64,000 bases of DNA from Sutcliffiella sp. FSL R7-0096. GTDB lineage: Bacteria; Bacillota; Bacilli; Bacillales; Bacillaceae_I. Of this stretch, positions 1-64,000 are shown in pieces. A model generated the notes under the pieces. The model saw only the letters and a program-made list of their open reading frames with translations. It did not search any database and was not told the DNA's origin. Position numbers and translations under genes: made by a program. Numbering within the stretch: position 1 is the first letter of the stretch; each line of letters opens with the position of its first letter. Where the stretch lies: NCBI RefSeq assembly GCF_038595065.1, contig NZ_CP152003.1, positions 1,716,001 through 1,780,000 on the forward strand, given 5' to 3'.

Positions 1-70
1 TAATTTAAACCGGATCATAATTTTCCCCCGAATGTATTTTTTTAAATTATATCACAAATTAACGCTTGAC

Positions 71-130
71 GTTAATAACTATTTAAGTTAATATTAACTC
101 AAGAAGTTAATAACTCATTAAGTTAATAAA
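71..130. promoter_or_regulatory. Iterated AGTTAATA operator-like repeats
   Basis: Four spaced copies of (A)GTTAATA occur at about 71, 86, 105 and 121, just before the ribosome binding site of the first gene. The copy at 86-99 is the perfect 14-bp palindrome AGTTAATATTAACT; those at 71 and 105 are near-palindromic (GTTAATAACT). Such an array in front of a mobile-element gene looks like a multi-site repressor target. The binding protein is not identifiable from the window. Confidence 0.45.
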
Positions 131-146
131 GGGGGCCATTAAATAA

Positions 147-449
147 GTGAACGACATAATCAAAGTAGATGATGACTTTTACTTAGGATTACTTGTAGAT
201 GAGACACATGCCCTATACGTTGAAAATACTGCAGTTTACTTTGTAAGTGTCAAAAGGAATAAGGATATACATGAGTATGATGGAAACTTGTTTGTGATTA
301 TGAATGCAGATGTGAAGAAGGAAGATCATGAGGAATATTTACAGAAAACTAAGCGTGACATAAAGGAAATTTCGTTTATGGAATTCCTTACAAAGTATTA
401 TAAAGGTGATACGCTGATTGATTTTGGTTATAGGTATCGAGGCGAATAA
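147..449 (+). CDS. Hypothetical protein of the mobile element
   Basis: A 100-residue acidic, soluble protein with no signal peptide or membrane segment; I do not recognise a family. The start is GTG, preceded by AAAGGGGGCC at a suitable distance. It sits behind an array of AGTTAATA repeats and near the integrase end of an integrated element, so an accessory or regulatory role in that element is likely by context only. Its base composition is AT-rich like the integrase gene. Confidence 0.6.
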   Translation: MNDIIKVDDDFYLGLLVDETHALYVENTAVYFVSVKRNKDIHEYDGNLFVIMNADVKKEDHEEYLQKTKRDIKEISFMEFLTKYYKGDTLIDFGYRYRGE

Positions 450-485
450 GGGTTAGGTTCAAGTTAGACCTGAGCTCAAAAGCGA

Positions 486-526
486 GTTTCATGATGAAAC
501 TGGAATTAGCGAAGTTCATCGTGAAC
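486..526. promoter_or_regulatory. Twin palindromes, candidate repressor operators
   Basis: GTTTCATGATGAAAC (486-500) and GTTCATCGTGAAC (514-526) are two hairpin-capable near-palindromes sharing the half-site GTTCA/GTTTCA, with centres 27 bp apart. They lie between two small element genes and upstream of an AT-rich promoter-like stretch. The layout resembles paired operators of phage-type repressors, but structured RNA is an alternative. Confidence 0.35.
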
Positions 527-599
527 CTCACAATATTCAATAAGACGATGGTGCAAGATGAACCTGCGTCTACATAATAAAACAAAGGGAGAGATTTGG

Positions 600-836
600 A
601 TGTATAACGTTAAAGTTAGCGATAAGAAAACAGTTGAGGTAAATGGTACATTGACACTGGATTTCACTTTGCAAGTGGAAAATAAGAAGGATTTAGAAGA
701 CAAATTAGCGTTGTTAAGCGGTCTCGGTATAGTTGATGCTTCTGTAATGTTAATGCACGTAGATGGAACTGTAAACACTCCTAGAATCACTAATGCAGAG
801 TGTGAAGTTGCTTATATTGAGGATTATTGGGAGTAG
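600..836 (+). CDS. Small hypothetical protein of the mobile element
   Basis: About 78 residues, unrecognised. The ATG at 600 is preferred over an in-frame ATG at 558 because AAAGGGAGAG lies 6-7 bases before it. The product is soluble, with alternating hydrophobic and polar residues typical of a small beta-rich domain and an acidic C-terminus. It lies between the operator-like palindromes and a strong terminator, so it is probably a single-gene transcript within the integrated element. Confidence 0.55.
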   Translation: MYNVKVSDKKTVEVNGTLTLDFTLQVENKKDLEDKLALLSGLGIVDASVMLMHVDGTVNTPRITNAECEVAYIEDYWE

Positions 837-865
837 GATACATAGAGACGAGTTTCTACTATATA

Positions 866-917
866 AAGTGTGACTGAAAGAATATCACTATGATATACTT
901 TCTACAGTCACACTTTT
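866..917 (+). terminator. Long hairpin terminator before integrase
   Basis: AAAGTGTGACTG pairs with a CAGTCACACTTT arm and an inner GAAAGAATATCA / TGATATACTTTC stem extends it to roughly 24 base pairs, followed by T residues. It ends the preceding small gene and shields the integrase gene, whose Shine-Dalgarno starts 14 bases later. Confidence 0.75.
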
Positions 918-943
918 TCCTTTGCTCTTTAAGGAGTATGAAA

Positions 944-2086
944 ATGACAACTATAAAAAAAGACCCTAAAACAGGGAAGTATGGATTTGTGTATTCTGGT
1001 GGCTTTCATCCTGTTACTAAAGAGAGAATACAAAAGAGAAGACAGGGAATAGCGTCCCTAAAGGAAGCAAAAGAGATTCTTAAACAGGTTATGCTTGAAG
1101 TTGAAGAAGAGAAGAAAATGTTTGATGTTTTCAAAGGTACTTTTAAAGATTACATTTTACATTGGTATGAAGCGAAGAAGGTAAGTTTAAGACCTAGCAC
1201 ATTGGTAAATTACAATGAGCAATTGAAATACAACATCTTACCTTACCTTGGAAAATTCAAGATGTCTGAACTAGATGAGACAATTCTCCAAAACTACATC
1301 AACCAACTTCATTCTGAAAGAAAACTTGCTCCTAAAACAATAAGAGCTGCTTATGGAATTGTCAGTGAAGTTTTGAAAAAGGCATCTAGGAAAAATGCTT
1401 TTGACATCTCAATTTTAACTGAACTAAGCATACCTAAAGAATCGAAAGTGATTAGAGCTTGGGAAAAAGAAGATATAAAGAAATTCTTGAATGCTCCTGA
1501 TTTAATATTAAATCTAACTAGACATTTCATTGGATTTGAAATACAAATACAGACAGGTATTAGGATGGGTGAAGTGTTGGGCCTTAGGTGGTCTGATATT
1601 GACCTAGAAAGACGTATGCTATTAATTAGACAAACGCTTGCTAAAATCAATGAAAATGGGGAATATGGCATTGTAGATGCTGTTAAAACCAATTCCTCAT
1701 ACAGAACGATTGATCTACCAAAGAAGCTATGTCAAAGAATTGAGGAACATCAAAGAAGAGTTAACAAGGAAAAACAAATTCTCGGTGAGAAATACATTGA
1801 TAATGATTTAGTGGTTTGTACAAAGAATGGTAATTGGGTACATCCTAATAATTTCAGAAGAGCTTTTAATGTTACACGAGATTATTTAAATCTACCTAAA
1901 ATTAGGGCATATGACCTTAGGCATACTCATTCTACATTCTTAATCGGTGTATTAATGATTAATCCTAAGATAGTTTCAGAAAGATTAGGACATGCTCATA
2001 TCAAAACTACTTTAGGCACATACAGTTTTGCATTGCCTTCTATGCAACAAGAAGCAGTTGATAAAATGGACAGATTCTTCGAGTAG
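944..2086 (+). CDS. int: Site-specific tyrosine recombinase / integrase
   Basis: About 380 residues, the full length of a Tn916/phage-type integrase. An N-terminal AP2-like arm-binding segment (RRQGIASLKEAKEIL) is followed by a core-binding SAM-like domain (FKDYILHWYEAKKVSLRPST) and a catalytic domain. Visible catalytic residues are the Arg in TGIRMGEVLGLRW, RHTH, LGHAHIKTT and the nucleophile Tyr in LGTYSFAL. The start at 944 is chosen because AAGGAG lies 7 bases upstream; the longer reading frame begins inside the terminator hairpin. It adjoins the queF junction 66 bases downstream and presumably catalyses integration and excision there. The catalytic set looks complete. Confidence 0.93.
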   Translation: MTTIKKDPKTGKYGFVYSGGFHPVTKERIQKRRQGIASLKEAKEILKQVMLEVEEEKKMFDVFKGTFKDYILHWYEAKKVSLRPSTLVNYNEQLKYNILPYLGKFKMSELDETILQNYINQLHSERKLAPKTIRAAYGIVSEVLKKASRKNAFDISILTELSIPKESKVIRAWEKEDIKKFLNAPDLILNLTRHFIGFEIQIQTGIRMGEVLGLRWSDIDLERRMLLIRQTLAKINENGEYGIVDAVKTNSSYRTIDLPKKLCQRIEEHQRRVNKEKQILGEKYIDNDLVVCTKNGNWVHPNNFRRAFNVTRDYLNLPKIRAYDLRHTHSTFLIGVLMINPKIVSERLGHAHIKTTLGTYSFALPSMQQEAVDKMDRFFE

Positions 2087-2145
2087 TGTGATTTTTATGT
2101 GACATTTTAGAGTGTTGATTAAAAAAACACTTATCATGACTAGGC

Positions 2146-2190
2146 TTTTCACACGGCGATTTCCATGAGGATTGCATGAACATCATCATG
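2146..2190. other. Probable right attachment-site junction in queF
   Basis: Homology to queF coding sequence starts abruptly at the CACGGCGAT block (about 2152). The preceding codon is not the Asn expected in QueF and an in-frame stop lies at 2137. The crossover core should be within the first queF codons here, with its duplicate at the unseen left end of the element. Core length cannot be set from one end. Confidence 0.6.
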
Positions 2191-2373
2191 AACGATCTAA
2201 TTAAATTAATGGATCCAAAATATATCGAGGTCTGGGGCAAATTCACTCCACGTGGAGGCATCTCGATAGACCCTTACACCAACTATGGAAAACCAGGAAC
2301 GAAATATGAAGAGATGGCCGCGTATCGACTAATGAATCATGACTTGTATCCAGAAAAAATTGACAATAGATAA
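2152..2373 (+). pseudogene. queF: queF 3' fragment (7-cyano-7-deazaguanine reductase)
   Basis: The 73 codons encode the C-terminal part of the NADPH-dependent nitrile reductase QueF, which converts preQ0 to preQ1 for queuosine synthesis. [26 protein letters not shown] and [11 protein letters not shown] are family hallmarks and the stop is at the normal place. The N-terminal half with the catalytic Cys and Asp is missing here because the mobile element joins at 2152. The fragment could be a leftover beside a restored gene at the other end, or half of a truly split gene; the window cannot tell. It has no ribosome binding site of its own. Confidence 0.88.
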
Positions 2374-2398
2374 TAAAGAACACCATTACATTTGTTAT

Positions 2399-2448
2399 AA
2401 GACTGTAGACAAACTCGGGAATATAAGAGTCTGCCTATAGTCTTTTTT
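2399..2448 (+). terminator. Rho-independent terminator of queF
   Basis: AAGACTGTAGACAAACTC pairs imperfectly with GAGTCTGCCTATAGTCTT, followed by a T tract. It is placed 26 bases after the queF stop and is the native end of the interrupted transcription unit. Confidence 0.75.
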
Positions 2449-2555
2449 ATTGTTGAGCGGTTGTTCTGTCCAAGCACTTCACTATTCTATAGGAGTACTA
2501 AAAATACCTTCTATAAGAAATAATAAGCAAAAACAACATAGGAGGAGAGTGTTAA

Positions 2556-3569
2556 ATGACTAATCATCATACAGAATTCACTTGTGCCGAAACCAGTACA
2601 TTGTGGACTTTATATTTGAACAACTCCATGTCAGCGTGTGTGCTTAGGTATTTTTTGGAATGTGTAGAAGACAAAGAAATAAGAGAAGTGGTGGCAATGG
2701 CATATGATGTAGCATCCACTAATGAAAACGAATTGAAGTCCGTTTTCTGGAAGGAACAGTATCCTTTGCCAATTGGATTTTCGGAAAACGATGTTAACCT
2801 TCAGGCACCACGACTATTTTCTGACTCATTTAAGTTATCCTACATTCTTCAAATGGCGAAAATAGGATTGGTGACATATGGGGCAAGCCTTGGTGCTGTA
2901 TCAAGAAAGGATATAAGAAAGCTTTATTCAACTTTTTTGCAGCGAACGGTTGAACTATTCGACGACTCAACAGAATTATTATTGAAAAGAGGATTATATA
3001 CTAAAAAACCATATACCATCATTCCTGAAAAGGCAGAAATTGTAGATGATCAGAAATACTTCAGTGGAATAAACCCATTTGTAAATAAAAGGACATTAAA
3101 CAACATTGAAGTGACCCACCTTAGCCTGAATATAGAGACCAATCAGATCGGCATGATGCTATGTACCGCTTTTTCTCAAACGGCAATACACAAAGAAGTC
3201 AGGGAGTTTATGATGACTGGAAAACAGTTGGCACACAGTCATATCAAGAAATTTATTGATATCTTGATGAAGGATGATATCCAAGCACCCATGTCTAGTG
3301 ACTATTCCATCACGGATTCGAGGATTCCGCCTTTTTCTGATAAGCTGATGATGTTTCACAATAGCATGATGATTGCTGCCGGTATTGGGAATTATGCTAC
3401 AGCTGCTTCTGCAAGCCAAAGGACAGACATTGCAATAAAATATGAAAAGCTTTCTTCTGAATCCGCGTTGCTTGCCAAAGCTGGCGCAGATATCATGGTG
3501 AACCATCGATGGATGGAGAAACCGCCTGCAACTGCAGATCGAAATGAACTCTCCAAAAAGCGGGAATAG
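2556..3569 (+). CDS. DUF3231 family protein
   Basis: A 337-residue protein made of two related helical halves (about residues 10-160 and 175-325), the arrangement typical of DUF3231. These proteins are largely found in spore-forming Bacillaceae, and the fold resembles ferritin-like/CotF-type helical bundles; a spore-related role is inferred only. Repeated cues are an N-terminal TSTLW..Y..NSM segment and a matching IETNQIGMM..TAF segment in the second half. GGAGGAGAG precedes the ATG. No signal peptide or clear membrane segment is present. It appears monocistronic. Confidence 0.75.
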   Translation: MTNHHTEFTCAETSTLWTLYLNNSMSACVLRYFLECVEDKEIREVVAMAYDVASTNENELKSVFWKEQYPLPIGFSENDVNLQAPRLFSDSFKLSYILQMAKIGLVTYGASLGAVSRKDIRKLYSTFLQRTVELFDDSTELLLKRGLYTKKPYTIIPEKAEIVDDQKYFSGINPFVNKRTLNNIEVTHLSLNIETNQIGMMLCTAFSQTAIHKEVREFMMTGKQLAHSHIKKFIDILMKDDIQAPMSSDYSITDSRIPPFSDKLMMFHNSMMIAAGIGNYATAASASQRTDIAIKYEKLSSESALLAKAGADIMVNHRWMEKPPATADRNELSKKRE

Positions 3570-3628
3570 TTGTAGAAATCGCCTGGATTTGGTATAAAGG
3601 AAGTAACAAAGGCAGAGGAGAACCTACG

Positions 3629-4297
3629 ATGAACCCTAAAAAAAGTGCTTTAATAATTGGAGCAACTGGCCTGATAGGAGCACAATTGAAGGAAGAGATT
3701 TTGCAAAATTCAGATTACGAAACACTCAATATCATAGTAAGAAACAAACGCCAAGAGGAACACCAAAAATTGACCGAGGTGAAAGCTGATTTCGACAGGC
3801 TTTCCGACTGTAAGCAATATTTTCACGTGGATGATCTCTACATCTGCCTAGGGACAACAAGGAAAAAAGCTGGCTCCAAAGAGAATTTCCGTAAAGTTGA
3901 TCATGATTATGTAGTAGAGGCCGCCAAACTTGCCAAGGAGTGTGGAGTCCAAAGGATAGCGATAGTTTCAGCTATTGGGGCTGATTCTAATTCTAGGTTC
4001 TTTTACAACCAGGTAAAAGGCGAGATGGAAAATGCGGTCGCTAATATTGGAATTTCGTCGACCTACTTTTTCAGGCCTTCCTTACTTCTAGGAAACAGAA
4101 AGGAATTCCGATTAGGGGAGAAAGTTGGAGAAGTATTAGGGAGTGCAATGAAGCCTTTTCTAAGAGGGAAGCTGGAGAGGTACAGATCTGTACAAGGGAA
4201 GGAAGTTGCCAAGGCTATGATTAAGTTTTTGAAAAATGGCAGAAGCGGTGTCCATGTGGTGGAGTCGGACCTTATTGCAAAAATAGGGAAGCTCTAA
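3629..4297 (+). CDS. NAD(P)-binding Rossmann oxidoreductase, TIP30/YraR-like
   Basis: A 222-residue protein with an N-terminal dinucleotide-binding motif (LIIGATGLIGAQL) and an atypical SDR layout. A CLGTTRKKAGSKE..RKVDHDYV segment and an FYNQVKGEMENAV helix with the K expected of extended/atypical SDR active sites follow. This matches the HTATIP2/TIP30-like group of bacterial oxidoreductases (B. subtilis YraR type). The substrate is unknown. A GAGGAG ribosome binding site precedes the ATG. It lies 59 bases after the DUF3231 gene and may be co-transcribed with it. Confidence 0.75.
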   Translation: MNPKKSALIIGATGLIGAQLKEEILQNSDYETLNIIVRNKRQEEHQKLTEVKADFDRLSDCKQYFHVDDLYICLGTTRKKAGSKENFRKVDHDYVVEAAKLAKECGVQRIAIVSAIGADSNSRFFYNQVKGEMENAVANIGISSTYFFRPSLLLGNRKEFRLGEKVGEVLGSAMKPFLRGKLERYRSVQGKEVAKAMIKFLKNGRSGVHVVESDLIAKIGKL

Positions 4298-4396
4298 ACA
4301 GACCCTTCAGTTATACACACTAAAACTTTCAGAGGAGTTTTCGTTTTCATTTCAACAAAGCAGGGAATAAGTATAAAAAAAACAGGAGTGTCCTCT

Positions 4397-4711
4397 ATGA
4401 GCCAAACGAAAGAGTTTCGAAGAATTCGTAAATCTGGCCATTTAACCATTCCCAAGTCAATTCGCGAACAGCTGCAAATTTCCGATGGCGATGTATTAAT
4501 GATCATGGAACAACCTTTAGGTTTAGTCATGAAACCAATTAAAGAAGAGCATATTTATAATGAATCAATTGTTTCCAACAACGGGAAGGTTAATATCCCC
4601 ATTGAAATCAGGCGCAACTTGAACATAAGTGAGGAAACGCATTTTTCCGTCAAGCTGGATAAAGAAAGGGCAGCCGTCATACTGGAAATTTTAGAAGAGG
4701 ATATCGGCTAG
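4397..4711 (+). CDS. AbrB/SpoVT-fold regulator with two tandem domains
   Basis: About 104 residues containing two successive swapped-hairpin AbrB/MazE-type domains: RKSGHLTIPKSIREQLQIS near the start and NNGKVNIPIEIRRNLNIS in the second half. AbrB-type proteins normally have one such domain and dimerise to bind DNA, so this chain may form the DNA-binding unit within a single molecule. No toxin gene is adjacent, which argues against a plain antitoxin. ATG 4397 follows AGGAG by 8 bases, preferred over the GTG at 4388. Transition-state regulation is possible but inferred. Confidence 0.8.
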   Translation: MSQTKEFRRIRKSGHLTIPKSIREQLQISDGDVLMIMEQPLGLVMKPIKEEHIYNESIVSNNGKVNIPIEIRRNLNISEETHFSVKLDKERAAVILEILEEDIG

Positions 4712-4717
4712 AAACAG

Positions 4718-4762
4718 AAAAAGGCCTCCCTAGGATATAGCAGCATCCGGGGAGTCCTTTTT
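4718..4762 (+). terminator. Terminator after AbrB-like gene
   Basis: AAAAAGGCCTCCC pairs with GGGGAGTCCTTTTT. The A-rich left arm lets it work in both directions between this gene and the convergent YkvS-like gene. Confidence 0.75.
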
Positions 4763-4803
4763 AGATTGATTTGATGAGTATTCAAATTAAATCCTAAAAT
4801 CTC

Positions 4804-4986
4804 TTACAAACCTTTTACAATCTTATAATTCTTATGGTTTACTACAGTCCGTTGTTCTAGTTCCAGGTCACGATAATTGTTCATATAGGTCAGATCAACG
4901 ATAACAGAGTTCTCATTTACTTTTTCAACTACCCCTTGAAGACCTTCACGAAATTCTACGATATTACCGACTTCCGCTTTTTTCAA
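4804..4986 (-). CDS. YkvS-like DUF2187 protein
   Basis: A 60-residue protein with the DUF2187 signature: KAEVGNIVEFREGLQGVVEK followed by SVIVDLTYM and TVVNHKNYKIV. It is a small beta-barrel-like (KOW-like) domain of unknown function, conserved in Bacillus as YkvS. AGGGGGAGATAT precedes the ATG on the minus strand. It converges with the AbrB-like gene. Confidence 0.8.
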   Translation of the reverse strand: MKKAEVGNIVEFREGLQGVVEKVNENSVIVDLTYMNNYRDLELEQRTVVNHKNYKIVKGL

Positions 4987-5017
4987 CTATATCTCCCCCT
5001 AAATAAATGATTTCACC

Positions 5018-5049
5018 GACAACAGATGAAAGGGTTGTCTGGTTTTTTT
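5018..5049 (+). terminator. Orphan terminator-like hairpin
   Basis: GACAAC (5018-5023) pairs with GTTGTC (5034-5039), followed by seven T residues. On the plus strand there is no gene directly before it, so it may end an antisense or small transcript, or act in the 5' region of the minus-strand YkvS-like gene. Confidence 0.45.
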
Positions 5050-5164
5050 ATTTTTGTGAAATAGTGGATAAAAAGTATTACATACAGTTTGCATTATTTT
5101 CTTCATCTCGTAAATAGTTTCAATGTATTTTATCTAAATTTTCTTTTAATTCCTTTGATTTCGT

Positions 5165-5291
5165 TACACTTTGTAAGTTGTCACCGAATTGCTGAGGGTA
5201 ACATATAGATAAGTAGGGCTTTTTAATGCCCCATTCATTTTATTCCTTATCCCCCATGGAATCCCTTCTGTTTATCGGAAGGGGTTTTTTA
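5165..5291 (+). ncRNA. Candidate small RNA with C-rich single strands
   Basis: The stretch has no open frame and ends in a clean intrinsic terminator (CCCTTC 5263-5268, GAAGGG 5278-5283, then six T). Before it come a small GGGC/GCCC hairpin (5215-5232) and exposed runs such as TGCCCC and TATCCCCCATGG, the kind of C-rich motif that Gram-positive trans-acting sRNAs (RoxS/RsaE, FsrA) use to block Shine-Dalgarno sequences. The promoter is weak; TACACT at 5165 is the best -10. I do not identify it with a known RNA. Confidence 0.35.
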
Positions 5292-5379
5292 TTGCAGTTT
5301 CCAGGATGCGTTTTATGTTCAGTTTGGACGAATGATGGTAAAATGAATGGTGGCAATATTTGAAGTTGGAGTGATGATG

Positions 5380-5574
5380 ATGAATGAGGCGTTAGCTACA
5401 GAGATACTGGACAAGCTCAAGAATGGTGAACTACATGAGTATAGGATTCAAAAAGAGGAGTTTATGATATTCAGGAAAGTACTGGTTGCTAGGGAAGATT
5501 TCAAATACTACCGAGGAATTGCTAAGCATAAAGGTGAAGTGGTTTATCAATATATGCAGGATGCAAGAAGTTAA
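5380..5574 (+). CDS. Small hypothetical protein
   Basis: About 64 residues, unrecognised, soluble and charged, with a helical N-terminal half (ALATEILDKLKNG) and a YYRGIAKHKGEVVYQY segment. Three ATG codons overlap at 5374-5380. The last is preferred because AGTTGGAG sits 8 bases before it; a longer start at 5347 has no ribosome binding site. A GTAGCG/CGCTAC hairpin at 5579-5611 follows and separates it from the convergent sigma-factor gene. Confidence 0.55.
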   Translation: MNEALATEILDKLKNGELHEYRIQKEEFMIFRKVLVAREDFKYYRGIAKHKGEVVYQYMQDARS

Positions 5575-5578
5575 ACAA

Positions 5579-5611
5579 GTAGCGGGGGGTGCGTTGAACA
5601 ACCCTCGCTAC
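5579..5611. terminator. Hairpin between convergent genes
   Basis: GTAGCGGGGGG pairs with CCCTCGCTAC around a short loop. It lacks a strong T run, so it may be a weak bidirectional terminator or an RNA 3' stabiliser. Confidence 0.45.
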
Positions 5612-5617
5612 CTGTAG

Positions 5618-6094
5618 TCATGATGTGTGATACTCTTTTCTTAACTTTTTCAAAGCTTCTCCCCGCCATGACTTGACGGCACTTATGGAAACCCCCTCTT
5701 GTTTGGCAATTTCCTCTATTCTTTTTCCGTTCCCGATAAATTCAATGAGCCATATTTTCTGCTTTTCGGTAAGTAGCCGTGTATATTTCTCCAATTGCTC
5801 CAATTCGCAGTAGGAAGTATCGCATGGCTGTTCTGGTAAATGTTCGACAAAAGTATGGATTTCAACCCATTTCACTTCTTTTTTTAGGTGGTTAAGCAAT
5901 TTTCCCCTAATTGATGAATAAGCATAAGAGGTAAATGAACCTTTTCTATGATCCGTTGTCTGTAAGGTTTCCCAAAGAATGATAGTAGCTTCATGAAAAT
6001 AACGATCTTTATCTTTATAGATATTCAATGAGTTAATGATATGGTGTATCATGGGAGTATACTGGTTTAATACTTCTTCAAAAGTTGATTCCAT
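5618..6094 (-). CDS. Sigma-70 family RNA polymerase sigma factor
   Basis: A 158-residue protein with a region-2-like N-terminal half (YTPMIHHIINSLNI...DRYFHEATIILWETL...GSFTSYAYSSIRGKLLNHLKKE) and a C-terminal region-4 helix-turn-helix (LTEKQKIWLIEFI...RIEEIAKQEGVSISAVKSW). The FTSYAYSSIRG motif is nearer to SigH/phage-type small sigma factors than to classical ECF. No anti-sigma gene is adjacent; neighbours on both sides are small unrelated genes. Targets are unknown. Competence or phage-like late transcription roles are known for similar small sigmas, but assignment here would be a guess. Confidence 0.75.
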   Translation of the reverse strand: MESTFEEVLNQYTPMIHHIINSLNIYKDKDRYFHEATIILWETLQTTDHRKGSFTSYAYSSIRGKLLNHLKKEVKWVEIHTFVEHLPEQPCDTSYCELEQLEKYTRLLTEKQKIWLIEFIGNGKRIEEIAKQEGVSISAVKSWRGEALKKLRKEYHTS

Positions 6095-6297
6095 TTATCT
6101 TTCCTGACGAAAAGCCAGCTCTTCTTTATTCCCGGTAAGATAAATATAGTCAATGGTTCATAAGTTGACATGTATGAAAACGAGGCATAAACTGTGACAT
6201 AGAAGTGCCGTACGGAGGATAAACCTATTTGTTATAAAGAGTATGGAGGTTACCTGTAGGGAAATATCGACGATAATGATAAAAAGGGGTAATTGCC

Positions 6298-6624
6298 ATG
6301 GAACATAAAAAAGAAGATAAATTAGCGAATCAATCCATGTATCTATGGAAAAATGACGCAGATCGCACGGTTCAGGGGTTCTTATTGTATCCGGAGAATA
6401 TACCGGATATTCAATATATAAAGAAATTATTGCGCCACATGTATATGGCAAAAGAAGTATTTAAAATGTCCATCTGGTTCGAAGGTGATGTGATCCAGAT
6501 TACCGGAAGAATTCAATCCTTCCGCTATAAGGCGAATAAGCTTACCATAAAAGATATGGATAAGAATATTTACCATATTCGTATATTTGATGTGGTGGAG
6601 ATAATAAGACGACCACAAAAGTAA
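6298..6624 (+). CDS. YolD-like protein
   Basis: A 108-residue protein whose C-terminal half (IWFEGDVIQITGRIQSF...KLTIKDM..NIYHIRIFDVVEI) matches the YolD-like pattern of a small beta domain ending in a conserved F-D-V/I-L/V-I motif. YolD proteins often accompany UvrX/YqjW-type polymerases in Bacillus, but no polymerase gene is next to it here. AAAAGGGG lies 6-8 bases before the ATG. The function of the family is unsettled. Confidence 0.6.
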   Translation: MEHKKEDKLANQSMYLWKNDADRTVQGFLLYPENIPDIQYIKKLLRHMYMAKEVFKMSIWFEGDVIQITGRIQSFRYKANKLTIKDMDKNIYHIRIFDVVEIIRRPQK

Positions 6625-6649
6625 GAGTCCTAATCGGGCTCTTTTTTTT
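6624..6649 (+). terminator. Terminator after YolD-like gene
   Basis: AGAGTCC pairs with GGGCTCT around TAATC, followed by a T7 run. The left arm overlaps the end of the coding region. Confidence 0.8.
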
Positions 6650-6673
6650 ATTTAGGTTTTGTTAAAGTTAGTT

Positions 6674-6832
6674 GTTGATTATGACCTATTTCTAGCTGGT
6701 GATTGGAGCAAAAGGCGTAGACTCAAGCGGGAGAGTAGCGACAATCTTGAGACCCCTCAAGTGAAACGAGAAGGCTCAAGGTAGCCCCGCGGAAAGCCAA
6801 GCCTAGTGCGGAAATCAACAGCGATGTTTAAC
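6674..6832 (+). repeat. Dispersed repeat family, copy 1
   Basis: The element begins with GTTGATT and ends with AATCAACAGCG, and has the internal blocks GCAAAAGGCGTAGACTC, AGCGGGAGAGTAGCG, TTGAGACCCC and GAGAAGGCTCAAGGT. The same blocks recur at 57865-58001 and, more diverged, at 11958-12060 and (reverse) 20829-20957 and 22555-22680. It occupies most of the gap before the germination operon and contains no gene. Confidence 0.75.
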
Positions 6833-6952
6833 AGATCCATTATTTAAGAAACATTCACATCTAGGAACATTTGGTATATAAACCAACTTTATAGGAAAAA
6901 TAAGTGAAGGATTTTTATAGAATCATACATGAACAGAGGGGAGGGAAGCATA

Positions 6953-8473
6953 GTGAAAAACATTTTCAAAAAGCTGTTTACATCAGGTTCTAAATCGACT
7001 CCCAACAAAGTAGAAGATATGACGGTTACGGATTTGCTCCTTCAAATGGAGAAGTCTGTGGATTTTCTTCGATTCTCCAATTATACAGATGATGGCAGCA
7101 GGAAGGTTTGGATCAATTATTACTATACGTTAGTGGACACCGACTTTTTACATCGTGACATCCTCCATTGCATATCCACACGGCCATGGTCCAACCTGCA
7201 GGATTTAAAGAATATCCTCCCTATAGAAGTGATAACAATCAGTTCGGATCCCCAAGATATAAGAGAGAAGCTTTTAACAGGCTTCATTTTTATACAGATT
7301 GGGGAGAATGACAAGAAAGGACTCTTGGTCCGTTCCGAATTTGTCCAGACCCGTTCCGTATCCTTGCCGGAAGTGGAATTTAGTGTAATTGGGCCAAAAG
7401 AATCGTTTGTTGAGAATATTGATTCCAATATCAACCTGATACGTCGTAGATTAAGCACGCCAATGCTTACAATAGAACAAAAGACTCTTGGTGCAATATC
7501 ACGGACTAAAGTAGCCGTGATGTACATGGACGGCATAGTCAATGCAGAAAATGTCCAAACCGTCCGGGATAGGCTGGATGACGTCCAATTTGATCATGTA
7601 AATGACAGTTCTTACGTCACCCAACTAATATCAGATAATGGGAACACTATCTTCCCCCTTTTACTGGATACGGAAAGGCCAGATCGTATCGTGTCAGCCC
7701 TGACTGAAGGAAAGGTAGTCATATTGGTGGATGGGTCCCCCCATGGCCTAATTGGGCCAACCACTTTAGTCGAATTCTTCTCTTCTTTTGAAGATTATTA
7801 TCTAAGCTATTGGCTCGCATCCTTTTTCCGCCTTATTCGACTTTTTGGGGTTGGATTCTCTATATTGGTAACACCCGTTTATGTCGCAGTACTAAGCTAT
7901 CATTATGAATTGATTCCTAAAGACTTACTGAGTACCCTGATAGCTTCAAGACGTGAGGTGCCTTTGCCTCCGATTTTGGAAGCGATATTTCTTGAATTGA
8001 CGATTGAACTGCTAAGGGAAGCAGGAGCAAGGCTCCCGACAAAGGTAGGTCAGACAATCGGTATCGTGGGAGGGATCGTTATCGGGACGGCTTCGGTTGA
8101 GGCCGGATTGACCAGTAACGTCCTTTTAATTATTGTGGCCCTGGCTGCACTTGCATCCTTTACAACTCCCGTCTACAAAATGGGTAATACCATCCGTCTA
8201 TTGAGATTTCCCTTTTTATTGTTTGCAGAATTATGGGGGCTGTTGGGAATAGTTTTCTGTTTCTGTATATTAGCTGCTCATCTTTTGAGATTGACATCCC
8301 TTGGAAGGCCATATTTAGAACCGATTTACCCTCCAAGAGTGAAGGACATGAAAGATGCGTTGTTAAGGCTTCCGTTTACCATGCAAGGAGAAAGGCCTGG
8401 ACAACTTAGAACAAAGAATCCAAATAGAAGAACAAAGGTTAGACCTAAACGAAAAAAAGACATTGATGAATGA
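6953..8473 (+). CDS. Spore germination protein, GerA subunit A family
   Basis: About 506 residues, matching GerAA/GerBA/GerKA. A soluble N-terminal half precedes a C-terminal block of about five membrane segments (about residues 290-450), including the characteristic PLPPILEAIFLELTIELLREAG segment and GQTIGIVGGIVIGTA. It forms the A subunit of an inner-membrane germinant receptor that senses nutrients in dormant spores. GTG 6953 is chosen as start because GGGGAGGG precedes it; the upstream ATG at 6929 has none. It is the first gene of an A-B-C operon. The C-terminal tail is Lys/Arg-rich. The germinant is unknown. Confidence 0.93.
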   Translation: MKNIFKKLFTSGSKSTPNKVEDMTVTDLLLQMEKSVDFLRFSNYTDDGSRKVWINYYYTLVDTDFLHRDILHCISTRPWSNLQDLKNILPIEVITISSDPQDIREKLLTGFIFIQIGENDKKGLLVRSEFVQTRSVSLPEVEFSVIGPKESFVENIDSNINLIRRRLSTPMLTIEQKTLGAISRTKVAVMYMDGIVNAENVQTVRDRLDDVQFDHVNDSSYVTQLISDNGNTIFPLLLDTERPDRIVSALTEGKVVILVDGSPHGLIGPTTLVEFFSSFEDYYLSYWLASFFRLIRLFGVGFSILVTPVYVAVLSYHYELIPKDLLSTLIASRREVPLPPILEAIFLELTIELLREAGARLPTKVGQTIGIVGGIVIGTASVEAGLTSNVLLIIVALAALASFTTPVYKMGNTIRLLRFPFLLFAELWGLLGIVFCFCILAAHLLRLTSLGRPYLEPIYPPRVKDMKDALLRLPFTMQGERPGQLRTKNPNRRTKVRPKRKKDIDE

Positions 8474-8497
8474 TGATCATAGAAAGGGGGCAAGACA

Positions 8498-9601
8498 TTG
8501 CAAAAGATTCCAAAGCAATTTCAGGTTTCACCATTTTTAGTGTTTTATTTGATACATAGTACACAGTTTGGAGTAGGTGCTTTTGGATTTCAGAGGGTCA
8601 TTGCAATGTCTGCCGGCTATGACGCCTGGATGGGGATCATCTTATTCGGTTTTTTCACTCATATCGTGGTCTATATGATCTACAAAATTTGTGAAAAAAG
8701 TGATGGCGATCTTGCAAGTGCGCACCGAATGGCATTTGGGAAATGGATTGGCAAGCTTTTCACTGTTTTGTTTATCATATATTTTATTTTTACCACTGTA
8801 ACCGTACTTCGCACCTACATTGAAGTTATACAAGTATGGCTATTTCCAGATCTTAGTACATGGTTTTTCTCCTCTGTTTTTTTATTACTCGTAATTTATA
8901 TTATTACAGGTGGATTCAGGGTGATTACAGGAGTAGCATTTTTAGGAGTGGTACTCCCCTCCTATCTATTTTTAACGATGATCATTCCATTGGACTACGC
9001 CAATTTTAGAAATCTACTTCCAGTTTTCGATCATTCTCTTAAAGATATTTTCCTATCGGGGAAGGATATGACGTTAAGTATGCTGGGTTTTGAAACATTG
9101 CTCGTCTTCTATCCATTCTTAAAAAAACCGGGACAATCAAAGAAATGGGCTCATCTAGGAGTTTTTATAACATCATTTATTTACTTGTTCTTTGCACTGG
9201 TAACTTTTTCTTACTTTAGTGAAGGAAAGTTGGAAAAAAATATCTGGGCTACCTTATCGATATGGAAAATCATCGAGCTCCCTTTTGTTGAGAGGGTGGA
9301 GTATATAGGGATTGCAAACTGGTGCTTGATCATTTTGCCGAATGTTTGCATTTTTCTTTGGTGTGCAAGCAGGTTGGTTAAAAGGATGGCGAAAATTCGC
9401 CACAGAACCGCGTTGATGATCATCACAGCTTTAGTATTTATCTTAATGTTGCAGTTTGAAGACCGAAAATTGATTAATGAACTGAATTCATACTTGGGAA
9501 ATGTCGGCTTTTATATGGGCTATGTTTATATCCCATTCCTTTTTTTGATTATCTCGTTTGTGCATTGGAGAAGGAGGAAGAAAGAAAATGCCGCACCATA
9601 A
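8498..9601 (+). CDS. Spore germination permease, GerA subunit B family
   Basis: A 367-residue integral membrane protein with about ten hydrophobic segments, of the endospore germination permease (GerAB/YndE) family in the APC transporter superfamily. The FQVSPFLVFYLIHSTQFGVGA opening and HRMAFGKWIGKLF are family-like. In receptors of this type the B subunit binds the nutrient. The start is TTG at 8498 with AAAGGGGG upstream. It follows the A subunit by 24 bases and overlaps the C subunit by 14, indicating translational coupling. Confidence 0.92.
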   Translation: MQKIPKQFQVSPFLVFYLIHSTQFGVGAFGFQRVIAMSAGYDAWMGIILFGFFTHIVVYMIYKICEKSDGDLASAHRMAFGKWIGKLFTVLFIIYFIFTTVTVLRTYIEVIQVWLFPDLSTWFFSSVFLLLVIYIITGGFRVITGVAFLGVVLPSYLFLTMIIPLDYANFRNLLPVFDHSLKDIFLSGKDMTLSMLGFETLLVFYPFLKKPGQSKKWAHLGVFITSFIYLFFALVTFSYFSEGKLEKNIWATLSIWKIIELPFVERVEYIGIANWCLIILPNVCIFLWCASRLVKRMAKIRHRTALMIITALVFILMLQFEDRKLINELNSYLGNVGFYMGYVYIPFLFLIISFVHWRRRKKENAAP

Positions 9602-10670
9602 AATAGTTCTTTGTGTCATATTTTCCCTATTGCTTACCGGGTGCTTGGAAAAAGAGATTGTCGATGATATCAATATTGAGACTGTAGAGGGATTTGACCT
9701 AATTAAAGAAAGCGAAGAAGAAGTAATGGGTACGTTTTTGGTGCCCATCTACCAAGCAGACAAGACCATTGTGAATGAGACGTTCTCAGCGGTTTCCAAT
9801 CTGAATAAAGACATACTTCGAAACGCACAAAAGGAATCATCTGCACCTATTGTTAATGGAAGTTTGGAACTTGTGATGTTTAACAAGCCTTTGGCTGAGA
9901 AAGGTATAATAAAATTGGTTGATGGACTCCAGCGTGATGCCAGTATCGGGACAGGCCTTTACCTGGCAATCGTGGATGGAGAGGCACATGACATATTAAC
10001 GAAAGACTTGGGAACTCGTGGTACGGGTGATCATCTATTTAATCTCCTTAAGCATAATATCGAAAGAAGAGATGTCCCGAAAACAAATCTGCATATTTTT
10101 ATATCCGATTATTTCCAGAAAGGAAAGGATCCTAGTCTCCCTTTATTGAAAAAAACAGAAGACAAAGTGGAGATAACGGGTGTAGTGGTTTTAAAAGGAG
10201 ATAAATACGAGATGTCGATACCGAACGAAAATTTATTCTATTTTAAGACTTTGGTGGATGAGTATTCTGATGGGAGTATTATTATAGAAGATCCGGAAAA
10301 AGGTGAGTATGTATCCGTTAGGAGCATTGAAACTGATAAGGATGTTGAAGTCAGCTGGAACAAAGATATCCCATCTATAAAAGTAAAGATTCGGGTGGAT
10401 GGTGTGTTAAAAGAGTTTTCTGGACTTAAAGCTTCTCCGAAAAAAGTTGAGGAGATTCAGAAATTATTTGAGGACAAAATCATAAATGTGTCAGAATCCA
10501 TGATTAAAGAATTCCAAGAAAGAGGAGTGGACCCTATTGGTTTCGGTTTTGAAGTGAAATCCAGGAAACGGGGTTTTGACTTTAAAAAGTGGGAAGAACA
10601 AACATATCCGACTGTGAAAATTGATGTGGAAGCAGAAGTAAGAATTATCAGTACTGGAATATCCGAATAG
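9588..10670 (+). CDS. Spore germination lipoprotein, GerA subunit C family
   Basis: About 360 residues. The N-terminal signal ends in a lipobox (LLLTGC), so it is a lipoprotein anchored outside the spore inner membrane. The body fits Ger(x)C proteins with NIETVEGFDLI near the start and a C-terminal GVDPIGFGFEVK segment. ATG 9588 follows AAGGAGG; the frame is open further upstream but without a better site. It completes the A-B-C receptor operon. It lacks an obvious terminator before the nucleoside hydrolase gene, which begins 58 bases later. Confidence 0.92.
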   Translation: MPHHKIVLCVIFSLLLTGCLEKEIVDDINIETVEGFDLIKESEEEVMGTFLVPIYQADKTIVNETFSAVSNLNKDILRNAQKESSAPIVNGSLELVMFNKPLAEKGIIKLVDGLQRDASIGTGLYLAIVDGEAHDILTKDLGTRGTGDHLFNLLKHNIERRDVPKTNLHIFISDYFQKGKDPSLPLLKKTEDKVEITGVVVLKGDKYEMSIPNENLFYFKTLVDEYSDGSIIIEDPEKGEYVSVRSIETDKDVEVSWNKDIPSIKVKIRVDGVLKEFSGLKASPKKVEEIQKLFEDKIINVSESMIKEFQERGVDPIGFGFEVKSRKRGFDFKKWEEQTYPTVKIDVEAEVRIISTGISE

Positions 10671-10727
10671 GAAAGTTGGGATAGTTTAGGAATATAATTA
10701 ACTAATGCCCTATGAAGGAGGAATCCC

Positions 10728-11684
10728 ATGCCTCAAAAGGTCTTATTATATTGTGACCCTGGTATTGATGATTCATTGGCCATCATTTATGCACTGTTGA
10801 ATCCAGAGATTGAATTGGTCGGAATCGTGACAAGTTACGGTAATGTCGATCAAGAACAAGCAACCCAAAATGTTGCTTATTTGCTTGAACTTGCAGATAG
10901 AAAAGATGTGATATTAATTGGAGGAGCGAAAACACCGCTTTCAGGTGAGTTCACCCCATTCTATCCGGAAATTCACGGTGAGCAGGGGCTAGGTCCTATT
11001 AAGCCCCCACCGACCATCAAAGGGGAACTTCTAAACTTTGATGCAATTTTTAAGGTGATTGAAGAATATGGGGAAGAATTGATTATTGTGGATGTGGGTC
11101 GAGCCACTTCCTTGGCTATTTCTTTTAATCTTGCAGGTGAGGAGACGATGAATACGGTAAAAGGCTTCTATTTAATGGGTGGTGCCTTTCTCACACCAGG
11201 AAATGTGACGGCAGGAGCGGAAGCGAATTTTTACGGAGATCCCATTGCAGCTAGTTTAGTGATGGAAAAGGTGAAACAGGGCGTATTATATCCGTTGAAT
11301 GTCACGAATGAGGCAATCATCACACCAGAGATGATTGATCAAATCATGCAAGGAGAGAATAATCCTTTTCAAGTCCTCATCAAAGAGATTTTTGACTATT
11401 ATTATGAAGCGTACCAAAAGCTCGTTCCAGGTATAGAAGGAAGTCCCTTGCATGATGTGATGACTCTTTTTGCTGTGACCACCCCTCAAGCATTTAAATA
11501 TGTGGAAAAGGTGGTGACTGTAGGATTGGACGAGGGGAACCTTCGTGGCGTCAGCATGGCTGATTTTCGACCAATACCAGATGAAGAAGGCAATAAGCTT
11601 ACCATTGCCTTGGAAGTGGATTATCCCTCTTTTTCGGAAAATTTTGTAAAGGTCATGTCTAATTCTTTATCAAGACAAACATGA
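10728..11684 (+). CDS. Nucleoside hydrolase, IunH/CU-NH family
   Basis: A 318-residue member of the inosine-uridine nucleoside hydrolase family, which splits ribonucleosides to base and ribose with a bound Ca2+. The metal-binding N-terminal motif CDPGIDDSLAI, the GGAFLTPGNVTAGAEANFYGDP block (split here by position rather than sequence break) and LHDVMTLFA with its conserved acid are present. AAGGAGGAATCC precedes the ATG. No signal peptide, so cytoplasmic or spore-core. It lies 58 bases after a germinant receptor operon without a visible terminator, so co-expression in the forespore is plausible. The base preference cannot be read from sequence. Confidence 0.9.
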   Translation: MPQKVLLYCDPGIDDSLAIIYALLNPEIELVGIVTSYGNVDQEQATQNVAYLLELADRKDVILIGGAKTPLSGEFTPFYPEIHGEQGLGPIKPPPTIKGELLNFDAIFKVIEEYGEELIIVDVGRATSLAISFNLAGEETMNTVKGFYLMGGAFLTPGNVTAGAEANFYGDPIAASLVMEKVKQGVLYPLNVTNEAIITPEMIDQIMQGENNPFQVLIKEIFDYYYEAYQKLVPGIEGSPLHDVMTLFAVTTPQAFKYVEKVVTVGLDEGNLRGVSMADFRPIPDEEGNKLTIALEVDYPSFSENFVKVMSNSLSRQT

Positions 11685-11728
11685 ATTTGGTAGTGTGGAA
11701 ATAAGGAAGGACCCAGTTCTAAAGACTC

Positions 11729-11920
11729 ATGATGGTACGTACTATGAAAGTGTATTCTCATGAAGAACCATTGATGATGGCAGGATTGGCTCTGGGGGTG
11801 TATGGTAATGATACGTTATTGGTACTCACCATAGTGGGAGCTAATCTAACCACACTGGGTGTTGTGCTTTTTGTTATCAATGTTTGGAAAAATGTAAAGG
11901 AGACACCACAAAGCGAATAG
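11729..11920 (+). CDS. Small membrane protein, doubtful
   Basis: Up to 63 residues with two hydrophobic stretches (LMMAGLALGVYG and LLVLTIVGANLTTLGVVLFVI), then a charged tail. The nearest purine-rich site (AAGGAAGG, 11703-11710) is too far from ATG 11729 and no good one precedes the alternative ATG at 11744, so expression is uncertain. The hydrophobic pattern argues for a real membrane miniprotein. Confidence 0.4.
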   Translation: MMVRTMKVYSHEEPLMMAGLALGVYGNDTLLVLTIVGANLTTLGVVLFVINVWKNVKETPQSE

Positions 11921-11957
11921 ACCTGTTGGGACAAATGAATAAGCAATTCTACCCTGT

Positions 11958-12060
11958 TGACAGAAGTGCAAGGTGAGTGACTCCGGAGGGAGGTAGCGGT
12001 AGATTGACCCCTGAAACGTTGTGAGGAGGCTCAAGCATCGCCCTCTGGATAAGAGGACAA
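11958..12060 (+). repeat. Dispersed repeat family, diverged copy
   Basis: Shares GTTGA...GCAAGG, GACTCCGGAGGGAGGTAGCG, ATTGACCCC, GAGGAGGCTCAAG and TCGCCCT blocks in the same order as the copy at 6674, but lacks the clean 3' end. It lies between the small membrane gene and a terminator. Confidence 0.55.
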
Positions 12061-12094
12061 CTGGAACGAAAGGAAAAGGTGAGTTTAAATGAAT

Positions 12095-12131
12095 AATTCA
12101 GGCGCTCAATAAGAGCGGCCTGGATTTTTTT
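12095..12131 (+). terminator. Rho-independent terminator
   Basis: ATTCAGGCGCTC pairs with GAGCGGCCTGGAT, with one bulged base, and a T7 run follows. It probably ends the germination/nucleoside hydrolase transcription unit after the repeat copy. Confidence 0.75.
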
Positions 12132-12224
12132 CTATTCCTTTAAGCTTCTATTTGATAGAATTAAATTATAGGAAAATTTGAAACAAAAAGTTTACTGTGG
12201 GAAGAGAAAAAAGGGGAATAGCAC

Positions 12225-12560
12225 ATGTCATTTCAGCAATGTCCAAACTGCAAAGAGGAAGTAAGATATAAAACAAGGTTGACCTCCGTATTTTTCGGCT
12301 ATCGTCCCATCAAGTGTGAAGGGTGCAATACGATTTATGAAGTGGATGAAAAATTCCGCTTCATTCTGTCCCTTTACACAGTGCTGATACCAATACTTAT
12401 CGCTTATATGCTAAGCGCCTTGTTAGGTATCCTCTATACAAGATGGAGCCAAGTACTCATTGTATTGATTTTCGGATCTATAGGAGTGTTCTATGCTGCA
12501 ACAAAGGTCCGCTATAAAAAGGCAAAACAGCAACCGGTAGAAGAAGAGAAGAAAAAATGA
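12225..12560 (+). CDS. CXXC-20-CXXC zinc-ribbon membrane protein
   Basis: A 111-residue protein with two CxxC pairs about 20 residues apart (CPNC near residue 6, CEGC near residue 35), the signature of the TIGR04104 cxxc_20_cxxc family. Two C-terminal membrane segments (about residues 48-70 and 76-93) and a Lys-rich tail follow. It probably binds one zinc ion at the cytoplasmic face. Function unknown. A weak AAAGGGG site precedes the ATG. The next small gene follows by 23 bases, suggesting a two-gene unit. Confidence 0.75.
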   Translation: MSFQQCPNCKEEVRYKTRLTSVFFGYRPIKCEGCNTIYEVDEKFRFILSLYTVLIPILIAYMLSALLGILYTRWSQVLIVLIFGSIGVFYAATKVRYKKAKQQPVEEEKKK

Positions 12561-12583
12561 GTTTATTAAAGTGAGGGATTAAC

Positions 12584-12742
12584 ATGACATCTTTCTTTTC
12601 GGCGGTAGGCTTTATCATCCTTATTTATATTCCAATTTTTTACCGTCTTCATGCAACCAACAGGAAATTGGAAGATCGTATCATAGAGTTGGAAGCAAAA
12701 TGGGAAACTAGAAATGTGGTCCCCCTTCATAAAAAGAAATAA
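12584..12742 (+). CDS. Small membrane protein with coiled tail
   Basis: 52 residues: an N-terminal membrane segment (VGFIILIYIPIFY), then a charged amphipathic helix (NRKLEDRIIELEAKW) and a KKK end. GTGAGGGA lies about 5 bases before the ATG. It follows the zinc-ribbon gene closely and is followed by a strong terminator, which supports it as a true gene. I do not recognise a named family. Confidence 0.65.
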   Translation: MTSFFSAVGFIILIYIPIFYRLHATNRKLEDRIIELEAKWETRNVVPLHKKK

Positions 12743-12765
12743 GTCTTACCACGATATGAAAAAAC

Positions 12766-12799
12766 GAGAAGATCAGCTATGGATCTTCTCTTTTTTTTT
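12766..12799 (+). terminator. Strong terminator
   Basis: GAGAAGATC pairs perfectly with GATCTTCTC, followed by nine T. It ends the zinc-ribbon/small membrane protein unit and, with its A-rich left flank, may also serve the convergent minus-strand gene. Confidence 0.85.
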
Positions 12800-12813
12800 G
12801 TTTCGGTTTATTT

Positions 12814-12969
12814 TTAGACTTGATTCAATACCCAGATTAAAAATGCACCAACTATTACTAGTGAAATTGCATGAAGAACAAAAGAACTGATGAAGTCCTT
12901 TAACACAATCAAAAAATGAAATTGACTTTTTTTGTTATTACGTACAATTCTTCTCGCTCTCGTATCCAT
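12814..12969 (-). CDS. Small single-pass membrane protein
   Basis: A 51-residue minus-strand frame: a basic N-terminus (MDTRARRIVRNNKK) and one C-terminal hydrophobic helix (AISLVIVGAFLIWVL). AGGAGTGAAGTG precedes the ATG, a good ribosome binding site. It is too short for homology-based naming here. The basic head and membrane tail are typical of Bacillus membrane miniproteins. Confidence 0.55.
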   Translation of the reverse strand: MDTRARRIVRNNKKSQFHFLIVLKDFISSFVLHAISLVIVGAFLIWVLNQV

Positions 12970-13104
12970 CACTTCACTCCTACACACATGAAGAAATTTG
13001 TAAGTATATTATACAAAATATTCTAACAAATTTTAAGTAATTAAGTAGAAATTTGTAAAAAAAACTAAATTTATGTACAACAGTGTCATTTTTCTTTTTA
13101 TAAG

Positions 13105-13285
13105 GCTGATTTCGTAAACTTTGTTGCTATTACGTATTTTTATACCATCCGTAATATTACTTACTGTCGTGCTCTTTTCGTTGGAACACTATTTATATTT
13201 CATGCATATCGAGAGTATCCAAGCAGTAAAAAGTCCAATTGCCGACTTTTTACTAGTGAATAGCAACAATCTTTGAGAAAAGAGC
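13105..13285. mobile_element. MITE-like element with 27-bp inverted ends
   Basis: A non-coding element of about 180 bp. Its left end (GCTGATTTCG...TTTGTTGCTATT) and right end (AATAGCAACAA...GAAAAGAGC) are imperfect inverted repeats of 27 bp, ending in an identical TTGTTGCTATT core. Inside is a perfect 11-bp hairpin (AGTAAAAAGTC / GACTTTTTACT). There is no open frame, so any movement would need a transposase in trans. Flanking T-rich sequence hides any target duplication. The remaining AT-rich sequence between 12970 and 13369 shows no gene. Confidence 0.55.
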
Positions 13286-13369
13286 TTTTTTAAAAAGGCT
13301 TATTTGTTTTATCGGAATAATATTTGGAATGTTTAGCACTACCGACTATAAAATAATTGAATTTCCGTA

Positions 13370-13418
13370 TTGACGCATTTGGTTGTCTTAGTGTACTATC
13401 TAACTAGAACACTAAGAC
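13370..13418 (+). promoter_or_regulatory. Promoter with GntR-type operator for ABC cluster
   Basis: TTGACG (13370-13375), an 18-base spacer and TACTAT (13394-13399) form a sigma-A promoter. The -10 is enclosed by a perfect 10-bp inverted repeat, GTCTTAGTGT (13385-13394) and ACACTAAGAC (13409-13418). The placement over the -10 fits repression by the YtrA-type GntR protein encoded in the same operon. Confidence 0.75.
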
Positions 13419-13434
13419 GGAATGAGGAGTTATT

Positions 13435-14229
13435 ATGGAAAAAAATGCTCTGAATGGTTTGATGAGAAAGGATTGGCTTTTATTAAAAAACAGTTTTATT
13501 TTTCTTCTATGTACTATGCTTTTTGTCTGGTTTGTAGGATTGGGTTGGACTGTATTCACCGGTAATGCCACAATACTCTTACTTATTACCATTATGATCA
13601 TTGCCGCGCATATTCTTTATGTGACATGGATAGTGGGGGCAGGCCTGTACATGGAGGAGAAGTCGCAACTTTGGTTGCATAATCCCCATTCAACTTCCAA
13701 ACTTTTAGGTAGCAAGCTAGTGACAGCGGTATACCTTCAAGCTGTGAGCATCGTATTTGCCCTTCTATTACTAACACTAACAGTGAATTTTGCGGCAGCA
13801 GAAATGATTGGAAAATTTGAATTGGAGTTTATAACCATCAGCTCGGTTGTGTCGATGGTGGTACAAGTAACGGTTAGCGGCTTGGAACTCGGAATGTACT
13901 ACATGTTTTTTTGGACTATCTACCATGTTATGGGTCAATACCATTACGTATTGAAATTCAGAATGGTTCTGTTTATTTTATTGATTATGTTTTTCTTTAT
14001 GGCTGCAAATTTTTTAGAAAGTCATGTATTGACGGTATTTGAAACAGTATTACCTGTACCGTTTGAAATGGCGAAATTCATGAATGTTTATATGGAAGAA
14101 GATGGGATAGGGTTCAGGTCGAGCGCAGAAACCATGACTCTGGCAGGGGTAATTATTACTTTGTTAAAAATAGTATGGCTGTTCTCGCTATCTAGCTGGC
14201 TCTTGAATAAGGTGGTGGAAGTAAGATGA
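13435..14229 (+). CDS. ABC-type permease-like membrane protein
   Basis: A 264-residue protein with six hydrophobic segments, first gene of a GntR-ATPase-permease operon. It is paralogous to the permease at 15305: both share a KxWLHNPxSxxLLxSKLV block around residue 80-95. This suggests the two form the membrane half of a YtrBCD-like transporter with the ATPase at 14599. Substrate unknown; related systems respond to cell-wall antibiotics. GAGGAG precedes ATG 13435. Its stop overlaps the start of the GntR gene (ATGA). Confidence 0.75.
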   Translation: MEKNALNGLMRKDWLLLKNSFIFLLCTMLFVWFVGLGWTVFTGNATILLLITIMIIAAHILYVTWIVGAGLYMEEKSQLWLHNPHSTSKLLGSKLVTAVYLQAVSIVFALLLLTLTVNFAAAEMIGKFELEFITISSVVSMVVQVTVSGLELGMYYMFFWTIYHVMGQYHYVLKFRMVLFILLIMFFFMAANFLESHVLTVFETVLPVPFEMAKFMNVYMEEDGIGFRSSAETMTLAGVIITLLKIVWLFSLSSWLLNKVVEVR

Positions 14230-14606
14230 CGGCAAAATATGAATCAGATAAACCTATCTATCTGCAAATAATGGACCGAATCAGTAAAGAGATCGTGCGT
14301 GGAATCGTGAAACCGGGAAGTAAACTTCCATCGGTACGGGAGATGGCAATCCAATCAGGTGTAAATCCTAACACCATTCAAAGAACGTATAGTGAGATGG
14401 AGAGGATGGAAATCGTGGAATCAAGGAGAGGGCAGGGGACATTTGTTACGGAGAATGAGGGGATGCTTATGGATCTGAAAAGAGATCTCGAGAACAAAGT
14501 GGTGGAAGGGTTTGTACAGAGTATGAAGGAGATAGGGGCATCAGAGAAAGAAATAGTGGAGAGTGTAGAGAAATTTTTGGCAGGGGGGGGGAAAGAGCAT
14601 GATTAA
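14226..14606 (+). CDS. GntR family regulator, YtrA subfamily
   Basis: A 126-residue repressor with the N-terminal winged helix (PIYLQIMDRISKEIVRG...GSKLPSVREMAIQSGVNPNTIQRTY) and only a short helical C-terminal dimerisation part, as in YtrA, rather than a ligand domain. It most likely binds the perfect inverted repeat over the operon's -10 and controls its own operon. Start overlaps the upstream permease stop and its 3' end overlaps the ATPase start. The last codons run through a nine-G tract (14583-14591) that also acts as the ATPase Shine-Dalgarno. Confidence 0.9.
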   Translation: MTAKYESDKPIYLQIMDRISKEIVRGIVKPGSKLPSVREMAIQSGVNPNTIQRTYSEMERMEIVESRRGQGTFVTENEGMLMDLKRDLENKVVEGFVQSMKEIGASEKEIVESVEKFLAGGGKEHD

Positions 14607-15291
14607 GTTTGAGCAGGTCAGTAAAAAATACGGCAGTGATATTGCGGTGAAAGATGCAAATTTAACTTTGGCCAAGGGGAAAATCATTGGACTCCTTGGA
14701 CCAAATGGGAGCGGTAAATCGACTACGCTAAAAATGATAGCTGGGTTGGTCAGACCCAATCAAGGGAAAGTGACCCTGGACGGGGAATTGGCAACCAGGA
14801 AGATTGCGAATAAAGTCGCTTATTTAACGGAGCTTGATTTATTTTATGATACGTTATCCGTTGGAGACATGGTGAAGTTCTATGACTCCCAATTTAAAGA
14901 TTTCAGCATGCAAAAGGCGGAAGAGCTTTTGCTGTTCATGAAACTCGAAAAGAAAAAAAAGATTAAAGCACTATCCAAAGGAAATCGAGGCAGGCTCAAG
15001 CTGGTAATGGCATTATCCAGGGAAGCAGATTATATCCTCTTGGATGAACCTTTTTCCGGACTGGATCCAATGGTGAGAGATTCCATTGTAAAGGGACTGC
15101 TGACTTTTCTCGATTTCGGAAAACAGACGTTGATCATTGCCACTCATGAAATTGATGAGATCGAATCTCTCCTGGATGAAGTGATTCTATTGAAAAATGG
15201 AAACTTTATCGCGCATCAGGACGTAGAACATCTTAGGGAGTCGGATGGTCTGTCCGTCAAAGACTGGATGATTGCGAATTTACAAGAATAG
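14599..15291 (+). CDS. ABC transporter ATP-binding protein
   Basis: A 230-residue ATPase with Walker A GPNGSGKST, a signature-like LSKGNRGRLKL, Walker B YILLDEP and the switch His in IIATHE. The signature is atypical (SKGNRG rather than SGGQ), as often seen in YtrB-type ATPases. It powers the two permeases encoded on either side. The ribosome binding site is the nine-G tract inside the end of the GntR gene. It is followed by the second permease with a 13-base gap. Confidence 0.9.
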   Translation: MIKFEQVSKKYGSDIAVKDANLTLAKGKIIGLLGPNGSGKSTTLKMIAGLVRPNQGKVTLDGELATRKIANKVAYLTELDLFYDTLSVGDMVKFYDSQFKDFSMQKAEELLLFMKLEKKKKIKALSKGNRGRLKLVMALSREADYILLDEPFSGLDPMVRDSIVKGLLTFLDFGKQTLIIATHEIDEIESLLDEVILLKNGNFIAHQDVEHLRESDGLSVKDWMIANLQE

Positions 15292-15304
15292 GAGGGATGA
15301 AGAA

Positions 15305-16078
15305 ATGGGCTATTACACGGGGCTTATGGCCAAAGATTGGAAAGTTTCGATGAAGGGGCAACTGCAGAGTTATCTGTTTCTCCTGATTGTCTGGATGTTC
15401 GGCGTTGCTGTCTCCTTTCGGTTGAGTGAGCCGTTGGTTGCTACGTCTATCTCCTTAACACTTATAGTCCTTCACATTGCATACATTGCAACAGATATAT
15501 TTATAAACTTTGGGAGAGAACAAAAACTAAAGCTGTGGTTGCATAACCCGAATCCTTCTTATGGCCTCCTATCTAGTAAACTGGTTATCTCCATTCTCAA
15601 TTGTCTACTATCACTATCTTTTGCGATAGGCTTATATGCGATTGCCTGTATCCTCTTCGGGGAGTCTTTTTTACAAGGAAAGTCGTTATCGGAAGCACTA
15701 GCGTTGGTTTGGTCCGTATTAGGGGTCGGTTTGTATTTGGGAGTCTGGGCTATCTTTATTTGGTCCCAATATGCTGCAGCAAAGGGCAAGAGATTTGGAT
15801 TATTGCGATTCGCCCCTATTGGATTTATCGCTTATTTTATCGTGGAGTTTCATAAAGGATTCATGATGAGCACATTGTATGAACGAATGAAAACAATCGG
15901 CAGTTTCCCAGCAGTATCTATAGGAACAAAAATAAAATACGAAACAGAGGAATACCAGGAATTTTCAATGGGGGTCTCCATAACTGAGTTTTCATTTGCA
16001 TTGGTAATATTGTTTTTACTAGTTTCGCTACTTGTGTTTTTCCTATCTGCCCGTAATGTGAAAAAAATGGAGATCTAA
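15305..16078 (+). CDS. ABC transporter permease
   Basis: About 257 residues, six hydrophobic segments, paralogous to the 13435 protein (shared KLWLHNPNPSYGLLSSKLV block). ATG 15305 is chosen because AGGAGGG precedes it; the frame is open back to 15272 without a site. Third structural component of the YtrA-controlled transporter. It is followed closely by a second, different ABC pair, probably in the same transcript. Confidence 0.8.
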   Translation: MGYYTGLMAKDWKVSMKGQLQSYLFLLIVWMFGVAVSFRLSEPLVATSISLTLIVLHIAYIATDIFINFGREQKLKLWLHNPNPSYGLLSSKLVISILNCLLSLSFAIGLYAIACILFGESFLQGKSLSEALALVWSVLGVGLYLGVWAIFIWSQYAAAKGKRFGLLRFAPIGFIAYFIVEFHKGFMMSTLYERMKTIGSFPAVSIGTKIKYETEEYQEFSMGVSITEFSFALVILFLLVSLLVFFLSARNVKKMEI

Positions 16079-16097
16079 AAAGGAGGAGTATGACAGA

Positions 16098-17015
16098 ATG
16101 AATGAAGTTGCAGTACAGCTATCGAATGTTTGTAAGGACATTGGAAGTAAAGAAATTATCAAAAATGTGTCTTTTGAAGTGTATAAGGGGGAGGTATTCG
16201 GTTTCCTTGGCCCAAACGGAGCCGGGAAAACGACCACCATCCGAATGATGGTCGGCCTAATGAATATTACATCTGGAGATATCCATATTGACGGAGTAAG
16301 TATCAAGACTGACTTTGAAAAAGCGGTCCGTCAAGTTGGGGCAATTGTCGAGAATCCGGAAATGTATAAGTTCCTTACAGGCTATCAAAACCTGAAGCAG
16401 TATGCACGGATGGTGCCTGGGGTTACGGAAGAGCGCCTTGATGAAGTAATTGAGCTGGTCGGATTGACCGGACGTATCCGTGAAAAAGTGAAGACTTATT
16501 CCTTAGGAATGAGACAGCGCTTAGGCATTGCCCAGGCCTTGCTACATAAACCGAAAGTGCTTATTCTCGACGAACCAACAAACGGATTGGACCCAGCAGG
16601 TATCCGTGAAATACGTGACTATTTGCGAAGCCTGGCAAGGGAAGAAGAGATGGCGATTGTGGTCTCTAGTCATCTATTATCCGAAATGGAACTGATGTGT
16701 GATCGAGTGGGAATCATACAGAAGGGGGAACTGATAGATATCCAGAGTATCAGGGACTTTATACAGGATGGCGGGAAAACACTTTACCAATTGGATTGCG
16801 AGTCAGCGGAAGAAGCGATGAAATTGATGCGTGAAATGGAGATACCTCATACTAAGAATGGTGGCGTGTTGCAAGTAGAGATAGAACGGGAAAGTGTACC
16901 TCTTATTATTAAGAAATTGGTAGAACGAGATATTGGTGTTTTTGAAATAAAAGAAGTAATTAAGACGCTGGAAGATAAATTCCTGGAAAAAACATCACAG
17001 GAAAGAGGTGCCTGA
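16098..17015 (+). CDS. ABC transporter ATP-binding protein, BcrA-like
   Basis: A 305-residue ATPase with Walker A GPNGAGKTT, Q-loop GAIVENPEMYKFLTG, signature YSLGMRQRLGIAQAL, Walker B LILDEPTNGLDP and the switch His in VSSHLLSEME. A C-terminal extension of about 80 residues is typical of BcrA/lantibiotic-immunity type exporters. AAAGGAGGAG lies upstream. It is paired with the permease at 17018, two bases after its stop. Role in self-defence against peptide antibiotics is inferred from the family. Confidence 0.88.
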   Translation: MNEVAVQLSNVCKDIGSKEIIKNVSFEVYKGEVFGFLGPNGAGKTTTIRMMVGLMNITSGDIHIDGVSIKTDFEKAVRQVGAIVENPEMYKFLTGYQNLKQYARMVPGVTEERLDEVIELVGLTGRIREKVKTYSLGMRQRLGIAQALLHKPKVLILDEPTNGLDPAGIREIRDYLRSLAREEEMAIVVSSHLLSEMELMCDRVGIIQKGELIDIQSIRDFIQDGGKTLYQLDCESAEEAMKLMREMEIPHTKNGGVLQVEIERESVPLIIKKLVERDIGVFEIKEVIKTLEDKFLEKTSQERGA

Positions 17016-17017
17016 CA

Positions 17018-17974
17018 ATGAAAAATCTGATTCAAAATGAACTGATTAAATGGTTTAGAAGGCCGAGTTTCTATGTGATGAGTGCGATTTTGGTGTTATT
17101 GTCCATAGTTGGAATTGTATTTACCATCATGATGGGTTCTATGCTTGATGAGGCAAGAAATCAAGGGGGAGCGCAACAATTGGGCTGGCGTGAAAGCCTG
17201 GAACAGGAGAACGAGTACCTTCAAATGACCATTCAGGAAGGATCCGGAGCAACAGAACATCTCGAGCGGCAGCTAGCTATTAATGAGCATCGCTTGGAAA
17301 ATGATTTAGAGCCCTCAACAGGCAATTCAGTTTGGACATATATGGATGAAAATCTTGGTTTGACAAGTCTTATTACCCTTTTTGTTGTTATTATTGCTGG
17401 AGGGATGATTGCCAGCGAATTTACATGGGGAACCATCAAGCTTTTGATGATCCGCCCAATCAGCAGAAGTAAGATCCTAGTGGCAAAATACTTGAGTGTA
17501 TTGGTGTTTATGGCTATTTTCATGGCGATTCTGTTTGTTACATCGTTTGTGACAGGTGCGATTGCGTTTGGGTTTGATTCCGATCCTTCTTTGCTGTATT
17601 TGGGAGGAAAGGTCTATGAGGTTCATCCGATACTTTATGTGTTTCTGAAGCTTTGTCTCCATGGATTGGGAATCATCATGTTTGCTACCATTGCTTTCAT
17701 GATTTCAAGTGTCTTCCGGAATAACTCCTTGGCAATAGGAATTTCTTTGTTCTTGCTATTTACAGGAACACAAATCACAACGCTTGTGGGTATGAAATTC
17801 GAAGCTGCGAAATTTTCTCCGTTTGCCAATATCCACTTCCAGACGTTCCTTGATGGCATGCCTGTCGTCAGCGGGGTGACCTTTTGGTTTTCCGTTGGGA
17901 TGTTCCTGGTGTATTTTGTATTGCTTCATGTGGTAAGCTTTTTGACGTTTGTGAAGCGTGATATAGCTGCTTAA
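17018..17974 (+). CDS. ABC-2 type permease, BcrB/YxlG-like
   Basis: A 318-residue membrane protein with six hydrophobic segments and a long extracellular loop between the first two (about residues 40-115, rich in Glu and Gln), as in ABC-2 permeases of the bacitracin-resistance type. The TWGTIKLLMIRPISRSKILVAK motif after the second helix (read in two parts in the protein) is a hallmark of the family. AAAGGAGGTG precedes it within the ATPase gene's end. It closes the six-gene cluster. Confidence 0.85.
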   Translation: MKNLIQNELIKWFRRPSFYVMSAILVLLSIVGIVFTIMMGSMLDEARNQGGAQQLGWRESLEQENEYLQMTIQEGSGATEHLERQLAINEHRLENDLEPSTGNSVWTYMDENLGLTSLITLFVVIIAGGMIASEFTWGTIKLLMIRPISRSKILVAKYLSVLVFMAIFMAILFVTSFVTGAIAFGFDSDPSLLYLGGKVYEVHPILYVFLKLCLHGLGIIMFATIAFMISSVFRNNSLAIGISLFLLFTGTQITTLVGMKFEAAKFSPFANIHFQTFLDGMPVVSGVTFWFSVGMFLVYFVLLHVVSFLTFVKRDIAA

Positions 17975-18000
17975 GTATAGTAAGTGTTTTAAGATGCAGT

Positions 18001-18034
18001 CGGCTGCTCCAGTATGGGGTGGTCGTTTTTTTTT
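18001..18034 (+). terminator. Terminator of ABC cluster
   Basis: CGGCTGCTCC pairs with GGGGTGGTCG (ten pairs, several G-U), followed by nine T. Confidence 0.7.
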
Positions 18035-18243
18035 GCTTGAGTTATAGGACAGACATAAAGAGTGTGTGTCAAAGCCCGTAGCCTCATCGGAAAAGCATGA
18101 AAGGTAACAGAGAGGGAGTCTCAAAGCTAACGGCTATAACACCATTAAGAAATAGTGTAAGGAATAAGCATAGGTGGTATAAAAACTATAAGACACGCTT
18201 GTCCATAATTTTGACCTAGAATTAAATAAAGTAGGTGATCAGG

Positions 18244-18498
18244 ATGGAGTTAGTGAATATCTCTTATAGAAAAAAAGGGCAGATACTCGGTTTTTTTGAT
18301 AAGTTTCCTCATTCGAAGGTACTTTTTTCGCCAATAAAGAAGTACTACTTCATTTCCTATGTATATTGGGATGACCGGGATTCAGTCGTGTCACAAGAAG
18401 ATTTAGAAAAGATGGAATTGCTTTTTAACAGTTATATGGGAAGAGAAGCGTTCTACCGGAAAAGAAGAAGTTCAGGGGGGATGGGTAACACGTCTTAA
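18244..18498 (+). CDS. Hypothetical conserved small protein
   Basis: About 84 residues, unrecognised. It has a beta-rich N-terminal half (KVLFSPIKKYYFISYVYW) and a helical middle (SQEDLEKMELLFNSYMGREAF), then an Arg/Gly-rich tail. No signal or membrane segment. AGGTGATCAGG lies before ATG 18244. It converges with the DUF2269 gene. The 200 bases before it (18036-18243) contain no gene and only faint similarity to the dispersed repeat. Confidence 0.5.
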   Translation: MELVNISYRKKGQILGFFDKFPHSKVLFSPIKKYYFISYVYWDDRDSVVSQEDLEKMELLFNSYMGREAFYRKRRSSGGMGNTS

Positions 18499-18568
18499 TC
18501 AATATAGGCCAACACCTCCGCTTGCTTTTCGCTTCTTTCTTGATGGTGCAAAGGGGATGACCTATAGA

Positions 18569-19024
18569 TCAAGATGGTTTGATGATCATTAAGATGAAAA
18601 TGATAAAAGCTAATAGAATAGTCAGCCAATAAAGGTTGCTTACTTTGTGGAGTGCGCTTGTCTGTGTAGCTGGCAACTGGGTGGATGCTCGGTTGTCAGG
18701 ATGTAAAAGCCAACGTTGAAGATCACAAAGGGCGGGTGAAATAAAGCCAATTACAATGACTTGGATACTAAGGTAAAGGACAAGGGAGCCGAATAGCCAT
18801 AATTGGAGAATGGAGCCATAGTTGCCAAAGAGGACGAGAAGAATCCCGGTAATAACTGCAAGTGTTCCGCCAATTTTCGGGAAGTAGTCCAGCTTGTGTT
18901 GAAGGAGGACATTGTGACGGAGATCTGATATGGTTTGATGTTTCCTGAGCAGGATCGTTCCGAAAAAAGTGGGAGCAATCCCAATGATTGCAACCAAAAC
19001 ATGAATAAGCACAAGCCATTTCAT
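18569..19024 (-). CDS. DUF2269 family membrane protein
   Basis: About 151 residues with four membrane helices. The opening MKWLVLIHVLVAIIGIAPTF, the KLDYFPKIGG segment and the hydrophobic pattern match DUF2269. The start is the ATG after GGGGGGATGCCT; a longer frame begins six codons upstream inside that site. Function unknown for the family. It lies downstream of argS on the same strand with a 76-base gap. Confidence 0.75.
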   Translation of the reverse strand: MKWLVLIHVLVAIIGIAPTFFGTILLRKHQTISDLRHNVLLQHKLDYFPKIGGTLAVITGILLVLFGNYGSILQLWLFGSLVLYLSIQVIVIGFISPALCDLQRWLLHPDNRASTQLPATQTSALHKVSNLYWLTILLAFIIFILMIIKPS

Positions 19025-19100
19025 AGGCATCCCCCCAATCATATTGTTACTTCAATATATGAGGGGGATGGAGGTTTCATGTTTTTATAGCAAATTTACT

Positions 19101-20789
19101 TTACATTTCTTGTGGAGCTTGAATACCAAGTAAACGAAGTGATTCCTTAATTGTGATGACTGTTGCGGCCACAAGTGCGAGTCTTGTGGTTTTTTCATCA
19201 TCCTCTGTCAAGAACTTAACGTGCCCGTACCAGCTGTTGAAGCTTTGGCAGATATCCACGATATGCTTGGCAAGTACAGATGGATCAAAATTTGTGTTCG
19301 CCTTTTCAATCATAGCTGGGAATTCATGCAAAAGCTTGGTTAATTCCCATGAATAAGAGTCCTTTAATCCACTATTGACAGCCACTGGCGTCCAATTTCC
19401 TTTCTTAAGAATGGAATTGGCACGGGCATAGGTGTACTGGACGTATGGGCCGGTTTCTCCTTCGAACTTCAACATATCTTCCAGGGAAAACTCAACTGAA
19501 TTCAAACGGTAATTTTTCAAATCATGAAATATAATTGCTCCCACTCCGACTAGTTTGGCAACTTCGCCTTTATTAGGAAGGTTTGGATTTTTGCTCTCAA
19601 TGTTATCCAGAGCGAGCTGGATGGCTTCTGTGATGACTTCTTCGAGCAATACGACTTTACCTTTTCTTGTGGACATCTTTTTGCCCTCTTTCAATAGTAA
19701 CCCAAAAGGTACATGGTGCATTTCTTCCGCCCAAGCAAAATCTGCTTTCTTCAATACAGCTTTCACTTGCTGAAAATGAACGGATTGCTCCTGCCCTACG
19801 ATATATAGCGCTTTTGAGAAGTTATATACCTGCTTTCTATAAAGTGCTGCTGCAAGATCCCTTGTTGCGTATAGTGTGGCACCATCCGACTTTTTAATAA
19901 GACAAGGTGGGAGGGGAGTACTCTCCTCCAGCTCGACAACCTCTGCGCCTTCTGATTCTACGAGCAACCCTTTTTGCTCCAATAGTCTGACTACAGCTTC
20001 CATCTTATCGTTAAAAAAAGCCTCGCCATTATAAGAATTAAACGTCACGCCAAGAAGTTGATAGATTTTATTAAATTCCTTTAAAGATTCCTCTCTAAAC
20101 CATCTCCATAGACTTAGTGCCTGTTCATTGCCATCCTCAAGCTGCTTGAACCAATAGCGTCCTTCGTCATTTAAAGTCGTGTTGTTCGAAGCCTCCTCAT
20201 GAAATTTCACGTATAACTTTAATAATTCGGGAATGGGATTAGACTTTACCTTTACTTCCTCTCCCCATTTCAAATATGCCGCAATCAGTTTGCCAAATTG
20301 TGTCCCCCAATCTCCGAGATAATTGATTCGCACTGTCTGATAACCGCACTTTTCCAAAATGTTAGCAATGGAATTCCCTATTACAGTCGAGCGAAGATGT
20401 CCCATGGAGAAAGGTTTAGCGATGTTAGGAGACGAGAGGTCCAATACAATGTTTTCCCCATTGCCGATATCAAGTTTTCCATATTGATCTTTTAGCTCTA
20501 ATATTGTTTGAACGACTTTTTGCTGAAAAATATCCTTTTTGAAAAAGAAGTTAATATAGGGTCCGACAGCCTCGGTTTTATCCAACCAAGGACTTTTCAA
20601 TGTGTCAGTGAGTTCCAATGCAATGTGGGCTGGTGCTTTTCTTTTTTGTTTAGCAAGCTCAAAGCATGGAAAGGCAAGGTCTCCATGATGAGTATGTTTT
20701 GGTTTTTCCAATAAGCTTGTAATATGTGTTATTGTAAGTTCCGGAATCGCTTGATGAAGGGTTTCCGCTGCAATGCTGATCAGTTTCAA
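19101..20789 (-). CDS. argS: Arginyl-tRNA synthetase
   Basis: About 562 residues, a class I synthetase that charges tRNA-Arg. It has the N-terminal Add-1 domain (HHGDLAFPCF), a HIGH-type motif (SSPNIAKPFSMGHLRST), the KMSK-type loop as KMSTRKGKVV and the C-terminal DALR anticodon-binding domain (GPYVQYTYARANSIL). It resembles the second, T-box-controlled ArgS found in some Bacillaceae more than the housekeeping B. subtilis ArgS. TTG 20789 lies 9 bases after AAAGGAG; the ATG at 20798 directly abuts that site and is a poorer start. An Arg-specific T-box lies far upstream (21374-21646), with two repeat blocks in between. Confidence 0.93.
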   Translation of the reverse strand: MKLISIAAETLHQAIPELTITHITSLLEKPKHTHHGDLAFPCFELAKQKRKAPAHIALELTDTLKSPWLDKTEAVGPYINFFFKKDIFQQKVVQTILELKDQYGKLDIGNGENIVLDLSSPNIAKPFSMGHLRSTVIGNSIANILEKCGYQTVRINYLGDWGTQFGKLIAAYLKWGEEVKVKSNPIPELLKLYVKFHEEASNNTTLNDEGRYWFKQLEDGNEQALSLWRWFREESLKEFNKIYQLLGVTFNSYNGEAFFNDKMEAVVRLLEQKGLLVESEGAEVVELEESTPLPPCLIKKSDGATLYATRDLAAALYRKQVYNFSKALYIVGQEQSVHFQQVKAVLKKADFAWAEEMHHVPFGLLLKEGKKMSTRKGKVVLLEEVITEAIQLALDNIESKNPNLPNKGEVAKLVGVGAIIFHDLKNYRLNSVEFSLEDMLKFEGETGPYVQYTYARANSILKKGNWTPVAVNSGLKDSYSWELTKLLHEFPAMIEKANTNFDPSVLAKHIVDICQSFNSWYGHVKFLTEDDEKTTRLALVAATVITIKESLRLLGIQAPQEM

Positions 20790-20828
20790 ATGGAACATCT
20801 CCTTTTTTTTGAGGTGCTATTAATAACC

Positions 20829-20957
20829 GCTGTTGATTTCAGGACCGGGCTTGACTTATCCAAGTGGCGCATGCGGATCCTCCCGTAGGACCAGGAAAGC
20901 TGCGAAGCGATACGGAGCATTTTCGAGGAGTCTAGGTCCTTTGCTTCAATCAACAGC
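20829..20957 (-). repeat. Dispersed repeat family, reverse copy
   Basis: Read on the minus strand it begins GTTGATTGAAGCAAAGGAC, continues with TAGACTCC and ends AAATCAACAGCGG, matching the ends and first block of the copy at 6674. It is in the argS leader, between the minisatellite and the start codon, oriented with argS. Confidence 0.65.
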
Positions 20958-20974
20958 TAGAAGACACTATAAAC

Positions 20975-21332
20975 TATGACGACTGACTTCTGCTTATTTC
21001 GGTTCCTGGTGGTTCCATAGGGCCTCTATGACGACTGACATACGCTTTTTTCTGGTACTGGTGGTTCCATAGGGCCTCTATGACGACTGACATACGCTTT
21101 TTTCTGGTACTGGTGGTTCCATAGGGCCTCTATGACGACTGACATACGCTTATTTCGGTTCCTGGTGGTTCCATAGGGCCTCTATGACGACTGACATACG
21201 CTTATTTCGGGTACAGGTGGTTCCATAGGGCCTCTATGACGACTGACATACGCTTTTTTCTGGTACTGGTGGTTCCATAGGGCCTCTATGACGACTGACT
21301 TACGCTTATTTCGGGTACAGGTGGTTCCATAC
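20975..21332. repeat. 52-bp minisatellite, about 6.9 units
   Basis: Seven head-to-tail units, starting at 20975, 21027, 21079, 21131, 21183, 21235 and 21287 (last one partial). Each has TATGACGACTGAC at one end and GGTGGTTCCATAGGGCCTC at the other; CATAG-GGCCT-CTATG forms a small hairpin across each unit border. Units differ only in a short middle segment with three variants in the order B-A-A-B-C-A-C. There are no unique spacers, so it is not a CRISPR array. It lies between the T-box terminator and argS. Confidence 0.93.
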
Positions 21333-21373
21333 AATACTTAATCTTCTTTAACAGGACGTATTTTTAAGAATAT

Positions 21374-21646
21374 AAAAAAGCCCGTCTCTTCAATTGGATT
21401 GAAGAGACGAGCTTGCTTCTTGTGCCCGCGGTACCACTCTAATTGCCTTCTTATCAGGAAAGCCACTTTTCGTCCGTATGGGGGACTTACCCATTCATCT
21501 CTAAAGTGCGCTTCGTTTCATAGACTTTTCAGCAGGCTTTCACCATCCCTGCTTCGCTTCATTTGCCATCTATGAACTACTCTCTTTATCATTGATGATT
21601 TTATATATGTTTGAAAATATTATACATAAGATTTTGGGAGATGCAA
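21374..21646 (-). promoter_or_regulatory. T-box riboswitch, Arg-specific (specifier CGC), with promoter
   Basis: On the minus strand TTGCAT (21646-21641), 16 bases and TATAAT (21624-21619) form the promoter. The leader then has a stem I with AAAG/CUUU base, a UUCAUAGA/UCUAUGAA upper stem and a specifier loop ACGAAGCGCA, giving CGC (21510-21508), an Arg codon, by alignment with the glyQS loop. The conserved T-box GUGGUACCGCGGGC is at 21437-21424. A strong terminator stem (CGTCTCTTCAAT / ATTGAAGAGACG) and T run end it at 21374. Uncharged tRNA-Arg should favour read-through into argS. Confidence 0.9.
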
Positions 21647-21835
21647 CTATTCTTTTTTCCTGGCTTTTGCCTGGTTTATTTTTTGTTCTTCTGGAGTTGG
21701 AGGAATAAAGATATTCAACATCTCATCGAGTTCTTGACTTAGCCTTACCGTTTCAACAGAGGTTAATCCGGTTTTAATTGCTGTCTTTACCATTTGATCA
21801 CGCTTCTTTTCTACGGCAAGTTCTACGAGTTTCAT
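21647..21835 (-). CDS. Spo0E-family aspartyl-phosphate phosphatase
   Basis: About 62 residues with the Spo0E pattern: EKKRDQMVKTAIKTGLTS and the signature SQELDEMLN. Members dephosphorylate Spo0A~P and so delay sporulation. The ATG at 21835 follows GAGGGAG by 8 bases; two longer starts are less likely. The C-terminal tail (PTPEEQKINQAKARKKE) is a charged extension. The gene's stop touches the -35 of the argS T-box promoter. Upstream at 22031-22070 are two Spo0A boxes. Confidence 0.85.
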   Translation of the reverse strand: MKLVELAVEKKRDQMVKTAIKTGLTSVETVRLSQELDEMLNIFIPPTPEEQKINQAKARKKE

Positions 21836-22030
21836 CTTCATCACTCCCTCAGCACGATTTCCTATATTCACGATTTCCTATATTATAGATGATATAAACC
21901 TGTAAGAAAATAGGCTATGTGTAAAAAGAAGGCATTTTAGTAAAAAACATAGCATAGGAAAAATGAGTATTTTTAATACTGCTTTAAAGTATGTTTATAT
22001 TGGCGTTTTATCCTGTTGCAGTTTGTTCTT

Positions 22031-22070
22031 TTTAGTCAAAAAATAGATGCGGACCTCTTGTTTTGTCGAA
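22031..22070. promoter_or_regulatory. Two Spo0A boxes
   Basis: TTTTGTCGAA (22061-22070) matches the Spo0A consensus TTTTGTCRAA exactly; TTTAGTCAAA (22031-22040) matches nine of ten, same strand, 30 bp away. They lie in the 360-base gap between the divergent Spo0E-like gene and the gene at 22197. The rest of this gap is AT-rich and has no gene. Confidence 0.6.
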
Positions 22071-22196
22071 GGGGAGGAATCAGGCATTTATCATAGAATA
22101 CTTTATACATAGTTAAAAAAGAAGGGCAATGAGTGGCATGTAGAGCTGGTGATGTTCATAAATTGAAGGAAAGGTATTATAGGAGGGGGTTATACG

Positions 22197-22460
22197 ATGA
22201 AAGCTAAAGTGGAAACTGTGGAGAAAATGAATGTCTATGCAAATGAGCTAGTCAAGATGATCGTCAAGGATGGTCAATCCCTCCAGGAGGAGAAGCTAAG
22301 AATTGCTTTTGAAAATGTAGTACGGGCCATGGTAGATATGACCAATATTCAATTAGACCGTGAGAAAGACACAAACGACACACTTAAAACAACCCTAAGC
22401 AGGATGAAAATCGCCCACAACTGCATAAACCAAAACGCCTCATCCAGTAAACAACCATAA
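22197..22460 (+). CDS. Hypothetical protein near Spo0A boxes
   Basis: An 87-residue, mostly helical protein, unrecognised. The N-terminal part (VEKMNVYANELVKMIVKDG) and a MVDMTNIQLDREKDTNDTLK segment suggest a helical bundle or coiled coil. AGGAGGGGG precedes the ATG, a very strong ribosome binding site. It is downstream of a perfect Spo0A box, so it may be expressed at the onset of sporulation. No membrane segment. Confidence 0.6.
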   Translation: MKAKVETVEKMNVYANELVKMIVKDGQSLQEEKLRIAFENVVRAMVDMTNIQLDREKDTNDTLKTTLSRMKIAHNCINQNASSSKQP

Positions 22461-22496
22461 GATACCCCTTTTATTTTCAAGTAATTCCAACGGAAA

Positions 22497-22750
22497 GAGC
22501 CCTTGTCGATTCCAGGGCTCTCAGACTGTACACAACACCACTTATTTTTATATTTGTATGTAATTGGTTCCAGGCGCTTTGCTTATCCACAGGGCGGTCC
22601 GTAAGCCTCCTCACTCCGTTGTGGGGTCTTACCTGTCCCGAGGGAGTCTGGGCGCCTTCTTCCACTACGATCAACATGGGTAGTGCATATTCCTTTGAGA
22701 TTATACTTTGTTTACACACTGAAACCCTGGCAGAGATCAGGGCTCTTTTC
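22497..22750. repeat. Compound repeat: hairpin arms flanking a reverse dispersed-repeat copy
   Basis: The outer arms (22497-22541 and 22708-22750) are related inverted copies of a segment ending in a CCCTGG...AGGGCTC hairpin. Between them, about 22555-22680, lies a minus-strand copy of the dispersed repeat with GTTGATC, GACTCCCTCGGGACAG, TAAGACCCC and GAGGAGGCTTACGG. The arms may serve as terminators for the convergent genes at 22460 and 22758. No gene is seen in the segment. Confidence 0.55.
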
Positions 22751-22757
22751 ATATATA

Positions 22758-23537
22758 CTACTTAAGAGTTCGTATGAATTCTCTGGTGATTGCATTCAGT
22801 TCGTTTGGGAATTTTGTAGGAATTTGGTGTTTGGCTCCCGAAACATAAACGACTTTGGTATCTGGGAGAGATGCAATGAACTCTTTTTGATAATGATGTA
22901 CATAGTAGTCCATTTCTCCATATATGAGGAGTAGTGGAGCGGTGATATCCCGCAGTTTTGCTGAACAATCGTAGGTTAAACCTTCTTTGTAGTATTGATA
23001 AAGGGTGTTTGCATCTGTCTTTTTAAAATAAGTTGCCATTTCCTCAGCGAATTTTTTTGAATACGAATGTGCTGAAGCAATTGTCTTTGAAATAATACCC
23101 ATCCCATTACATTGTGCGACCAGGATTCCAAGAAGGAACTCACTATAAAGGAGCATGCTATCAACTTTTGGAAAGGCACCAATCAATAAAAGGCCTTCAA
23201 CAAGATTTGGATAGTTCAGACTGGTTTCAAGTGCGATGGAAGCACCATTAGAATACCCGCAAATGATTACTTTAGAAATTTTTAGCTGTTCACACACATC
23301 TGAAATATCTCTGGCCAGTAAGGAAAAGCGGATGGGATATTCACCATTTTCGCTTTTTCCATTACCGCGCAAGTCAATGTATAAAAGTCGAAAATGATTT
23401 GATAATGGTAATTGTTGCTTAAAGGTGATATGCCCCATTCCAGGGGGGTGAATAAAAAGAATGGTCTTTGGCCCTCTCCCTATTAAACGATAGAATATCT
23501 TCACATTGTCCCTTGTATGGACATACCCCATAAACAA
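22758..23537 (-). CDS. Alpha/beta hydrolase
   Basis: A 259-residue alpha/beta-hydrolase fold protein. The oxyanion segment is IHPPGMGH, the nucleophile elbow GYSNGAS, the acid is probably the Asp in YGEMDYYV and the catalytic His is in SGAKHQIP. The N-terminal YVHTRDNVKIFYRLIGRGP is typical of small esterase/haloperoxidase-like members. The substrate is unknown. It starts immediately after the upstream membrane protein gene (stop at 23538), so the two are translated as a unit. Confidence 0.85.
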   Translation of the reverse strand: MFMGYVHTRDNVKIFYRLIGRGPKTILFIHPPGMGHITFKQQLPLSNHFRLLYIDLRGNGKSENGEYPIRFSLLARDISDVCEQLKISKVIICGYSNGASIALETSLNYPNLVEGLLLIGAFPKVDSMLLYSEFLLGILVAQCNGMGIISKTIASAHSYSKKFAEEMATYFKKTDANTLYQYYKEGLTYDCSAKLRDITAPLLLIYGEMDYYVHHYQKEFIASLPDTKVVYVSGAKHQIPTKFPNELNAITREFIRTLK

Positions 23538-24011
23538 TCAATCCTCCTGTATCTTCCTATTCTCCACAAATAAGATAATTCCTCTAACTGTAAAGCCGAT
23601 CAACAATCCAGGGATGACAAAAAGCATTGGCATGAATACGGGACCGAACAAAATACCAAAGAGTTTTATTTTTCCTGAGAGCATCAGTCCGACCGTCACC
23701 ATGTAAGCGCAGCTGACAAATGGAAGATAGGAATATGGTGCTTTTCCTCCACCAGCATCTTTGAAGGCATCCCACATGGAAAAAAAGTATAAACATGGGT
23801 AAAACATCAGCCAAAGGTAATTTGCCTCAAGGAATGAACGTTCAATCTCCCCATTAAAACTGTACATGATAATTGAATTGAAATTTGCTAGAACATTAAT
23901 AAGGAATTCCAAAAATATGAACACAAGCCCCTTGATATACTTCCTGTTGAGTAATTGGCCAAAGCCAGGTAAGGCGATACTCCATAATAGACGTTCAAGA
24001 GATTTATTCAT
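23538..24011 (-). CDS. Multi-pass membrane protein, TM2-like
   Basis: A 157-residue protein with about four hydrophobic segments. The opening SIALPGFGQLLNRKYIKGLV resembles the G-x-G-x-x-Y/L-x-G pattern of TM2-like membrane proteins. A YPCLYFFSMWDAF segment follows. Function unknown. It is the first gene of a two-gene operon with the hydrolase. Confidence 0.6.
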   Translation of the reverse strand: MNKSLERLLWSIALPGFGQLLNRKYIKGLVFIFLEFLINVLANFNSIIMYSFNGEIERSFLEANYLWLMFYPCLYFFSMWDAFKDAGGGKAPYSYLPFVSCAYMVTVGLMLSGKIKLFGILFGPVFMPMLFVIPGLLIGFTVRGIILFVENRKIQED

Positions 24012-24147
24012 AGGACGGCCCTGTATATGTATATAATCCGGTTATATTAATCCACTTATGCCACATGTAAACTCCTCCAGCCATTACTCTAACAATAGCT
24101 TGGCCTATTGCTCCTAAATTATGTTAATTTATTCTGAGAAAAGCATG

Positions 24148-24179
24148 AAAAAACGCAGGGTGCTCATGCTAGCCCTGCG
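24148..24179 (-). terminator. Terminator of YjcZ-like gene
   Basis: CGCAGGG pairs with CCCTGCG around a 12-base loop, followed on the minus strand by six T. It lies 22 bases after the small gene's stop. Confidence 0.8.
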
Positions 24180-24200
24180 ATATCCTTTAAGCAAACTTTT

Positions 24201-24293
24201 TTAACACAAGTATGCGGCTCCAATTATGATAAGTAGAATGAATAAGATGACAAAGAGGGTAAAACCTGATCCACAGTCAGTACCTTTGCTCAT
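24201..24293 (-). CDS. YjcZ family sporulation miniprotein
   Basis: A 30-residue protein: a polar Gly-containing head (MSKGTDCGSGF) and one hydrophobic helix (FVILFILLIIIGAAYLC). This is the pattern of the YjcZ family, short sporulation-related membrane proteins of Bacillus. GGGGAGAGGTAA precedes the ATG. The terminator directly downstream supports a monocistronic gene. Confidence 0.8.
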   Translation of the reverse strand: MSKGTDCGSGFTLFVILFILLIIIGAAYLC

Positions 24294-24347
24294 TTACCTC
24301 TCCCCTTTCCAAAGTTGTTACTTTACTTTATGTAACAATCACCAAAT

Positions 24348-24901
24348 GTGTATGGGCGGATGCCCGGTATGGAGATGAAAAGCCATATACCTGTCATAGG
24401 ACAATTTCCTTTCCACATACAAGTTAATAGAGCTGTGCTTCAAAACTTTTTCCTGGAATGCGGGGCTAGAACCCATAAAATGAGGGTGTATCAAATGACC
24501 GACAACCCTGTGGCAAGGGAGATGATCGGATATCTTTTAGTACGGGGCGGCGTTCATGTCGTGGCGTATGCCAAGGCGCTGGAAATAGCGACAGGAGTTG
24601 ACATTACCAAGCTTGTCCCAATACCTAGTTTGGAGAATAAAGCTTTTGAAACGACTCGGAAGTTTGAGGCAGAAGGAGTGCATAGGAAGCTGTACACCTT
24701 CAGTGCTACTGACTACAAGGATGTGGCCATGATCTGGAAAGGCAATCATCCAGGAGATGGGGGCAAACTAGAGGTGATTCAAGGAACACCACCTGGAGGT
24801 CCGATGCCAGATTTGGAAAATGTCCCAGAGGAATTCGCACCATCTCTCATGAGGATTTTATGGAAATTGCAAAGAGGCTGCAGCGTTCAGCAGGAATATA
24901 G
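24348..24901 (+). pseudogene. Manganese catalase, truncated and frameshifted
   Basis: The frame encodes the second half of a di-manganese catalase: a LQNFFLECGARTHKMRVYQM helix, REMIGYLLVRGGVHVVAYAK carrying one metal-site His, and the GKLEVIQGTPPGGPMPDLEN segment. The N-terminal half with the remaining metal ligands is missing and no trace is seen upstream. Near 24847 a one-base loss shifts the frame; in the other frame SHEDFMEIAKRLQRSAGI followed by a stop gives the expected end. A TTGTTAC/GTAACAA hairpin stands just before the fragment. Confidence 0.82.
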
Positions 24902-25053
24902 ACAATGGATAGCTTGTAGAACCTTTTTCTCTGCAAGCTTTTTGTCGTTTTAAAAGAGTCTATGAAGAAATTTATATTTTCTTGTTGGTAAATATATGCT
25001 AACATCAGTTTATACATAGAAAAAAGTAAAATTATGAGGAGAATGGAACAATC

Positions 25054-26094
25054 ATGAAAAAGAAAGTAATTGCTGGTGCCCTTGTAACTTCCTTTATGTT
25101 TTCTGGACATGCTTATGCGTCTGATTATACAGTTAAATCAGGTGACTCCCTTTGGAAGATTGCCACCAACAATCAGGTGACAGTAAGCAATATCAAGACG
25201 TGGAACAACCTGAAAAGTGACCTTATTTTCCCCGGGCAAACATTATCATTGAAGGCGAATGGATCAGGCAACACGCAACCTGCCCCAACCCAACCTGCCC
25301 CTGCCCCAAGCCAACCGACGTCATCTACCTATACAATAAAAGCTGGAGACTCCCTGTCCGTGATTGCTAGAAATCATCAAACGACCCTAGCTAATCTGTT
25401 GAAATTAAATCCGTCCATCACAGACGTAAATAGAATTTTCATCGGGCAAAGAATTAATGTGGCTGCTGGTGCCCCATCCGCCCCAAGTCAGCCATCCCAA
25501 CCAGCACCAAGCCCTAGCAAACCAGCGCAAGCTTCAGGGACCTACACCATTAAAAGCGGGGACAACCTCTCTTCTGTTGCAAGCAGACACGGTGTAACTT
25601 TGAGCGCATTATTAGCTGTTAATCCTGCTATCAAGGATGCCAATCGTATTTCAATTGGACAAGTAATAACAATTCCGGGGAATGCAACAAGCGCACCTGT
25701 GGGTGATCAGTCTTCCTGGCAAGCAAAGGCGGATGCCATCATCGAAACAGGTAAAAAGTACATGGGTGCCAAGTATCTGTATGGAGCATCCACAAACAGA
25801 ACAGATGCGTTTGATTGTTCTTCCTATACAGTGAGAGTATTCGCTGAAAATGGTATCAGCCTTCCAAGAACCTCAGCACAGCAAGGAAATGTAGGAAAAG
25901 AAATTCCGCTAAGCGAAATCCGCAAAGGAGATCTTGTATTTTTCGATACAGAAGGGGATGGGGTAATCAATCATGTCTCCATCGTAATGGATTCCAACAC
26001 ACTTCTGCATGCTGCAACAAACACGGGTGTCGCATTCGCTTCTTATAATACATATTGGAAACCGAGAGCGGTCAAGGCGGTAAGGGTTTTATAG
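25054..26094 (+). CDS. LysM-NlpC/P60 peptidoglycan endopeptidase, LytE/CwlS-like
   Basis: A 346-residue secreted cell-wall hydrolase. A signal peptide (MKKKVIAGALVTSFMFSGHA) is followed by three LysM domains (about residues 25-68, 90-132, 162-205; each opens YTVKSGDSLW/YTIKAGDSLS/YTIKSGDNLS) linked by Pro/Ser/Gln-rich spacers, then an NlpC/P60 domain. Its catalytic Cys is in AFDCSSYT and the His in VINHVSIVM. Enzymes of this layout cut the D-gamma-Glu-diaminopimelate bond in peptidoglycan during elongation or cell separation. Architecture equals LytE of B. subtilis (three LysM), though orthology is not proven. GAGGAG lies before the ATG. Confidence 0.92.
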   Translation: MKKKVIAGALVTSFMFSGHAYASDYTVKSGDSLWKIATNNQVTVSNIKTWNNLKSDLIFPGQTLSLKANGSGNTQPAPTQPAPAPSQPTSSTYTIKAGDSLSVIARNHQTTLANLLKLNPSITDVNRIFIGQRINVAAGAPSAPSQPSQPAPSPSKPAQASGTYTIKSGDNLSSVASRHGVTLSALLAVNPAIKDANRISIGQVITIPGNATSAPVGDQSSWQAKADAIIETGKKYMGAKYLYGASTNRTDAFDCSSYTVRVFAENGISLPRTSAQQGNVGKEIPLSEIRKGDLVFFDTEGDGVINHVSIVMDSNTLLHAATNTGVAFASYNTYWKPRAVKAVRVL

Positions 26095-26305
26095 ATTTAC
26101 AAAACATTAATATTGGCCTCAAACAAGATTAATAAACGAGAACTAAAATCAATGTTGTAAGGTTGATACACATATCTTGGTCGTAACAAAGATGTTGCCG
26201 AGTCTAACATGTCATGAAATACTCCCCTTTTTCATAATGAATAGATGCAACCTCAAACCTTACCTGTTAAAATGGCTACTTCCTAAACTTAATGCCAGGA
26301 AAAAA

Positions 26306-26334
26306 AGAGATGAATCGGATGCATCTCTTTTTTT
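26306..26334 (+). terminator. Terminator downstream of LysM endopeptidase
   Basis: AGAGATG pairs with CATCTCT and seven T follow. It lies about 210 bases beyond the stop. The whole stretch 26095-26505 otherwise shows no convincing gene. Confidence 0.7.
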
Positions 26335-26505
26335 CGTGGGCTTTTTCATCTCCTCCTCAAGTCTTAGTATCTTTCGGTATAAAGCTGGAAATGACTGTAG
26401 GTAAAAGAATGAAAGAAAACCATTCTACAGGTTGTTATCCAAAACAACGTAAAAATCTATACTGATAGTGAGAACAAAACAAAGGAATGATGGAGGATGA
26501 AAAAA

Positions 26506-26622
26506 ATGTTGACACTTTTATTAGGAAGTAAAAAGGACGCATTACAAAAAAAGTCTGGTGCATCGATTGATGAAAAGAGAATGGAAGTATTCTTGAAAAG
26601 TGACTTTGCAAGACGTTTCTAG
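26506..26622 (+). CDS. Small hypothetical protein (38 residues)
   Basis: A short frame beginning MLTLLLGSKKDALQKK and ending KSDFARRF, with GGAGG 9 bases before ATG 26506 (an in-frame ATG at 26497 abuts the site). A hydrophobic N-terminal run is followed by a charged helix. The start site and the T-rich hairpin just after the stop favour a real gene. No family recognised. Confidence 0.45.
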   Translation: MLTLLLGSKKDALQKKSGASIDEKRMEVFLKSDFARRF

Positions 26623-26656
26623 AAGGAGCTACTGAAAATGGGTGGCTTCTTTTTTT
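26618..26656 (+). terminator. Terminator after 38-residue gene
   Basis: GAAG...CTACT pairs with GGGTG...CTTC through an internal loop, followed by eight T. Confidence 0.5.
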
Positions 26657-26784
26657 TGTTTACAAAGGTCTTTTCTGGATTAATCATCCTATTCGAAAAA
26701 TATAAACAATTATAAATTCAACTTCTATAAAATGGTATACTAAGGGCAAAGAGAGAAAAGATGTATAAAAAGGGTGAAAAGAAT

Positions 26785-28908
26785 TTGAATGAAGAGAGTC
26801 TTATTATCAAAGAGATAGTAGCTGGTAAAAAGGAAAAATATGACCAAATCATAGAACACTATAAAGATCATATATATGCCATAGCCCTCTGGGTCACTGG
26901 CAATAAGGAAGATGCAGAAGGTCTGGTAAAAGAGGGGTTTTTGGAGGCATATAAAAAGTTAGATACATATGAAGAATCTTCTTTGTTCACAGAGTGGCTA
27001 TATGAACACTTTTTACCACTTTTCAAAAAAATAGGGAAATCAAACAGCACCACTCCTGTTCAACTACCATTGCATAATCCCCATTATATTAAATTGGAAG
27101 AAGCGTTTCACACTCTTTCACATCAAGCCAAGTTGGAATTTCTGCTCAATCGAATACTCCATTTTTCCACAGCGAATCTTTCAAATCTAATGGAAGCGAG
27201 CAAAGAAGAAATCGAAGGCAGATATAAGAGCTCATTGATACATATCCGTGACTACACATTATTAGAAAGCTATCAAGAAAAAAGGGAATGCCATAGTCTC
27301 GAAGAATTGATTGCTTTCTATGACGATGAAGTCGAGGGGAAGGTGGAGGAGGAAATAAAAGACCATCTGGAATTTTGTCCAGATTGCCGGGAAGTGTTAG
27401 AAGGACTGAAAAAAGAAGAAGCCTCCCTGGATTTCGTCCTGGAGTTCCCTAAGTTAGAAGAATCTTTTAACAGGAAAGTACTCGATGAGCTTGTCCCTTA
27501 TACCCCTAAAAAACCAAAGCATCGAACTTGGAAATATCAGCTGAGTGTCCTGGGCATCCTTGGTGCGATCTTTCTATTCAGTATATTTATCATACCCAAC
27601 CTGAAGCCAGTGGCGGGGATGGTCACGACCTACATCAAGCATGGAACTATATATAATGTTTGGGTGGAAGGGACCTATGTGGCAACAGATAAAGATATTT
27701 CTTTTGAAGTAACGGAAGTGGAGATGGACTCCTTATATATGTACATCTATTATGATGTCAAAAAAGAAGGAGAAAAAGAATCAAGTACTCTAACCCATGA
27801 AGATATTGATTTTTATTCCTATAAACCCATAAGAATAGTGGATGAAACAGGTAAGGAGCACCCGGTACAAGTGACTGCACCGGAGTACCTTCGTAACGGT
27901 CGAAAGGTGTTAGAGAAAGAAGGGGAGTACCGGCCTTTCTTTTTAGTATATATGAAGGATAAGGAAAAACTGCCAGATGAGTTTGACATAAAAATAAACA
28001 TAACTAATCTGCAATCTAAGTATGGAAGTTGGAAATTGGATATCCCAATCAGGTATGACAAGGTAGTGGATACTTCCGTGACTGTTGCCTTGAATGAAGA
28101 AATGAACATTGAAGATAAAATGATTTTGGAGTTTATGGATGTTACCTACAGTAAACACGGAAGCAGGTTTAGGTATAACATTAGACGTACGGATGAAGAA
28201 CGGGATAAATTACTTGCAGAGCTTAAAAAGTATGATCAAGAATACAGATTGCAGGAATTTGAATTATGGCATCAGATCGGGTTGAATGGAATAACAAAAG
28301 AAGGAAACTATTTAGTTCCGATATATTTTCATGACATGTATATGTATGATTCAAATGAACCGATCGAAATGCACTTTTCCCATTATTATATGGATAACCA
28401 ATATTATGAAGTGTCTGGAAAGCTTGAAGATCCCATGCAGGAGCTTTATGCACAAATAATGGGGGTTTATTACCAAGAACCTGCATTCTTTTCCTTGGAA
28501 ATTCCACTTGAAGAAACAGAAAGAACACCGTTGGAAGGCGAAATCAACGGGTATGAGCTGTTAGATTACACTATTGTGGCAACAAAAGACCGGTTGGGTG
28601 ATGTCAGCAAGTATGAACTAATTATCAATGGGAAAAGTGACAATCTTAGCGGAGAGATAGGGTGGACCCTCATGGATGGGGAAGGGGAATATGTCCAATC
28701 CGAGGGGTGGTACCATTACGATGAACGGGAGAAGAAAGGAACAAAGAAGCTGCTTCATGTGGACATTACCACAAGGTATGAACAAGCTGCCTTTCCTGAA
28801 AAATTGGTCATTAAAGCGGATAACATATTTACGCAGTTAAAGAGCTTCGAGGGAGAGAAGTTCCCATTATTTAAAGAAGAGGAAAAAGCAGAAGGCGGAA
28901 CTGAATGA
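26785..28908 (+). CDS. Fused sigma-like / zinc-finger anti-sigma membrane protein, copy 1
   Basis: About 707 residues. Residues 10-85 resemble ECF sigma region 2 (GNKEDAEGLVKEGFLEAYKK, then FTEWLY), 105-160 a degenerate region 4, and 165-210 a zinc-finger anti-sigma motif (ECH...DHLEFCPDCR). One membrane helix (about 252-271) leads to about 430 extracytoplasmic residues that begin with a DUF4179-like segment (YNVWVEGTYVATDKDISFEV). Region 2.4 and the recognition helix are poorly conserved, so DNA binding is doubtful. TTG 26785 (after AAGGGTG) makes the N-terminus match the downstream paralogue; ATG 26761 is the alternative. TATACT before it suggests a sigma-A promoter. Its stop overlaps the next start. 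Sensing and signalling roles are inferred. Confidence 0.75.
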   Translation: MNEESLIIKEIVAGKKEKYDQIIEHYKDHIYAIALWVTGNKEDAEGLVKEGFLEAYKKLDTYEESSLFTEWLYEHFLPLFKKIGKSNSTTPVQLPLHNPHYIKLEEAFHTLSHQAKLEFLLNRILHFSTANLSNLMEASKEEIEGRYKSSLIHIRDYTLLESYQEKRECHSLEELIAFYDDEVEGKVEEEIKDHLEFCPDCREVLEGLKKEEASLDFVLEFPKLEESFNRKVLDELVPYTPKKPKHRTWKYQLSVLGILGAIFLFSIFIIPNLKPVAGMVTTYIKHGTIYNVWVEGTYVATDKDISFEVTEVEMDSLYMYIYYDVKKEGEKESSTLTHEDIDFYSYKPIRIVDETGKEHPVQVTAPEYLRNGRKVLEKEGEYRPFFLVYMKDKEKLPDEFDIKINITNLQSKYGSWKLDIPIRYDKVVDTSVTVALNEEMNIEDKMILEFMDVTYSKHGSRFRYNIRRTDEERDKLLAELKKYDQEYRLQEFELWHQIGLNGITKEGNYLVPIYFHDMYMYDSNEPIEMHFSHYYMDNQYYEVSGKLEDPMQELYAQIMGVYYQEPAFFSLEIPLEETERTPLEGEINGYELLDYTIVATKDRLGDVSKYELIINGKSDNLSGEIGWTLMDGEGEYVQSEGWYHYDEREKKGTKKLLHVDITTRYEQAAFPEKLVIKADNIFTQLKSFEGEKFPLFKEEEKAEGGTE

Positions 28909-30974
28909 TGGACGAGAAATATATAAGTTCTATTCTTGAAGGGAACACACTGGCTTTTGAACCGATCATCGATAAATATAAAAACAGGGTCTATTGCTTT
29001 GCCTTTTGGTTGCTAGGCGATTTTGTAGAAGCGGAGAAAGTGACGAAAGAATGCTTTATTGATATTTATGGGAAGTTAGAAACCTATCAGGATACCGAGT
29101 TTTTTTATGTATGGTTTTATCGGGAGATCTTAAAGCAATTAAAAGGAAATTCAGTTAAAGCTGATGAACATGCCTTCAGGGAGGAGGAACTGTTTAATCA
29201 TCATCCACGTCACGAGAAGGTGAAGGAATCGCTTCTTTCTTTGCCTCTGAATACTATATTGCCACTGCTTATCAACTATTTATTTTTAGAGTTGGATGAC
29301 AGACAGGCTGCAGATATTTTGGAAATGGGCATAGAAGATTATGAGGAATCCTTACTTTCTGCGAAAAAGACAGTGCGTTTGGGGGTTCTGGAGACCCCAG
29401 ATTACAAACGGAAGCCAGATTGCCTGGAAGAAGAGATGCTGATTCACTATTATAACGGTGAATGGTATCAGCAAAGGGAAATAGTGGAGGACCACTTGGA
29501 ATTCTGCCCGGCATGCAGGGCAGTCGTCGAAATTTTGGAGCGGGAAGAAAAAGTGTTAGAGCACGTCTTGCAAGTTCCAAAGCTTGATAGCGGGTTTAAC
29601 GAACAAGTCGTGAAGCAATTATCTCCATATGCCAAACCAGCATCAAATCGACGTTCTTGGAAATATCAACTCGGAGTTGTCGGTGGTATGGTGGCTCTGC
29701 TCATGGCTGGATTTGTGGTCATTCCTACCATTGCTCCATGGACCAAGATGGTTTCCAATTATTTAAATCATGGCAGCTTTTATAATGTTTGGGCAGATGG
29801 TACTTATACGGCAACCAGCAAAGATATCAACGTAGAAATAACCTCTGTGGATGTTGACCCATTGCACATGTTGGTCCATTACGAAGTTTTCAGTGACGTG
29901 AAAGATATAGATTATCTAGGTGAGAATGATCTTTTTTCCGTTCATGCCATGGATGAGGAGGGAAATACGTATCCGATGGAATCCGGCAAGCCTGTCTTGA
30001 TCGGTGAGATGTTGTCAAGTAGTAAAATCCCGGAGAGTTCAAATGATCGTTCTATATACGTAAAGGCTATAAATGAAGAAAGCCTACCAGATAAATTCAA
30101 CTTGCATTTCCATTTCCAACGTATAAAAGGCTGGGGTGGAGACTGGAAAATAGTCGTACCAATCCATTATGAAAAAGTTGTGCAAGATGTAGAAGTGGTG
30201 GAGTTGAATGAGGTAACAGTCATTGATGAAAAAATAGAAGTGGAGATTTTACGTCTGGAAAAAGGGAAGTATGGTAGCAGGTTGATATATGATGTCAGAT
30301 TGAAAGAAGAAGAAATCGAGCGTATTGAAACCAACTTTAAAAAGACGGATCCGAAAAATGACCGACAATTTCTCATGGGTCATCATGATGTATTTGCAGC
30401 AATCTTACTGGTAAATAATGAGGAAGAATACTTGGTTCCGATTGAATATCCTTCCATGAATAACAACATGCAAAAAGCGCCGTTTCAAATCGATTTTTCC
30501 AAGCTGTACGCAGATGAGAACTTTATGGATGTGAAAGGAAAAGAAACAGAAGGTGGTAAGTATTCGGCTGAAATAAGGACAGCTCATTATCTTGAACCCG
30601 GAGTCTATTCCATGACAGTGCCGATAGAAAAAACGACAGAAGAACCTTTAGACATCGACCTAGGTGGTTATACGATGAATAAGCTGTCGGTGACCAGGAA
30701 AGAAGGACTGCCCACGAAGGTCCTTCTCATAGGTGATAAAACACAAAACCACAAAGTGCGCACCTTTTATTGGGAGTTTGCAGATGGAAATGGGCAACGA
30801 TTGGATATTCACAATGGTAGCGGATATGATTGGTATAACCAAGAAGAAGGCCGTGAGATAGAATTGATTAACGTAAATGTCACTTCTAATGTCACACATT
30901 TAAAGATACAGGCTACTCAAATCTCCAATGATTATTTTTTTAGGGAAAAAGAATTTAGGATTCCTCTAAATTAG
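28905..30974 (+). CDS. Fused sigma-like / zinc-finger anti-sigma membrane protein, copy 2
   Basis: A 689-residue paralogue of the preceding protein, with the same order: sigma region-2-like segment (EAEKVTKECFIDIYGKLETY, then FYVWFYREI), weak region-4-like segment, zinc-finger motif (DCLEEEM...DHLEFCPACR; Cys173, His197, Cys201, Cys204), membrane helix (about 255-274) and a large outer domain opening with YNVWADGTYTATSKDINVEI. The start ATG overlaps the first gene's stop in ATGATGG, so translation is coupled. Outer domains diverge more than inner ones, which suggests different ligands or partners. No separate sigma gene is adjacent. Confidence 0.75.
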   Translation: MMDEKYISSILEGNTLAFEPIIDKYKNRVYCFAFWLLGDFVEAEKVTKECFIDIYGKLETYQDTEFFYVWFYREILKQLKGNSVKADEHAFREEELFNHHPRHEKVKESLLSLPLNTILPLLINYLFLELDDRQAADILEMGIEDYEESLLSAKKTVRLGVLETPDYKRKPDCLEEEMLIHYYNGEWYQQREIVEDHLEFCPACRAVVEILEREEKVLEHVLQVPKLDSGFNEQVVKQLSPYAKPASNRRSWKYQLGVVGGMVALLMAGFVVIPTIAPWTKMVSNYLNHGSFYNVWADGTYTATSKDINVEITSVDVDPLHMLVHYEVFSDVKDIDYLGENDLFSVHAMDEEGNTYPMESGKPVLIGEMLSSSKIPESSNDRSIYVKAINEESLPDKFNLHFHFQRIKGWGGDWKIVVPIHYEKVVQDVEVVELNEVTVIDEKIEVEILRLEKGKYGSRLIYDVRLKEEEIERIETNFKKTDPKNDRQFLMGHHDVFAAILLVNNEEEYLVPIEYPSMNNNMQKAPFQIDFSKLYADENFMDVKGKETEGGKYSAEIRTAHYLEPGVYSMTVPIEKTTEEPLDIDLGGYTMNKLSVTRKEGLPTKVLLIGDKTQNHKVRTFYWEFADGNGQRLDIHNGSGYDWYNQEEGREIELINVNVTSNVTHLKIQATQISNDYFFREKEFRIPLN

Positions 30975-31068
30975 AGATTTAGCCATAGAAGTTTATCTGT
31001 CCCCATTCAAATGATATCCTGCTATAATAGAAAAATAGTAGAAATGGACGATGAAGGAGTACTGGCAC

Positions 31069-31371
31069 ATGAATGAAGAAGCGATTCAAACCTTCCGGGA
31101 CTGCATCCCACTATTCCAAGTGCTTGCGGATGAAGCAAGACAGGATATCATTCTCCTGCTGGCAGAAAAAGAAGCATTGACTGTTACAGAGATTGCAGAT
31201 GCATCACGGCTTTCACGCCCTGCTATTTCCCATCATTTGAAGATACTTCGCGACAATAAATTGGTGAAGATAGAACAAAAAGGGACACAACGCATCTATT
31301 CCTTGAGTCTTGACACCTCTGTTGCCATGCTGAAGAACTTAATTGGGATTGTGGAAAAGGAATGTTTATAG
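31069..31371 (+). CDS. ArsR family transcriptional regulator
   Basis: About 100 residues with a winged helix (ALTVTEIADASRLSRPAISHHLKILRD) and wing (KIEQKGTQRIYSL). The metal-binding Cys motif (ELCVCD) of ArsR/SmtB is absent, so it probably senses something else or is regulated otherwise. ATG 31069 follows GAAGGAG by 9 bases. The SDR gene lies downstream beyond a terminator, so its target is not obvious; a non-metal ArsR next to a dehydrogenase is a common pairing. Confidence 0.85.
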   Translation: MNEEAIQTFRDCIPLFQVLADEARQDIILLLAEKEALTVTEIADASRLSRPAISHHLKILRDNKLVKIEQKGTQRIYSLSLDTSVAMLKNLIGIVEKECL

Positions 31372-31381
31372 TTTAGGAAGA

Positions 31382-31408
31382 AACAGCCATTGCATATGGC
31401 TGTTTTTT
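31382..31408 (+). terminator. Terminator after ArsR gene
   Basis: AACAGCCAT pairs with ATGGCTGTT, with a five-base loop and a T6 tract. Confidence 0.85.
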
Positions 31409-31497
31409 AATTCTTCTAGAAACCATCCTTCTTCCGTTACAAGTTAATTAGTAAGCGTTATAATAAAGGTATCAAGATGGAAAGGGCGTGTCTTTAA

Positions 31498-32283
31498 ATG
31501 GATTTAAAATTAAGAGGAAAAACAGCACTTGTTCTAGCCTCAAGTCAAGGACTTGGAAAAGCTATTGCTGCATCTTTTGTACAAGAGGGAGTTAATGTTG
31601 TTCTTGCAAGCAGGAATGAAAAAAAACTACTGGAAGTGGAAAGTGAACTCAAGGATCTTGATTGCGGCCATGTTTCCTATATTCCAACAGACATAACAGA
31701 TCCGAGCCAGATCAAGCAGGCCGTTCAACATGCTCTCGATACATATGGACAGCTGGATATTCTGGTGAATAACGCTGGTGGACCACCTGCTGGTTCATTT
31801 GAACAGATTACTGACGATCAGTGGCAGCAAGCATTTGAATTGAATCTATTAAGCTATATCAGAACCATCCGCGAGGCATTGCCACATCTGAAAAAAAACG
31901 GTGGAAAGATTATCAATATCGCCTCCTCCTCCATAAAGGAACCCATTCCGGGTCTTTTATTATCCAATACGTTCCGGACTGGAATAGTGGGGCTGACAAA
32001 GACACTTGCAAGCGAGCTTGCAAAGGATAATATTTTGATCAATACTGTGGCACCTGGAAGGATTGCAACAGATCGTGTTGCTTTCCTGGATGAAGTGAAT
32101 GCGGAAAAGCAAGGCATCACCAAGACAGAAATGGAAGAAAAGGTAAAGGCGGGAATTCCGCTTGGACGTTATGGCGAACCGGAGGAGTTTGCGAAAGTGG
32201 TGACATTTTTAGTGTCGGATGCCAACAGTTATATGACGGGAAGCTCATTCCTTGTCGATGGAGGCATGGTCAAATCCATCTGA
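31498..32283 (+). CDS. Atypical SDR oxidoreductase, FabG-like
   Basis: A 261-residue short-chain dehydrogenase. The cofactor motif is LASSQGLGKAIA (instead of TGxxxGIG), NNAG is intact (LVNNAGGPPAG), and the substrate loop contains NIASSSIKEPIPG. The usual catalytic YxxxK is replaced by a SNTFRTG segment, as in the BKR-like SDR subgroup (cd05344 type) that lacks the standard tetrad. Its reaction is therefore unclear. The C-terminus ending in MTGSSFLVDGGMVKSI is normal for SDRs. GGAAAGGGCGTG lies before the ATG. Confidence 0.85.
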   Translation: MDLKLRGKTALVLASSQGLGKAIAASFVQEGVNVVLASRNEKKLLEVESELKDLDCGHVSYIPTDITDPSQIKQAVQHALDTYGQLDILVNNAGGPPAGSFEQITDDQWQQAFELNLLSYIRTIREALPHLKKNGGKIINIASSSIKEPIPGLLLSNTFRTGIVGLTKTLASELAKDNILINTVAPGRIATDRVAFLDEVNAEKQGITKTEMEEKVKAGIPLGRYGEPEEFAKVVTFLVSDANSYMTGSSFLVDGGMVKSI

Positions 32284-32333
32284 TCTAAATTCGCTGGCAA
32301 TCTGTTAGATAGATAGAAGGGAAGCTAGGCATT

Positions 32334-32948
32334 ATGAAGAATTTGCTTTTATTAATAGTTGGGGGCTTTGCTATAGGTATCATCCTGGGAGTGTTGAATG
32401 TACAATTTGACTTCTGGGTCTTTGTCGTCCTCCTGATTTTAGCGTTCATTGCTTTATCCTATCGGGATGTGCGTTATATGTTTTTATCCAAAGACGTAGA
32501 AAAAATAGAGAAGTACCTGGAGAAAAAGCGCCATGAACCGTATTATGGATTCATCTTGGAGCTTGCAAATGGGAATCTTCTTGCTGCTAAAAAAGAGCTG
32601 GAGGAGCTTGAACGGAAATGGAAAGGCAAGAAGACAGCGGTCTTCTGGGCGCAATATTACCTTAGAGTCGGCAATTATACCCAAGCGAAAGAGAAAGTGG
32701 CGGGGATTGATCAGGCTGACATCAAGACCTATGTTCTTGCAGGAATTGCTGCTGGCGAAAAGGACTACAAAAAAGTCGAGGATTTAAAAGTCCAATTGAA
32801 AAAAAATTGGATGAAATATGCCATTGAAACGGAAGTGGCCTTGAATCAAAAAAATGATACAGTTGCGTACGAAAAGAAAGAACTGGCCCTTCAATCAACA
32901 AAAGGCATCCAGTATTTCATGATCTACAAGGAGTTTGAGGGGAAGTAG
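32334..32948 (+). CDS. Membrane protein with TPR-like cytoplasmic region
   Basis: A 204-residue protein: two adjacent membrane helices (about residues 2-20 and 24-43) and a helical soluble region with TPR-like pairs (ELANGNLLAAKKELEELERK, AQYYLRVGNYTQAKEKV). No family recognised with certainty. Preceded by GAAGGGAAGC. It ends just upstream of the hutP promoter and is unlikely to be part of the hut operon. Confidence 0.6.
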   Translation: MKNLLLLIVGGFAIGIILGVLNVQFDFWVFVVLLILAFIALSYRDVRYMFLSKDVEKIEKYLEKKRHEPYYGFILELANGNLLAAKKELEELERKWKGKKTAVFWAQYYLRVGNYTQAKEKVAGIDQADIKTYVLAGIAAGEKDYKKVEDLKVQLKKNWMKYAIETEVALNQKNDTVAYEKKELALQSTKGIQYFMIYKEFEGK

Positions 32949-32960
32949 TGAAGAATCCCC

Positions 32961-32990
32961 TTGACAGGAATGCTCCAACAAATTTACACT
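32961..32990 (+). promoter_or_regulatory. Promoter of hut operon
   Basis: TTGACA (32961-32966), an 18-base spacer and TACACT (32985-32990) form a good sigma-A promoter about 50 bases before hutP. I did not find a convincing catabolite-response element at the promoter. Confidence 0.65.
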
Positions 32991-33040
32991 AGATGTAGAC
33001 ATTAGTTATTAGAAAATTTTCAGTATTGAGGAAAATGCAT

Positions 33041-33481
33041 ATGGTACTAGCAATAGATCGACGAATTGGAAAATATGCGATACTTCTTGCGATGAACGGG
33101 GACCAGGAGGAACTACCTGTTGAAACTCCGCCACATTGGAAAAGTTGCATGGGGAAAGTGGGTTCCATGGATTCACAAAAAGTGGTGGCAGCGATAGAAA
33201 CAGCCGCCAAAAGGGAAGGTATCATCAAAGCAGATGGATACCGGGAAACACATGCACTATATCATGCCATCATGGACGCTCTTAGCGGTGTAACGCGTGG
33301 CCAGGTCCAGCTAGGCTCTGTCATGCGGACGGTAGGATTACGCTTTGCGGTGGTGAGGGGAAATCCATATGAAGATGTAGAGGAAGGCGACTGGATTGCA
33401 GTTGCACTTTATGGGACCATCGGGGCTCCTGTCAGGGGATCGGAGCATGAAACGATCGGCCTGGGAATCAATCACATATAA
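33041..33481 (+). CDS. hutP: Hut operon antiterminator HutP
   Basis: About 146 residues. HutP binds L-histidine and Mg2+ and then the hut leader RNA, preventing early termination. The fold-defining segments are clear: [49 protein letters not shown] (metal-binding His) and [17 protein letters not shown]. The C-terminus [10 protein letters not shown] is conserved. ATG 33041 follows TGAGGAA and gives the same N-terminus as the B. subtilis protein. It is the first gene of hutPHUIG. Confidence 0.95.
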
Positions 33482-33509
33482 ATAGCACGCCCATAGTTGC
33501 TGATTAATA

Positions 33510-33559
33510 GGGGGCTGTACTTTGACACATGTTACATGGTTGAAGTATGGCCTCCTTTT
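33510..33559 (+). terminator. Candidate HutP-controlled intrinsic terminator
   Basis: GGGGGCTGTACTTT (33510-33523) pairs with GAAGTATGGCCTCC (33542-33555), followed by TTTTG, in the gap between hutP and hutH where B. subtilis has its HutP-regulated terminator. UAG triplets at 33483, 33494 and 33508 could be part of a HutP site, but their spacing is not the regular 4-base spacing expected. Confidence 0.55.
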
Positions 33560-33616
33560 GTGTGTAAAAAGGGGGATATGAAGTTGGAGAAACAGCGGGA
33601 GAAAGGGAGAGTTGCG

Positions 33617-35116
33617 ATGATTACGTTGAACGGGGAATCGTTGACGCTTGAAAAATTGAACAGGATTCTTTTTGAAGGAGATCGGGTGGAAGCTTGCAAG
33701 GACGCGATGGTAAAAGTGGTCGCAAGTCGAGCAGCGGTAGAGAATATTGTGCTGGAGGGCAAGGTCGTTTACGGAATTACAACGGGATTCGGCAAGTTCA
33801 GTGATGTGTTGATTCCGTTTGAAGAAACAGCAGCGCTGCAACGGAATCTGATTCACTCTCATGCTTGCGGGGTAGGGGAGCCGTTTGCAGAGGTAATCGG
33901 GCGTGCGATGTTGGTACTGAGGGCAAATGCACTTCTAAAAGGCTTCTCAGGCGTCAGGCCAATTGTCATCGAAAGGCTTTTGGAATATGTGAATGAGGGA
34001 ATTCACCCGGTAGTTCCGCAGCAAGGGTCACTTGGCGCAAGTGGAGACCTTGCACCACTGTCCCATTTAGTGCTGACTTTGCTTGGGGAAGGGGAGGTCT
34101 TTTATAAAGGTGAACGACGGGACACTGCCGGAGTACTAGCTGAAAAGGGAATCTCACCGATTGAGTTGAAAGCCAAAGAAGGGCTGGCATTGATCAACGG
34201 GACACAGGCGATGACGGCGGTTGGAGTGGTTGCTTATTTGGAGGCTGAGAAAATGGCGTATCAGGCGGAATCCATTGCGGCGATGACCTTTGAAGGACTC
34301 GAAGGAATTGTGGAAGCGTTGGACCATGATGTCCACCGGGTCCGGGGTTATCAGGAGCAAATGGATGTGGCAGAACGTTTCCGAACGCTTCTGGACGGAA
34401 GCAAGCTTGTGACAAGGCAAGGGGAGAAGCGTGTACAGGATGCTTACTCCTTGCGGTGCATTCCCCAGGTGCATGGCGCATCCTGGCAGGTGCTTGGTTA
34501 TGTAAAGGAAAAGCTGGAGATCGAAATCAATGCGGCAACGGATAATCCACTAATCTTTGATGACGGTGGGAAGGTAATTTCAGGGGGAAATTTCCACGGT
34601 CAGCCGATTGCGTTTGCCATGGATTTTCTAAAGCTTGGTATGGCAGAGCTTGCTAATATTTCGGAGCGCAGGATTGAAAGGTTGGTAAATCCGCAATTGA
34701 ATGACCTGCCACCTTTCCTGAGTCCGAAACCAGGGCTTCAATCAGGAGCAATGATTATGCAATATTGCGCTGCCTCGCTTGTGTCGGAGAATAAGACGTT
34801 GGCTCATCCCGCAAGTGTGGACTCGATACCTTCTTCTGCTAACCAAGAGGATCATGTCAGCATGGGGACCATCGGGGCGAGGCATGCCTATCAGATAGTC
34901 GCCAATGTGAGGAGAGTCCTTGCCATCGAGTGGATGTGTGCCATGCAAGCCCTGGAATTTAGAGGTGTCTTCCTCTCCGCCCCACTCATGCAAAAATGGT
35001 ACCAAGAAGGGCGTGCCATCGTCCCAAGCATCACCGAAGACCGCATCTTCTCCAAAGACATCGAAGCACTGGCGGCGTGGATGAAGGATGAGGGAAGCGT
35101 ACTGTGTAGAGCGTGA
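33617..35116 (+). CDS. hutH: Histidine ammonia-lyase
   Basis: About 499 residues. It removes ammonia from L-histidine to give trans-urocanate, the first step of histidine catabolism. The autocatalytic MIO prosthetic group forms from the Ala-Ser-Gly of [11 protein letters not shown]. Other hallmarks are [10 protein letters not shown] near the start and the NQEDHVSMG block near residue 420. ATG 33617 is chosen because AAAGGGAGAG lies just before it and the N-terminus ([11 protein letters not shown]) fits the family; the frame is open far upstream. It follows the candidate HutP-controlled terminator. Confidence 0.96.
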
Positions 35117-35123
35117 AATTCCT

Positions 35124-35142
35124 AGGGGGGTCTGACCCCCCT
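35124..35142. repeat. GGGGTCTGACCCC hairpin
   Basis: AGGGGGG-TCTGA-CCCCCCT, a 7-bp perfect stem with a five-base loop just after hutH. The same GGGGTCTGACCCC core recurs at 40090. There is no T tract, so it is more likely an RNA-stabilising or repeat element than a terminator. Confidence 0.65.
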
Positions 35143-35192
35143 CAGAAATTTAATATCACTGCAACACTTCTGTAACAATGTAGAATTTGTAG

Positions 35193-35221
35193 TTGTTTCA
35201 AGTTTTAAATCTTATTACTAT
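35193..35221 (+). promoter_or_regulatory. Possible internal promoter before hutU
   Basis: TTGTTT (35193-35198), 17 bases and TACTAT (35216-35221) in the 132-base gap after hutH. It would allow hutUIG expression apart from hutPH. Confidence 0.4.
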
Positions 35222-35248
35222 AAATCGATCAAAGGGGATGAATGAGGT

Positions 35249-36919
35249 ATGAAAAAGGAAACGGTGAAGGTTATTCGTGCGCCAAGAGGTACCGAGTTAA
35301 ATACGAAGGGATGGGTGCAGGAGGCTGCACTGCGTATGTTGATGAACAATCTTGATCCAGAAGTGGCGGAGATCCCGGAAGAACTTGTGGTGTATGGAGG
35401 GATCGGGAAAGCGGCGCGTAACTGGGAGAGCTTTGATGCCATTGTGGAATCCCTTAAAAACTTGGAGGAGGACGAAACACTTTTAGTCCAATCAGGGAAG
35501 CCAGTAGCTGTCTTCCGCAGCCATGCGGATGCACCGCGAGTACTCTTGGCCAATTCAAACCTTGTGCCAAAATGGGCAAATTGGGACCATTTCCATGAGC
35601 TCGATCAAAAGGGGCTTATGATGTATGGCCAAATGACAGCGGGTTCTTGGATTTATATCGGTACACAAGGAATTTTGCAAGGGACCTATGAAACGTTTGC
35701 GGAAGCTGCCAAGCAATCTTTTAATAATACGTTAAAAGGCACTATTACTGTAACAGCCGGACTTGGGGGCATGGGTGGGGCACAGCCGCTTGCCGTCACG
35801 ATGAATGGTGGGGTGTGTATCGCCATCGAAGTGGATGAGCATCGAATCGACCGCCGCATAGAAACAAGATATTGCGATGTGAAAGTCAAAACAGTGGATG
35901 AAGCAATTCAGAAAGCCGAGGAATATAAGAAACTAGGAAAACCTTTATCTATCGGACTTCTTGGAAATGCAGCGGAAATCCTACCGCAGTTAGTAGAAAG
36001 AGGCTTCACACCAGAACTACTAACAGACCAAACCTCTGCCCATGATCCGTTAAACGGATATATTCCTATTGGTATGACACTCGAGGAAGCAGCAAGGTTA
36101 AGAAAGGCAGAACCGGCCCAATATGTGCAACTTGCAAAAGAAAGTATGGCTGAGCATGTGAAATCGATGCTTGATCTGCAACAAAAGGGTGCCATCACGT
36201 TTGACTATGGAAATAATATTCGCCAGGTCGCGTTCGATGAAGGTGTAAAGAACGCGTTTGACTTCCCGGGATTCGTGCCGGCATTTATACGTCCACAGTT
36301 CTGTGAAGGAAAAGGGCCGTTCCGTTGGGTAGCGCTATCCGGAGATCCGGAAGATATCTATAAAACAGATGAGGTCATTTTAAAAGAATTCTCCTACAAT
36401 GAGCATTTATGCAATTGGATCAAGATGGCTCGTGAAAAAGTGGCATTTCAAGGTCTTCCGTCTAGAATCTGCTGGCTTGGATATGGGGAACGTGCTCGAT
36501 TCGGAAAAATAATTAATGAGATGGTTGCAAACGGTGAACTTTCCGCCCCGATCGTCATTGGCCGAGACCATCTGGATTGTGGATCTGTGGCATCCCCGAA
36601 CCGGGAAACAGAAGCGATGCTTGACGGCAGTGACGCAGTGGCAGATTGGCCGATATTGAATGCTCTCATCAATGGTGTCAATGGTGCAAGCTGGGTTTCC
36701 GTTCACCATGGTGGGGGAGTCGGAATGGGGTATTCCCTCCACGCAGGAATGGTGATTGTGGCCGATGGTACGGAAGCTGCAGGAAAAAGACTTGAACGTG
36801 TACTGACATCCGACCCTGGGATGGGTGTGATAAGGCATGCTGACGCAGGCTATGGCCTCGCTAAAAAAGTGGCAAAAGAAAAAGGCGTGCACATCCCTTT
36901 ACTGAAGGAGAGTGAGTAA
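35249..36919 (+). CDS. hutU: Urocanate hydratase
   Basis: A 556-residue urocanase, full length for the family. It adds water to urocanate with bound NAD+ as electrophile, giving imidazolone propionate. Family blocks visible are [16 protein letters not shown] at the start, [21 protein letters not shown] (read as two overlapping parts), [13 protein letters not shown] and [16 protein letters not shown] with the active-site Cys region near residue 450. AAAGGGGATG precedes the ATG. hutI starts within four bases of its stop. Confidence 0.96.
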
Positions 36920-39140
<2,221 letters not shown>

Positions 39141-39149
39141 AAATATAGA

Positions 39150-39180
39150 ATGGGGACTGCTGGATGCTAGCAGTCCCCAT
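39150..39180. terminator. Perfect hairpin between hutG and next gene
   Basis: ATGGGGACTGCT pairs perfectly with AGCAGTCCCCAT. It lies between convergent genes and probably serves both, although the T run is short. Confidence 0.7.
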
Positions 39181-39186
39181 ATCTAT

Positions 39187-40074
39187 TTAGTGTATCGTTG
39201 TATTTTTGAAAAGTTTGTAAAGCGCCTGTGTGCCGCTCTCCGCCTCGCCCTGGGAGGAAAGTTTTACATACATTTCCCGTGCAAGAGAAAGCCCGGGAAC
39301 ATCAAGTCCCATTCGGTCCGCTTCATCCAGTGCAATTTCCATGTCTTTAATGAAATGTTTGACGAAAAAGCCAGGTTCATAGTTTCCGGCTATAATACGA
39401 GGGGCAAGGTTTGATAAGGACCAGCTTCCTGCAGCCCCGCTAGAAATACTTTTAAGTACATTCTCGGGATCAAGTCCTGCACTATCAGCATAAGCCAATG
39501 CCTCACAAACGCCAATCATATTAGTGGCAATGGCAATCTGGTTGCACATTTTCGTATGCTGGCCTGCTCCTGCCTCTCCTTGGTGGATAATGTTCGCCCC
39601 GAAAGTTTGGAAGATCGGCAAACAGGCATTAAAAGCCATCTCGTCTCCTCCGACCATTATGGTAAGGCGGCCTTCCCGTGCGCCGATATCTCCCCCGGAA
39701 ACGGGGGCATCCAGACTATGAAGCCCTCGGTCCTTAGCTTTCAGATAAATTTGCTTGGCTAATGTAGGAGTGGATGTGGTCATGTCAATCAGGTAGGCGC
39801 CATCTCGTGCATGAGCCAAGATGCCGTTCTCTCCCAAATAAACTTCCTCCACATCCTTTGGATAACCGACCATCGTAATCACCACATCGGCACCAGCTGC
39901 AGCCTCCCCCGCACTAGCCTTCCAAACCGCACCACGCTCAACCAACCCAAGAGCCTTCTCCCTCGAACGAGTAAACACACTCACCTCATACCCACGCTCA
40001 AGCAAATGTCCCGCCATACTACTTCCCATCACACCCGTACCAATAAATGCAACTTTATGTAATTCGTTATTCAT
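39187..40074 (-). CDS. NAD(P)-dependent beta-hydroxyacid dehydrogenase, YkwC-like
   Basis: About 295 residues, of the 3-hydroxyisobutyrate dehydrogenase family. The Rossmann motif is AFIGTGVMGSSMAG, the substrate loop DAPVSGGDIGAREG, the catalytic Lys lies in AGQHTKMCNQIA and the C-terminal helix block is FVKHFIKDMEIALDEA. It oxidises a small 3-hydroxy acid; the exact one is not evident. AGGAGG lies 8-10 bases before the ATG at 40074 and a longer upstream frame is disregarded. A GGGGTCAGACCCC hairpin (minus strand) directly precedes that site. Confidence 0.9.
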   Translation of the reverse strand: MNNELHKVAFIGTGVMGSSMAGHLLERGYEVSVFTRSREKALGLVERGAVWKASAGEAAAGADVVITMVGYPKDVEEVYLGENGILAHARDGAYLIDMTTSTPTLAKQIYLKAKDRGLHSLDAPVSGGDIGAREGRLTIMVGGDEMAFNACLPIFQTFGANIIHQGEAGAGQHTKMCNQIAIATNMIGVCEALAYADSAGLDPENVLKSISSGAAGSWSLSNLAPRIIAGNYEPGFFVKHFIKDMEIALDEADRMGLDVPGLSLAREMYVKLSSQGEAESGTQALYKLFKNTTIH

Positions 40075-40089
40075 ATGCAAATACCTCCT

Positions 40090-40102
40090 GGGGTCTGACC
40101 CC
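40090..40102. repeat. GGGGTCTGACCCC hairpin at a Shine-Dalgarno
   Basis: Second copy of the element at 35124. On the minus strand it reads GGGGTCAGACCCC-AGGAGG, so its stem directly abuts the ribosome binding site of the YkwC-like gene. On the plus strand it is followed by T7, which would let it act as a terminator in that direction. Confidence 0.6.
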
Positions 40103-40352
40103 TTTTTTTCTTTTTTTATCTTTTTTTTCATTTTTTCATTCTCCCATTATACATCGTTCGCTGGCAGTCGGGTAGATTGCTTGAAAAGATGCAGGAGAGA
40201 AATATTTGTTTAGTTGTGGTAAGAGTTATGTTGATTAGTTATAATATTTAGAAAAATAAAGAAATTTGTAGTATAATAGGGAATATTGGAAGTGAAGTTG
40301 GAGCGGATAAATGAAATGAATCGACGATAGATTAGGAAGGGAGGAAAGTATA

Positions 40353-42218
40353 TTGAGTACCCCCGACTCTTTATTGAAAAAAGAGAAGAAGCAATCTGTT
40401 GAATCTATTACAAAAGTACAAATGATCATTGTGGTATCGGAAAACGGAAACGTTCAATATGTATCCTCCACTTGTGAAGCTTTATTAGGCTATACAAGGA
40501 AAGAGTTGATAGATACTGGACTAGAGAAATGGATCAATTCGGAAGACCTATATTTAATAGAAAGCTTGATCTATCAACCTTCCCATCAGACCCACTGCTA
40601 TTTCCGGATGAAAAAGAAAGATGGTTCACTCTTATGGATGGAGGCGGTCCTATCAGAAGTGAACTCACCGATGGGAGAGGAAAAGGAAATAGTTTTGCAG
40701 CTCTCACGTACATCAGACCATGAGAATCTTACAAAACAAGAGATAGGAAGCTCTATCGCGATGCCGACTTCCCGAAGAAAGCTTGAACAACAGCAGACAG
40801 AAATAGAAACAGATATAGATGATGAAGATTATTCTGCCTACGACTTAATTGAACACCTGCCAAACGGGGTCTTTATCTTTGTGGATGGAATAATCAAGTA
40901 TGTCAATGAAGCTGGCACATCAATGCTTGGAGCTTATAAGAAGGAACAAATATTGGATACCTCCGTGTATGAATACATAGAAGAAAATTATCATGAAATC
41001 GTGGAAAAACGGATTAAATCTGTTCAACAAGGCTTTCGGGTTGGCCAGATGGAACAAAGGTGGAAGCGATTTGATGGAAGGGCGATTGATGTTGAAATCA
41101 CCTCAAACCACACTACGTTTAAGGGGGAGCCTGCATCTTTTGTCATGCTCGTTGATATTTCACATAGAAAGAATTTTCATAAAATCCTTCAAAATAGTAG
41201 AGAGCGTTTTCGGAAATTGGTACAAAACTCCATCGACACGATTGCAGTGATTTGTGATGAAAAATGGACGTTTATCAATGAATCCGGCTTAAAGATGTTT
41301 GAAGTGGACAACTATGGAGAGATTTTTGGTCAGAGTATCTATGAAAATATCTCAAAGGAAGATTTTCAAAGAATATGGAAGGAGGTACACCTGCAGCACA
41401 ATGGAACAAAGCTTCCGACATTTGTACAAGAGTGGACGACATTGAAAGGCAACGGAATTTTTACGGAGTTTGTCGGTATACCTACTACTTACCTTGGAAA
41501 AGATGCACTTCAGGTCATCATCCGGGATATAACAGAGAGGAAACAGGCGGAAGCATTGATGTTGCAATCGGAGAAACTATCGGTTGCGGGGCAATTGGCT
41601 GCTGGTATTGCCCATGAAATCCGAAATCCGTTAACCGCCATCAAAGGATTTTTTAAACTGCTTGAGAGGGAGATGGAGGAGAAAAAGGAGTACTTCCATA
41701 TCATTGAATCGGAGCTCAGCAGAATAGAGCTAATCTTAAGTGAACTTCTATTGCTCGCAAAGCCACATCAAGTGTACATTCACGAGGTATCTGTTCACAC
41801 CCTACTAAAAGATGTCGCAACGTTGCTCGAAACACAGGCAATCATGAATAATGTATGGTTTGATTTAAAGTTGAATGCAGATTATCCAATGTTTAAATGT
41901 GATGAAAATCAGATGAAACAAGTTTTTATCAATCTGATCAAAAACGGTATCGAGGCGATGCCGAACGGCGGAACCATTTTCATTGATACAAAAGAAGAGG
42001 AAGAGGAAGTAGTCATCAGGCTAAGAGATGAGGGCACTGGAATTCCGGAAGACATCATAGCCAGATTGGGTGAACCGTTTTTTACCACCAAATCGACGGG
42101 CACGGGACTGGGTTTGATGATTACATTCAATATTATTAAAAATCACGATGGTAAGATTCATGTTACAAGTGAAGTGAATAAGGGGACCATAATAGAAGTG
42201 CGATTTCAGAAAGCATAA
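40353..42218 (+). CDS. Multi-PAS sensor histidine kinase, KinE-like
   Basis: A 621-residue soluble kinase with no membrane segment. Three PAS domains (about residues 20-130, 165-275 and 285-400; the last ends DITERKQAEAL) precede a HisKA domain with the phospho-acceptor His in GIAHEIRNPLTAIKG, then HATPase_c with N-box FINLIKNGIEAM and G-boxes RDEGTGIP and STGTGLGL. No response regulator gene is adjacent, as for the sporulation phosphorelay kinases KinA/KinE, which it resembles. Feeding Spo0F is thus an inference. The start is TTG 40353 after GGGAGGAAAG. Confidence 0.88.
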   Translation: MSTPDSLLKKEKKQSVESITKVQMIIVVSENGNVQYVSSTCEALLGYTRKELIDTGLEKWINSEDLYLIESLIYQPSHQTHCYFRMKKKDGSLLWMEAVLSEVNSPMGEEKEIVLQLSRTSDHENLTKQEIGSSIAMPTSRRKLEQQQTEIETDIDDEDYSAYDLIEHLPNGVFIFVDGIIKYVNEAGTSMLGAYKKEQILDTSVYEYIEENYHEIVEKRIKSVQQGFRVGQMEQRWKRFDGRAIDVEITSNHTTFKGEPASFVMLVDISHRKNFHKILQNSRERFRKLVQNSIDTIAVICDEKWTFINESGLKMFEVDNYGEIFGQSIYENISKEDFQRIWKEVHLQHNGTKLPTFVQEWTTLKGNGIFTEFVGIPTTYLGKDALQVIIRDITERKQAEALMLQSEKLSVAGQLAAGIAHEIRNPLTAIKGFFKLLEREMEEKKEYFHIIESELSRIELILSELLLLAKPHQVYIHEVSVHTLLKDVATLLETQAIMNNVWFDLKLNADYPMFKCDENQMKQVFINLIKNGIEAMPNGGTIFIDTKEEEEEVVIRLRDEGTGIPEDIIARLGEPFFTTKSTGTGLGLMITFNIIKNHDGKIHVTSEVNKGTIIEVRFQKA

Positions 42219-42323
42219 GTTACGAGAATAATACTTTAGTATTAGGCATTTATTTCTTTTATCCAATAGTAAGAAAGCAAAGTTTTGCCTATGATGGAGT
42301 TGTACTCCATAACGAGTACGAGG

Positions 42324-42367
42324 AACTCCAGTTGGGAAGTGTTATACATTATGCCAGCTGGAGTTTT
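42324..42367 (+). terminator. Terminator between kinase genes
   Basis: AACTCCAGTTGG pairs with CCAGCTGGAGTT (one mismatch), then TTTT. It separates the PAS kinase from the next two-component pair. Confidence 0.75.
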
Positions 42368-42434
42368 TCTTGCTTTGTCTCTGTAAGTCAGGAAAAGCTT
42401 TCTTTTCCAACTTTAAATTTTATCAGGATGGTTG

Positions 42435-44282
42435 ATGTCAATGGAATTGCAATGGAGGAATTATCACATCTCCCAATTATATATGGGCTTTATTTCTTTG
42501 GTAGGACTTATGATGTTTGCCTATCATCTAGTTATATTTGAAGCATTTAGTTGGTCTCTAACTTTGTTGCTTTTGGTAATATTCCTTTTAATCTGTGAGT
42601 ATTACCCAATGCCTATGCCAAGAGGACAGACCACACTGACCTTCCCGATTATTTATATAATGTATGTCGTTTTTGGTATTGATTTCGTCGTAATCGTTTA
42701 TGGGTTGACGGTATTAGTAATCAATTTGATTCACCGTAGACCTTTACGGATACTGTTTTTTAATCCAGCACAATTGGTTATCAGCTTTTATCTTGCACAT
42801 CTCATTCACAGATTGACGATGGAAAAACTAGCAGTGTCGGAATTCTCCCCATTAGCGATAGAGATTTTCGGCTTTTTTGTTATCATTACCTTTTTTTATT
42901 TAATCAATAATTTCATCGTCGACATCGTCTTATGGTTACGCCCCGAGAAATACCCTTTCCGGTTCTGGCTAGGGAAAACCAATGGGGAGGCAATCAGCTA
43001 TGCGATCGCCTTTATTTACGGATGTCTCATTCACTATTTGGGAAGTCAAAACCGAGGGGAAGTAGACAGTTTTTCATATTTTTTCTTTTTTTCCCCTTTA
43101 GTAGGACTGTCATTGCTCAGTTCCATCATTGCAAGGTTGAAGGTGGAAAAGAACCGTATTAAAGCATTGTTTGATTTTTCTTCAGAATTGAATAAATCAC
43201 TCCCGTCCCAAAGCTGGAAGGAACTTATTAAAAAGCTGATGAGTGATATCATGATATATGAAGATTGTCTCCTTTTTTTGCGAAACGATCATGCGAAGTG
43301 GGAATTGACTGTCTTGAAGGGGAAGCTGAAATCCGATTCCATTGAAAATGAAGTATTCTTCCGTATGGAAGCTATGGGAAATATGATGGTGTTCGATAAA
43401 CGCGATTTGAATAAAGGACCGCTGACATCTTACTTCCGTCCGCAATCTCGATCTGCGCTATATGCACCTTTGCTATTTGAAAATGAAGTGATTGGATGTT
43501 TTGTCGTGACCAAAGCCCGTACAAAAAGTTTCACATTGGAGGACATAAGGGCGGTGGCAACCATTTCTAATCAGTTGGCAGGCTTTTTCAAAACAAAGCA
43601 ACTTGTAAAAGAACAGGAACGGAGGGTAATCCTCGAAGAACGTAATCGAATTGCACATGATATCCATGATGGGATCGCACAGTCACTTGCCGGGGCTGTC
43701 ATGAAGCTGGATACGTCCTTAAAAAAGATGGACTCCAATCCTGTGGAAGCCAAACAACTGATAGCCGCTAGCAATAATAGGTTGAGGGAAAGTCTTAAGG
43801 ATGTACGGGATTCCATCTATGCTTTGAAACCCTACCCGACCGAGCAACTAGGTTTTCATACTGCTCTTGAAAAGAAGATAGCCGAACTGAAAAAAGATAA
43901 AACCTTAGGGCTGAATATCGATTTAGAAATCAGAGGGGAAAAAGGACCAATCAGCCCCATGACGGAAAAAGTAATGTTCGATGTTTTCCAAGAAAGTGTG
44001 CAGAACAGCATCAAGCATTCGAAGGCGACTGATTTGCATGTTTTAATGAGCTATAAGCGGGATCATATTTTATTGAAAATGACGGATAATGGTGTTGGCT
44101 TTTCGTTGTATCACGCGATGATCAAAGCGATGAATGAACCTCATTATGGAATACTCCAAATGAATGAAGCAGCTGAAAAAATCGGAGCGGCATTACAGAT
44201 TGAAAGTAAGCCAAATGAGGGGACAGAGATAATACTTACAGTACCAAAACTCGGATTGGAAGGGACGAATAAAGATGATTAA
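42435..44282 (+). CDS. NarL-type sensor histidine kinase
   Basis: About 615 residues: an N-terminal block of about seven membrane helices (to residue about 235), a GAF-like region (about 260-390) and a HisKA_3/HATPase_c kinase. The acceptor His is in RNRIAHDIHDGIAQSLAG, the N-box is FQESVQNSIKHSKAT and the G-box MTDNGVGF. It pairs with the LuxR-type regulator whose gene overlaps it by 8 bases. The many-helix sensor resembles MASE-type membrane sensors; the ligand is unknown. Start is ATG 42435 or 42441 after AGGATGG. Confidence 0.88.
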   Translation: MSMELQWRNYHISQLYMGFISLVGLMMFAYHLVIFEAFSWSLTLLLLVIFLLICEYYPMPMPRGQTTLTFPIIYIMYVVFGIDFVVIVYGLTVLVINLIHRRPLRILFFNPAQLVISFYLAHLIHRLTMEKLAVSEFSPLAIEIFGFFVIITFFYLINNFIVDIVLWLRPEKYPFRFWLGKTNGEAISYAIAFIYGCLIHYLGSQNRGEVDSFSYFFFFSPLVGLSLLSSIIARLKVEKNRIKALFDFSSELNKSLPSQSWKELIKKLMSDIMIYEDCLLFLRNDHAKWELTVLKGKLKSDSIENEVFFRMEAMGNMMVFDKRDLNKGPLTSYFRPQSRSALYAPLLFENEVIGCFVVTKARTKSFTLEDIRAVATISNQLAGFFKTKQLVKEQERRVILEERNRIAHDIHDGIAQSLAGAVMKLDTSLKKMDSNPVEAKQLIAASNNRLRESLKDVRDSIYALKPYPTEQLGFHTALEKKIAELKKDKTLGLNIDLEIRGEKGPISPMTEKVMFDVFQESVQNSIKHSKATDLHVLMSYKRDHILLKMTDNGVGFSLYHAMIKAMNEPHYGILQMNEAAEKIGAALQIESKPNEGTEIILTVPKLGLEGTNKDD

Positions 44283-44913
44283 TGTCATGCTAGTGGATGA
44301 TCATGCTATCTTACGGGACGGCCTGAAAACCATCATTTCTTTGGAACGCGATATGAAAGTAATTGGAGAGGCAACAGGTGGGAAAGAAATGGTTGCCTTG
44401 CTGAAAAAAGAACGTCCTCATGTAATTGTCATGGATATCAATATGCCTGAGCAGGATGGTATTGAACTTACAAAAATAGTAAAAAGGGAATATCCGCAGG
44501 TAAAAGTGCTAATCCTTACAATGTATAAGCATGACGAATATTTCATGTCTGCTATAAAAGAGGGGGCTGATGGCTACCTTCTGAAAGATTCACCTTCCGA
44601 TCAGGTGATTGATGCGATTCGTACTGTATTCAAGGGGGAATCGATTATTCACCCGGCGATGACCAAAAAGCTAATCAACTACCATCAACAGGGAATTCAG
44701 CAAGCGGAAGACACTACCCTCACAGAAAGAGAAAAGGAAGTGCTCTTGTGCCTTGTGGAAGGGTTGTCCAATAAAGAAATTGCTCAACGCCTATTCATCA
44801 GTGATAAGACAGTGAAAATTCATGTAAGTAAAATATTTAAAAAGTTAGAAGTGAAAAGCCGTTCTCAAGTTGTCATTTATGCGGTACAGCATAAGATGGT
44901 TCCACTTCCTTAG
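44275..44913 (+). CDS. NarL/DegU-type response regulator
   Basis: A 212-residue regulator. The receiver has the acidic pair in MLVDDHAI, the phospho-acceptor Asp in VIVMDINMPEQDG and the Lys in GYLLKDS. The C-terminal LuxR-type helix-turn-helix is LTEREKEVLLCLVEGLSNKE with FISDKTVKIHVSKIF. It is the partner of the upstream kinase. Overlapping reading frames imply translational coupling. Targets unknown; the nearby symporter at 45017 and the protease cluster are possible but unproven. Confidence 0.92.
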   Translation: MINVMLVDDHAILRDGLKTIISLERDMKVIGEATGGKEMVALLKKERPHVIVMDINMPEQDGIELTKIVKREYPQVKVLILTMYKHDEYFMSAIKEGADGYLLKDSPSDQVIDAIRTVFKGESIIHPAMTKKLINYHQQGIQQAEDTTLTEREKEVLLCLVEGLSNKEIAQRLFISDKTVKIHVSKIFKKLEVKSRSQVVIYAVQHKMVPLP

Positions 44914-45016
44914 TGTATTTGGCAATACCTTCTGGGATTTTACAGAAAATTCCCTATACATTTTTTATAAAGGATAGTATCATAGTAGACTAATCTGTGA
45001 AATAGGAGTTTAGAAC

Positions 45017-46360
45017 ATGAAACAGCATGAACAATGGACATCAAAAATTGGTTTTATCTTGGCAGCAGCTGGGTCCGCAATCGGGCTCGGGGCCATATGG
45101 AAGTTTCCTTATATGGCTGGTACCAATGGCGGAGGGATATTCTTTCTATTATTTATCCTCTTTACACTCCTGATTGGAGCGCCAATGATTTTGGCAGAGT
45201 TTATTATTGGAAGGTCTACACAAAAGGATGCCATAACAGCATATAAGGTGTTGGCTCCGAAAAAGAAATGGTATTTTATCGGTGTTCTGGGAGTGGCGGC
45301 ATCGTTTATCCTCTTGTCCTTTTATAGTGTGGTAGGTGGATGGATTGTCACCTATCTAGGAAAGAGTATCTCGGGTGGTTTATCTCAATTCTCATTGGAG
45401 CAATACGGAGCGCTATTCGAACAGACAATAGCCAATCCCATCCAGGTCTTGATTGCACAATTCATTTTCCTGGGGATTACTATTTGGGTCGTCCAAGCTG
45501 GGGTCCAAAGTGGAATTGAAAAGGCCAGCAAAATTTTAATGCCATTATTATTCATTATTTTTATTGTATTGCTGGTTAGATCCCTCACTTTGGAAGGTGC
45601 AATGGAAGGTGTTCGCTTCTTTTTACAACCAGATGCTTCCTTGATTACGGCAAATACATTCTTAATGGCCTTAGGAATGGCTTTATTTTCTTTAAGTGTA
45701 GGTATTTCTATTATGGTCACTTACAGTTCCTATCTGGAAAAAGGCGAGAACTTGGTACGTTCGGCAGGATCGGTTGTCGGACTCAACATTATCATTTCGT
45801 TATTATCGGGTCTAGTCATCTTCCCTGCGGTATTCGCATTGGGATTGAGGCCGGATGAAGGGCCAGGTTTGGTCTTTGTTGTACTACCGGCAGTGTTCGA
45901 TCAACTGCCGCTTGGCGGACTGTTCTTGACCATGTTCCTGATTCTTCTTTTGTTCGCAACCCTGACTTCCGCTTTTTCCATATTGGAGATTATTGTTGCG
46001 GTTATTGTAAAAGACAATCAGGAAAAGAGAAGAAAAATTGCAGTCATTGCCGGTTTAATCATTTTCGTATTGGGAATTCCTTCTGCTTTATCATTTGGCT
46101 TACTATCTGATATAATAATTGGAGGTCTACTTGTTTTTGATGCAGCAGACTTTCTGGTAAGTAACATCGGACTTCCTCTTGGTGCATTTTTGATCTCATA
46201 CTTTGTCGGACACAGAGTCCCTAAGAACATTTTAGAGGATGAATTCTTCCAAGGATCATCAGTTAAAAAAGGCTTGTTCCAAGTGTGGTATTCATTGATT
46301 AGATATGTCATACCATTTGCGATCATCCTTGTGTTTCTACAATCATTAGGTGTTTTTTAA
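45017..46360 (+). CDS. Sodium-dependent transporter, NSS/SNF family
   Basis: A 447-residue protein with eleven to twelve membrane helices. The first helix has the NSS sodium-binding pattern [20 protein letters not shown] followed by TNGGGIF, as in LeuT. Bacterial members import amino acids with Na+; the substrate (Trp, Leu, Ala or other) cannot be read off. Close to B. subtilis YocR/YhdH-type proteins in length. TAGGAG precedes the ATG. Confidence 0.9.
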
Positions 46361-46370
46361 TATAATCACG

Positions 46371-46407
46371 AAAAAACGTCGGGCATTTTTGCTTGGCGTT
46401 TTTTTTT
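46371..46407 (+). terminator. Terminator after symporter
   Basis: CGTCGGGCA pairs with TGCTTGGCG (with G-U pairs), flanked by A6 and T9. Confidence 0.8.
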
Positions 46408-46564
46408 GTGCGGAAAATATTGATGGTACTACCAAAGTAGTAAACAAGATAGTACAGATACTCTGTTTTTTTACAACGTATGCCTAATAGCTGGGATTGG
46501 TAGGGTATGAGAAAATACAACTAATTAATCTTACTATTTTAAAAATTCGAAAAGGGGTTATAGG

Positions 46565-47998
46565 ATGAAAAGAAGGGTTTCTTTTTTATCTACAGGGGTT
46601 CTATTATTGAGTCTTTTAGTACAATCCGTTTGGATGCAAGGTCTCCAACAGGTGAACGCCAATAATGTCCAAAGTGAAATAGGCATTCTGGATGAGTCAC
46701 TGGAGAAAATTTTTAAAACAAATGATGGGCCGGTTGAAGTAATCATTTCTTTTGATGGCGATGGTGGAGTTATGTCGCATCATAAAGAGCTTCTGGAAGA
46801 GATAGGAATACAGGGGGCCATCGGATATCAAAGTTTACCTATTGTAGGGGCTCTGGCGACAAAGGAGCAAGTAGATCAAATTCTGGAGTGGGATAATGTG
46901 ATCTCCGTTTATTACAACCAGAAACTTCAATATGAAAATGATGGTGCCACTGCCTATACTGGTGTGGACCGGGTTCGTGAAGATGAAGCATTCCGTAAAT
47001 GGAATGACGGGATGCCTGTTAGTGGTGATGGAATTGGAATTGTCATCAATGATAGTGGAGTAGATGGAACACACAATGATATAAAGTTCGGCAATAATCT
47101 TGTTCAAAATGTCCTTGGCAGCACCAATCTGCAGGGAGTTACCGGCATTCTCCCGATAACATATGTCGAAAATGTTCCTAATACCGATTCAAGCTCCGGA
47201 CATGGAACGCATGTCGCAGGTACTGTAGGTGGTACGGGAGCGATGTCAGGGGGTAAATACGAAGGGGTGGCACCCGGAGCGAATTTAATAGGTTACGGTT
47301 CCGGAGCAGTTGTTGCGATGCTTGATACACTTGGTGGATTTGATTATGCATTGACTCATCAGCAGGAGTACAACATCCGCATCATCACAAACTCATGGGG
47401 AACAACCAGTGATGCTGGTAAGGACTTTGATCCCTATGACCCAATCAATATAGCAACAAAAAAGCTGTACGACCGTGGCATTGTTACTGTTTTTTCTGCA
47501 GGAAATTCGGGACCTGGAGAAGCGACCATTTCCGGAAATTATAAAAAGGCGCCTTGGGTCATAACAGTGGCAGCGGGCTCCATAGAAGGGGAGTTAGCAG
47601 GCTTTTCATCAAGAGGCTTGGAGGGGAATGGGGGATCTGTGTTAGTGGATGGGGAGGAATATTTTTGGGTGGATCGTCCAACCATCACTGCACCGGGTGT
47701 AGACATTGTCTCTACTAGGGTATTCACTCCGTTATCCGCGCTAAGCGCACAAAAAGATTTGGAATATATCTCACCTGCACATCTGCCGTATTACACCACA
47801 TTCAGTGGGACTTCGATGGCTGCCCCGCATGTCGCAGGAATCATCGCGTTGTTGTTGGAAGTGAATCCAACATTGGATGTTTTGGAAATAAAGGAGATTC
47901 TTGAAAGTACGGCCACGCCAATGGAAGGATATGCAAAATGGGAAACGGGTGCTGGATATGTTGATGCCTACAAAGCTGTCTCAAAAGCAATTCAATAA
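46565..47998 (+). CDS. Secreted subtilase (S8), cluster gene 1
   Basis: A 477-residue serine protease. A signal peptide (residues 1-32) and an I9-like propeptide (about 33-120) precede the catalytic domain with Asp in VINDSGVDGTH, His in [12 protein letters not shown], the oxyanion Asn in ITNSWG and Ser in FSGTSMAAPHVAG. Asp is in NDSG rather than DTG. It differs from AprE-type subtilisins by a longer catalytic domain with a TGILPITYVENVPNTDS insertion. AAAAGGGG lies upstream. A close paralogue follows 27 bases after the stop, so both may be one transcript. Confidence 0.92.
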   Translation: MKRRVSFLSTGVLLLSLLVQSVWMQGLQQVNANNVQSEIGILDESLEKIFKTNDGPVEVIISFDGDGGVMSHHKELLEEIGIQGAIGYQSLPIVGALATKEQVDQILEWDNVISVYYNQKLQYENDGATAYTGVDRVREDEAFRKWNDGMPVSGDGIGIVINDSGVDGTHNDIKFGNNLVQNVLGSTNLQGVTGILPITYVENVPNTDSSSGHGTHVAGTVGGTGAMSGGKYEGVAPGANLIGYGSGAVVAMLDTLGGFDYALTHQQEYNIRIITNSWGTTSDAGKDFDPYDPINIATKKLYDRGIVTVFSAGNSGPGEATISGNYKKAPWVITVAAGSIEGELAGFSSRGLEGNGGSVLVDGEEYFWVDRPTITAPGVDIVSTRVFTPLSALSAQKDLEYISPAHLPYYTTFSGTSMAAPHVAGIIALLLEVNPTLDVLEIKEILESTATPMEGYAKWETGAGYVDAYKAVSKAIQ

Positions 47999-48025
47999 AC
48001 TATTCATTGGAAAAGAGGGGAAGTA

Positions 48026-50482
48026 ATGAAAAGATGGTTTGCTGTTGTATGTACGTTATTGTTGATGCTGACTCCATTTTATAGTGTAAATGCCCAAGGG
48101 GGAGGAACCGTGTCCTCTGTAGTACATGAAAAAGTATGGTCCGTTTTGGAGGATGCTACAAGTACCGCTCAAATTATTATTACCTTTTATGGAGAACAGA
48201 AACCAACTGCCACTCAAATCGGGTTGTTAGAAGAGCTTGGAATTAATACAGCAATAACCATGAAAGAATTACCGATTGCTGGGGCCCTGGCAACGAAGGC
48301 ACAGATTGAAAAGTTAGCTCAATCGCCGGAAGTAAGGTCCATCTATCTAAATGAGGAAGTGACTTACTATAACGCGGAATCAACGGACATTACTGGAGTG
48401 AACAAAGTCAGAACCGATAAGGAAATGACGAAGGGGAATGGCGGAATGCCTATTTCCGGTGATGGAGTAGGCGTGGTAGTGAATGATAGTGGTGTAGATG
48501 GCACGCATAAAGATCATGAGTTTGGGCGTAATCTGGTCCAAAACGTACTTGGTACCACCAACCTTCAAGGCGTGACTGGAATCCTGCCAATCACATATAC
48601 GGAGAACGTACCGAACACAGATACAAACTCTGGGCATGGTACACATGTTGCAGGGACTGTTGGAGGTACTGGGGCAATGTCAGGGGGTAAATATGAGGGA
48701 GTTGCACCAGGAGCAGACCTGATAGGATACGGATCTGGTGGCGCATTATTTATTCTTGACGGAATAGGGGGCTTTGACTATGCCATCAGCCATCAGCGCG
48801 AATATGGCATCCGGGTGATCACAAATTCTTGGGGATCCAGTGGGGACTTTGATCCAAACCATCCAATTAATGTAGCGAGTAAAAAAGCGTATGAGCGTGG
48901 TATTGTTGTATTGTTTGCTGCTGGTAATGAAGGACCGGCGGAAAACACACATAATCCTTATGCGAAAGCCCCTTGGGTTATTTCAGTCTCGGCTGGAGTG
49001 AAGGATGGTACATTGGCTGATTTCTCCTCACGTGGAACAAAAGGCGCTGGAGGGACATTCAGCATGGATGGGAAGGAATGGACATGGGAAGATAGGCCGA
49101 CCATTACAGCACCAGGGGTGGATATCATTTCTACACGTGTACTTGCCCCGCTTTCCGCACTGGCAGCAGGAAAAGATGTGGAACTGATTGAACCTCAACA
49201 TATCCCTTACTATACATCCATGAGCGGCACGTCGATGGCAACCCCTCATGTAGCCGGAATAGTGGCCTTGATGCTAGAGGCGGATCCAAGATTATCACCG
49301 GACGAGGTAAAAGAAATCATTCAACTTACAGCCACCAATATGCCGGGCTATGAAGCATGGGAAGTCGGGGCAGGATATGTGAACGCCTTTGCTGCCGTGG
49401 ATAAATCACTTCACAAGGAAAAGGTTTATGGTTCGACTCTGAATATGAACCAAACCTTCCACTCTAATGTGGAAACGTCGACACAAAGGGAAGAGTTCCA
49501 AATAGAATACAACACACTTACCGGGGGTACCTATGAATTTTCCGTAGAACAAGGCCTGACTAGTCTACTTGCACGAGTGGACGGAAAAGGTGTGATGGAA
49601 GCTACCGGAAATCCTGTTAATCTTGTTCTGACAGCTCCGGATGGAACAGAATATAGTTCAGGTGTCAGCTTGTTATTTCCTTTATATTCCGATCGGGTTG
49701 TAATGGTGGACACTCCACAGCAAGGTACATGGAAAGCGGAAATCCGCGGACTTCGTGGAGCTGACCTAAATCCAATTGGAATAGCTCTACCTGAAACGGT
49801 ACAAGGTACTTTTGCCTTTACAAAAATCGATGGTTTTTCCGGTCTGAATGATATAAGTGGTCATCCGGCAGAAACAGCCATTCAGCAAGGTGTAAATGAA
49901 AGGTTGTTTGATGGCTATAAAAATGGGTCTTTTAAACCGGATGCTAAGCTGACCAGATTGGAGCTTGCCAAGTCTTTGGTGATGGGTGCGGAAATCCGTC
50001 AAAGCCTGCCAGAGCAATCAAACTTTGGAGATGTTACAGGTCCTGAATTGGCTTTTGCAGAAGCTGTCGCGGCTAAAGGAGCAGCATTCAGAGATCAGCT
50101 ACATCAAAATAATGGAGTCATGATAGCAGGTCAGGATGGAAAGTTTTCACCTAAAGGAACGGTCACTAAAGCGGAACTGGCATATTCCTTGGTTCAGGGT
50201 CTTGGATTGGAAAAAGAGGCGTTAGCGCATACAGGTGATATAAAAGTGACGTATAAGGACGAACGAGTGGTATTAAAGGATCAGGGGGATATTCCCGAGA
50301 ACTTACGAGGATATGTTCAATTGGCATTGGATTTGAATTTGTTGAATGTGAGTTTCTCGGTCACACAAGGGAGATATGAATTGAAACCAAAGATTGAGGC
50401 TACTTTCCATGCTAACGAGGAAGTCACCAGGGGGGATTTTGCTGTAGCATTTACAAGGTATTACAGTGTATTTTTTAACTGA
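48026..50482 (+). CDS. Secreted subtilase (S8) with C-terminal SLH domains, cluster gene 2
   Basis: An 818-residue protease paralogous to the preceding one: signal peptide (1-23), propeptide, catalytic domain (Asp in VNDSGVDGTH, His in [10 protein letters not shown], Ser in MSGTSMATPHVAG) to about residue 465. A beta-rich pre-domain follows and then about three S-layer homology repeats (FDGYKNGSFKPDAKLTRLEL; GQDGKFSPKGTVTKAELAYS; ANEEVTRGDFAVAF). SLH repeats bind pyruvylated wall polymer, so this protease is probably retained on the cell surface, unlike its neighbour. AGAGGGGAAG precedes the ATG. Confidence 0.92.
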   Translation: MKRWFAVVCTLLLMLTPFYSVNAQGGGTVSSVVHEKVWSVLEDATSTAQIIITFYGEQKPTATQIGLLEELGINTAITMKELPIAGALATKAQIEKLAQSPEVRSIYLNEEVTYYNAESTDITGVNKVRTDKEMTKGNGGMPISGDGVGVVVNDSGVDGTHKDHEFGRNLVQNVLGTTNLQGVTGILPITYTENVPNTDTNSGHGTHVAGTVGGTGAMSGGKYEGVAPGADLIGYGSGGALFILDGIGGFDYAISHQREYGIRVITNSWGSSGDFDPNHPINVASKKAYERGIVVLFAAGNEGPAENTHNPYAKAPWVISVSAGVKDGTLADFSSRGTKGAGGTFSMDGKEWTWEDRPTITAPGVDIISTRVLAPLSALAAGKDVELIEPQHIPYYTSMSGTSMATPHVAGIVALMLEADPRLSPDEVKEIIQLTATNMPGYEAWEVGAGYVNAFAAVDKSLHKEKVYGSTLNMNQTFHSNVETSTQREEFQIEYNTLTGGTYEFSVEQGLTSLLARVDGKGVMEATGNPVNLVLTAPDGTEYSSGVSLLFPLYSDRVVMVDTPQQGTWKAEIRGLRGADLNPIGIALPETVQGTFAFTKIDGFSGLNDISGHPAETAIQQGVNERLFDGYKNGSFKPDAKLTRLELAKSLVMGAEIRQSLPEQSNFGDVTGPELAFAEAVAAKGAAFRDQLHQNNGVMIAGQDGKFSPKGTVTKAELAYSLVQGLGLEKEALAHTGDIKVTYKDERVVLKDQGDIPENLRGYVQLALDLNLLNVSFSVTQGRYELKPKIEATFHANEEVTRGDFAVAFTRYYSVFFN

Positions 50483-50536
50483 GAAGCTTTTTTAGAATGG
50501 TAGAGAACCACCTGATTTTAAATAGTAAATGTTAAG

Positions 50537-50568
50537 AGAGAAGCTGGGGAGTTACAGCTTCTCTTTTT
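50537..50568 (+). terminator. Terminator of the first protease pair
   Basis: AGAGAAGCT pairs perfectly with AGCTTCTCT, then five T. Confidence 0.85.
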
Positions 50569-50620
50569 GTAGTCCAAATCCATTCTATAGGATAAACAAG
50601 GAATTTATTACATATTTACC

Positions 50621-50745
50621 TATTGGGAAACTTGGGGGTTAAACTTTTAAATTACTCCCCTTTTTCCGCTTCATTTTCCCAATATGAATTTTCCGTGACT
50701 GGTGGTAAACTTTTGTTAATAGTTCTTAATAGTAAGAATTATTAA
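50621..50745 (+). promoter_or_regulatory. Bipartite inverted repeat, promoter and leader hairpin of third protease gene
   Basis: TATTGGGAAA (50621-50630) and TTTTCCCAATA (50674-50684) are inverted half-sites whose starts are 52 bp apart, about five helical turns. The right half abuts a weak promoter (TATGAA 50683, 17 bases, TAAACT 50706). The transcript would begin near a hairpin, TTAATAGTTCTTA/TAAGAATTATTAA (50716-50745). An identical layout precedes the next protease gene. A 5' hairpin is known to stabilise B. subtilis aprE mRNA. Confidence 0.6.
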
Positions 50746-50770
50746 AAATCTTATTCAAGGAGTGAATCTA

Positions 50771-51916
50771 TTGAAGAAGTGGATGAAAGGTTTTTCGGTC
50801 ATACTTATTGCAATATTGGCTTTCTCGTTAGCCTTCGGTACTGCTCAGGCAGAATCGTCCAGTCCGAATGCTAGTGCAAAGAAAGAATACTTAGTTGGAT
50901 TTACAAAAGGTAATAAGGCAAGCGCCCAGTCTTCTAGAAACTTGATAAACGCAGTTGGTGGAGAAGTACAACACACGTTCCAATACATGGATGTTGTGGA
51001 AGTCTCTTTACCTGAAAAAGCTGCAGAAGCTTTGAAGAAAAATCCTAATATTGCTTTCGTAGAGGAAAACGCGGAAGTTCAAGCTACTGCACAAACAGTT
51101 CCATGGGGTGTCCCGCATATCAAGGCTGACAAAGCTCACGCTGCTGGTGTGACAGGAAGTGGTGTCAAAGTTGCGATCCTAGATACTGGAATTGACGCTA
51201 ATCATGTTGATCTTAATGTAAAGGGTGGAGCGAGCTTTGTTTCAGGTGAGCCGAATGCCCTTCAAGATGGAAACGGCCACGGAACACATGTAGCAGGAAC
51301 AGTTGCTGCATTGAATAATACAACTGGTGTACTTGGTGTAGCATACAACGCTGACCTGTATGCAGTGAAAGTTCTTAGTGCTTCAGGTAGTGGTACATTA
51401 AGTGGAATCGCACAAGGAATTGAGTGGTCCATTGCAAATGGGATGAATGTCATTAATATGAGTCTTGGTGGAAGCTCTGGATCTTCTGCATTGCAACAAG
51501 CTTGTGATAATGCTTATGCTAGAGGCATTGTCGTCATTGCGGCAGCTGGTAACTCTGGTTCTAAAGGAAAGCAAAATACAATTGGTTACCCAGCTAGATA
51601 TAGTTCTGTTATCGCAGTTGGAGCGGTGGACTCCAACAACAACCGTGCTTCTTTCTCCAGTGTTGGGAACGAGTTGGAAGTAATGGCACCGGGTGTCAGC
51701 GTTTTGAGCACAACTCCTGGTAACAACTATGCAGCCTTCAATGGAACGTCCATGGCGTCTCCACACGTTGCTGGAGCTGCTGCATTAATCAAGGCGAAAT
51801 ATCCTAGCATGACAAATGTCCAAATCCGTGAACGTCTGAAAAATACGGCTACAAACTTAGGTGATCCTTTCTTCTACGGAAAAGGTGTCATCAATGTGGA
51901 AAGTGCTTTACAATAA
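50771..51916 (+). CDS. Subtilisin (AprE-type alkaline protease), cluster gene 3
   Basis: About 381 residues. Signal peptide ([20 protein letters not shown], cut after AQA), an I9 propeptide ([11 protein letters not shown] to VEENAEVQ) and a mature subtilisin starting at [17 protein letters not shown]. The catalytic Asp is in [10 protein letters not shown], His in [12 protein letters not shown], the oxyanion Asn in AAAGNSGS and Ser in [13 protein letters not shown]. The size and mature N-terminus correspond to AprE/Savinase-type enzymes. TTG 50771 is chosen since AAGGAG is 8 bases upstream; GTG 50762 overlaps that site. It has its own promoter and terminator. Confidence 0.95.
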
Positions 51917-51940
51917 TTAGTTGATCCCCCCTCTTATATA

Positions 51941-51989
51941 AGCACCAGAATTGGCTCTACAGTAGGAGCAATTCTGGTGCTTTTTTTTT
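51941..51989 (+). terminator. Terminator after subtilisin gene 3
   Basis: AGCACCAGAATTG pairs with CAATTCTGGTGCT, followed by nine T. Very strong. Confidence 0.9.
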
Positions 51990-52037
51990 GTACTTTCTGA
52001 AGTTTACTTATTTTTGTATTTATTTCCATGATGCACC

Positions 52038-52157
52038 ATTGGGAAATGTGCTGGTAAATGGGGCAGATAAAGCTGGTTTAACCTACCTATTTTCCCAATT
52101 ACAATCATGCCATTATTATGCTAGCATCATAGTTAACTAAATAATTTGATTATTTAG
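52038..52157 (+). promoter_or_regulatory. Bipartite inverted repeat, promoter and leader hairpin of fourth protease gene
   Basis: ATTGGGAAA (52038-52046) and TTTTCCCAAT (52090-52099) repeat the half-sites and the 52-bp spacing seen before the third protease gene. A weak promoter follows (TTACAA 52099, TAGCAT 52122 at matching positions). CTAAATAAT/ATTATTTAG (52137-52157) forms a perfect 9-bp hairpin just before AAAGGAG. Sequence between half-sites is not conserved, so the shared parts are likely functional. Confidence 0.6.
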
Positions 52158-52182
52158 AAAAACAAAAGGAGCGTGATTACAT

Positions 52183-53322
52183 ATGAATAAGTCATTAAGA
52201 AAAATGTTTACCGTCTTCTTGGCGGTGGCGATGGTTCTGTCTTTTTCTTTTATGCCATCGGATGCAAGTGCAAATGGAAAACCGGTAATGAAGGAGTATC
52301 TGATTGGTTTAAAAACAGGGCCTTCCATAGCTAAGGCAGACACACTAGTGTCAACACTAGGTGGATCGGTGGAACATCAATTCAAGCATATGAATGTGTT
52401 ACATATCACTTTGCCAGAAGTTGCTGCAGCAGCGCTTGAAAAAAATCCTTTAGTGGAGTATGTGGAAGAAAACGTGGAAATGCACACAACCGCTCAGACG
52501 GTTCCTTATGGGGTTCCTCATATTAAAGCAGATGTGGCACATTCTCAAAATGTGACAGGCACTGGTGTGAAAGTGGCTGTATTGGATACAGGTATAGATG
52601 CTAGCCACGAAGATCTTCGAGTGGTAGGGGGAGCAAGTTTCGTTTCCGGTGAGCCTGATGCATTGACAGATGGCAACGGACATGGAACACATGTGGCTGG
52701 CACAATCGCCGCACTGAATAACAATGTGGGAGTACTTGGTGTTTCCTATGATGTAGATTTATACGCAGTGAAAGTGCTGAGTGCGGGTGGTAGTGGAACG
52801 CTTGCGGGTATTGCACAAGGAATTGAATGGGCAATCGACAACGACATGGATGTCATCAATATGAGCTTGGGTGGAAGCACTGGATCCACAACATTGAAGC
52901 AGGCAAGTGATAATGCCTATAACAGCGGGATTGTGGTCGTCGCGGCTGCGGGGAACAGCGGTTCTTTCCTTGGCCTAATTAATACCATCGGCTATCCGGC
53001 AAGATATGATTCCGTTATTGCAGTAGGTGCAGTTGATGCCAACAATAATCGCGCCTCCTTCTCTAGTGTGGGTAGCCAGTTGGAAGTAATGGCACCAGGT
53101 GTGTCGATCAACAGCACTTTACCAGGAAATCAATATGGGGAGCTGAATGGTACGTCCATGGCTTCGCCTCACGTGGCAGGAGCGGCAGCATTGTTACTCG
53201 CACAAAATCCAAACCTGACAAACGTGCAGGTTCGAGAAAGATTAAGGGATACGGCTACCAATTTAGGGTCGGCCTTCAATTATGGCCATGGTGTCATCAA
53301 TCTAGAAGCGGCACTTCAATAG
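52183..53322 (+). CDS. Subtilisin (AprE-type), cluster gene 4
   Basis: A 379-residue paralogue of the gene-3 subtilisin. Signal peptide to about residue 30 (cut near SANG), I9 propeptide ([11 protein letters not shown] to VEENVEMH), then mature enzyme [17 protein letters not shown]. Catalytic Asp in [10 protein letters not shown], His in [12 protein letters not shown], Asn in AAAGNSGS and Ser in [13 protein letters not shown] are all present. AAAGGAG precedes the ATG. It has its own control region and terminator, so the two AprE-like genes are separate units probably regulated alike. It arose by tandem duplication, then diverged. Confidence 0.95.
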
Positions 53323-53346
53323 AGCCCCCAAAAACCTATAACCATC

Positions 53347-53383
53347 AATGCCTGTCCCTTGTACGGGGCGGGCATTTATTTTT
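53347..53383 (+). terminator. Terminator after subtilisin gene 4
   Basis: AATGCCTGTCCC pairs with GGGGCGGGCATT (with G-U pairs), then a T-rich run. Confidence 0.75.
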
Positions 53384-53464
53384 CCTCCAATAGAAAAACC
53401 CCCACTAAATTCCCATCACTTTATGCTAACTTAAGAGAGAATAATATTATTTTTTTCCTGAAAT

Positions 53465-53493
53465 TGAAACTATTGCAACTTATCTTGCATCTT
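53465..53493 (+). promoter_or_regulatory. Possible ECF-type promoter
   Basis: TGAAAC (53465-53470), 17 bases and CATCTT (53488-53493). The -35 matches the AAC core of ECF promoters and lies just before an ECF sigma gene, so autoregulation is possible. The -10 is an imperfect match. Confidence 0.35.
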
Positions 53494-53530
53494 AAGTATA
53501 GACCAAAAGGAAAAAGGGGGTGAGCACGCT

Positions 53531-54100
53531 TTGCATCTTGTTGATCGGCTGAAAAACAAAGAGGAATCCGCATTACAGGAACTGATGTCCCTATACGGAG
53601 ACTATCTTTTACGAACAGCGTTTCTATTATTAAAAGATAGATTCATCTGTGAAGAGGTAGTGCAGGATACCTTCATTACTGCATACGAAAAGATTCATCA
53701 ATTGGATGAACCTGAAAAACTGAAAAGCTGGCTCACCTCCATTACCGTCAATCGTTGTAAAATGCTGATGCGTAAATGGAGCTGGAAAAATATCCTCCTA
53801 AACTTTGATTTTGCAGAACGAATTAGGGGAGATGAGCATGTGGAAAGTCCAGAGGCGCAACTGATAGTGGATTTTGACAAAAAATCACTTAGTGAATCCA
53901 TTCAAGAGCTAGATTATAAATACCGGGAAGTGCTTACTCTTTATTACTTTAATGAAATGAAAATAAGTGAAATTGCAGTGATTTTACATACTGCGGAAAG
54001 CACGGTGAAAACAAGGTTGAAACGCGGACGTTTGCATTTAAGGGAGCTCATCGAGAAAGGAGAGGGGGCAAATGAAATTGAAAGAAAAACAAGCGGTTAA
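53531..54100 (+). CDS. ECF RNA polymerase sigma factor
   Basis: A 189-residue sigma factor with intact region 2 (FICEEVVQDTFITAYEKIHQ, then LKSWLTSITVNRCKMLMRKW) and region 4 (YREVLTLYYFNEMKISEIAV and AESTVKTRLKRGRLHLREL). It resembles SigV/SigW-group sigmas. Start is TTG with GGGGGTGAG before it. It overlaps by 28 bases with the next gene, which has one membrane helix and is the best candidate anti-sigma. Function of the regulon unknown. Confidence 0.92.
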   Translation: MHLVDRLKNKEESALQELMSLYGDYLLRTAFLLLKDRFICEEVVQDTFITAYEKIHQLDEPEKLKSWLTSITVNRCKMLMRKWSWKNILLNFDFAERIRGDEHVESPEAQLIVDFDKKSLSESIQELDYKYREVLTLYYFNEMKISEIAVILHTAESTVKTRLKRGRLHLRELIEKGEGANEIERKTSG

Positions 54101-54410
54101 AGTAAAGCTAGACTGTGAGTTGAGGGAATTGATTTTTACCGGCTACGATAGTGTGGTGCAGAAGACGCAACCCCGGCCCCTTTCAAAAAAGCTTTCATCC
54201 TTTTGGAATAAAGAGTTGGAAATACCTTTGCTGCCCGTCGTGTTTGCGGCAGGATTATTCTTTACGGTTTTAACAATAAAGGATGATTTATATAAACAAG
54301 ACATCACTGCTCGAAAAGATAATGAAATAATTCAAATAGCTGGATCTATGTATTGGAAAGATGATTATGAGAAAGCGGTGAAATTCCATGAAAATAAGAG
54401 TGAAAATTAA
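54072..54410 (+). CDS. Single-pass membrane protein, candidate anti-sigma factor
   Basis: A 112-residue protein: about 55 cytoplasmic residues, one membrane helix (LLPVVFAAGLFFTVLTI, about residues 53-71) and a short outer part. The zinc-finger HxxxCxxC motif of many anti-sigma factors is missing. Gene order and overlap with the sigma gene suggest that it holds the sigma factor at the membrane, but this is context only. It overlaps the next gene by 23 bases. Confidence 0.6.
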   Translation: MKLKEKQAVKVKLDCELRELIFTGYDSVVQKTQPRPLSKKLSSFWNKELEIPLLPVVFAAGLFFTVLTIKDDLYKQDITARKDNEIIQIAGSMYWKDDYEKAVKFHENKSEN

Positions 54411-56607
54411 ACATCTTGTTCTAAGTGGGGTGGCTGTTGTTTTATTCCTCCCATTCTTCCTCTATTTTATCCAGCCGCAATACTCCATTTTCATAGCGGG
54501 GCGGCAGATGGCAAAAGGGGAACTGGCAGGTAAAGAGAAGGTTTTGGACCTTCTAGAAAATGGGAATATCTTGTCGGAGCAGAGGTTTGCGCTCATTAGA
54601 GACTATATGATAGAGGGTGTGTATTCGCTGGATTATGATGTGTATGTGGGAACTACTTCCACGTATTGGTCTGATGCTAATCAATCCAAGGTCAAATTCA
54701 CCAAAAAGGAGCGTGTGCCATATCTTCTGGAATATGTAGAACATGGGCCCACAAATGGGTACATGGAGGAGGCTGCTCTAGAGTTGGCCCGCTATTACCA
54801 TCAGAAGGGGAAATGGGAAAAAGGAGACAAGGTGCTCCAAATGGCTTTGGATCGGGCAACGAGTTATTTCAGGTCTCAATTAGCTACCGAGCAAATCGAT
54901 TTGGCGGTACAAAACAAACAGTTTGAAACTGCACAAGCATATATTGAAGCCTTTTATGAAAAAGTGAACAAAGAAGATTACCAAATGATAACTAAGGTTG
55001 CCAAGTCACAAGTAGAAGTTCTGTTACATCTTGGAAAGAAAGAAGATGCACTTGACCTGGCAGAAAAAACAATCTCCGATTCAAATGGCAGGGGTATGGG
55101 AGGAAAAGATGAATACGCCGACCTCCCCCTTGCAGAAAAACAGCTACAATCTCTTTTGGATAGGTTAAAAAGTGGAGAAGGTTCTTTTGGAAATGTAAGC
55201 GGGAAAATCTATAAATATGACAAGGAAAAAGAACTAATGGAAGGCGTAGGTGTCTTCCTACGTGAAAAAAATAACCTTTATTACAGCATAGGGTCAGAAG
55301 AGCAATTCCAGGCTGTGACAGATGAAAATGGAGAATACGTTTTTGAGAATGTGCCATCCGGCAGCTATCAGCTTTTTTATGGATTCACTTATGATCAGAT
55401 TGACGGGTATACCCTTTCCATGCCGGCAAATCCTTGGATTGAAGTAGAGGGGAGTGATGTAGCGGTATATGAATCTATGATTCAACCGTTAATGGAGATC
55501 CATACCCCAGTGAATTCAGAAGAAATTTTCGAAGACGAAATCTTGTTTTCATGGGATCCTGTGGATGGTGCGGCGTACTACAGCATCAGTGTTGGAAGGG
55601 AATTGGAAGGTGGTGGGTCCGTTTCTCATCAACTGAAAAGCGGAATAAGAAGCTCCGAAATCAGTATTACTAAGGAAGAACTCCATTATTCACAAGGTAT
55701 CATTCAATTTACAGAGGAAAGTGACTGGGAGGAGATAAATTACTCTTCGGTACTTGGCTTCGCAGATCCAAGAGGTCACTTCTTTTGGAACGTCCAGGCT
55801 TATAATGAAAATGGTGATTTGATTACTCAAAGTCAGGGATATAGATTAGGGGATGATACATTTGGAAATCTGCCTATGTTCTACCTTAAAAATAGAGAAC
55901 TGACGGAAGCGGATAAAGTGTTGCTCAAAAACAAGCCAAAGAAAGCGCTGGGAATGTATAAGGACAGTTTTGCGAATAATCCAGATGACCTGCACAGCCT
56001 ACTCATGATTAGCAAAATAATCGGTGTAGAGTCAGATGTACTGAATATATCCTCCAAAGAACAGGCAATCCCTTACCTGGAAGAATTAACACGAAAATCT
56101 CCAAGTGAGGTCTTGTTCCTTGATATTCTCGATTACTATTATGACAAGAAAGAATGGCAATCTTATGATAAGTGGTATGCAAGATTTGAAGAAATAAAGG
56201 GACCTATCCTTAATGAATATATAGAGGGCCAACACGCTTTGGCGCTGATGAAACAAGGGGAGTATGAAGAGGCTAGAGCCAAGTTTCAATATGTGATGGA
56301 TCAAGGGTATCAACATGAATTCATTGATGAATGGATCGCTCTCGAATTATATTTGGGGACATCGATGGAAATGGTGGAAGAGCTGGGCCGACAATACCCT
56401 GAACAGGGAATCCATGAAGTTAGGATCGATTGGGAAAGATTAATTAAAAATCTCCAACGTGAAAAGGAACAATACGATAGTTATGAGGATGAAATGAAAA
56501 AAATAATGGAATGGGTTGTAAAGGAGAAAACAACTGAATTAGAAACTTGGAGGTCCTCTACGGAAAAGATTGAGTTAAAAAGATTTGTAGACGAAATGAG
56601 AAAATAA
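54388..56607 (+). CDS. Large membrane-anchored protein with TPR and carboxypeptidase-regulatory-like domain
   Basis: A 739-residue protein: one N-terminal membrane anchor (about residues 10-30), TPR-like helices (about 120-230; LARYYHQKGKWEKGDKVLQM), a beta-sandwich like carboxypeptidase-regulatory domains (TDENGEYVFENVPSGSYQLF, about 270-350), a fibronectin-like segment (ILFSWDPVDGAAYYSISVG, about 385-480) and C-terminal TPR-like repeats (about 500-690). Most of it lies outside the membrane. It probably acts as a sensor or partner of the sigma/anti-sigma pair encoded with it. No family for the whole chain is recognised. Confidence 0.65.
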   Translation: MKIRVKIKHLVLSGVAVVLFLPFFLYFIQPQYSIFIAGRQMAKGELAGKEKVLDLLENGNILSEQRFALIRDYMIEGVYSLDYDVYVGTTSTYWSDANQSKVKFTKKERVPYLLEYVEHGPTNGYMEEAALELARYYHQKGKWEKGDKVLQMALDRATSYFRSQLATEQIDLAVQNKQFETAQAYIEAFYEKVNKEDYQMITKVAKSQVEVLLHLGKKEDALDLAEKTISDSNGRGMGGKDEYADLPLAEKQLQSLLDRLKSGEGSFGNVSGKIYKYDKEKELMEGVGVFLREKNNLYYSIGSEEQFQAVTDENGEYVFENVPSGSYQLFYGFTYDQIDGYTLSMPANPWIEVEGSDVAVYESMIQPLMEIHTPVNSEEIFEDEILFSWDPVDGAAYYSISVGRELEGGGSVSHQLKSGIRSSEISITKEELHYSQGIIQFTEESDWEEINYSSVLGFADPRGHFFWNVQAYNENGDLITQSQGYRLGDDTFGNLPMFYLKNRELTEADKVLLKNKPKKALGMYKDSFANNPDDLHSLLMISKIIGVESDVLNISSKEQAIPYLEELTRKSPSEVLFLDILDYYYDKKEWQSYDKWYARFEEIKGPILNEYIEGQHALALMKQGEYEEARAKFQYVMDQGYQHEFIDEWIALELYLGTSMEMVEELGRQYPEQGIHEVRIDWERLIKNLQREKEQYDSYEDEMKKIMEWVVKEKTTELETWRSSTEKIELKRFVDEMRK

Positions 56608-56611
56608 TAAG

Positions 56612-56650
56612 AAAGAAGGAGCGCCCGCTAATGATGAGCTAGCGTTCCTT
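56612..56650. terminator. Bidirectional terminator
   Basis: AAGGAGCG...GCTA pairs with TAGCGTTCCTT around a nine-base loop between the sigma operon and the convergent patA. Confidence 0.65.
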
Positions 56651-56663
56651 CTTCCGTTTATCT

Positions 56664-57818
56664 TTAAAATTTTCGCAAGAATCCTTCTAATCGGTCCATT
56701 GCCTTTTCAAGGGTTGACATATCGTATGCGTAGGAAAGTCTTACATAACCTTCACCTAGTTCTGAAAAAGCACTACCAGGAACAACGGCTACGCCAGCTT
56801 CCTCCACAAGTTTCATGGCGAAATCAAATGATTTCATATTGTATTTTCGAATGGAAGGGAACAGGTAGAACGCCCCGTCAGGCTTCACGACATCCAACCC
56901 CATTTCCAAAAGTCTCCCATACACATATTCCATTCTTTCTTTATATTGGACCTTCATTTCATCCGCATCATCTATCCCGGTGGTCAATGCATCCAATGCG
57001 GCATATTGTGAAACAGAACTCGCACAGGATACATTGTATTGATGAACCTTCAACATCTGCTTCATCACATATTCAGGACCGAAAACAAGACCGATCCGCC
57101 ACCCTGTCATGGAATGGGATTTAGATACCCCATTAATGACGATGGTTTTCTCCCGCATGCCAGGCATAGACGCAATGGAGCGGTGTTTTCCATCAAAAAC
57201 AAGTTCGCTATAAATTTCATCCGATAATATGAATATATCTTTATCCTGCAACAAAGCAGCTATTTCCTTAAGTTCGCCTTCCGGTAATGCGGCTCCAGTA
57301 GGGTTAGAAGGGTATGGGAGAATAATGCAACGAGTTTTTTCTGTTAAGTGTTTTTCTATCAGCTCTGCAGTCAATTGAAAACCTGAATTCCTAGTATCAA
57401 TATGTACTGGGGTAGCGCCACAGAGCCTGATGATCGGCTCGTACCCAGGATAGACAGGTCCAGGGAGTATCACTTCTGTGCCGGGTTCCAAAATCGTTCG
57501 AAAGGCAATATCAATTCCTTGACTTGCTCCAATGGATACTATTATTTCTGATCCTGGATCATAGGACAAGCTGTACTTTTTGCTAACAAAATCAGCTCCA
57601 GCTTTTCTAAGTTCTGGAATGCCGGCATTGGGTGTGTAAACCGTTTTATTCGTCTCTATGGAGGTTATGCCTGCCATCTTTACATGGGTTGGTGTCGGAA
57701 AATCTGGTTGCCCTATTGTCAATGAAAGGACATCCTCATACTTTGCCACAAGGTTAAAAAATCTACGGATACCTGAAATTTCAATATCTCGTACATTCGA
57801 ATTAATAAGATGCTCCAT
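56664..57818 (-). CDS. patA: Aminotransferase A
   Basis: About 384 residues, a fold-type I PLP aminotransferase closely matching B. subtilis PatA (N-acetyl-L,L-diaminopimelate aminotransferase in lysine/diaminopimelate synthesis). The N-terminus EHLINSNVRDIEISGIRRF and LTIGQPDFPTP are family-specific. The PLP Lys is in INGVSKSHSMTGWRIG, the PLP Asp in ILSDEIYSEL and the substrate Arg near YVRLSYA. AAAGGAG lies 7-8 bases before the ATG at 57818. The repeat copy at 57865 lies directly upstream. Confidence 0.93.
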   Translation of the reverse strand: MEHLINSNVRDIEISGIRRFFNLVAKYEDVLSLTIGQPDFPTPTHVKMAGITSIETNKTVYTPNAGIPELRKAGADFVSKKYSLSYDPGSEIIVSIGASQGIDIAFRTILEPGTEVILPGPVYPGYEPIIRLCGATPVHIDTRNSGFQLTAELIEKHLTEKTRCIILPYPSNPTGAALPEGELKEIAALLQDKDIFILSDEIYSELVFDGKHRSIASMPGMREKTIVINGVSKSHSMTGWRIGLVFGPEYVMKQMLKVHQYNVSCASSVSQYAALDALTTGIDDADEMKVQYKERMEYVYGRLLEMGLDVVKPDGAFYLFPSIRKYNMKSFDFAMKLVEEAGVAVVPGSAFSELGEGYVRLSYAYDMSTLEKAMDRLEGFLRKF

Positions 57819-57864
57819 ATGAATTGCTCCTTTATTAAAGGCCACTGAAAAACAAAAACTAAGC

Positions 57865-58001
57865 TGTTGATTTTAGCAAAAGGAAAAGCCTCCAGCGGGA
57901 GAGTAGCGTCAATGTTGAGACCCCGCCGGCGCAGCCCGAGAAGGCTTAAGGTCGCCCTTGGATAACGTTAGCCGTTTAGGAAATCAACAGCGGCATTAAA
58001 C
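57865..58001 (+). repeat. Dispersed repeat family, copy near patA
   Basis: GTTGATTTTAGCAAAAGG at the left end and AAATCAACAGCGGC at the right, with AGCGGGAGAGTAGCG, TTGAGACCCC and GAGAAGGCTTAAGGT between. It is the best match to the copy at 6674. Confidence 0.8.
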
Positions 58002-58155
58002 CAATCAACAGAATCATCTCCATTTTCAGTGGTCTCTATTTATGTACATACTTTTTAAGTAAGTGTACCCGACTTTTTTATCCTTGTCCAAAGGATTATC
58101 GGTACAGGTGTAGTATATGTATGTACAGGACCATGGAGCGGGAGGATGAAAAAGT

Positions 58156-58608
58156 ATGTTGAAAATCTGGTTTGTACTTCTGGCGTTGTTTGGTGGGATA
58201 CTTGGAGGGATCCAGGCTCCCATCAATAGCCAGTTGGGACGAAAGATAGGAAGCTTGGAGGCGTCTTTTGTTTCTTTCTTTATTGGGACGGTGTTTTTAT
58301 TATTACTTTCTACGTTTTTCGGTAGGGGAAATCTGCTACAGGTTACCCATGTGCCTAAATGGCAGCTTGTAGGTGGGTTCCTTGGGGCATGTTTTGTAAC
58401 CTTTGTCATCATAGCAGTTCCAAAAGTGGGGGTTGCCTTGACGATAATCTCAGTTATTGTGGGCCAAATGATAATCAGTTTAGTGATTGATCACTTTGGA
58501 TTGTTTGGCACAACGAAGATAGTGGTCAATTACCAAAGGGTGATTGGGATTGCCCTTATGCTTGTAGCATTATTTTTTATTTATCGAGGGACGGTAGCGG
58601 TAAAATAG
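58156..58608 (+). CDS. DMT-superfamily membrane protein, DUF606/YdcZ-like
   Basis: A 150-residue protein with five hydrophobic segments. The opening LLALFGGILGGIQAPINSQLGRKIGS fits the DUF606 half-size DMT family (read in two parts: GGILGGIQAPINSQLG with the following RKIGSLEASF). Such proteins often occur as pairs forming dual-topology transporters, but no partner gene is adjacent. Substrate unknown. GGAGGATG lies 5-6 bases before the ATG. A CCGA/TCGG hairpin sits in its upstream region. Confidence 0.85.
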   Translation: MLKIWFVLLALFGGILGGIQAPINSQLGRKIGSLEASFVSFFIGTVFLLLLSTFFGRGNLLQVTHVPKWQLVGGFLGACFVTFVIIAVPKVGVALTIISVIVGQMIISLVIDHFGLFGTTKIVVNYQRVIGIALMLVALFFIYRGTVAVK

Positions 58609-58778
58609 AGCAATTTCGCAAATGCGCGAAATTCATCCTGCAATCCCTGAATATAGGTATGAAGAGGGGTTTCAAGATACCTAGAGTGGGGATGGAAACG
58701 TTTGTTTGCCTTTAGTCGTACTAGGGAAGTCCTATAAAAATGAGAGGCTAGTAGGATAGGAAAAAACTTACATAACGT

Positions 58779-58793
58779 TTATAATAATTATAA
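58779..58793. promoter_or_regulatory. Perfect PerR box
   Basis: TTATAATAATTATAA, a 7-1-7 inverted repeat identical to the B. subtilis PerR consensus TTATAATnATTATAA; the flanking bases extend it to a 19-bp palindrome (58777-58795). It overlaps a possible TATAAT -10 and lies 117 bases before the gene at 58910. The rest of 58609-58909 contains an ATTTCGC/GCGAAAT hairpin (58612-58632) and no gene. Confidence 0.7.
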
Positions 58794-58909
58794 ACACAGA
58801 ATATTCACATAATATTTCTCTGGTTCCATTGCCTGTTTGATTGCACTCCTTTCACCTTAGGATTACGGATTTGGTGTCTGTTGGATTCCGCCTGAAAGGG
58901 GATTGTGTA

Positions 58910-59131
58910 ATGGATATTGTGCTACAAATCTGGTTAAGGCTGTTGGAAAGGTATGCAGAGGAGTTGTTTTTCCAAGATTCATCATCAGGGGTCTTTTCAT
59001 TTTTGATCGTTGGGGTGCTTGCTTATCTTTACAAGCAGGAAAAAGAGATAAATAGAAAATGTACCTGCTGTCAAACAAATCAAAATACAGAAGAGAGAAA
59101 GCTACCCGACAATAAAGAAGAAGCGGAATGA
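58910..59131 (+). CDS. Small membrane protein with Cys-rich tail, PerR-box gene
   Basis: About 73 residues: an amphipathic N-terminal helix (IVLQIWLRLLERYAEELFF), a hydrophobic segment (GVFSFLIVGVLAYLY) and a polar tail with a CTCC motif near residue 48, which could bind metal or react with oxidants. ATG 58910 follows AAAGGGGATTG. It is the only gene downstream of the perfect PerR box, so peroxide or Mn/Fe-dependent expression is a reasonable inference. No family recognised. Confidence 0.6.
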   Translation: MDIVLQIWLRLLERYAEELFFQDSSSGVFSFLIVGVLAYLYKQEKEINRKCTCCQTNQNTEERKLPDNKEEAE

Positions 59132-59153
59132 ATTTCCGCTTCTTCTTTATTGT
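59111..59153. terminator. Bidirectional terminator, 18-bp perfect stem
   Basis: AATAAAGAAGAAGCGGAA pairs with TTCCGCTTCTTCTTTATT. It contains the last codons and stop of the 58910 gene and the stop region of the convergent IDEAL-domain gene, so both end in one hairpin. Confidence 0.9.
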
Positions 59154-59383
59154 AGGTGAGAAAATTGCGTCAATAAGTCATTATAGTCACTGGAAAGAGT
59201 TTGGAATTTTTTGCGGTTGCCAGCAGCTAAAGCTCGATCTATTTCGTTCATTAGCCTATTTTTGTGAAATTGGAAGACAGAAGAGTCGACAATGATTTGA
59301 GCGACTTTCTCCTCTTTTGTCATTTCAAAACTTTTGAAAGTGGAAACAGATTGTTCTGGTTGAAAAGAAAAATGCTTATTCAT
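59147..59383 (-). CDS. IDEAL domain protein
   Basis: A 78-residue protein with the IDEAL motif in its C-terminal half (FHKNRLMNEIDRALAAGNRK, then FQTLSSDYNDLL). IDEAL domains are short helical protein-interaction modules of Bacillaceae, seen in proteins such as those linked with adaptor roles. No catalytic function is expected. AGGGGGTAGAAATT precedes the ATG. Confidence 0.8.
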   Translation of the reverse strand: MNKHFSFQPEQSVSTFKSFEMTKEEKVAQIIVDSSVFQFHKNRLMNEIDRALAAGNRKKFQTLSSDYNDLLTQFSHLQ

Positions 59384-59736
59384 AATTTCTACCCCCTGTG
59401 CGAAATTTTGGATTGCGTGTTAATTGGGTGAATCATGAAAAGGATAAAATGAAAGAAGCTACTCATCCTTTTTCCTATTATCTGATATTTTGTCCTGTTT
59501 GTGAAGTGTTGTTTTTAGAAAATTTAGATATATCAGAAAAAATAGTGGCAATTCTGTAAAAGAGTGACAATGGATTTAGTTGTATTGGTTACTTATTTTA
59601 GAATATACCCAAAATATGAATGCTGAAAACAAAGTCAATGAAACTTGGCGGTTAATATCTCTATAAATGTAAATCCTATTCGTGAAACATTTGATTAAAG
59701 AATCCTTTTTTACCTTTTATCCTTGAATTATCCTGC

Positions 59737-59781
59737 AAAAACGAATATTATTAGAAAGGTTTCAATAATACATTCGTTTTT
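59737..59781 (+). promoter_or_regulatory. Hairpin directly before the purine permease gene
   Basis: AAAAACGAAT pairs with ATTCGTTTTT and an inner TTATT/AATAA extends the stem; GGGGGA, the Shine-Dalgarno, follows at once. It could be a terminator/attenuator or a translation control hairpin. I saw no purine-riboswitch aptamer in 59384-59793; the rest of that gap is AT-rich and empty of genes. Confidence 0.5.
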
Positions 59782-59793
59782 GGGGGATTTTTT

Positions 59794-61092
59794 GTGTTTG
59801 AAAACTATTTTGAATTGAAGAAATATGGTACAAGTGTCAAACAAGAAATTTTAGCAGGAATCACAACGTTCCTGACAATGGTCTATATTATATTTGTTAA
59901 CCCTGCCATTCTTTCTGCGGCCGGTATTCCATTTGAGCAGGTGTTTATGGCAACCATCATTGCTGCTGTCATTGGTACTTTAACAATGGGGATATTTGCA
60001 AAATATCCGATTGCTGTCGCTCCCGGAATGGGACTCAATGCATATTTCACTAGTGTGGTAGCCACTCAGGGGTTAACCTATCAGGCAGTATTGGGAACGG
60101 TTTTCCTGGCTGGTCTGATTATCATCATACTAAGTTTAACTAGATTGAGAAAAACATTGATTGAGGCCATTCCTGCACCGTTAAAGTATGGGATCACAGC
60201 TGGTATCGGCCTGTTCATCGCTTTTATTGGATTGAAGATGGCAGGCATCGTTGTCCCGAACGAAGAGACAATGATTACTTTAGGTGATCTCACAAGCCCT
60301 GTAACTGCACTTGCGCTCGGAGGACTTTTCATAACGCTAATTCTTATGGCAAGGCGTGTATCGGGTGCATTGTTTTATGGGATGTTAATTACCGCGGTTC
60401 TTGGTTACTTTCTTGATATGTTGAATTTCAATGGAATTGTGGACATGCCGCCAGCTCCTCAGTTCATTCATCTTGGCGAAGCTCTAAGTGGTGTGGTAGC
60501 AAACGGTCTATATACGGTCGTATTTGCATTCATCCTGGTTACTATTTTTGATTCTACAGGAACATTAGTAGGAGTATCGGAACAGGGCGGATTCATGAAA
60601 AATGGGAAACTAGCAAGAACGAAGCCCGCTACACTTTCCGATGCATTTGCAACAACAGCAGGTGCTGCCCTTGGTACAAGTCCATCTTGTGCCTATATCG
60701 AATCATCTGCGGGAGTTGCAGCAGGTGGAAGAACCGGATTGACATCGGTGGTGGTAGCAGGATTATTTTTACTTTCGATGTTTTTCTCACCTGTCATCTC
60801 TGTCATTTCCGGTTTGCCTGCCATCACGGCGCCGATCTTGATCATTGTCGGCTGCTTTATGATGGAAGGTCTGGCGAAGATAGAATGGAAGAACTTCGAT
60901 GAGGCTTTCCCGGCGTTTGCCATCATTTTGACTATGCCTTTGACTTCAAGCATTGCAACGGGTATTGCGGTAGGATTCATTACGTATCCGGTGATGAAAG
61001 CTGTAACCGGGAAGGGGAAGGAAGTTCATCCGTTGATTTATTTGTTTGCGGTGATCTTTTTGATCCAAATGGTATTCTTTCCAGCCCACTAA
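59794..61092 (+). CDS. Purine permease, NCS2 AzgA/PbuG-like
   Basis: A 432-residue membrane protein with about twelve to thirteen helices. The opening FELKKYGTSVKQEILAGITT, YIIFVNPAILSAAGIP and APGMGLNAYF match the AzgA/PbuG/PbuO group, which imports hypoxanthine, guanine or adenine with protons. The later SCAYIESSAGVAAGGRTGLT contains the conserved substrate-site region. Start is GTG with GGGGGA before it. It is monocistronic with a strong terminator. Confidence 0.93.
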   Translation: MFENYFELKKYGTSVKQEILAGITTFLTMVYIIFVNPAILSAAGIPFEQVFMATIIAAVIGTLTMGIFAKYPIAVAPGMGLNAYFTSVVATQGLTYQAVLGTVFLAGLIIIILSLTRLRKTLIEAIPAPLKYGITAGIGLFIAFIGLKMAGIVVPNEETMITLGDLTSPVTALALGGLFITLILMARRVSGALFYGMLITAVLGYFLDMLNFNGIVDMPPAPQFIHLGEALSGVVANGLYTVVFAFILVTIFDSTGTLVGVSEQGGFMKNGKLARTKPATLSDAFATTAGAALGTSPSCAYIESSAGVAAGGRTGLTSVVVAGLFLLSMFFSPVISVISGLPAITAPILIIVGCFMMEGLAKIEWKNFDEAFPAFAIILTMPLTSSIATGIAVGFITYPVMKAVTGKGKEVHPLIYLFAVIFLIQMVFFPAH

Positions 61093-61115
61093 ATTATATC
61101 TAAATTTAACATAAG

Positions 61116-61148
61116 CGCGCCCCATTCTGTCTATGGGGCGCGTTTTTT
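61116..61148 (+). terminator. Terminator of purine permease gene
   Basis: CGCGCCCCAT pairs perfectly with ATGGGGCGCG, then six T. Its right arm (TCTATGGGGCGCGTTTTTT) is repeated with one change at 61210-61228, inside the 3' end of the PadR gene. Confidence 0.92.
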
Positions 61149-61205
61149 GGTTTTTACTATTGACCTCCGTTCCAGTAAGTTTTTGCCTTTCATAGATCGT
61201 ACTGT

Positions 61206-61781
61206 TCAATCTATGGGACGCGTTTTTTCTGTTGAGGGATTTTCTTCGTAAAATATGCCTTTTTCTGCTTCTTCCTGCAGTTTTGTCAGCCACTTCAATT
61301 CTACCTTGCACAGCTCATGTGCATTTTCCATGATGGCCTGAGAACCTTTAGGGGCATGTATCCCGTAAAGACGGTACACCCTCTCAAGCATCTCGAGTTG
61401 CATTTTAGTGTGTGCAATTCGCTCGGTTAGAGCCTTGCGTATGACATCTTCTTCTCCATGATGAATAAAAGCCAGGGCTGTATACATCGGATGAAAGTGA
61501 GTGCTTTCGGTTTGAATCTGTTTTTTTAGTAATTGTTGAAAAGCTTCCATACCTTTAGGAGTAATACTATATATCGTCTTATCAGGCCTGGATTGATCAG
61601 TGACCACTTTCTTTACCTCGATAAGTTCCTTATTGAGAAGCTGCTCTACTGCATAATATAAAGAACCCTTCGCCATTTTTATATATTGTTCCATATTCCT
61701 TTCATGCATCACCTGCTGAATTTCATAGGGGTGCTTGTCCCCCTCCATTAGTAGTCCCAGTATCACAAGTTTCATTGTCAT
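61206..61781 (-). CDS. PadR family transcriptional regulator
   Basis: A 191-residue regulator with the PadR winged helix (LVILGLLMEGDKHPYEIQQV, then GSLYYAVEQLLNKELIE and the wing YSITPKGMEAF) and the C-terminal PadR-C/Vir_act_alpha helices (IRKALTERIAHTKMQLEML). It probably senses a small molecule and represses an unseen target; no divergent efflux gene is adjacent. The last codons (KTRPID) come from a duplicated terminator arm, so the native end may have been altered. Start is the ATG after AAAGGTGTGAAC. Confidence 0.9.
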   Translation of the reverse strand: MTMKLVILGLLMEGDKHPYEIQQVMHERNMEQYIKMAKGSLYYAVEQLLNKELIEVKKVVTDQSRPDKTIYSITPKGMEAFQQLLKKQIQTESTHFHPMYTALAFIHHGEEDVIRKALTERIAHTKMQLEMLERVYRLYGIHAPKGSQAIMENAHELCKVELKWLTKLQEEAEKGIFYEENPSTEKTRPID

Positions 61782-61987
61782 TTTCGTTCACACCTTTGTC
61801 AAGAAAGAGTGGTTTGCTTCTTATTATATAGGAAATAAAGGATTCCGGACATTTATGATGGGTTAAAAAATAGTGTCATGATTATTAACAGGTATGACAT
61901 AGTGTATTATGGGGGGATTTTATCCTGGCATCATTACAGTGATTCATTGATGATATGCACCATTTTTTGTGAAGGGAGGTCAATGTG

Positions 61988-63253
61988 ATGGGTTATTACA
62001 CGTATCCTCATTATTATGGATATCATCCATATTTTCAAAACCATTATTATCGAACATTTCCTTACCAACAGCAATATCAGCACTTACGGTTTTATCCGTC
62101 GAAACATCAAGGGAAAAGACAATTAGATCCTGAGTTCCAGAAGGTATGGGCAGTCATGCAGAAGGAATTGGAGCCTGTTTATGAGAAACTGATGGAATTC
62201 AATATGAACAGGGCTACAGCAAGGTTCTTTGTACAGCAGTTTGCTATTTTTGCCATCCAAAACGCAGGTAAAGTAACAGGTTCCAACACACAGAAGGTGA
62301 ATCAGCTATGGAACATGTTTCTACAGAATAATGTGTGGTTGATGGGTTTGCTTACAGCATACAGGATTCCACGCCAAGAGGTGGAACGGATTGTCAAAAG
62401 GGTGTTCACTCTTACGTTGGAAAATATCAACTTCTCGCCGGATAAAGATTGGAATGGATGGGAAAGCCTCGGAGGAAGATTGACATCAGGCCCTGGATCT
62501 TCTTCATGGGCAGCCAATCGTCTCGATATCTTCGCCAGAGGAGAAAATCGCAATTTGATTCATAAGTGGTGGGATGGAACCAGATGGAGTCAATGGGAAA
62601 ATCTTGGTGGTGTGATTGCTTCTTCCCCTGCAGCCGTTTCATGGGGAGAGAATCGAATTGACGTATTTGCAAGAGGGGAGAATCAGGAGCTACTCCATAA
62701 GTGGTGGGACGGAACCAGGTGGAGTGAATGGGAAAACCTTGGTGGAGTCTTGAGTTCTTCCCCTGCAGTCAGCTCCTGGGGGACTAATAGGCTGGATGTA
62801 TTTGTACGTGGAACAGACCGTGCTTTGTATCAAAAATACTGGGATGGCCGTCGATGGAGCGACTGGAACAGACTTGGTGGCAATTTGACTTCCGCACCAG
62901 GGGCTGTATCATGGGGACCGAATCGTATAGACATTTTTTCAAGGGGTGAGCAACAGCAACTCATCCATAAATACTGGGATGGCCGAAATTGGAGTGAATG
63001 GGAGAGCTTGGGAGGGCGTTTAAGTTCAAGTCCTACCGCTTCCTCATGGGGACCGAATCGATTGGATGTTTTTGCCCGTGGGGAAAACTTTGGGCTGATC
63101 CATAAATATTGGGATGGTGCAAGATGGAGTGATTGGGTTGAGATTGGTGACCAATTGACTTCAGAGCCATCCGCTATATCCTGGGGCAAAAATCGCATCG
63201 ATGTCTTTGCAAGAGGAGAGAACAACGAACTTTTACACCTTTGGAAGGACTAG
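61988..63253 (+). CDS. Beta-propeller repeat protein, PLL-lectin-like (DUF346), with Tyr/His-rich head
   Basis: About 421 residues. The head (to about 35) is rich in Tyr, His and Pro (YPHYYGYHPYF), as in some spore coat proteins; a helical region follows (about 50-145). From about 150, six repeats of 45 residues each read W..LGG.L.S.P...SWG.NR.D.FARG....L.HK.WDG..W. The last stops before WDGxxW and the first opens with a separate DWNGW, fitting ring closure. The pattern matches the PLL/DUF346 sugar-binding propellers. No signal peptide. GGGAGG precedes ATG 61988. Confidence 0.8.
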   Translation: MGYYTYPHYYGYHPYFQNHYYRTFPYQQQYQHLRFYPSKHQGKRQLDPEFQKVWAVMQKELEPVYEKLMEFNMNRATARFFVQQFAIFAIQNAGKVTGSNTQKVNQLWNMFLQNNVWLMGLLTAYRIPRQEVERIVKRVFTLTLENINFSPDKDWNGWESLGGRLTSGPGSSSWAANRLDIFARGENRNLIHKWWDGTRWSQWENLGGVIASSPAAVSWGENRIDVFARGENQELLHKWWDGTRWSEWENLGGVLSSSPAVSSWGTNRLDVFVRGTDRALYQKYWDGRRWSDWNRLGGNLTSAPGAVSWGPNRIDIFSRGEQQQLIHKYWDGRNWSEWESLGGRLSSSPTASSWGPNRLDVFARGENFGLIHKYWDGARWSDWVEIGDQLTSEPSAISWGKNRIDVFARGENNELLHLWKD

Positions 63254-63259
63254 TGGATG

Positions 63260-63287
63260 AAAAGCTGACTATTTTGGTCAGCTTTTT
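63260..63287 (+). terminator. Terminator after propeller gene
   Basis: AAAAGCTGAC pairs perfectly with GTCAGCTTTT, followed by T. Confidence 0.9.
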
Positions 63288-63435
63288 CAATTTCACGATG
63301 CCATATTTCCTAGACGAAGCTACACAAGACGCCTATAATAAATAGAGTGTAATTTTTGCATATATTTCTAGATGTAACCATTCTAATGTATAACTTGGGT
63401 ATTATAAGTAATGTTGATATAAATTGGAGGATCAG

Positions 63436-64000
63436 TTGTGGATGATTTACCTAATAAAACCGTTAATTGTTAATATAACCATAATATTTTCGTTGATGTT
63501 CAATGCAAATTTATTTTTCCCTTTCAGTAAAAGAAAACCCTTAAACTTCAAGCAAAAGACCATCTTTGGCCTGTTCAGTGCTTTTTCTGCAAAGCTATGC
63601 ATGCTATATCCCATCGAGACGTTGGAAGACACTAATTTCGACTTTAGGATGATTCCAATCCTTGTGGTCACATTATATGGAGGCTGGTACCCTGGACTGC
63701 TCTGTACGGTGATTGTAGTGATAGTCCGTTATACCATCGGTGGGGAGTATGTCTATGTAGGGATAGCAGTTTCGATTCTTGCTCTGGGGATAGGACTTCT
63801 TTTCCGAACCGTTTTCCTGAAAAGCACCAAAAAGGTGCTGTATGGATTAGTGGTTATTTCCTTCTATTATCTCGGCTACATTTTCATCTTGTTCAGTACA
63901 GTATCATTCTTAGAGATGAATTTCTATATCGTGTATTTCCTTGCATTCGGCATCACTTTTATGGCGTTGATCTACACAGTGGAGAGGTTGATTATTGCCA
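63436..64000 (+). CDS. 5TM-5TMR_LYT-type sensor, partial (cut by window end)
   Basis: An open frame of 188 codons running off the window. It is almost entirely membrane helices: a helix at residues 5-25 and then ILVVTLYGGWYPGLLCTVIV, RYTIGGEYVYVGIAVSILAL and later hydrophobic segments. The YGGWYPGL..T......R...GG pattern is that of the 5TM receptor domain of LytS/YhcK-type sensors, which is followed by GGDEF, kinase or PAS domains; the output domain lies outside the window. TTG 63436 follows GGAGG by 5 bases; ATG 63442 is the alternative. Confidence 0.75.
   Translation, partial: MWMIYLIKPLIVNITIIFSLMFNANLFFPFSKRKPLNFKQKTIFGLFSAFSAKLCMLYPIETLEDTNFDFRMIPILVVTLYGGWYPGLLCTVIVVIVRYTIGGEYVYVGIAVSILALGIGLLFRTVFLKSTKKVLYGLVVISFYYLGYIFILFSTVSFLEMNFYIVYFLAFGITFMALIYTVERLIIA

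Follow-up and report, generated by a model that had tools for sequence, protein, structure and literature searches.

Tandem membrane proteins of Sutcliffiella joining a degenerate sigma-like part to a zinc anti-sigma domain: candidate single-chain receptors

Two overlapping genes and the modules of their products

The stretch of 64,000 nucleotides from Sutcliffiella sp. FSL R7-0096 analysed here (the window) carries two tandem genes, P1 and P2, which overlap by 4 bases and whose products each combine, in one chain, an ECF sigma-like region, an anti-sigma domain with a C..HxxxCxxC motif, one membrane helix and about 400 outer residues. Translation of P1 probably starts at TTG 26785, which is preferred over the first ATG (26761) because a AAAGGGTG ribosome site, kept in the aligned relatives, precedes it. 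At the P1/P2 site, both the window and 16 of 17 relatives have a LysM-NlpC/P60-like gene. The features of the locus are as follows.

26733..26741, + strand: extended -10 promoter TGGTATACT, sigmaA-like (TGnTATAAT-like site), upstream of P1
26761..28908, + strand: fused gene P1, ORF of 715 aa, probable start TTG 26785
26836..27039, + strand: P1 sigma region-2-like part, residues 26-93; Sigma70_r2 33.3 bits (cut-off 24) and Foldseek; promoter- and core-contact residues lost
27097..27264, + strand: P1 sigma region-4-like part, residues 113-168; alignment with split sigmas; four model helices of low confidence; recognition helix no longer basic
27289..27492, + strand: P1 zinc anti-sigma domain, C177..H202xxxC206xxC209 plus helix 4; zf-HC2 20.3 bits, below the cut-off of 22.2
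27532..27603, + strand: P1 membrane helix, about residues 258-281; hydropathy
27631..28905, + strand: P1 outer domain, about 425 aa, with a DUF4179-like start; DUF4179 19.6 bits, below the cut-off of 30.1; Foldseek match to 3fbq
28905..30974, + strand: fused gene P2, 689 aa, overlapping P1 by 4 bases
28953..29156, + strand: P2 sigma region-2-like part, residues 17-84; Sigma70_r2 19.8 bits, below cut-off; model matched to E. coli sigmaE
29217..29396, + strand: P2 sigma region-4-like part, residues 105-164; alignment; model helices of low to moderate confidence
29421..29624, + strand: P2 zinc anti-sigma domain, C173..H197xxxC201xxC204; ligand set in the alignment; zf-HC2 12.7 bits, below cut-off
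29664..29744, + strand: P2 membrane helix, about residues 254-280; hydropathy
29763..30971, + strand: P2 outer domain, about 403 aa, DUF4179/DUF5643-like; DUF4179 18.5 and DUF5643 19.3 bits, both weak and below cut-off

Open reading frames, Pfam and hydropathy agree with the make-up, including more than 400 outer residues, that a sequence-only reading had assigned to each chain, and the sigma-like, anti-sigma and membrane modules are real, far above chance. In NCBIfam, SigW is the best match of both proteins, over region 2, and a few weaker sigma models extend into region 4 (residues 14-158 of P1 and 3-164 of P2). Up to an E-value of 1, the Pfam search of P1 and P2 returned neither a receiver match nor a match to FecR, the type to which the anti-sigma part of the known fusion protein IutY belongs. 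Hydropathy also marks a second, weaker hydrophobic stretch in P2 (110-128), within the sigma4-like part. The two chains are 27% identical in the sigma-like part, 44% in the anti-sigma domain and 30% in the outer domain. Across 40 fused homologues, Pfam at E<=0.01 detects Sigma70_r2 in 27, DUF4179 in 24, zf-HC2 in 20 and Sigma70_r4_2 in only 4, as against 12 of 12 split sigmas, whose anti-sigma is a separate protein. The class I zinc anti-sigma ligand set, C/H...HxxxCxxC, is nonetheless present in all 40, the ligands C177, H202, C206 and C209 (P1 numbering) and the sequence HLEFCPxCR being invariant throughout.

The structure models, built with six sequences, are of modest confidence (mean pLDDT 57 for P1 and 67 for P2) and weakest in the sigma4-like part. 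Foldseek places SigW bound to RsiW at the top for both; region 2 of the P1 model fits sigma region-2 structures with TMt 0.66-0.75, and that of P2 fits E. coli sigmaE region-2 structures with TMt 0.68-0.81 and rmsd 1.6-1.8. The models thus show the sigma2 fold that had been anticipated for the inner part. Over the entire sigma part their fit to SigW is loose, with TMt 0.51-0.57 and an rmsd of about 10, and they therefore do not support any particular domain arrangement. At rank 7 for P1, Foldseek lists 3fbq, the outer domain of a DUF4179 anti-sigma.

Fused chains and their split relatives

All 18 genomes examined of the host's family contain the fused family, with 40 fused ORFs in total, and a sequencing error is thereby rejected as the source of the fusion; no full-length match was found outside this family in the order and phylum samples. 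Split relatives, that is a sigma with a separate anti-sigma, occur in 10 of the 18 genomes, the sigma frame being broken in one of these. The fused genes are present and the split pair is absent in the other 8, so that dependence of the fused genes on the pair can be discarded. In the host genome, the split pair lies elsewhere than P1 and P2 (C1:4532346-4534383), the anti-sigma adjoining its sigma; it is homologous to both halves of the fused chains and its anti-sigma carries the same HLEFCPxCR, but it consists of separate genes, has intact sigma contact residues and is preceded by an ECF-type promoter. This homologous sigma, which has an adjoining anti-sigma of its own and is not found in 8 of the 18 genomes with fused genes, does not qualify as a separate cognate sigma of P1 and P2, in line with the earlier expectation that there would be none.

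A second fused family occurs in other Bacillales. Its origin is separate from that of the main family (AU p=1.5e-60), and the 2 label changes that the tree assigns to it correspond to one fusion or two; the single-chain design thus has at least two origins among Bacillus relatives. Residue losses in the second family resemble those of the main one and are somewhat weaker.

Residues, selection and promoters of the sigma-like part

The residues N80, R87, H164 and R165, which we take to be among those of regions 2.4 and 4.2 that touch DNA, are present in all 12 split sigmas; N80, H164 and R165 occur in none of the 40 fused chains and R87 in 2, and D84 is likewise found in none. Losses extend to the core-polymerase-facing region 2.2, where Q51 and D48 persist in 2 and 1 of 40 fused chains, respectively, against 12 of 12 split sigmas. 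Core positions are largely kept (F54 in 37/40, W73 in 36/40, L61 in 38/40 and L136 in 34/40). The net charge of the 4.2 segment shifts from +5.1 in split sigmas to -0.55 in fused chains, in which some basic residues are left (R171 in 26/40, K167 in 14/40).

Contact positions were taken from Table 2 of PMC7406223 and treated as independent in the statistics that follow. In the main family, the split consensus is matched less well by DNA-facing regions than by other positions (31 vs 64, p=7.6e-5) or by the 14 anti-sigma-contact positions (p=0.014), but the latter are not better kept than the remaining sigma fold (p=0.52). In the second family, anti-sigma-contact positions are the best kept, as predicted (p=0.021). 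Its DNA-facing regions do not clearly fall behind the remainder (p=0.2), and 39 of 42 chains retain C82 of region 2.4. Because anti-sigma-contact positions are not favoured in the main family, which has also lost the R149-type contact with helix 1 of the anti-sigma, a tight canonical clamp is unsupported in that family.

The sigma part of the main family is under purifying selection, with omega of 0.23 (0.18-0.30) in P1 and 0.34 (0.26-0.46) in P2, well below 1, and a dying relic is rejected on this basis. The corresponding value for split sigmas is 0.08, and in each of the 21 genome pairs compared the split sigma is better conserved than the sigma-like part. Among the three parts of a fused chain, omega is lowest in the outer domain (0.15 and 0.19).

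An ECF-type promoter before its own gene is typical of ECF sigmas, although not strictly defining. Such a promoter (TGAAA[TC]-N15-18-CGT) precedes 11 of 12 split sigmas and none of the 28 fused genes that have an upstream region of their own, while an extended -10, TGnTATAAT-like site shows the opposite distribution (25/28 fused genes, against a shuffled mean of 3.3, vs 0/12 split). Among 12 second genes (P2), one (locus L053) shows a loose match to the ECF-type pattern, located within the end of P1 and taken as chance; strict matches number 0 of 12. In the host genome, the strict split-sigma pattern matched a single site, the promoter of the split operon itself, and hence no link of a split-sigma regulon to the P1/P2 locus was found.

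Possible roles and comparison with known systems

Several readings of these proteins can be weighed. P1 and P2 could be working membrane-held sigma factors comparable to IutY, from which signal-triggered proteolysis would free an N-terminal part that directs transcription. Such a role would suit the single-chain build, in which sigma, membrane helix and anti-sigma are united as described for IutY, the order of sigma, zinc finger, membrane helix and outer part, as described for ECF52-type fusions, and also the purifying selection and the residual basic residues of region 4.2. It is nevertheless quite improbable, and not our leading reading, because the promoter- and core-contact residues (in nearly all 40 homologues), the basic recognition helix and the ECF-type promoter have been lost; the weaker conservation relative to split sigmas points the same way. 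Alternatively, the outer domain could be the functional part, binding or protecting something at the cell wall, with the sigma/anti-sigma part as a folded cytoplasmic anchor. The low omega of the outer domain and the nearby LysM-NlpC/P60-like gene speak for this possibility, which we nonetheless consider unlikely, since the invariant zinc ligands and HLEFCPxCR, together with the purifying selection on the inner part, go beyond what an anchor would require.

The anti-sigma domain, with its intact motif, might instead act constitutively in trans, with the paralogous split sigma or SigW as its target and the fused sigma part as a decaying remnant. A SigW-like sigma is present in 18 of 18 genomes, and the split operon, found in 10 of them, immediately precedes a fused gene in one (G005), but the eight genomes with fused genes only and the low omega of the sigma part make this distinctly doubtful. 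Least probable is an obligatory form of the heterodimeric sensor that had been suggested from the sequence: the genus has the two genes adjacent or overlapping in 12 of its 16 genomes, but P1-type genes occur without P2 in four (G005, G009, G011 and G015) and a fifth (G006) has a shortened P2, and obligatory pairing was therefore discarded.

We favour, at a probability of about one half, a reading of P1 and P2 as single-chain membrane receptors in which a pseudo-sigma is held in cis on its own zinc anti-sigma domain and the output is partner switching. Sequence comparison separately supports the fusion, the loss of contact residues, the selection, the absence of an ECF-type promoter and the parallel origin; the partner, the signal and the clamp in cis are what we infer. 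An ECF sigma would have been fused to its own zinc anti-sigma and would then have ceased to act as a transcription factor. It is plausible that this putative pseudo-sigma plugs the attached anti-sigma domain. A signal received by the outer, DUF4179-like domain could open the clamp, either by a shape change or by cleavage beside the membrane as in RsiV. The freed anti-sigma domain might then hold a real sigma or, alternatively, the freed pseudo-sigma might draw off another anti-sigma, with partner exchange in place of direct transcription in either case. The earlier view of a mimic rather than a working sigma is supported by the loss of contact residues, the retention of a selected sigma2 fold and the missing ECF-type promoter. 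More tentatively, Bacillales may have repeatedly made one-chain receptors in which a non-transcribing pseudo-sigma gates the attached anti-sigma, is linked to an outside sensor and modulates other sigmas by partner exchange.

If true, this would add a pseudo-enzyme-like class to bacterial signalling: at least two separate times, a sigma and its inhibitor would have been fused and the gene-switching residues subsequently lost, the domain being kept by selection, as measured in the main family. The design points to signalling that has ceased to turn genes on directly. On this reading, some proteins matching sigma-70 region 2 are probably not sigma factors, and such receptors could escape sigma-factor surveys because their sigma part scores poorly. 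The occurrence of split as well as fused homologues among sister genomes also provides a natural experiment that sets anti-sigma-contact residues against those facing RNA polymerase and the promoter.

The assumption that sigma and anti-sigma are normally separate was incomplete, as fusions are already known. IutY of Pseudomonas putida (ECF243) is described as uniting an N-terminal sigma, a single membrane helix and an anti-sigma in one chain (PMC5411451). Cleavage by Prc/RseP leaves the IutY sigma active, and the anti-sigma part lies in the periplasm; P1 and P2 differ in their lost promoter and core residues, their zinc-type anti-sigma before the membrane helix and the absence of a Pfam FecR match. 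ECF48, ECF52 (SCO4117) and ECF53 of Actinobacteria also combine a sigma, a zinc finger and one or more membrane helices, and SCO4117 has an outer part as well (PMC8999054); likened here by description only, SCO4117 belongs to a different phylum and is presented as a sigma factor whose effects are seen in vivo (PMC8999054). According to PMC8103513, PhyR of Alphaproteobacteria has a domain of sigma fold in which the regions that bind promoter and polymerase are degenerate and which titrates an anti-sigma. PhyR is, however, a response regulator acting in trans on NepR, whereas in P1 and P2 the mimic is joined in cis to the anti-sigma in a membrane protein and a Pfam receiver match is absent. RsiV and other DUF4179 anti-sigmas (ECF30) share DUF4179 at the start of the outer part, beside the membrane helix (PMC6066255), but are separate from their sigma, and the DUF4179 scores of P1 and P2 lie below the Pfam cut-off; RsiP is described without DUF4179 (PMC8844934). 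In the parts of the open-access literature searched, a scope outside which the ECF reclassification (10.1093/nar/gkaa1229) falls, we found no report of a degenerate sigma fused to an anti-sigma, and that literature holds no mention of DUF5643. Each element is thus already known by itself, membrane sigma/anti-sigma fusion from IutY and ECF48/52/53 and sigma mimicry from PhyR, but the literature searched yielded no case of the two combined.

Architecture and predicted folds of P1 and P2

The stretch corresponds to G000:C1:1716001-1780000, part of the 4.9-Mb genome of the host, and P1 and P2 overlap in it by four bases. The relevant features are as follows.

25054-26094: cell-wall gene, judged by eye to be LysM plus NlpC/P60-like, adjoining the fused genes
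26733-26741, + strand: extended -10 site upstream of P1, TGGTATACT
26761-28908, + strand: ORF of P1, 715 aa
28905-30974, + strand: P2, 689 aa

The start of P1 is most likely the TTG at 26785, since it is preceded by a conserved AAAGGGTG ribosome site. P1 is 88% and 78% identical to its counterparts in two named Sutcliffiella (Bacillus) horikoshii strains. Both proteins combine a zinc anti-sigma motif with a single membrane helix and an extended outer part, in which DUF4179 is weakly matched in both and DUF5643 weakly in P2. Sigma-70 region 2 is matched at 33.3 bits by P1 and at 19.8 bits by P2, the latter below the cut-off of 24. No Pfam match covers the sigma4-like part of either protein; some weak NCBIfam sigma matches extend across it, Sigma70_r4_2 is reached at E 0.01 by 4 of 40 fused homologues, and the segment can be aligned with sigmas encoded separately from their anti-sigmas (split sigmas). 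In P2 this part includes a hydrophobic stretch (residues 110-128, window 29232-29288, mean hydropathy 1.74) that perhaps touches the membrane.

AlphaFold2 models built with six sequences reached modest mean pLDDT values (57 for whole P1, 67 for the inner part of P2). For both, the top Foldseek match was the SigW chain of 5wuq, its complex with RsiW (E 3.7e-4 and 3.8e-4); superposed over the entire sigma part, the fit is loose, at an rmsd of about 10. Against region-2 structures, TMt was 0.66-0.81 and rmsd 1.5-3.3, at high probability but weak E-values, and the modelled sigma4 shows four helices at low confidence. Because Foldseek also uses sequence, these matches support a sigma fold in the models but are not proof of it. 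Ranked seventh for P1 was 3fbq (E 8.2e-3), identified in excerpts of PMC6066255 as an outer domain belonging to a DUF4179 anti-sigma; in the model, the outer part of P1 appears to be the portion matching it.

Fused genes and their split counterparts

A profile search found the fused family in 18/18 genomes and all 3 genera of the host's family. The search of relatives gave 40 fused ORFs across these 18 genomes, one of which, the P2 copy of G006 (L047:8983-11034), is cut short, being divided between a 590-aa and an 87-aa ORF. Wider sampling covered 397 genomes from the order, 17 of them in the host's family, and 398 from the phylum; among the matches listed, with the best two candidates per genome scored in full, none outside the family was full-length. 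All 40 fused chains group together as a single clade (support 99/88) in a 60-row tree, and within it lie a P1-type clade (16 rows) and a P2-type clade (12 rows). The genes occupy one conserved site bearing one, two or three fused copies, together with the LysM-NlpC/P60-like gene (16/17 relatives), an SDR gene (15/17) and the next two genes (17/17); five genomes have additional copies elsewhere. G016 holds three tandem copies at the site (L057:7554-14025) and two away from it (L065, L066). In G017 and G011, small ORFs that look sigma-like by eye only lie near the fused genes, each with a neighbouring ORF (L058:9093-10839, L061:2452-3733), and BLAST found no similarity of these small ORFs to the fused genes.

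Split homologues also occur in the host's family, where overlapping genes encode a ~188-aa sigma and a ~500-aa anti-sigma. This pair is missing from 8 of 18 genomes and present in 10, counting G007, whose split sigma gene is spread over two frames (G007:C7:369324-369883; a broken gene or an assembly error) beside an open anti-sigma gene. In G005 (L046:5811-10128), a canonical split pair lies immediately upstream of the fused gene, which is perhaps the ancestral arrangement. Twelve split sigmas served as control, 10 from nine genomes of the family and two from outside (G024, G040).

Residue losses, selection and promoters

Numbered on the split sigma of G000, residues N80, D84 and R87 of region 2.4, H164 and R165 of region 4.2, and Q51 and D48 of region 2.2 are retained in 12/12 split sigmas. 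Among the 40 fused chains, N80, D84, H164 and R165 are found in none, D48 in one, and R87 and Q51 in two each. We take the scored positions to face promoter or polymerase, partly from general knowledge of sigma structures. Excerpts of PMC7406223 also served for this assignment. Core positions are largely kept in fused chains (F54 37/40, Y58 34/40, L61 38/40, W73 36/40, L127 33/40, L136 34/40), and some basic residues persist (R171 26/40, K167 14/40). From split to fused, mean net charge falls from +5.1 to -0.55 in the 4.2 segment and from +3.75 to +0.72 in 2.3-2.4. When mapped onto E. coli RpoE, the 31 DNA-facing positions resemble the split consensus less than do the 64 other positions (p=7.6e-5) and the 14 anti-sigma-contact positions (p=0.014). 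The contact positions are not conserved to a greater degree than the remainder (p=0.52), and the fused chains lack the R149 contact. On these alignments, the sigma part of fused chains is read as a pseudo-sigma.

Identity was compared in seven genomes having P1, P2 and the split pair (21 genome pairs). The split sigma averages 81% and exceeds its partner's outer domain throughout (0/21 pairs reversed). The fused sigma parts average 46% (P1) and 36% (P2), fall below the split sigma in 21/21 pairs, and are less conserved than their own outer domains in 17/21 (P1) and 20/21 (P2). Pooled over close pairs (four for P1, three for P2, two for split), omega is 0.08 (0.05-0.11) for the split sigma, 0.23 (0.18-0.30) and 0.34 (0.26-0.46) for the sigma parts of P1 and P2, and 0.15 and 0.19 for their outer domains. 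Judged by such comparisons, the fused sigma domain is relaxed and changed, yet not decaying.

TGAAAT-N16-18-CGTTAT precedes 11/12 split sigma genes, G005 having TGAGAT instead. Setting aside the second genes of pairs leaves 28 fused genes, and none of them has this ECF-type promoter. An extended -10 TGnTATAAT-like site precedes 25 of these 28 (shuffled mean 3.3) vs 0/12 split genes; the 12 second genes have neither type, apart from one loose ECF-type match. Going by the habit of ECF sigmas, we infer that each split sigma recognises the promoter of its own gene, a loop that the fused genes would then have lost.

Repeated fusion, proposed mechanism and known systems

A second fused family was reached via two order-level matches (query L107:6201-8261, 686 aa). 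It is matched at E 1e-15 in 66 of the 397 genomes of the order, none of them in the host's family, and in 56 of the 66 the match is open from the sigma part through to the end. The family, represented at loci L107:6201-8261, L108:6396-8453 and L129-L160, sometimes occurs in two copies, and 42 loci read gave 42 ORFs >600 aa and three split sigmas. Its fused chains keep N80 in 1/42, R87 in 2/42 and R165 in 3/42, vs all three residues in 3/3 split sigmas; the 4.2 charge falls from about +5 to +0.9, and C82 is kept in 39/42. The position-class test is weaker than in the main family, DNA-facing positions being lower at p=0.2 vs other positions and at p=0.013 vs anti-sigma-contact positions. On a tree of 43 chosen rows, a single clade for both fused sets is rejected (p-AU 1.5e-60), and the main family is placed next to the split pairs found in its genus (93/90). 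Two label changes on this tree are required for the second family, so a third fusion event is possible, perhaps that of the L156:2216-4144 and L158:1940-3958 members, which are set apart.

As far as comparison of homologues can show, sigma and anti-sigma were fused, with gene-switching residues lost, core and selection kept, and the promoter changed, and such fusion arose more than once. Mechanistically, the pseudo-sigma and the anti-sigma domain would touch in cis, and an outside signal sensed by the DUF4179-like domain would open this contact, perhaps via signal-peptidase cleavage as described for RsiV in excerpts of PMC6066255 and PMC8844934. The part set free may then act on another sigma or anti-sigma, a partner that need not be the split pair because 8/18 genomes lack it.

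IutY and ECF48/52/53 are also fusions; according to the excerpts available, their sigma parts are active or thought active. In PhyR, as far as excerpts of PMC8103513 describe it, the sigma-like domain shows the same two kinds of degeneration as the fused chains. The open-access literature searched contained no case uniting fusion and mimicry, and an earlier notice elsewhere is possible. Proteins of the P1/P2 type unite these two known ideas, fusion and sigma mimicry.
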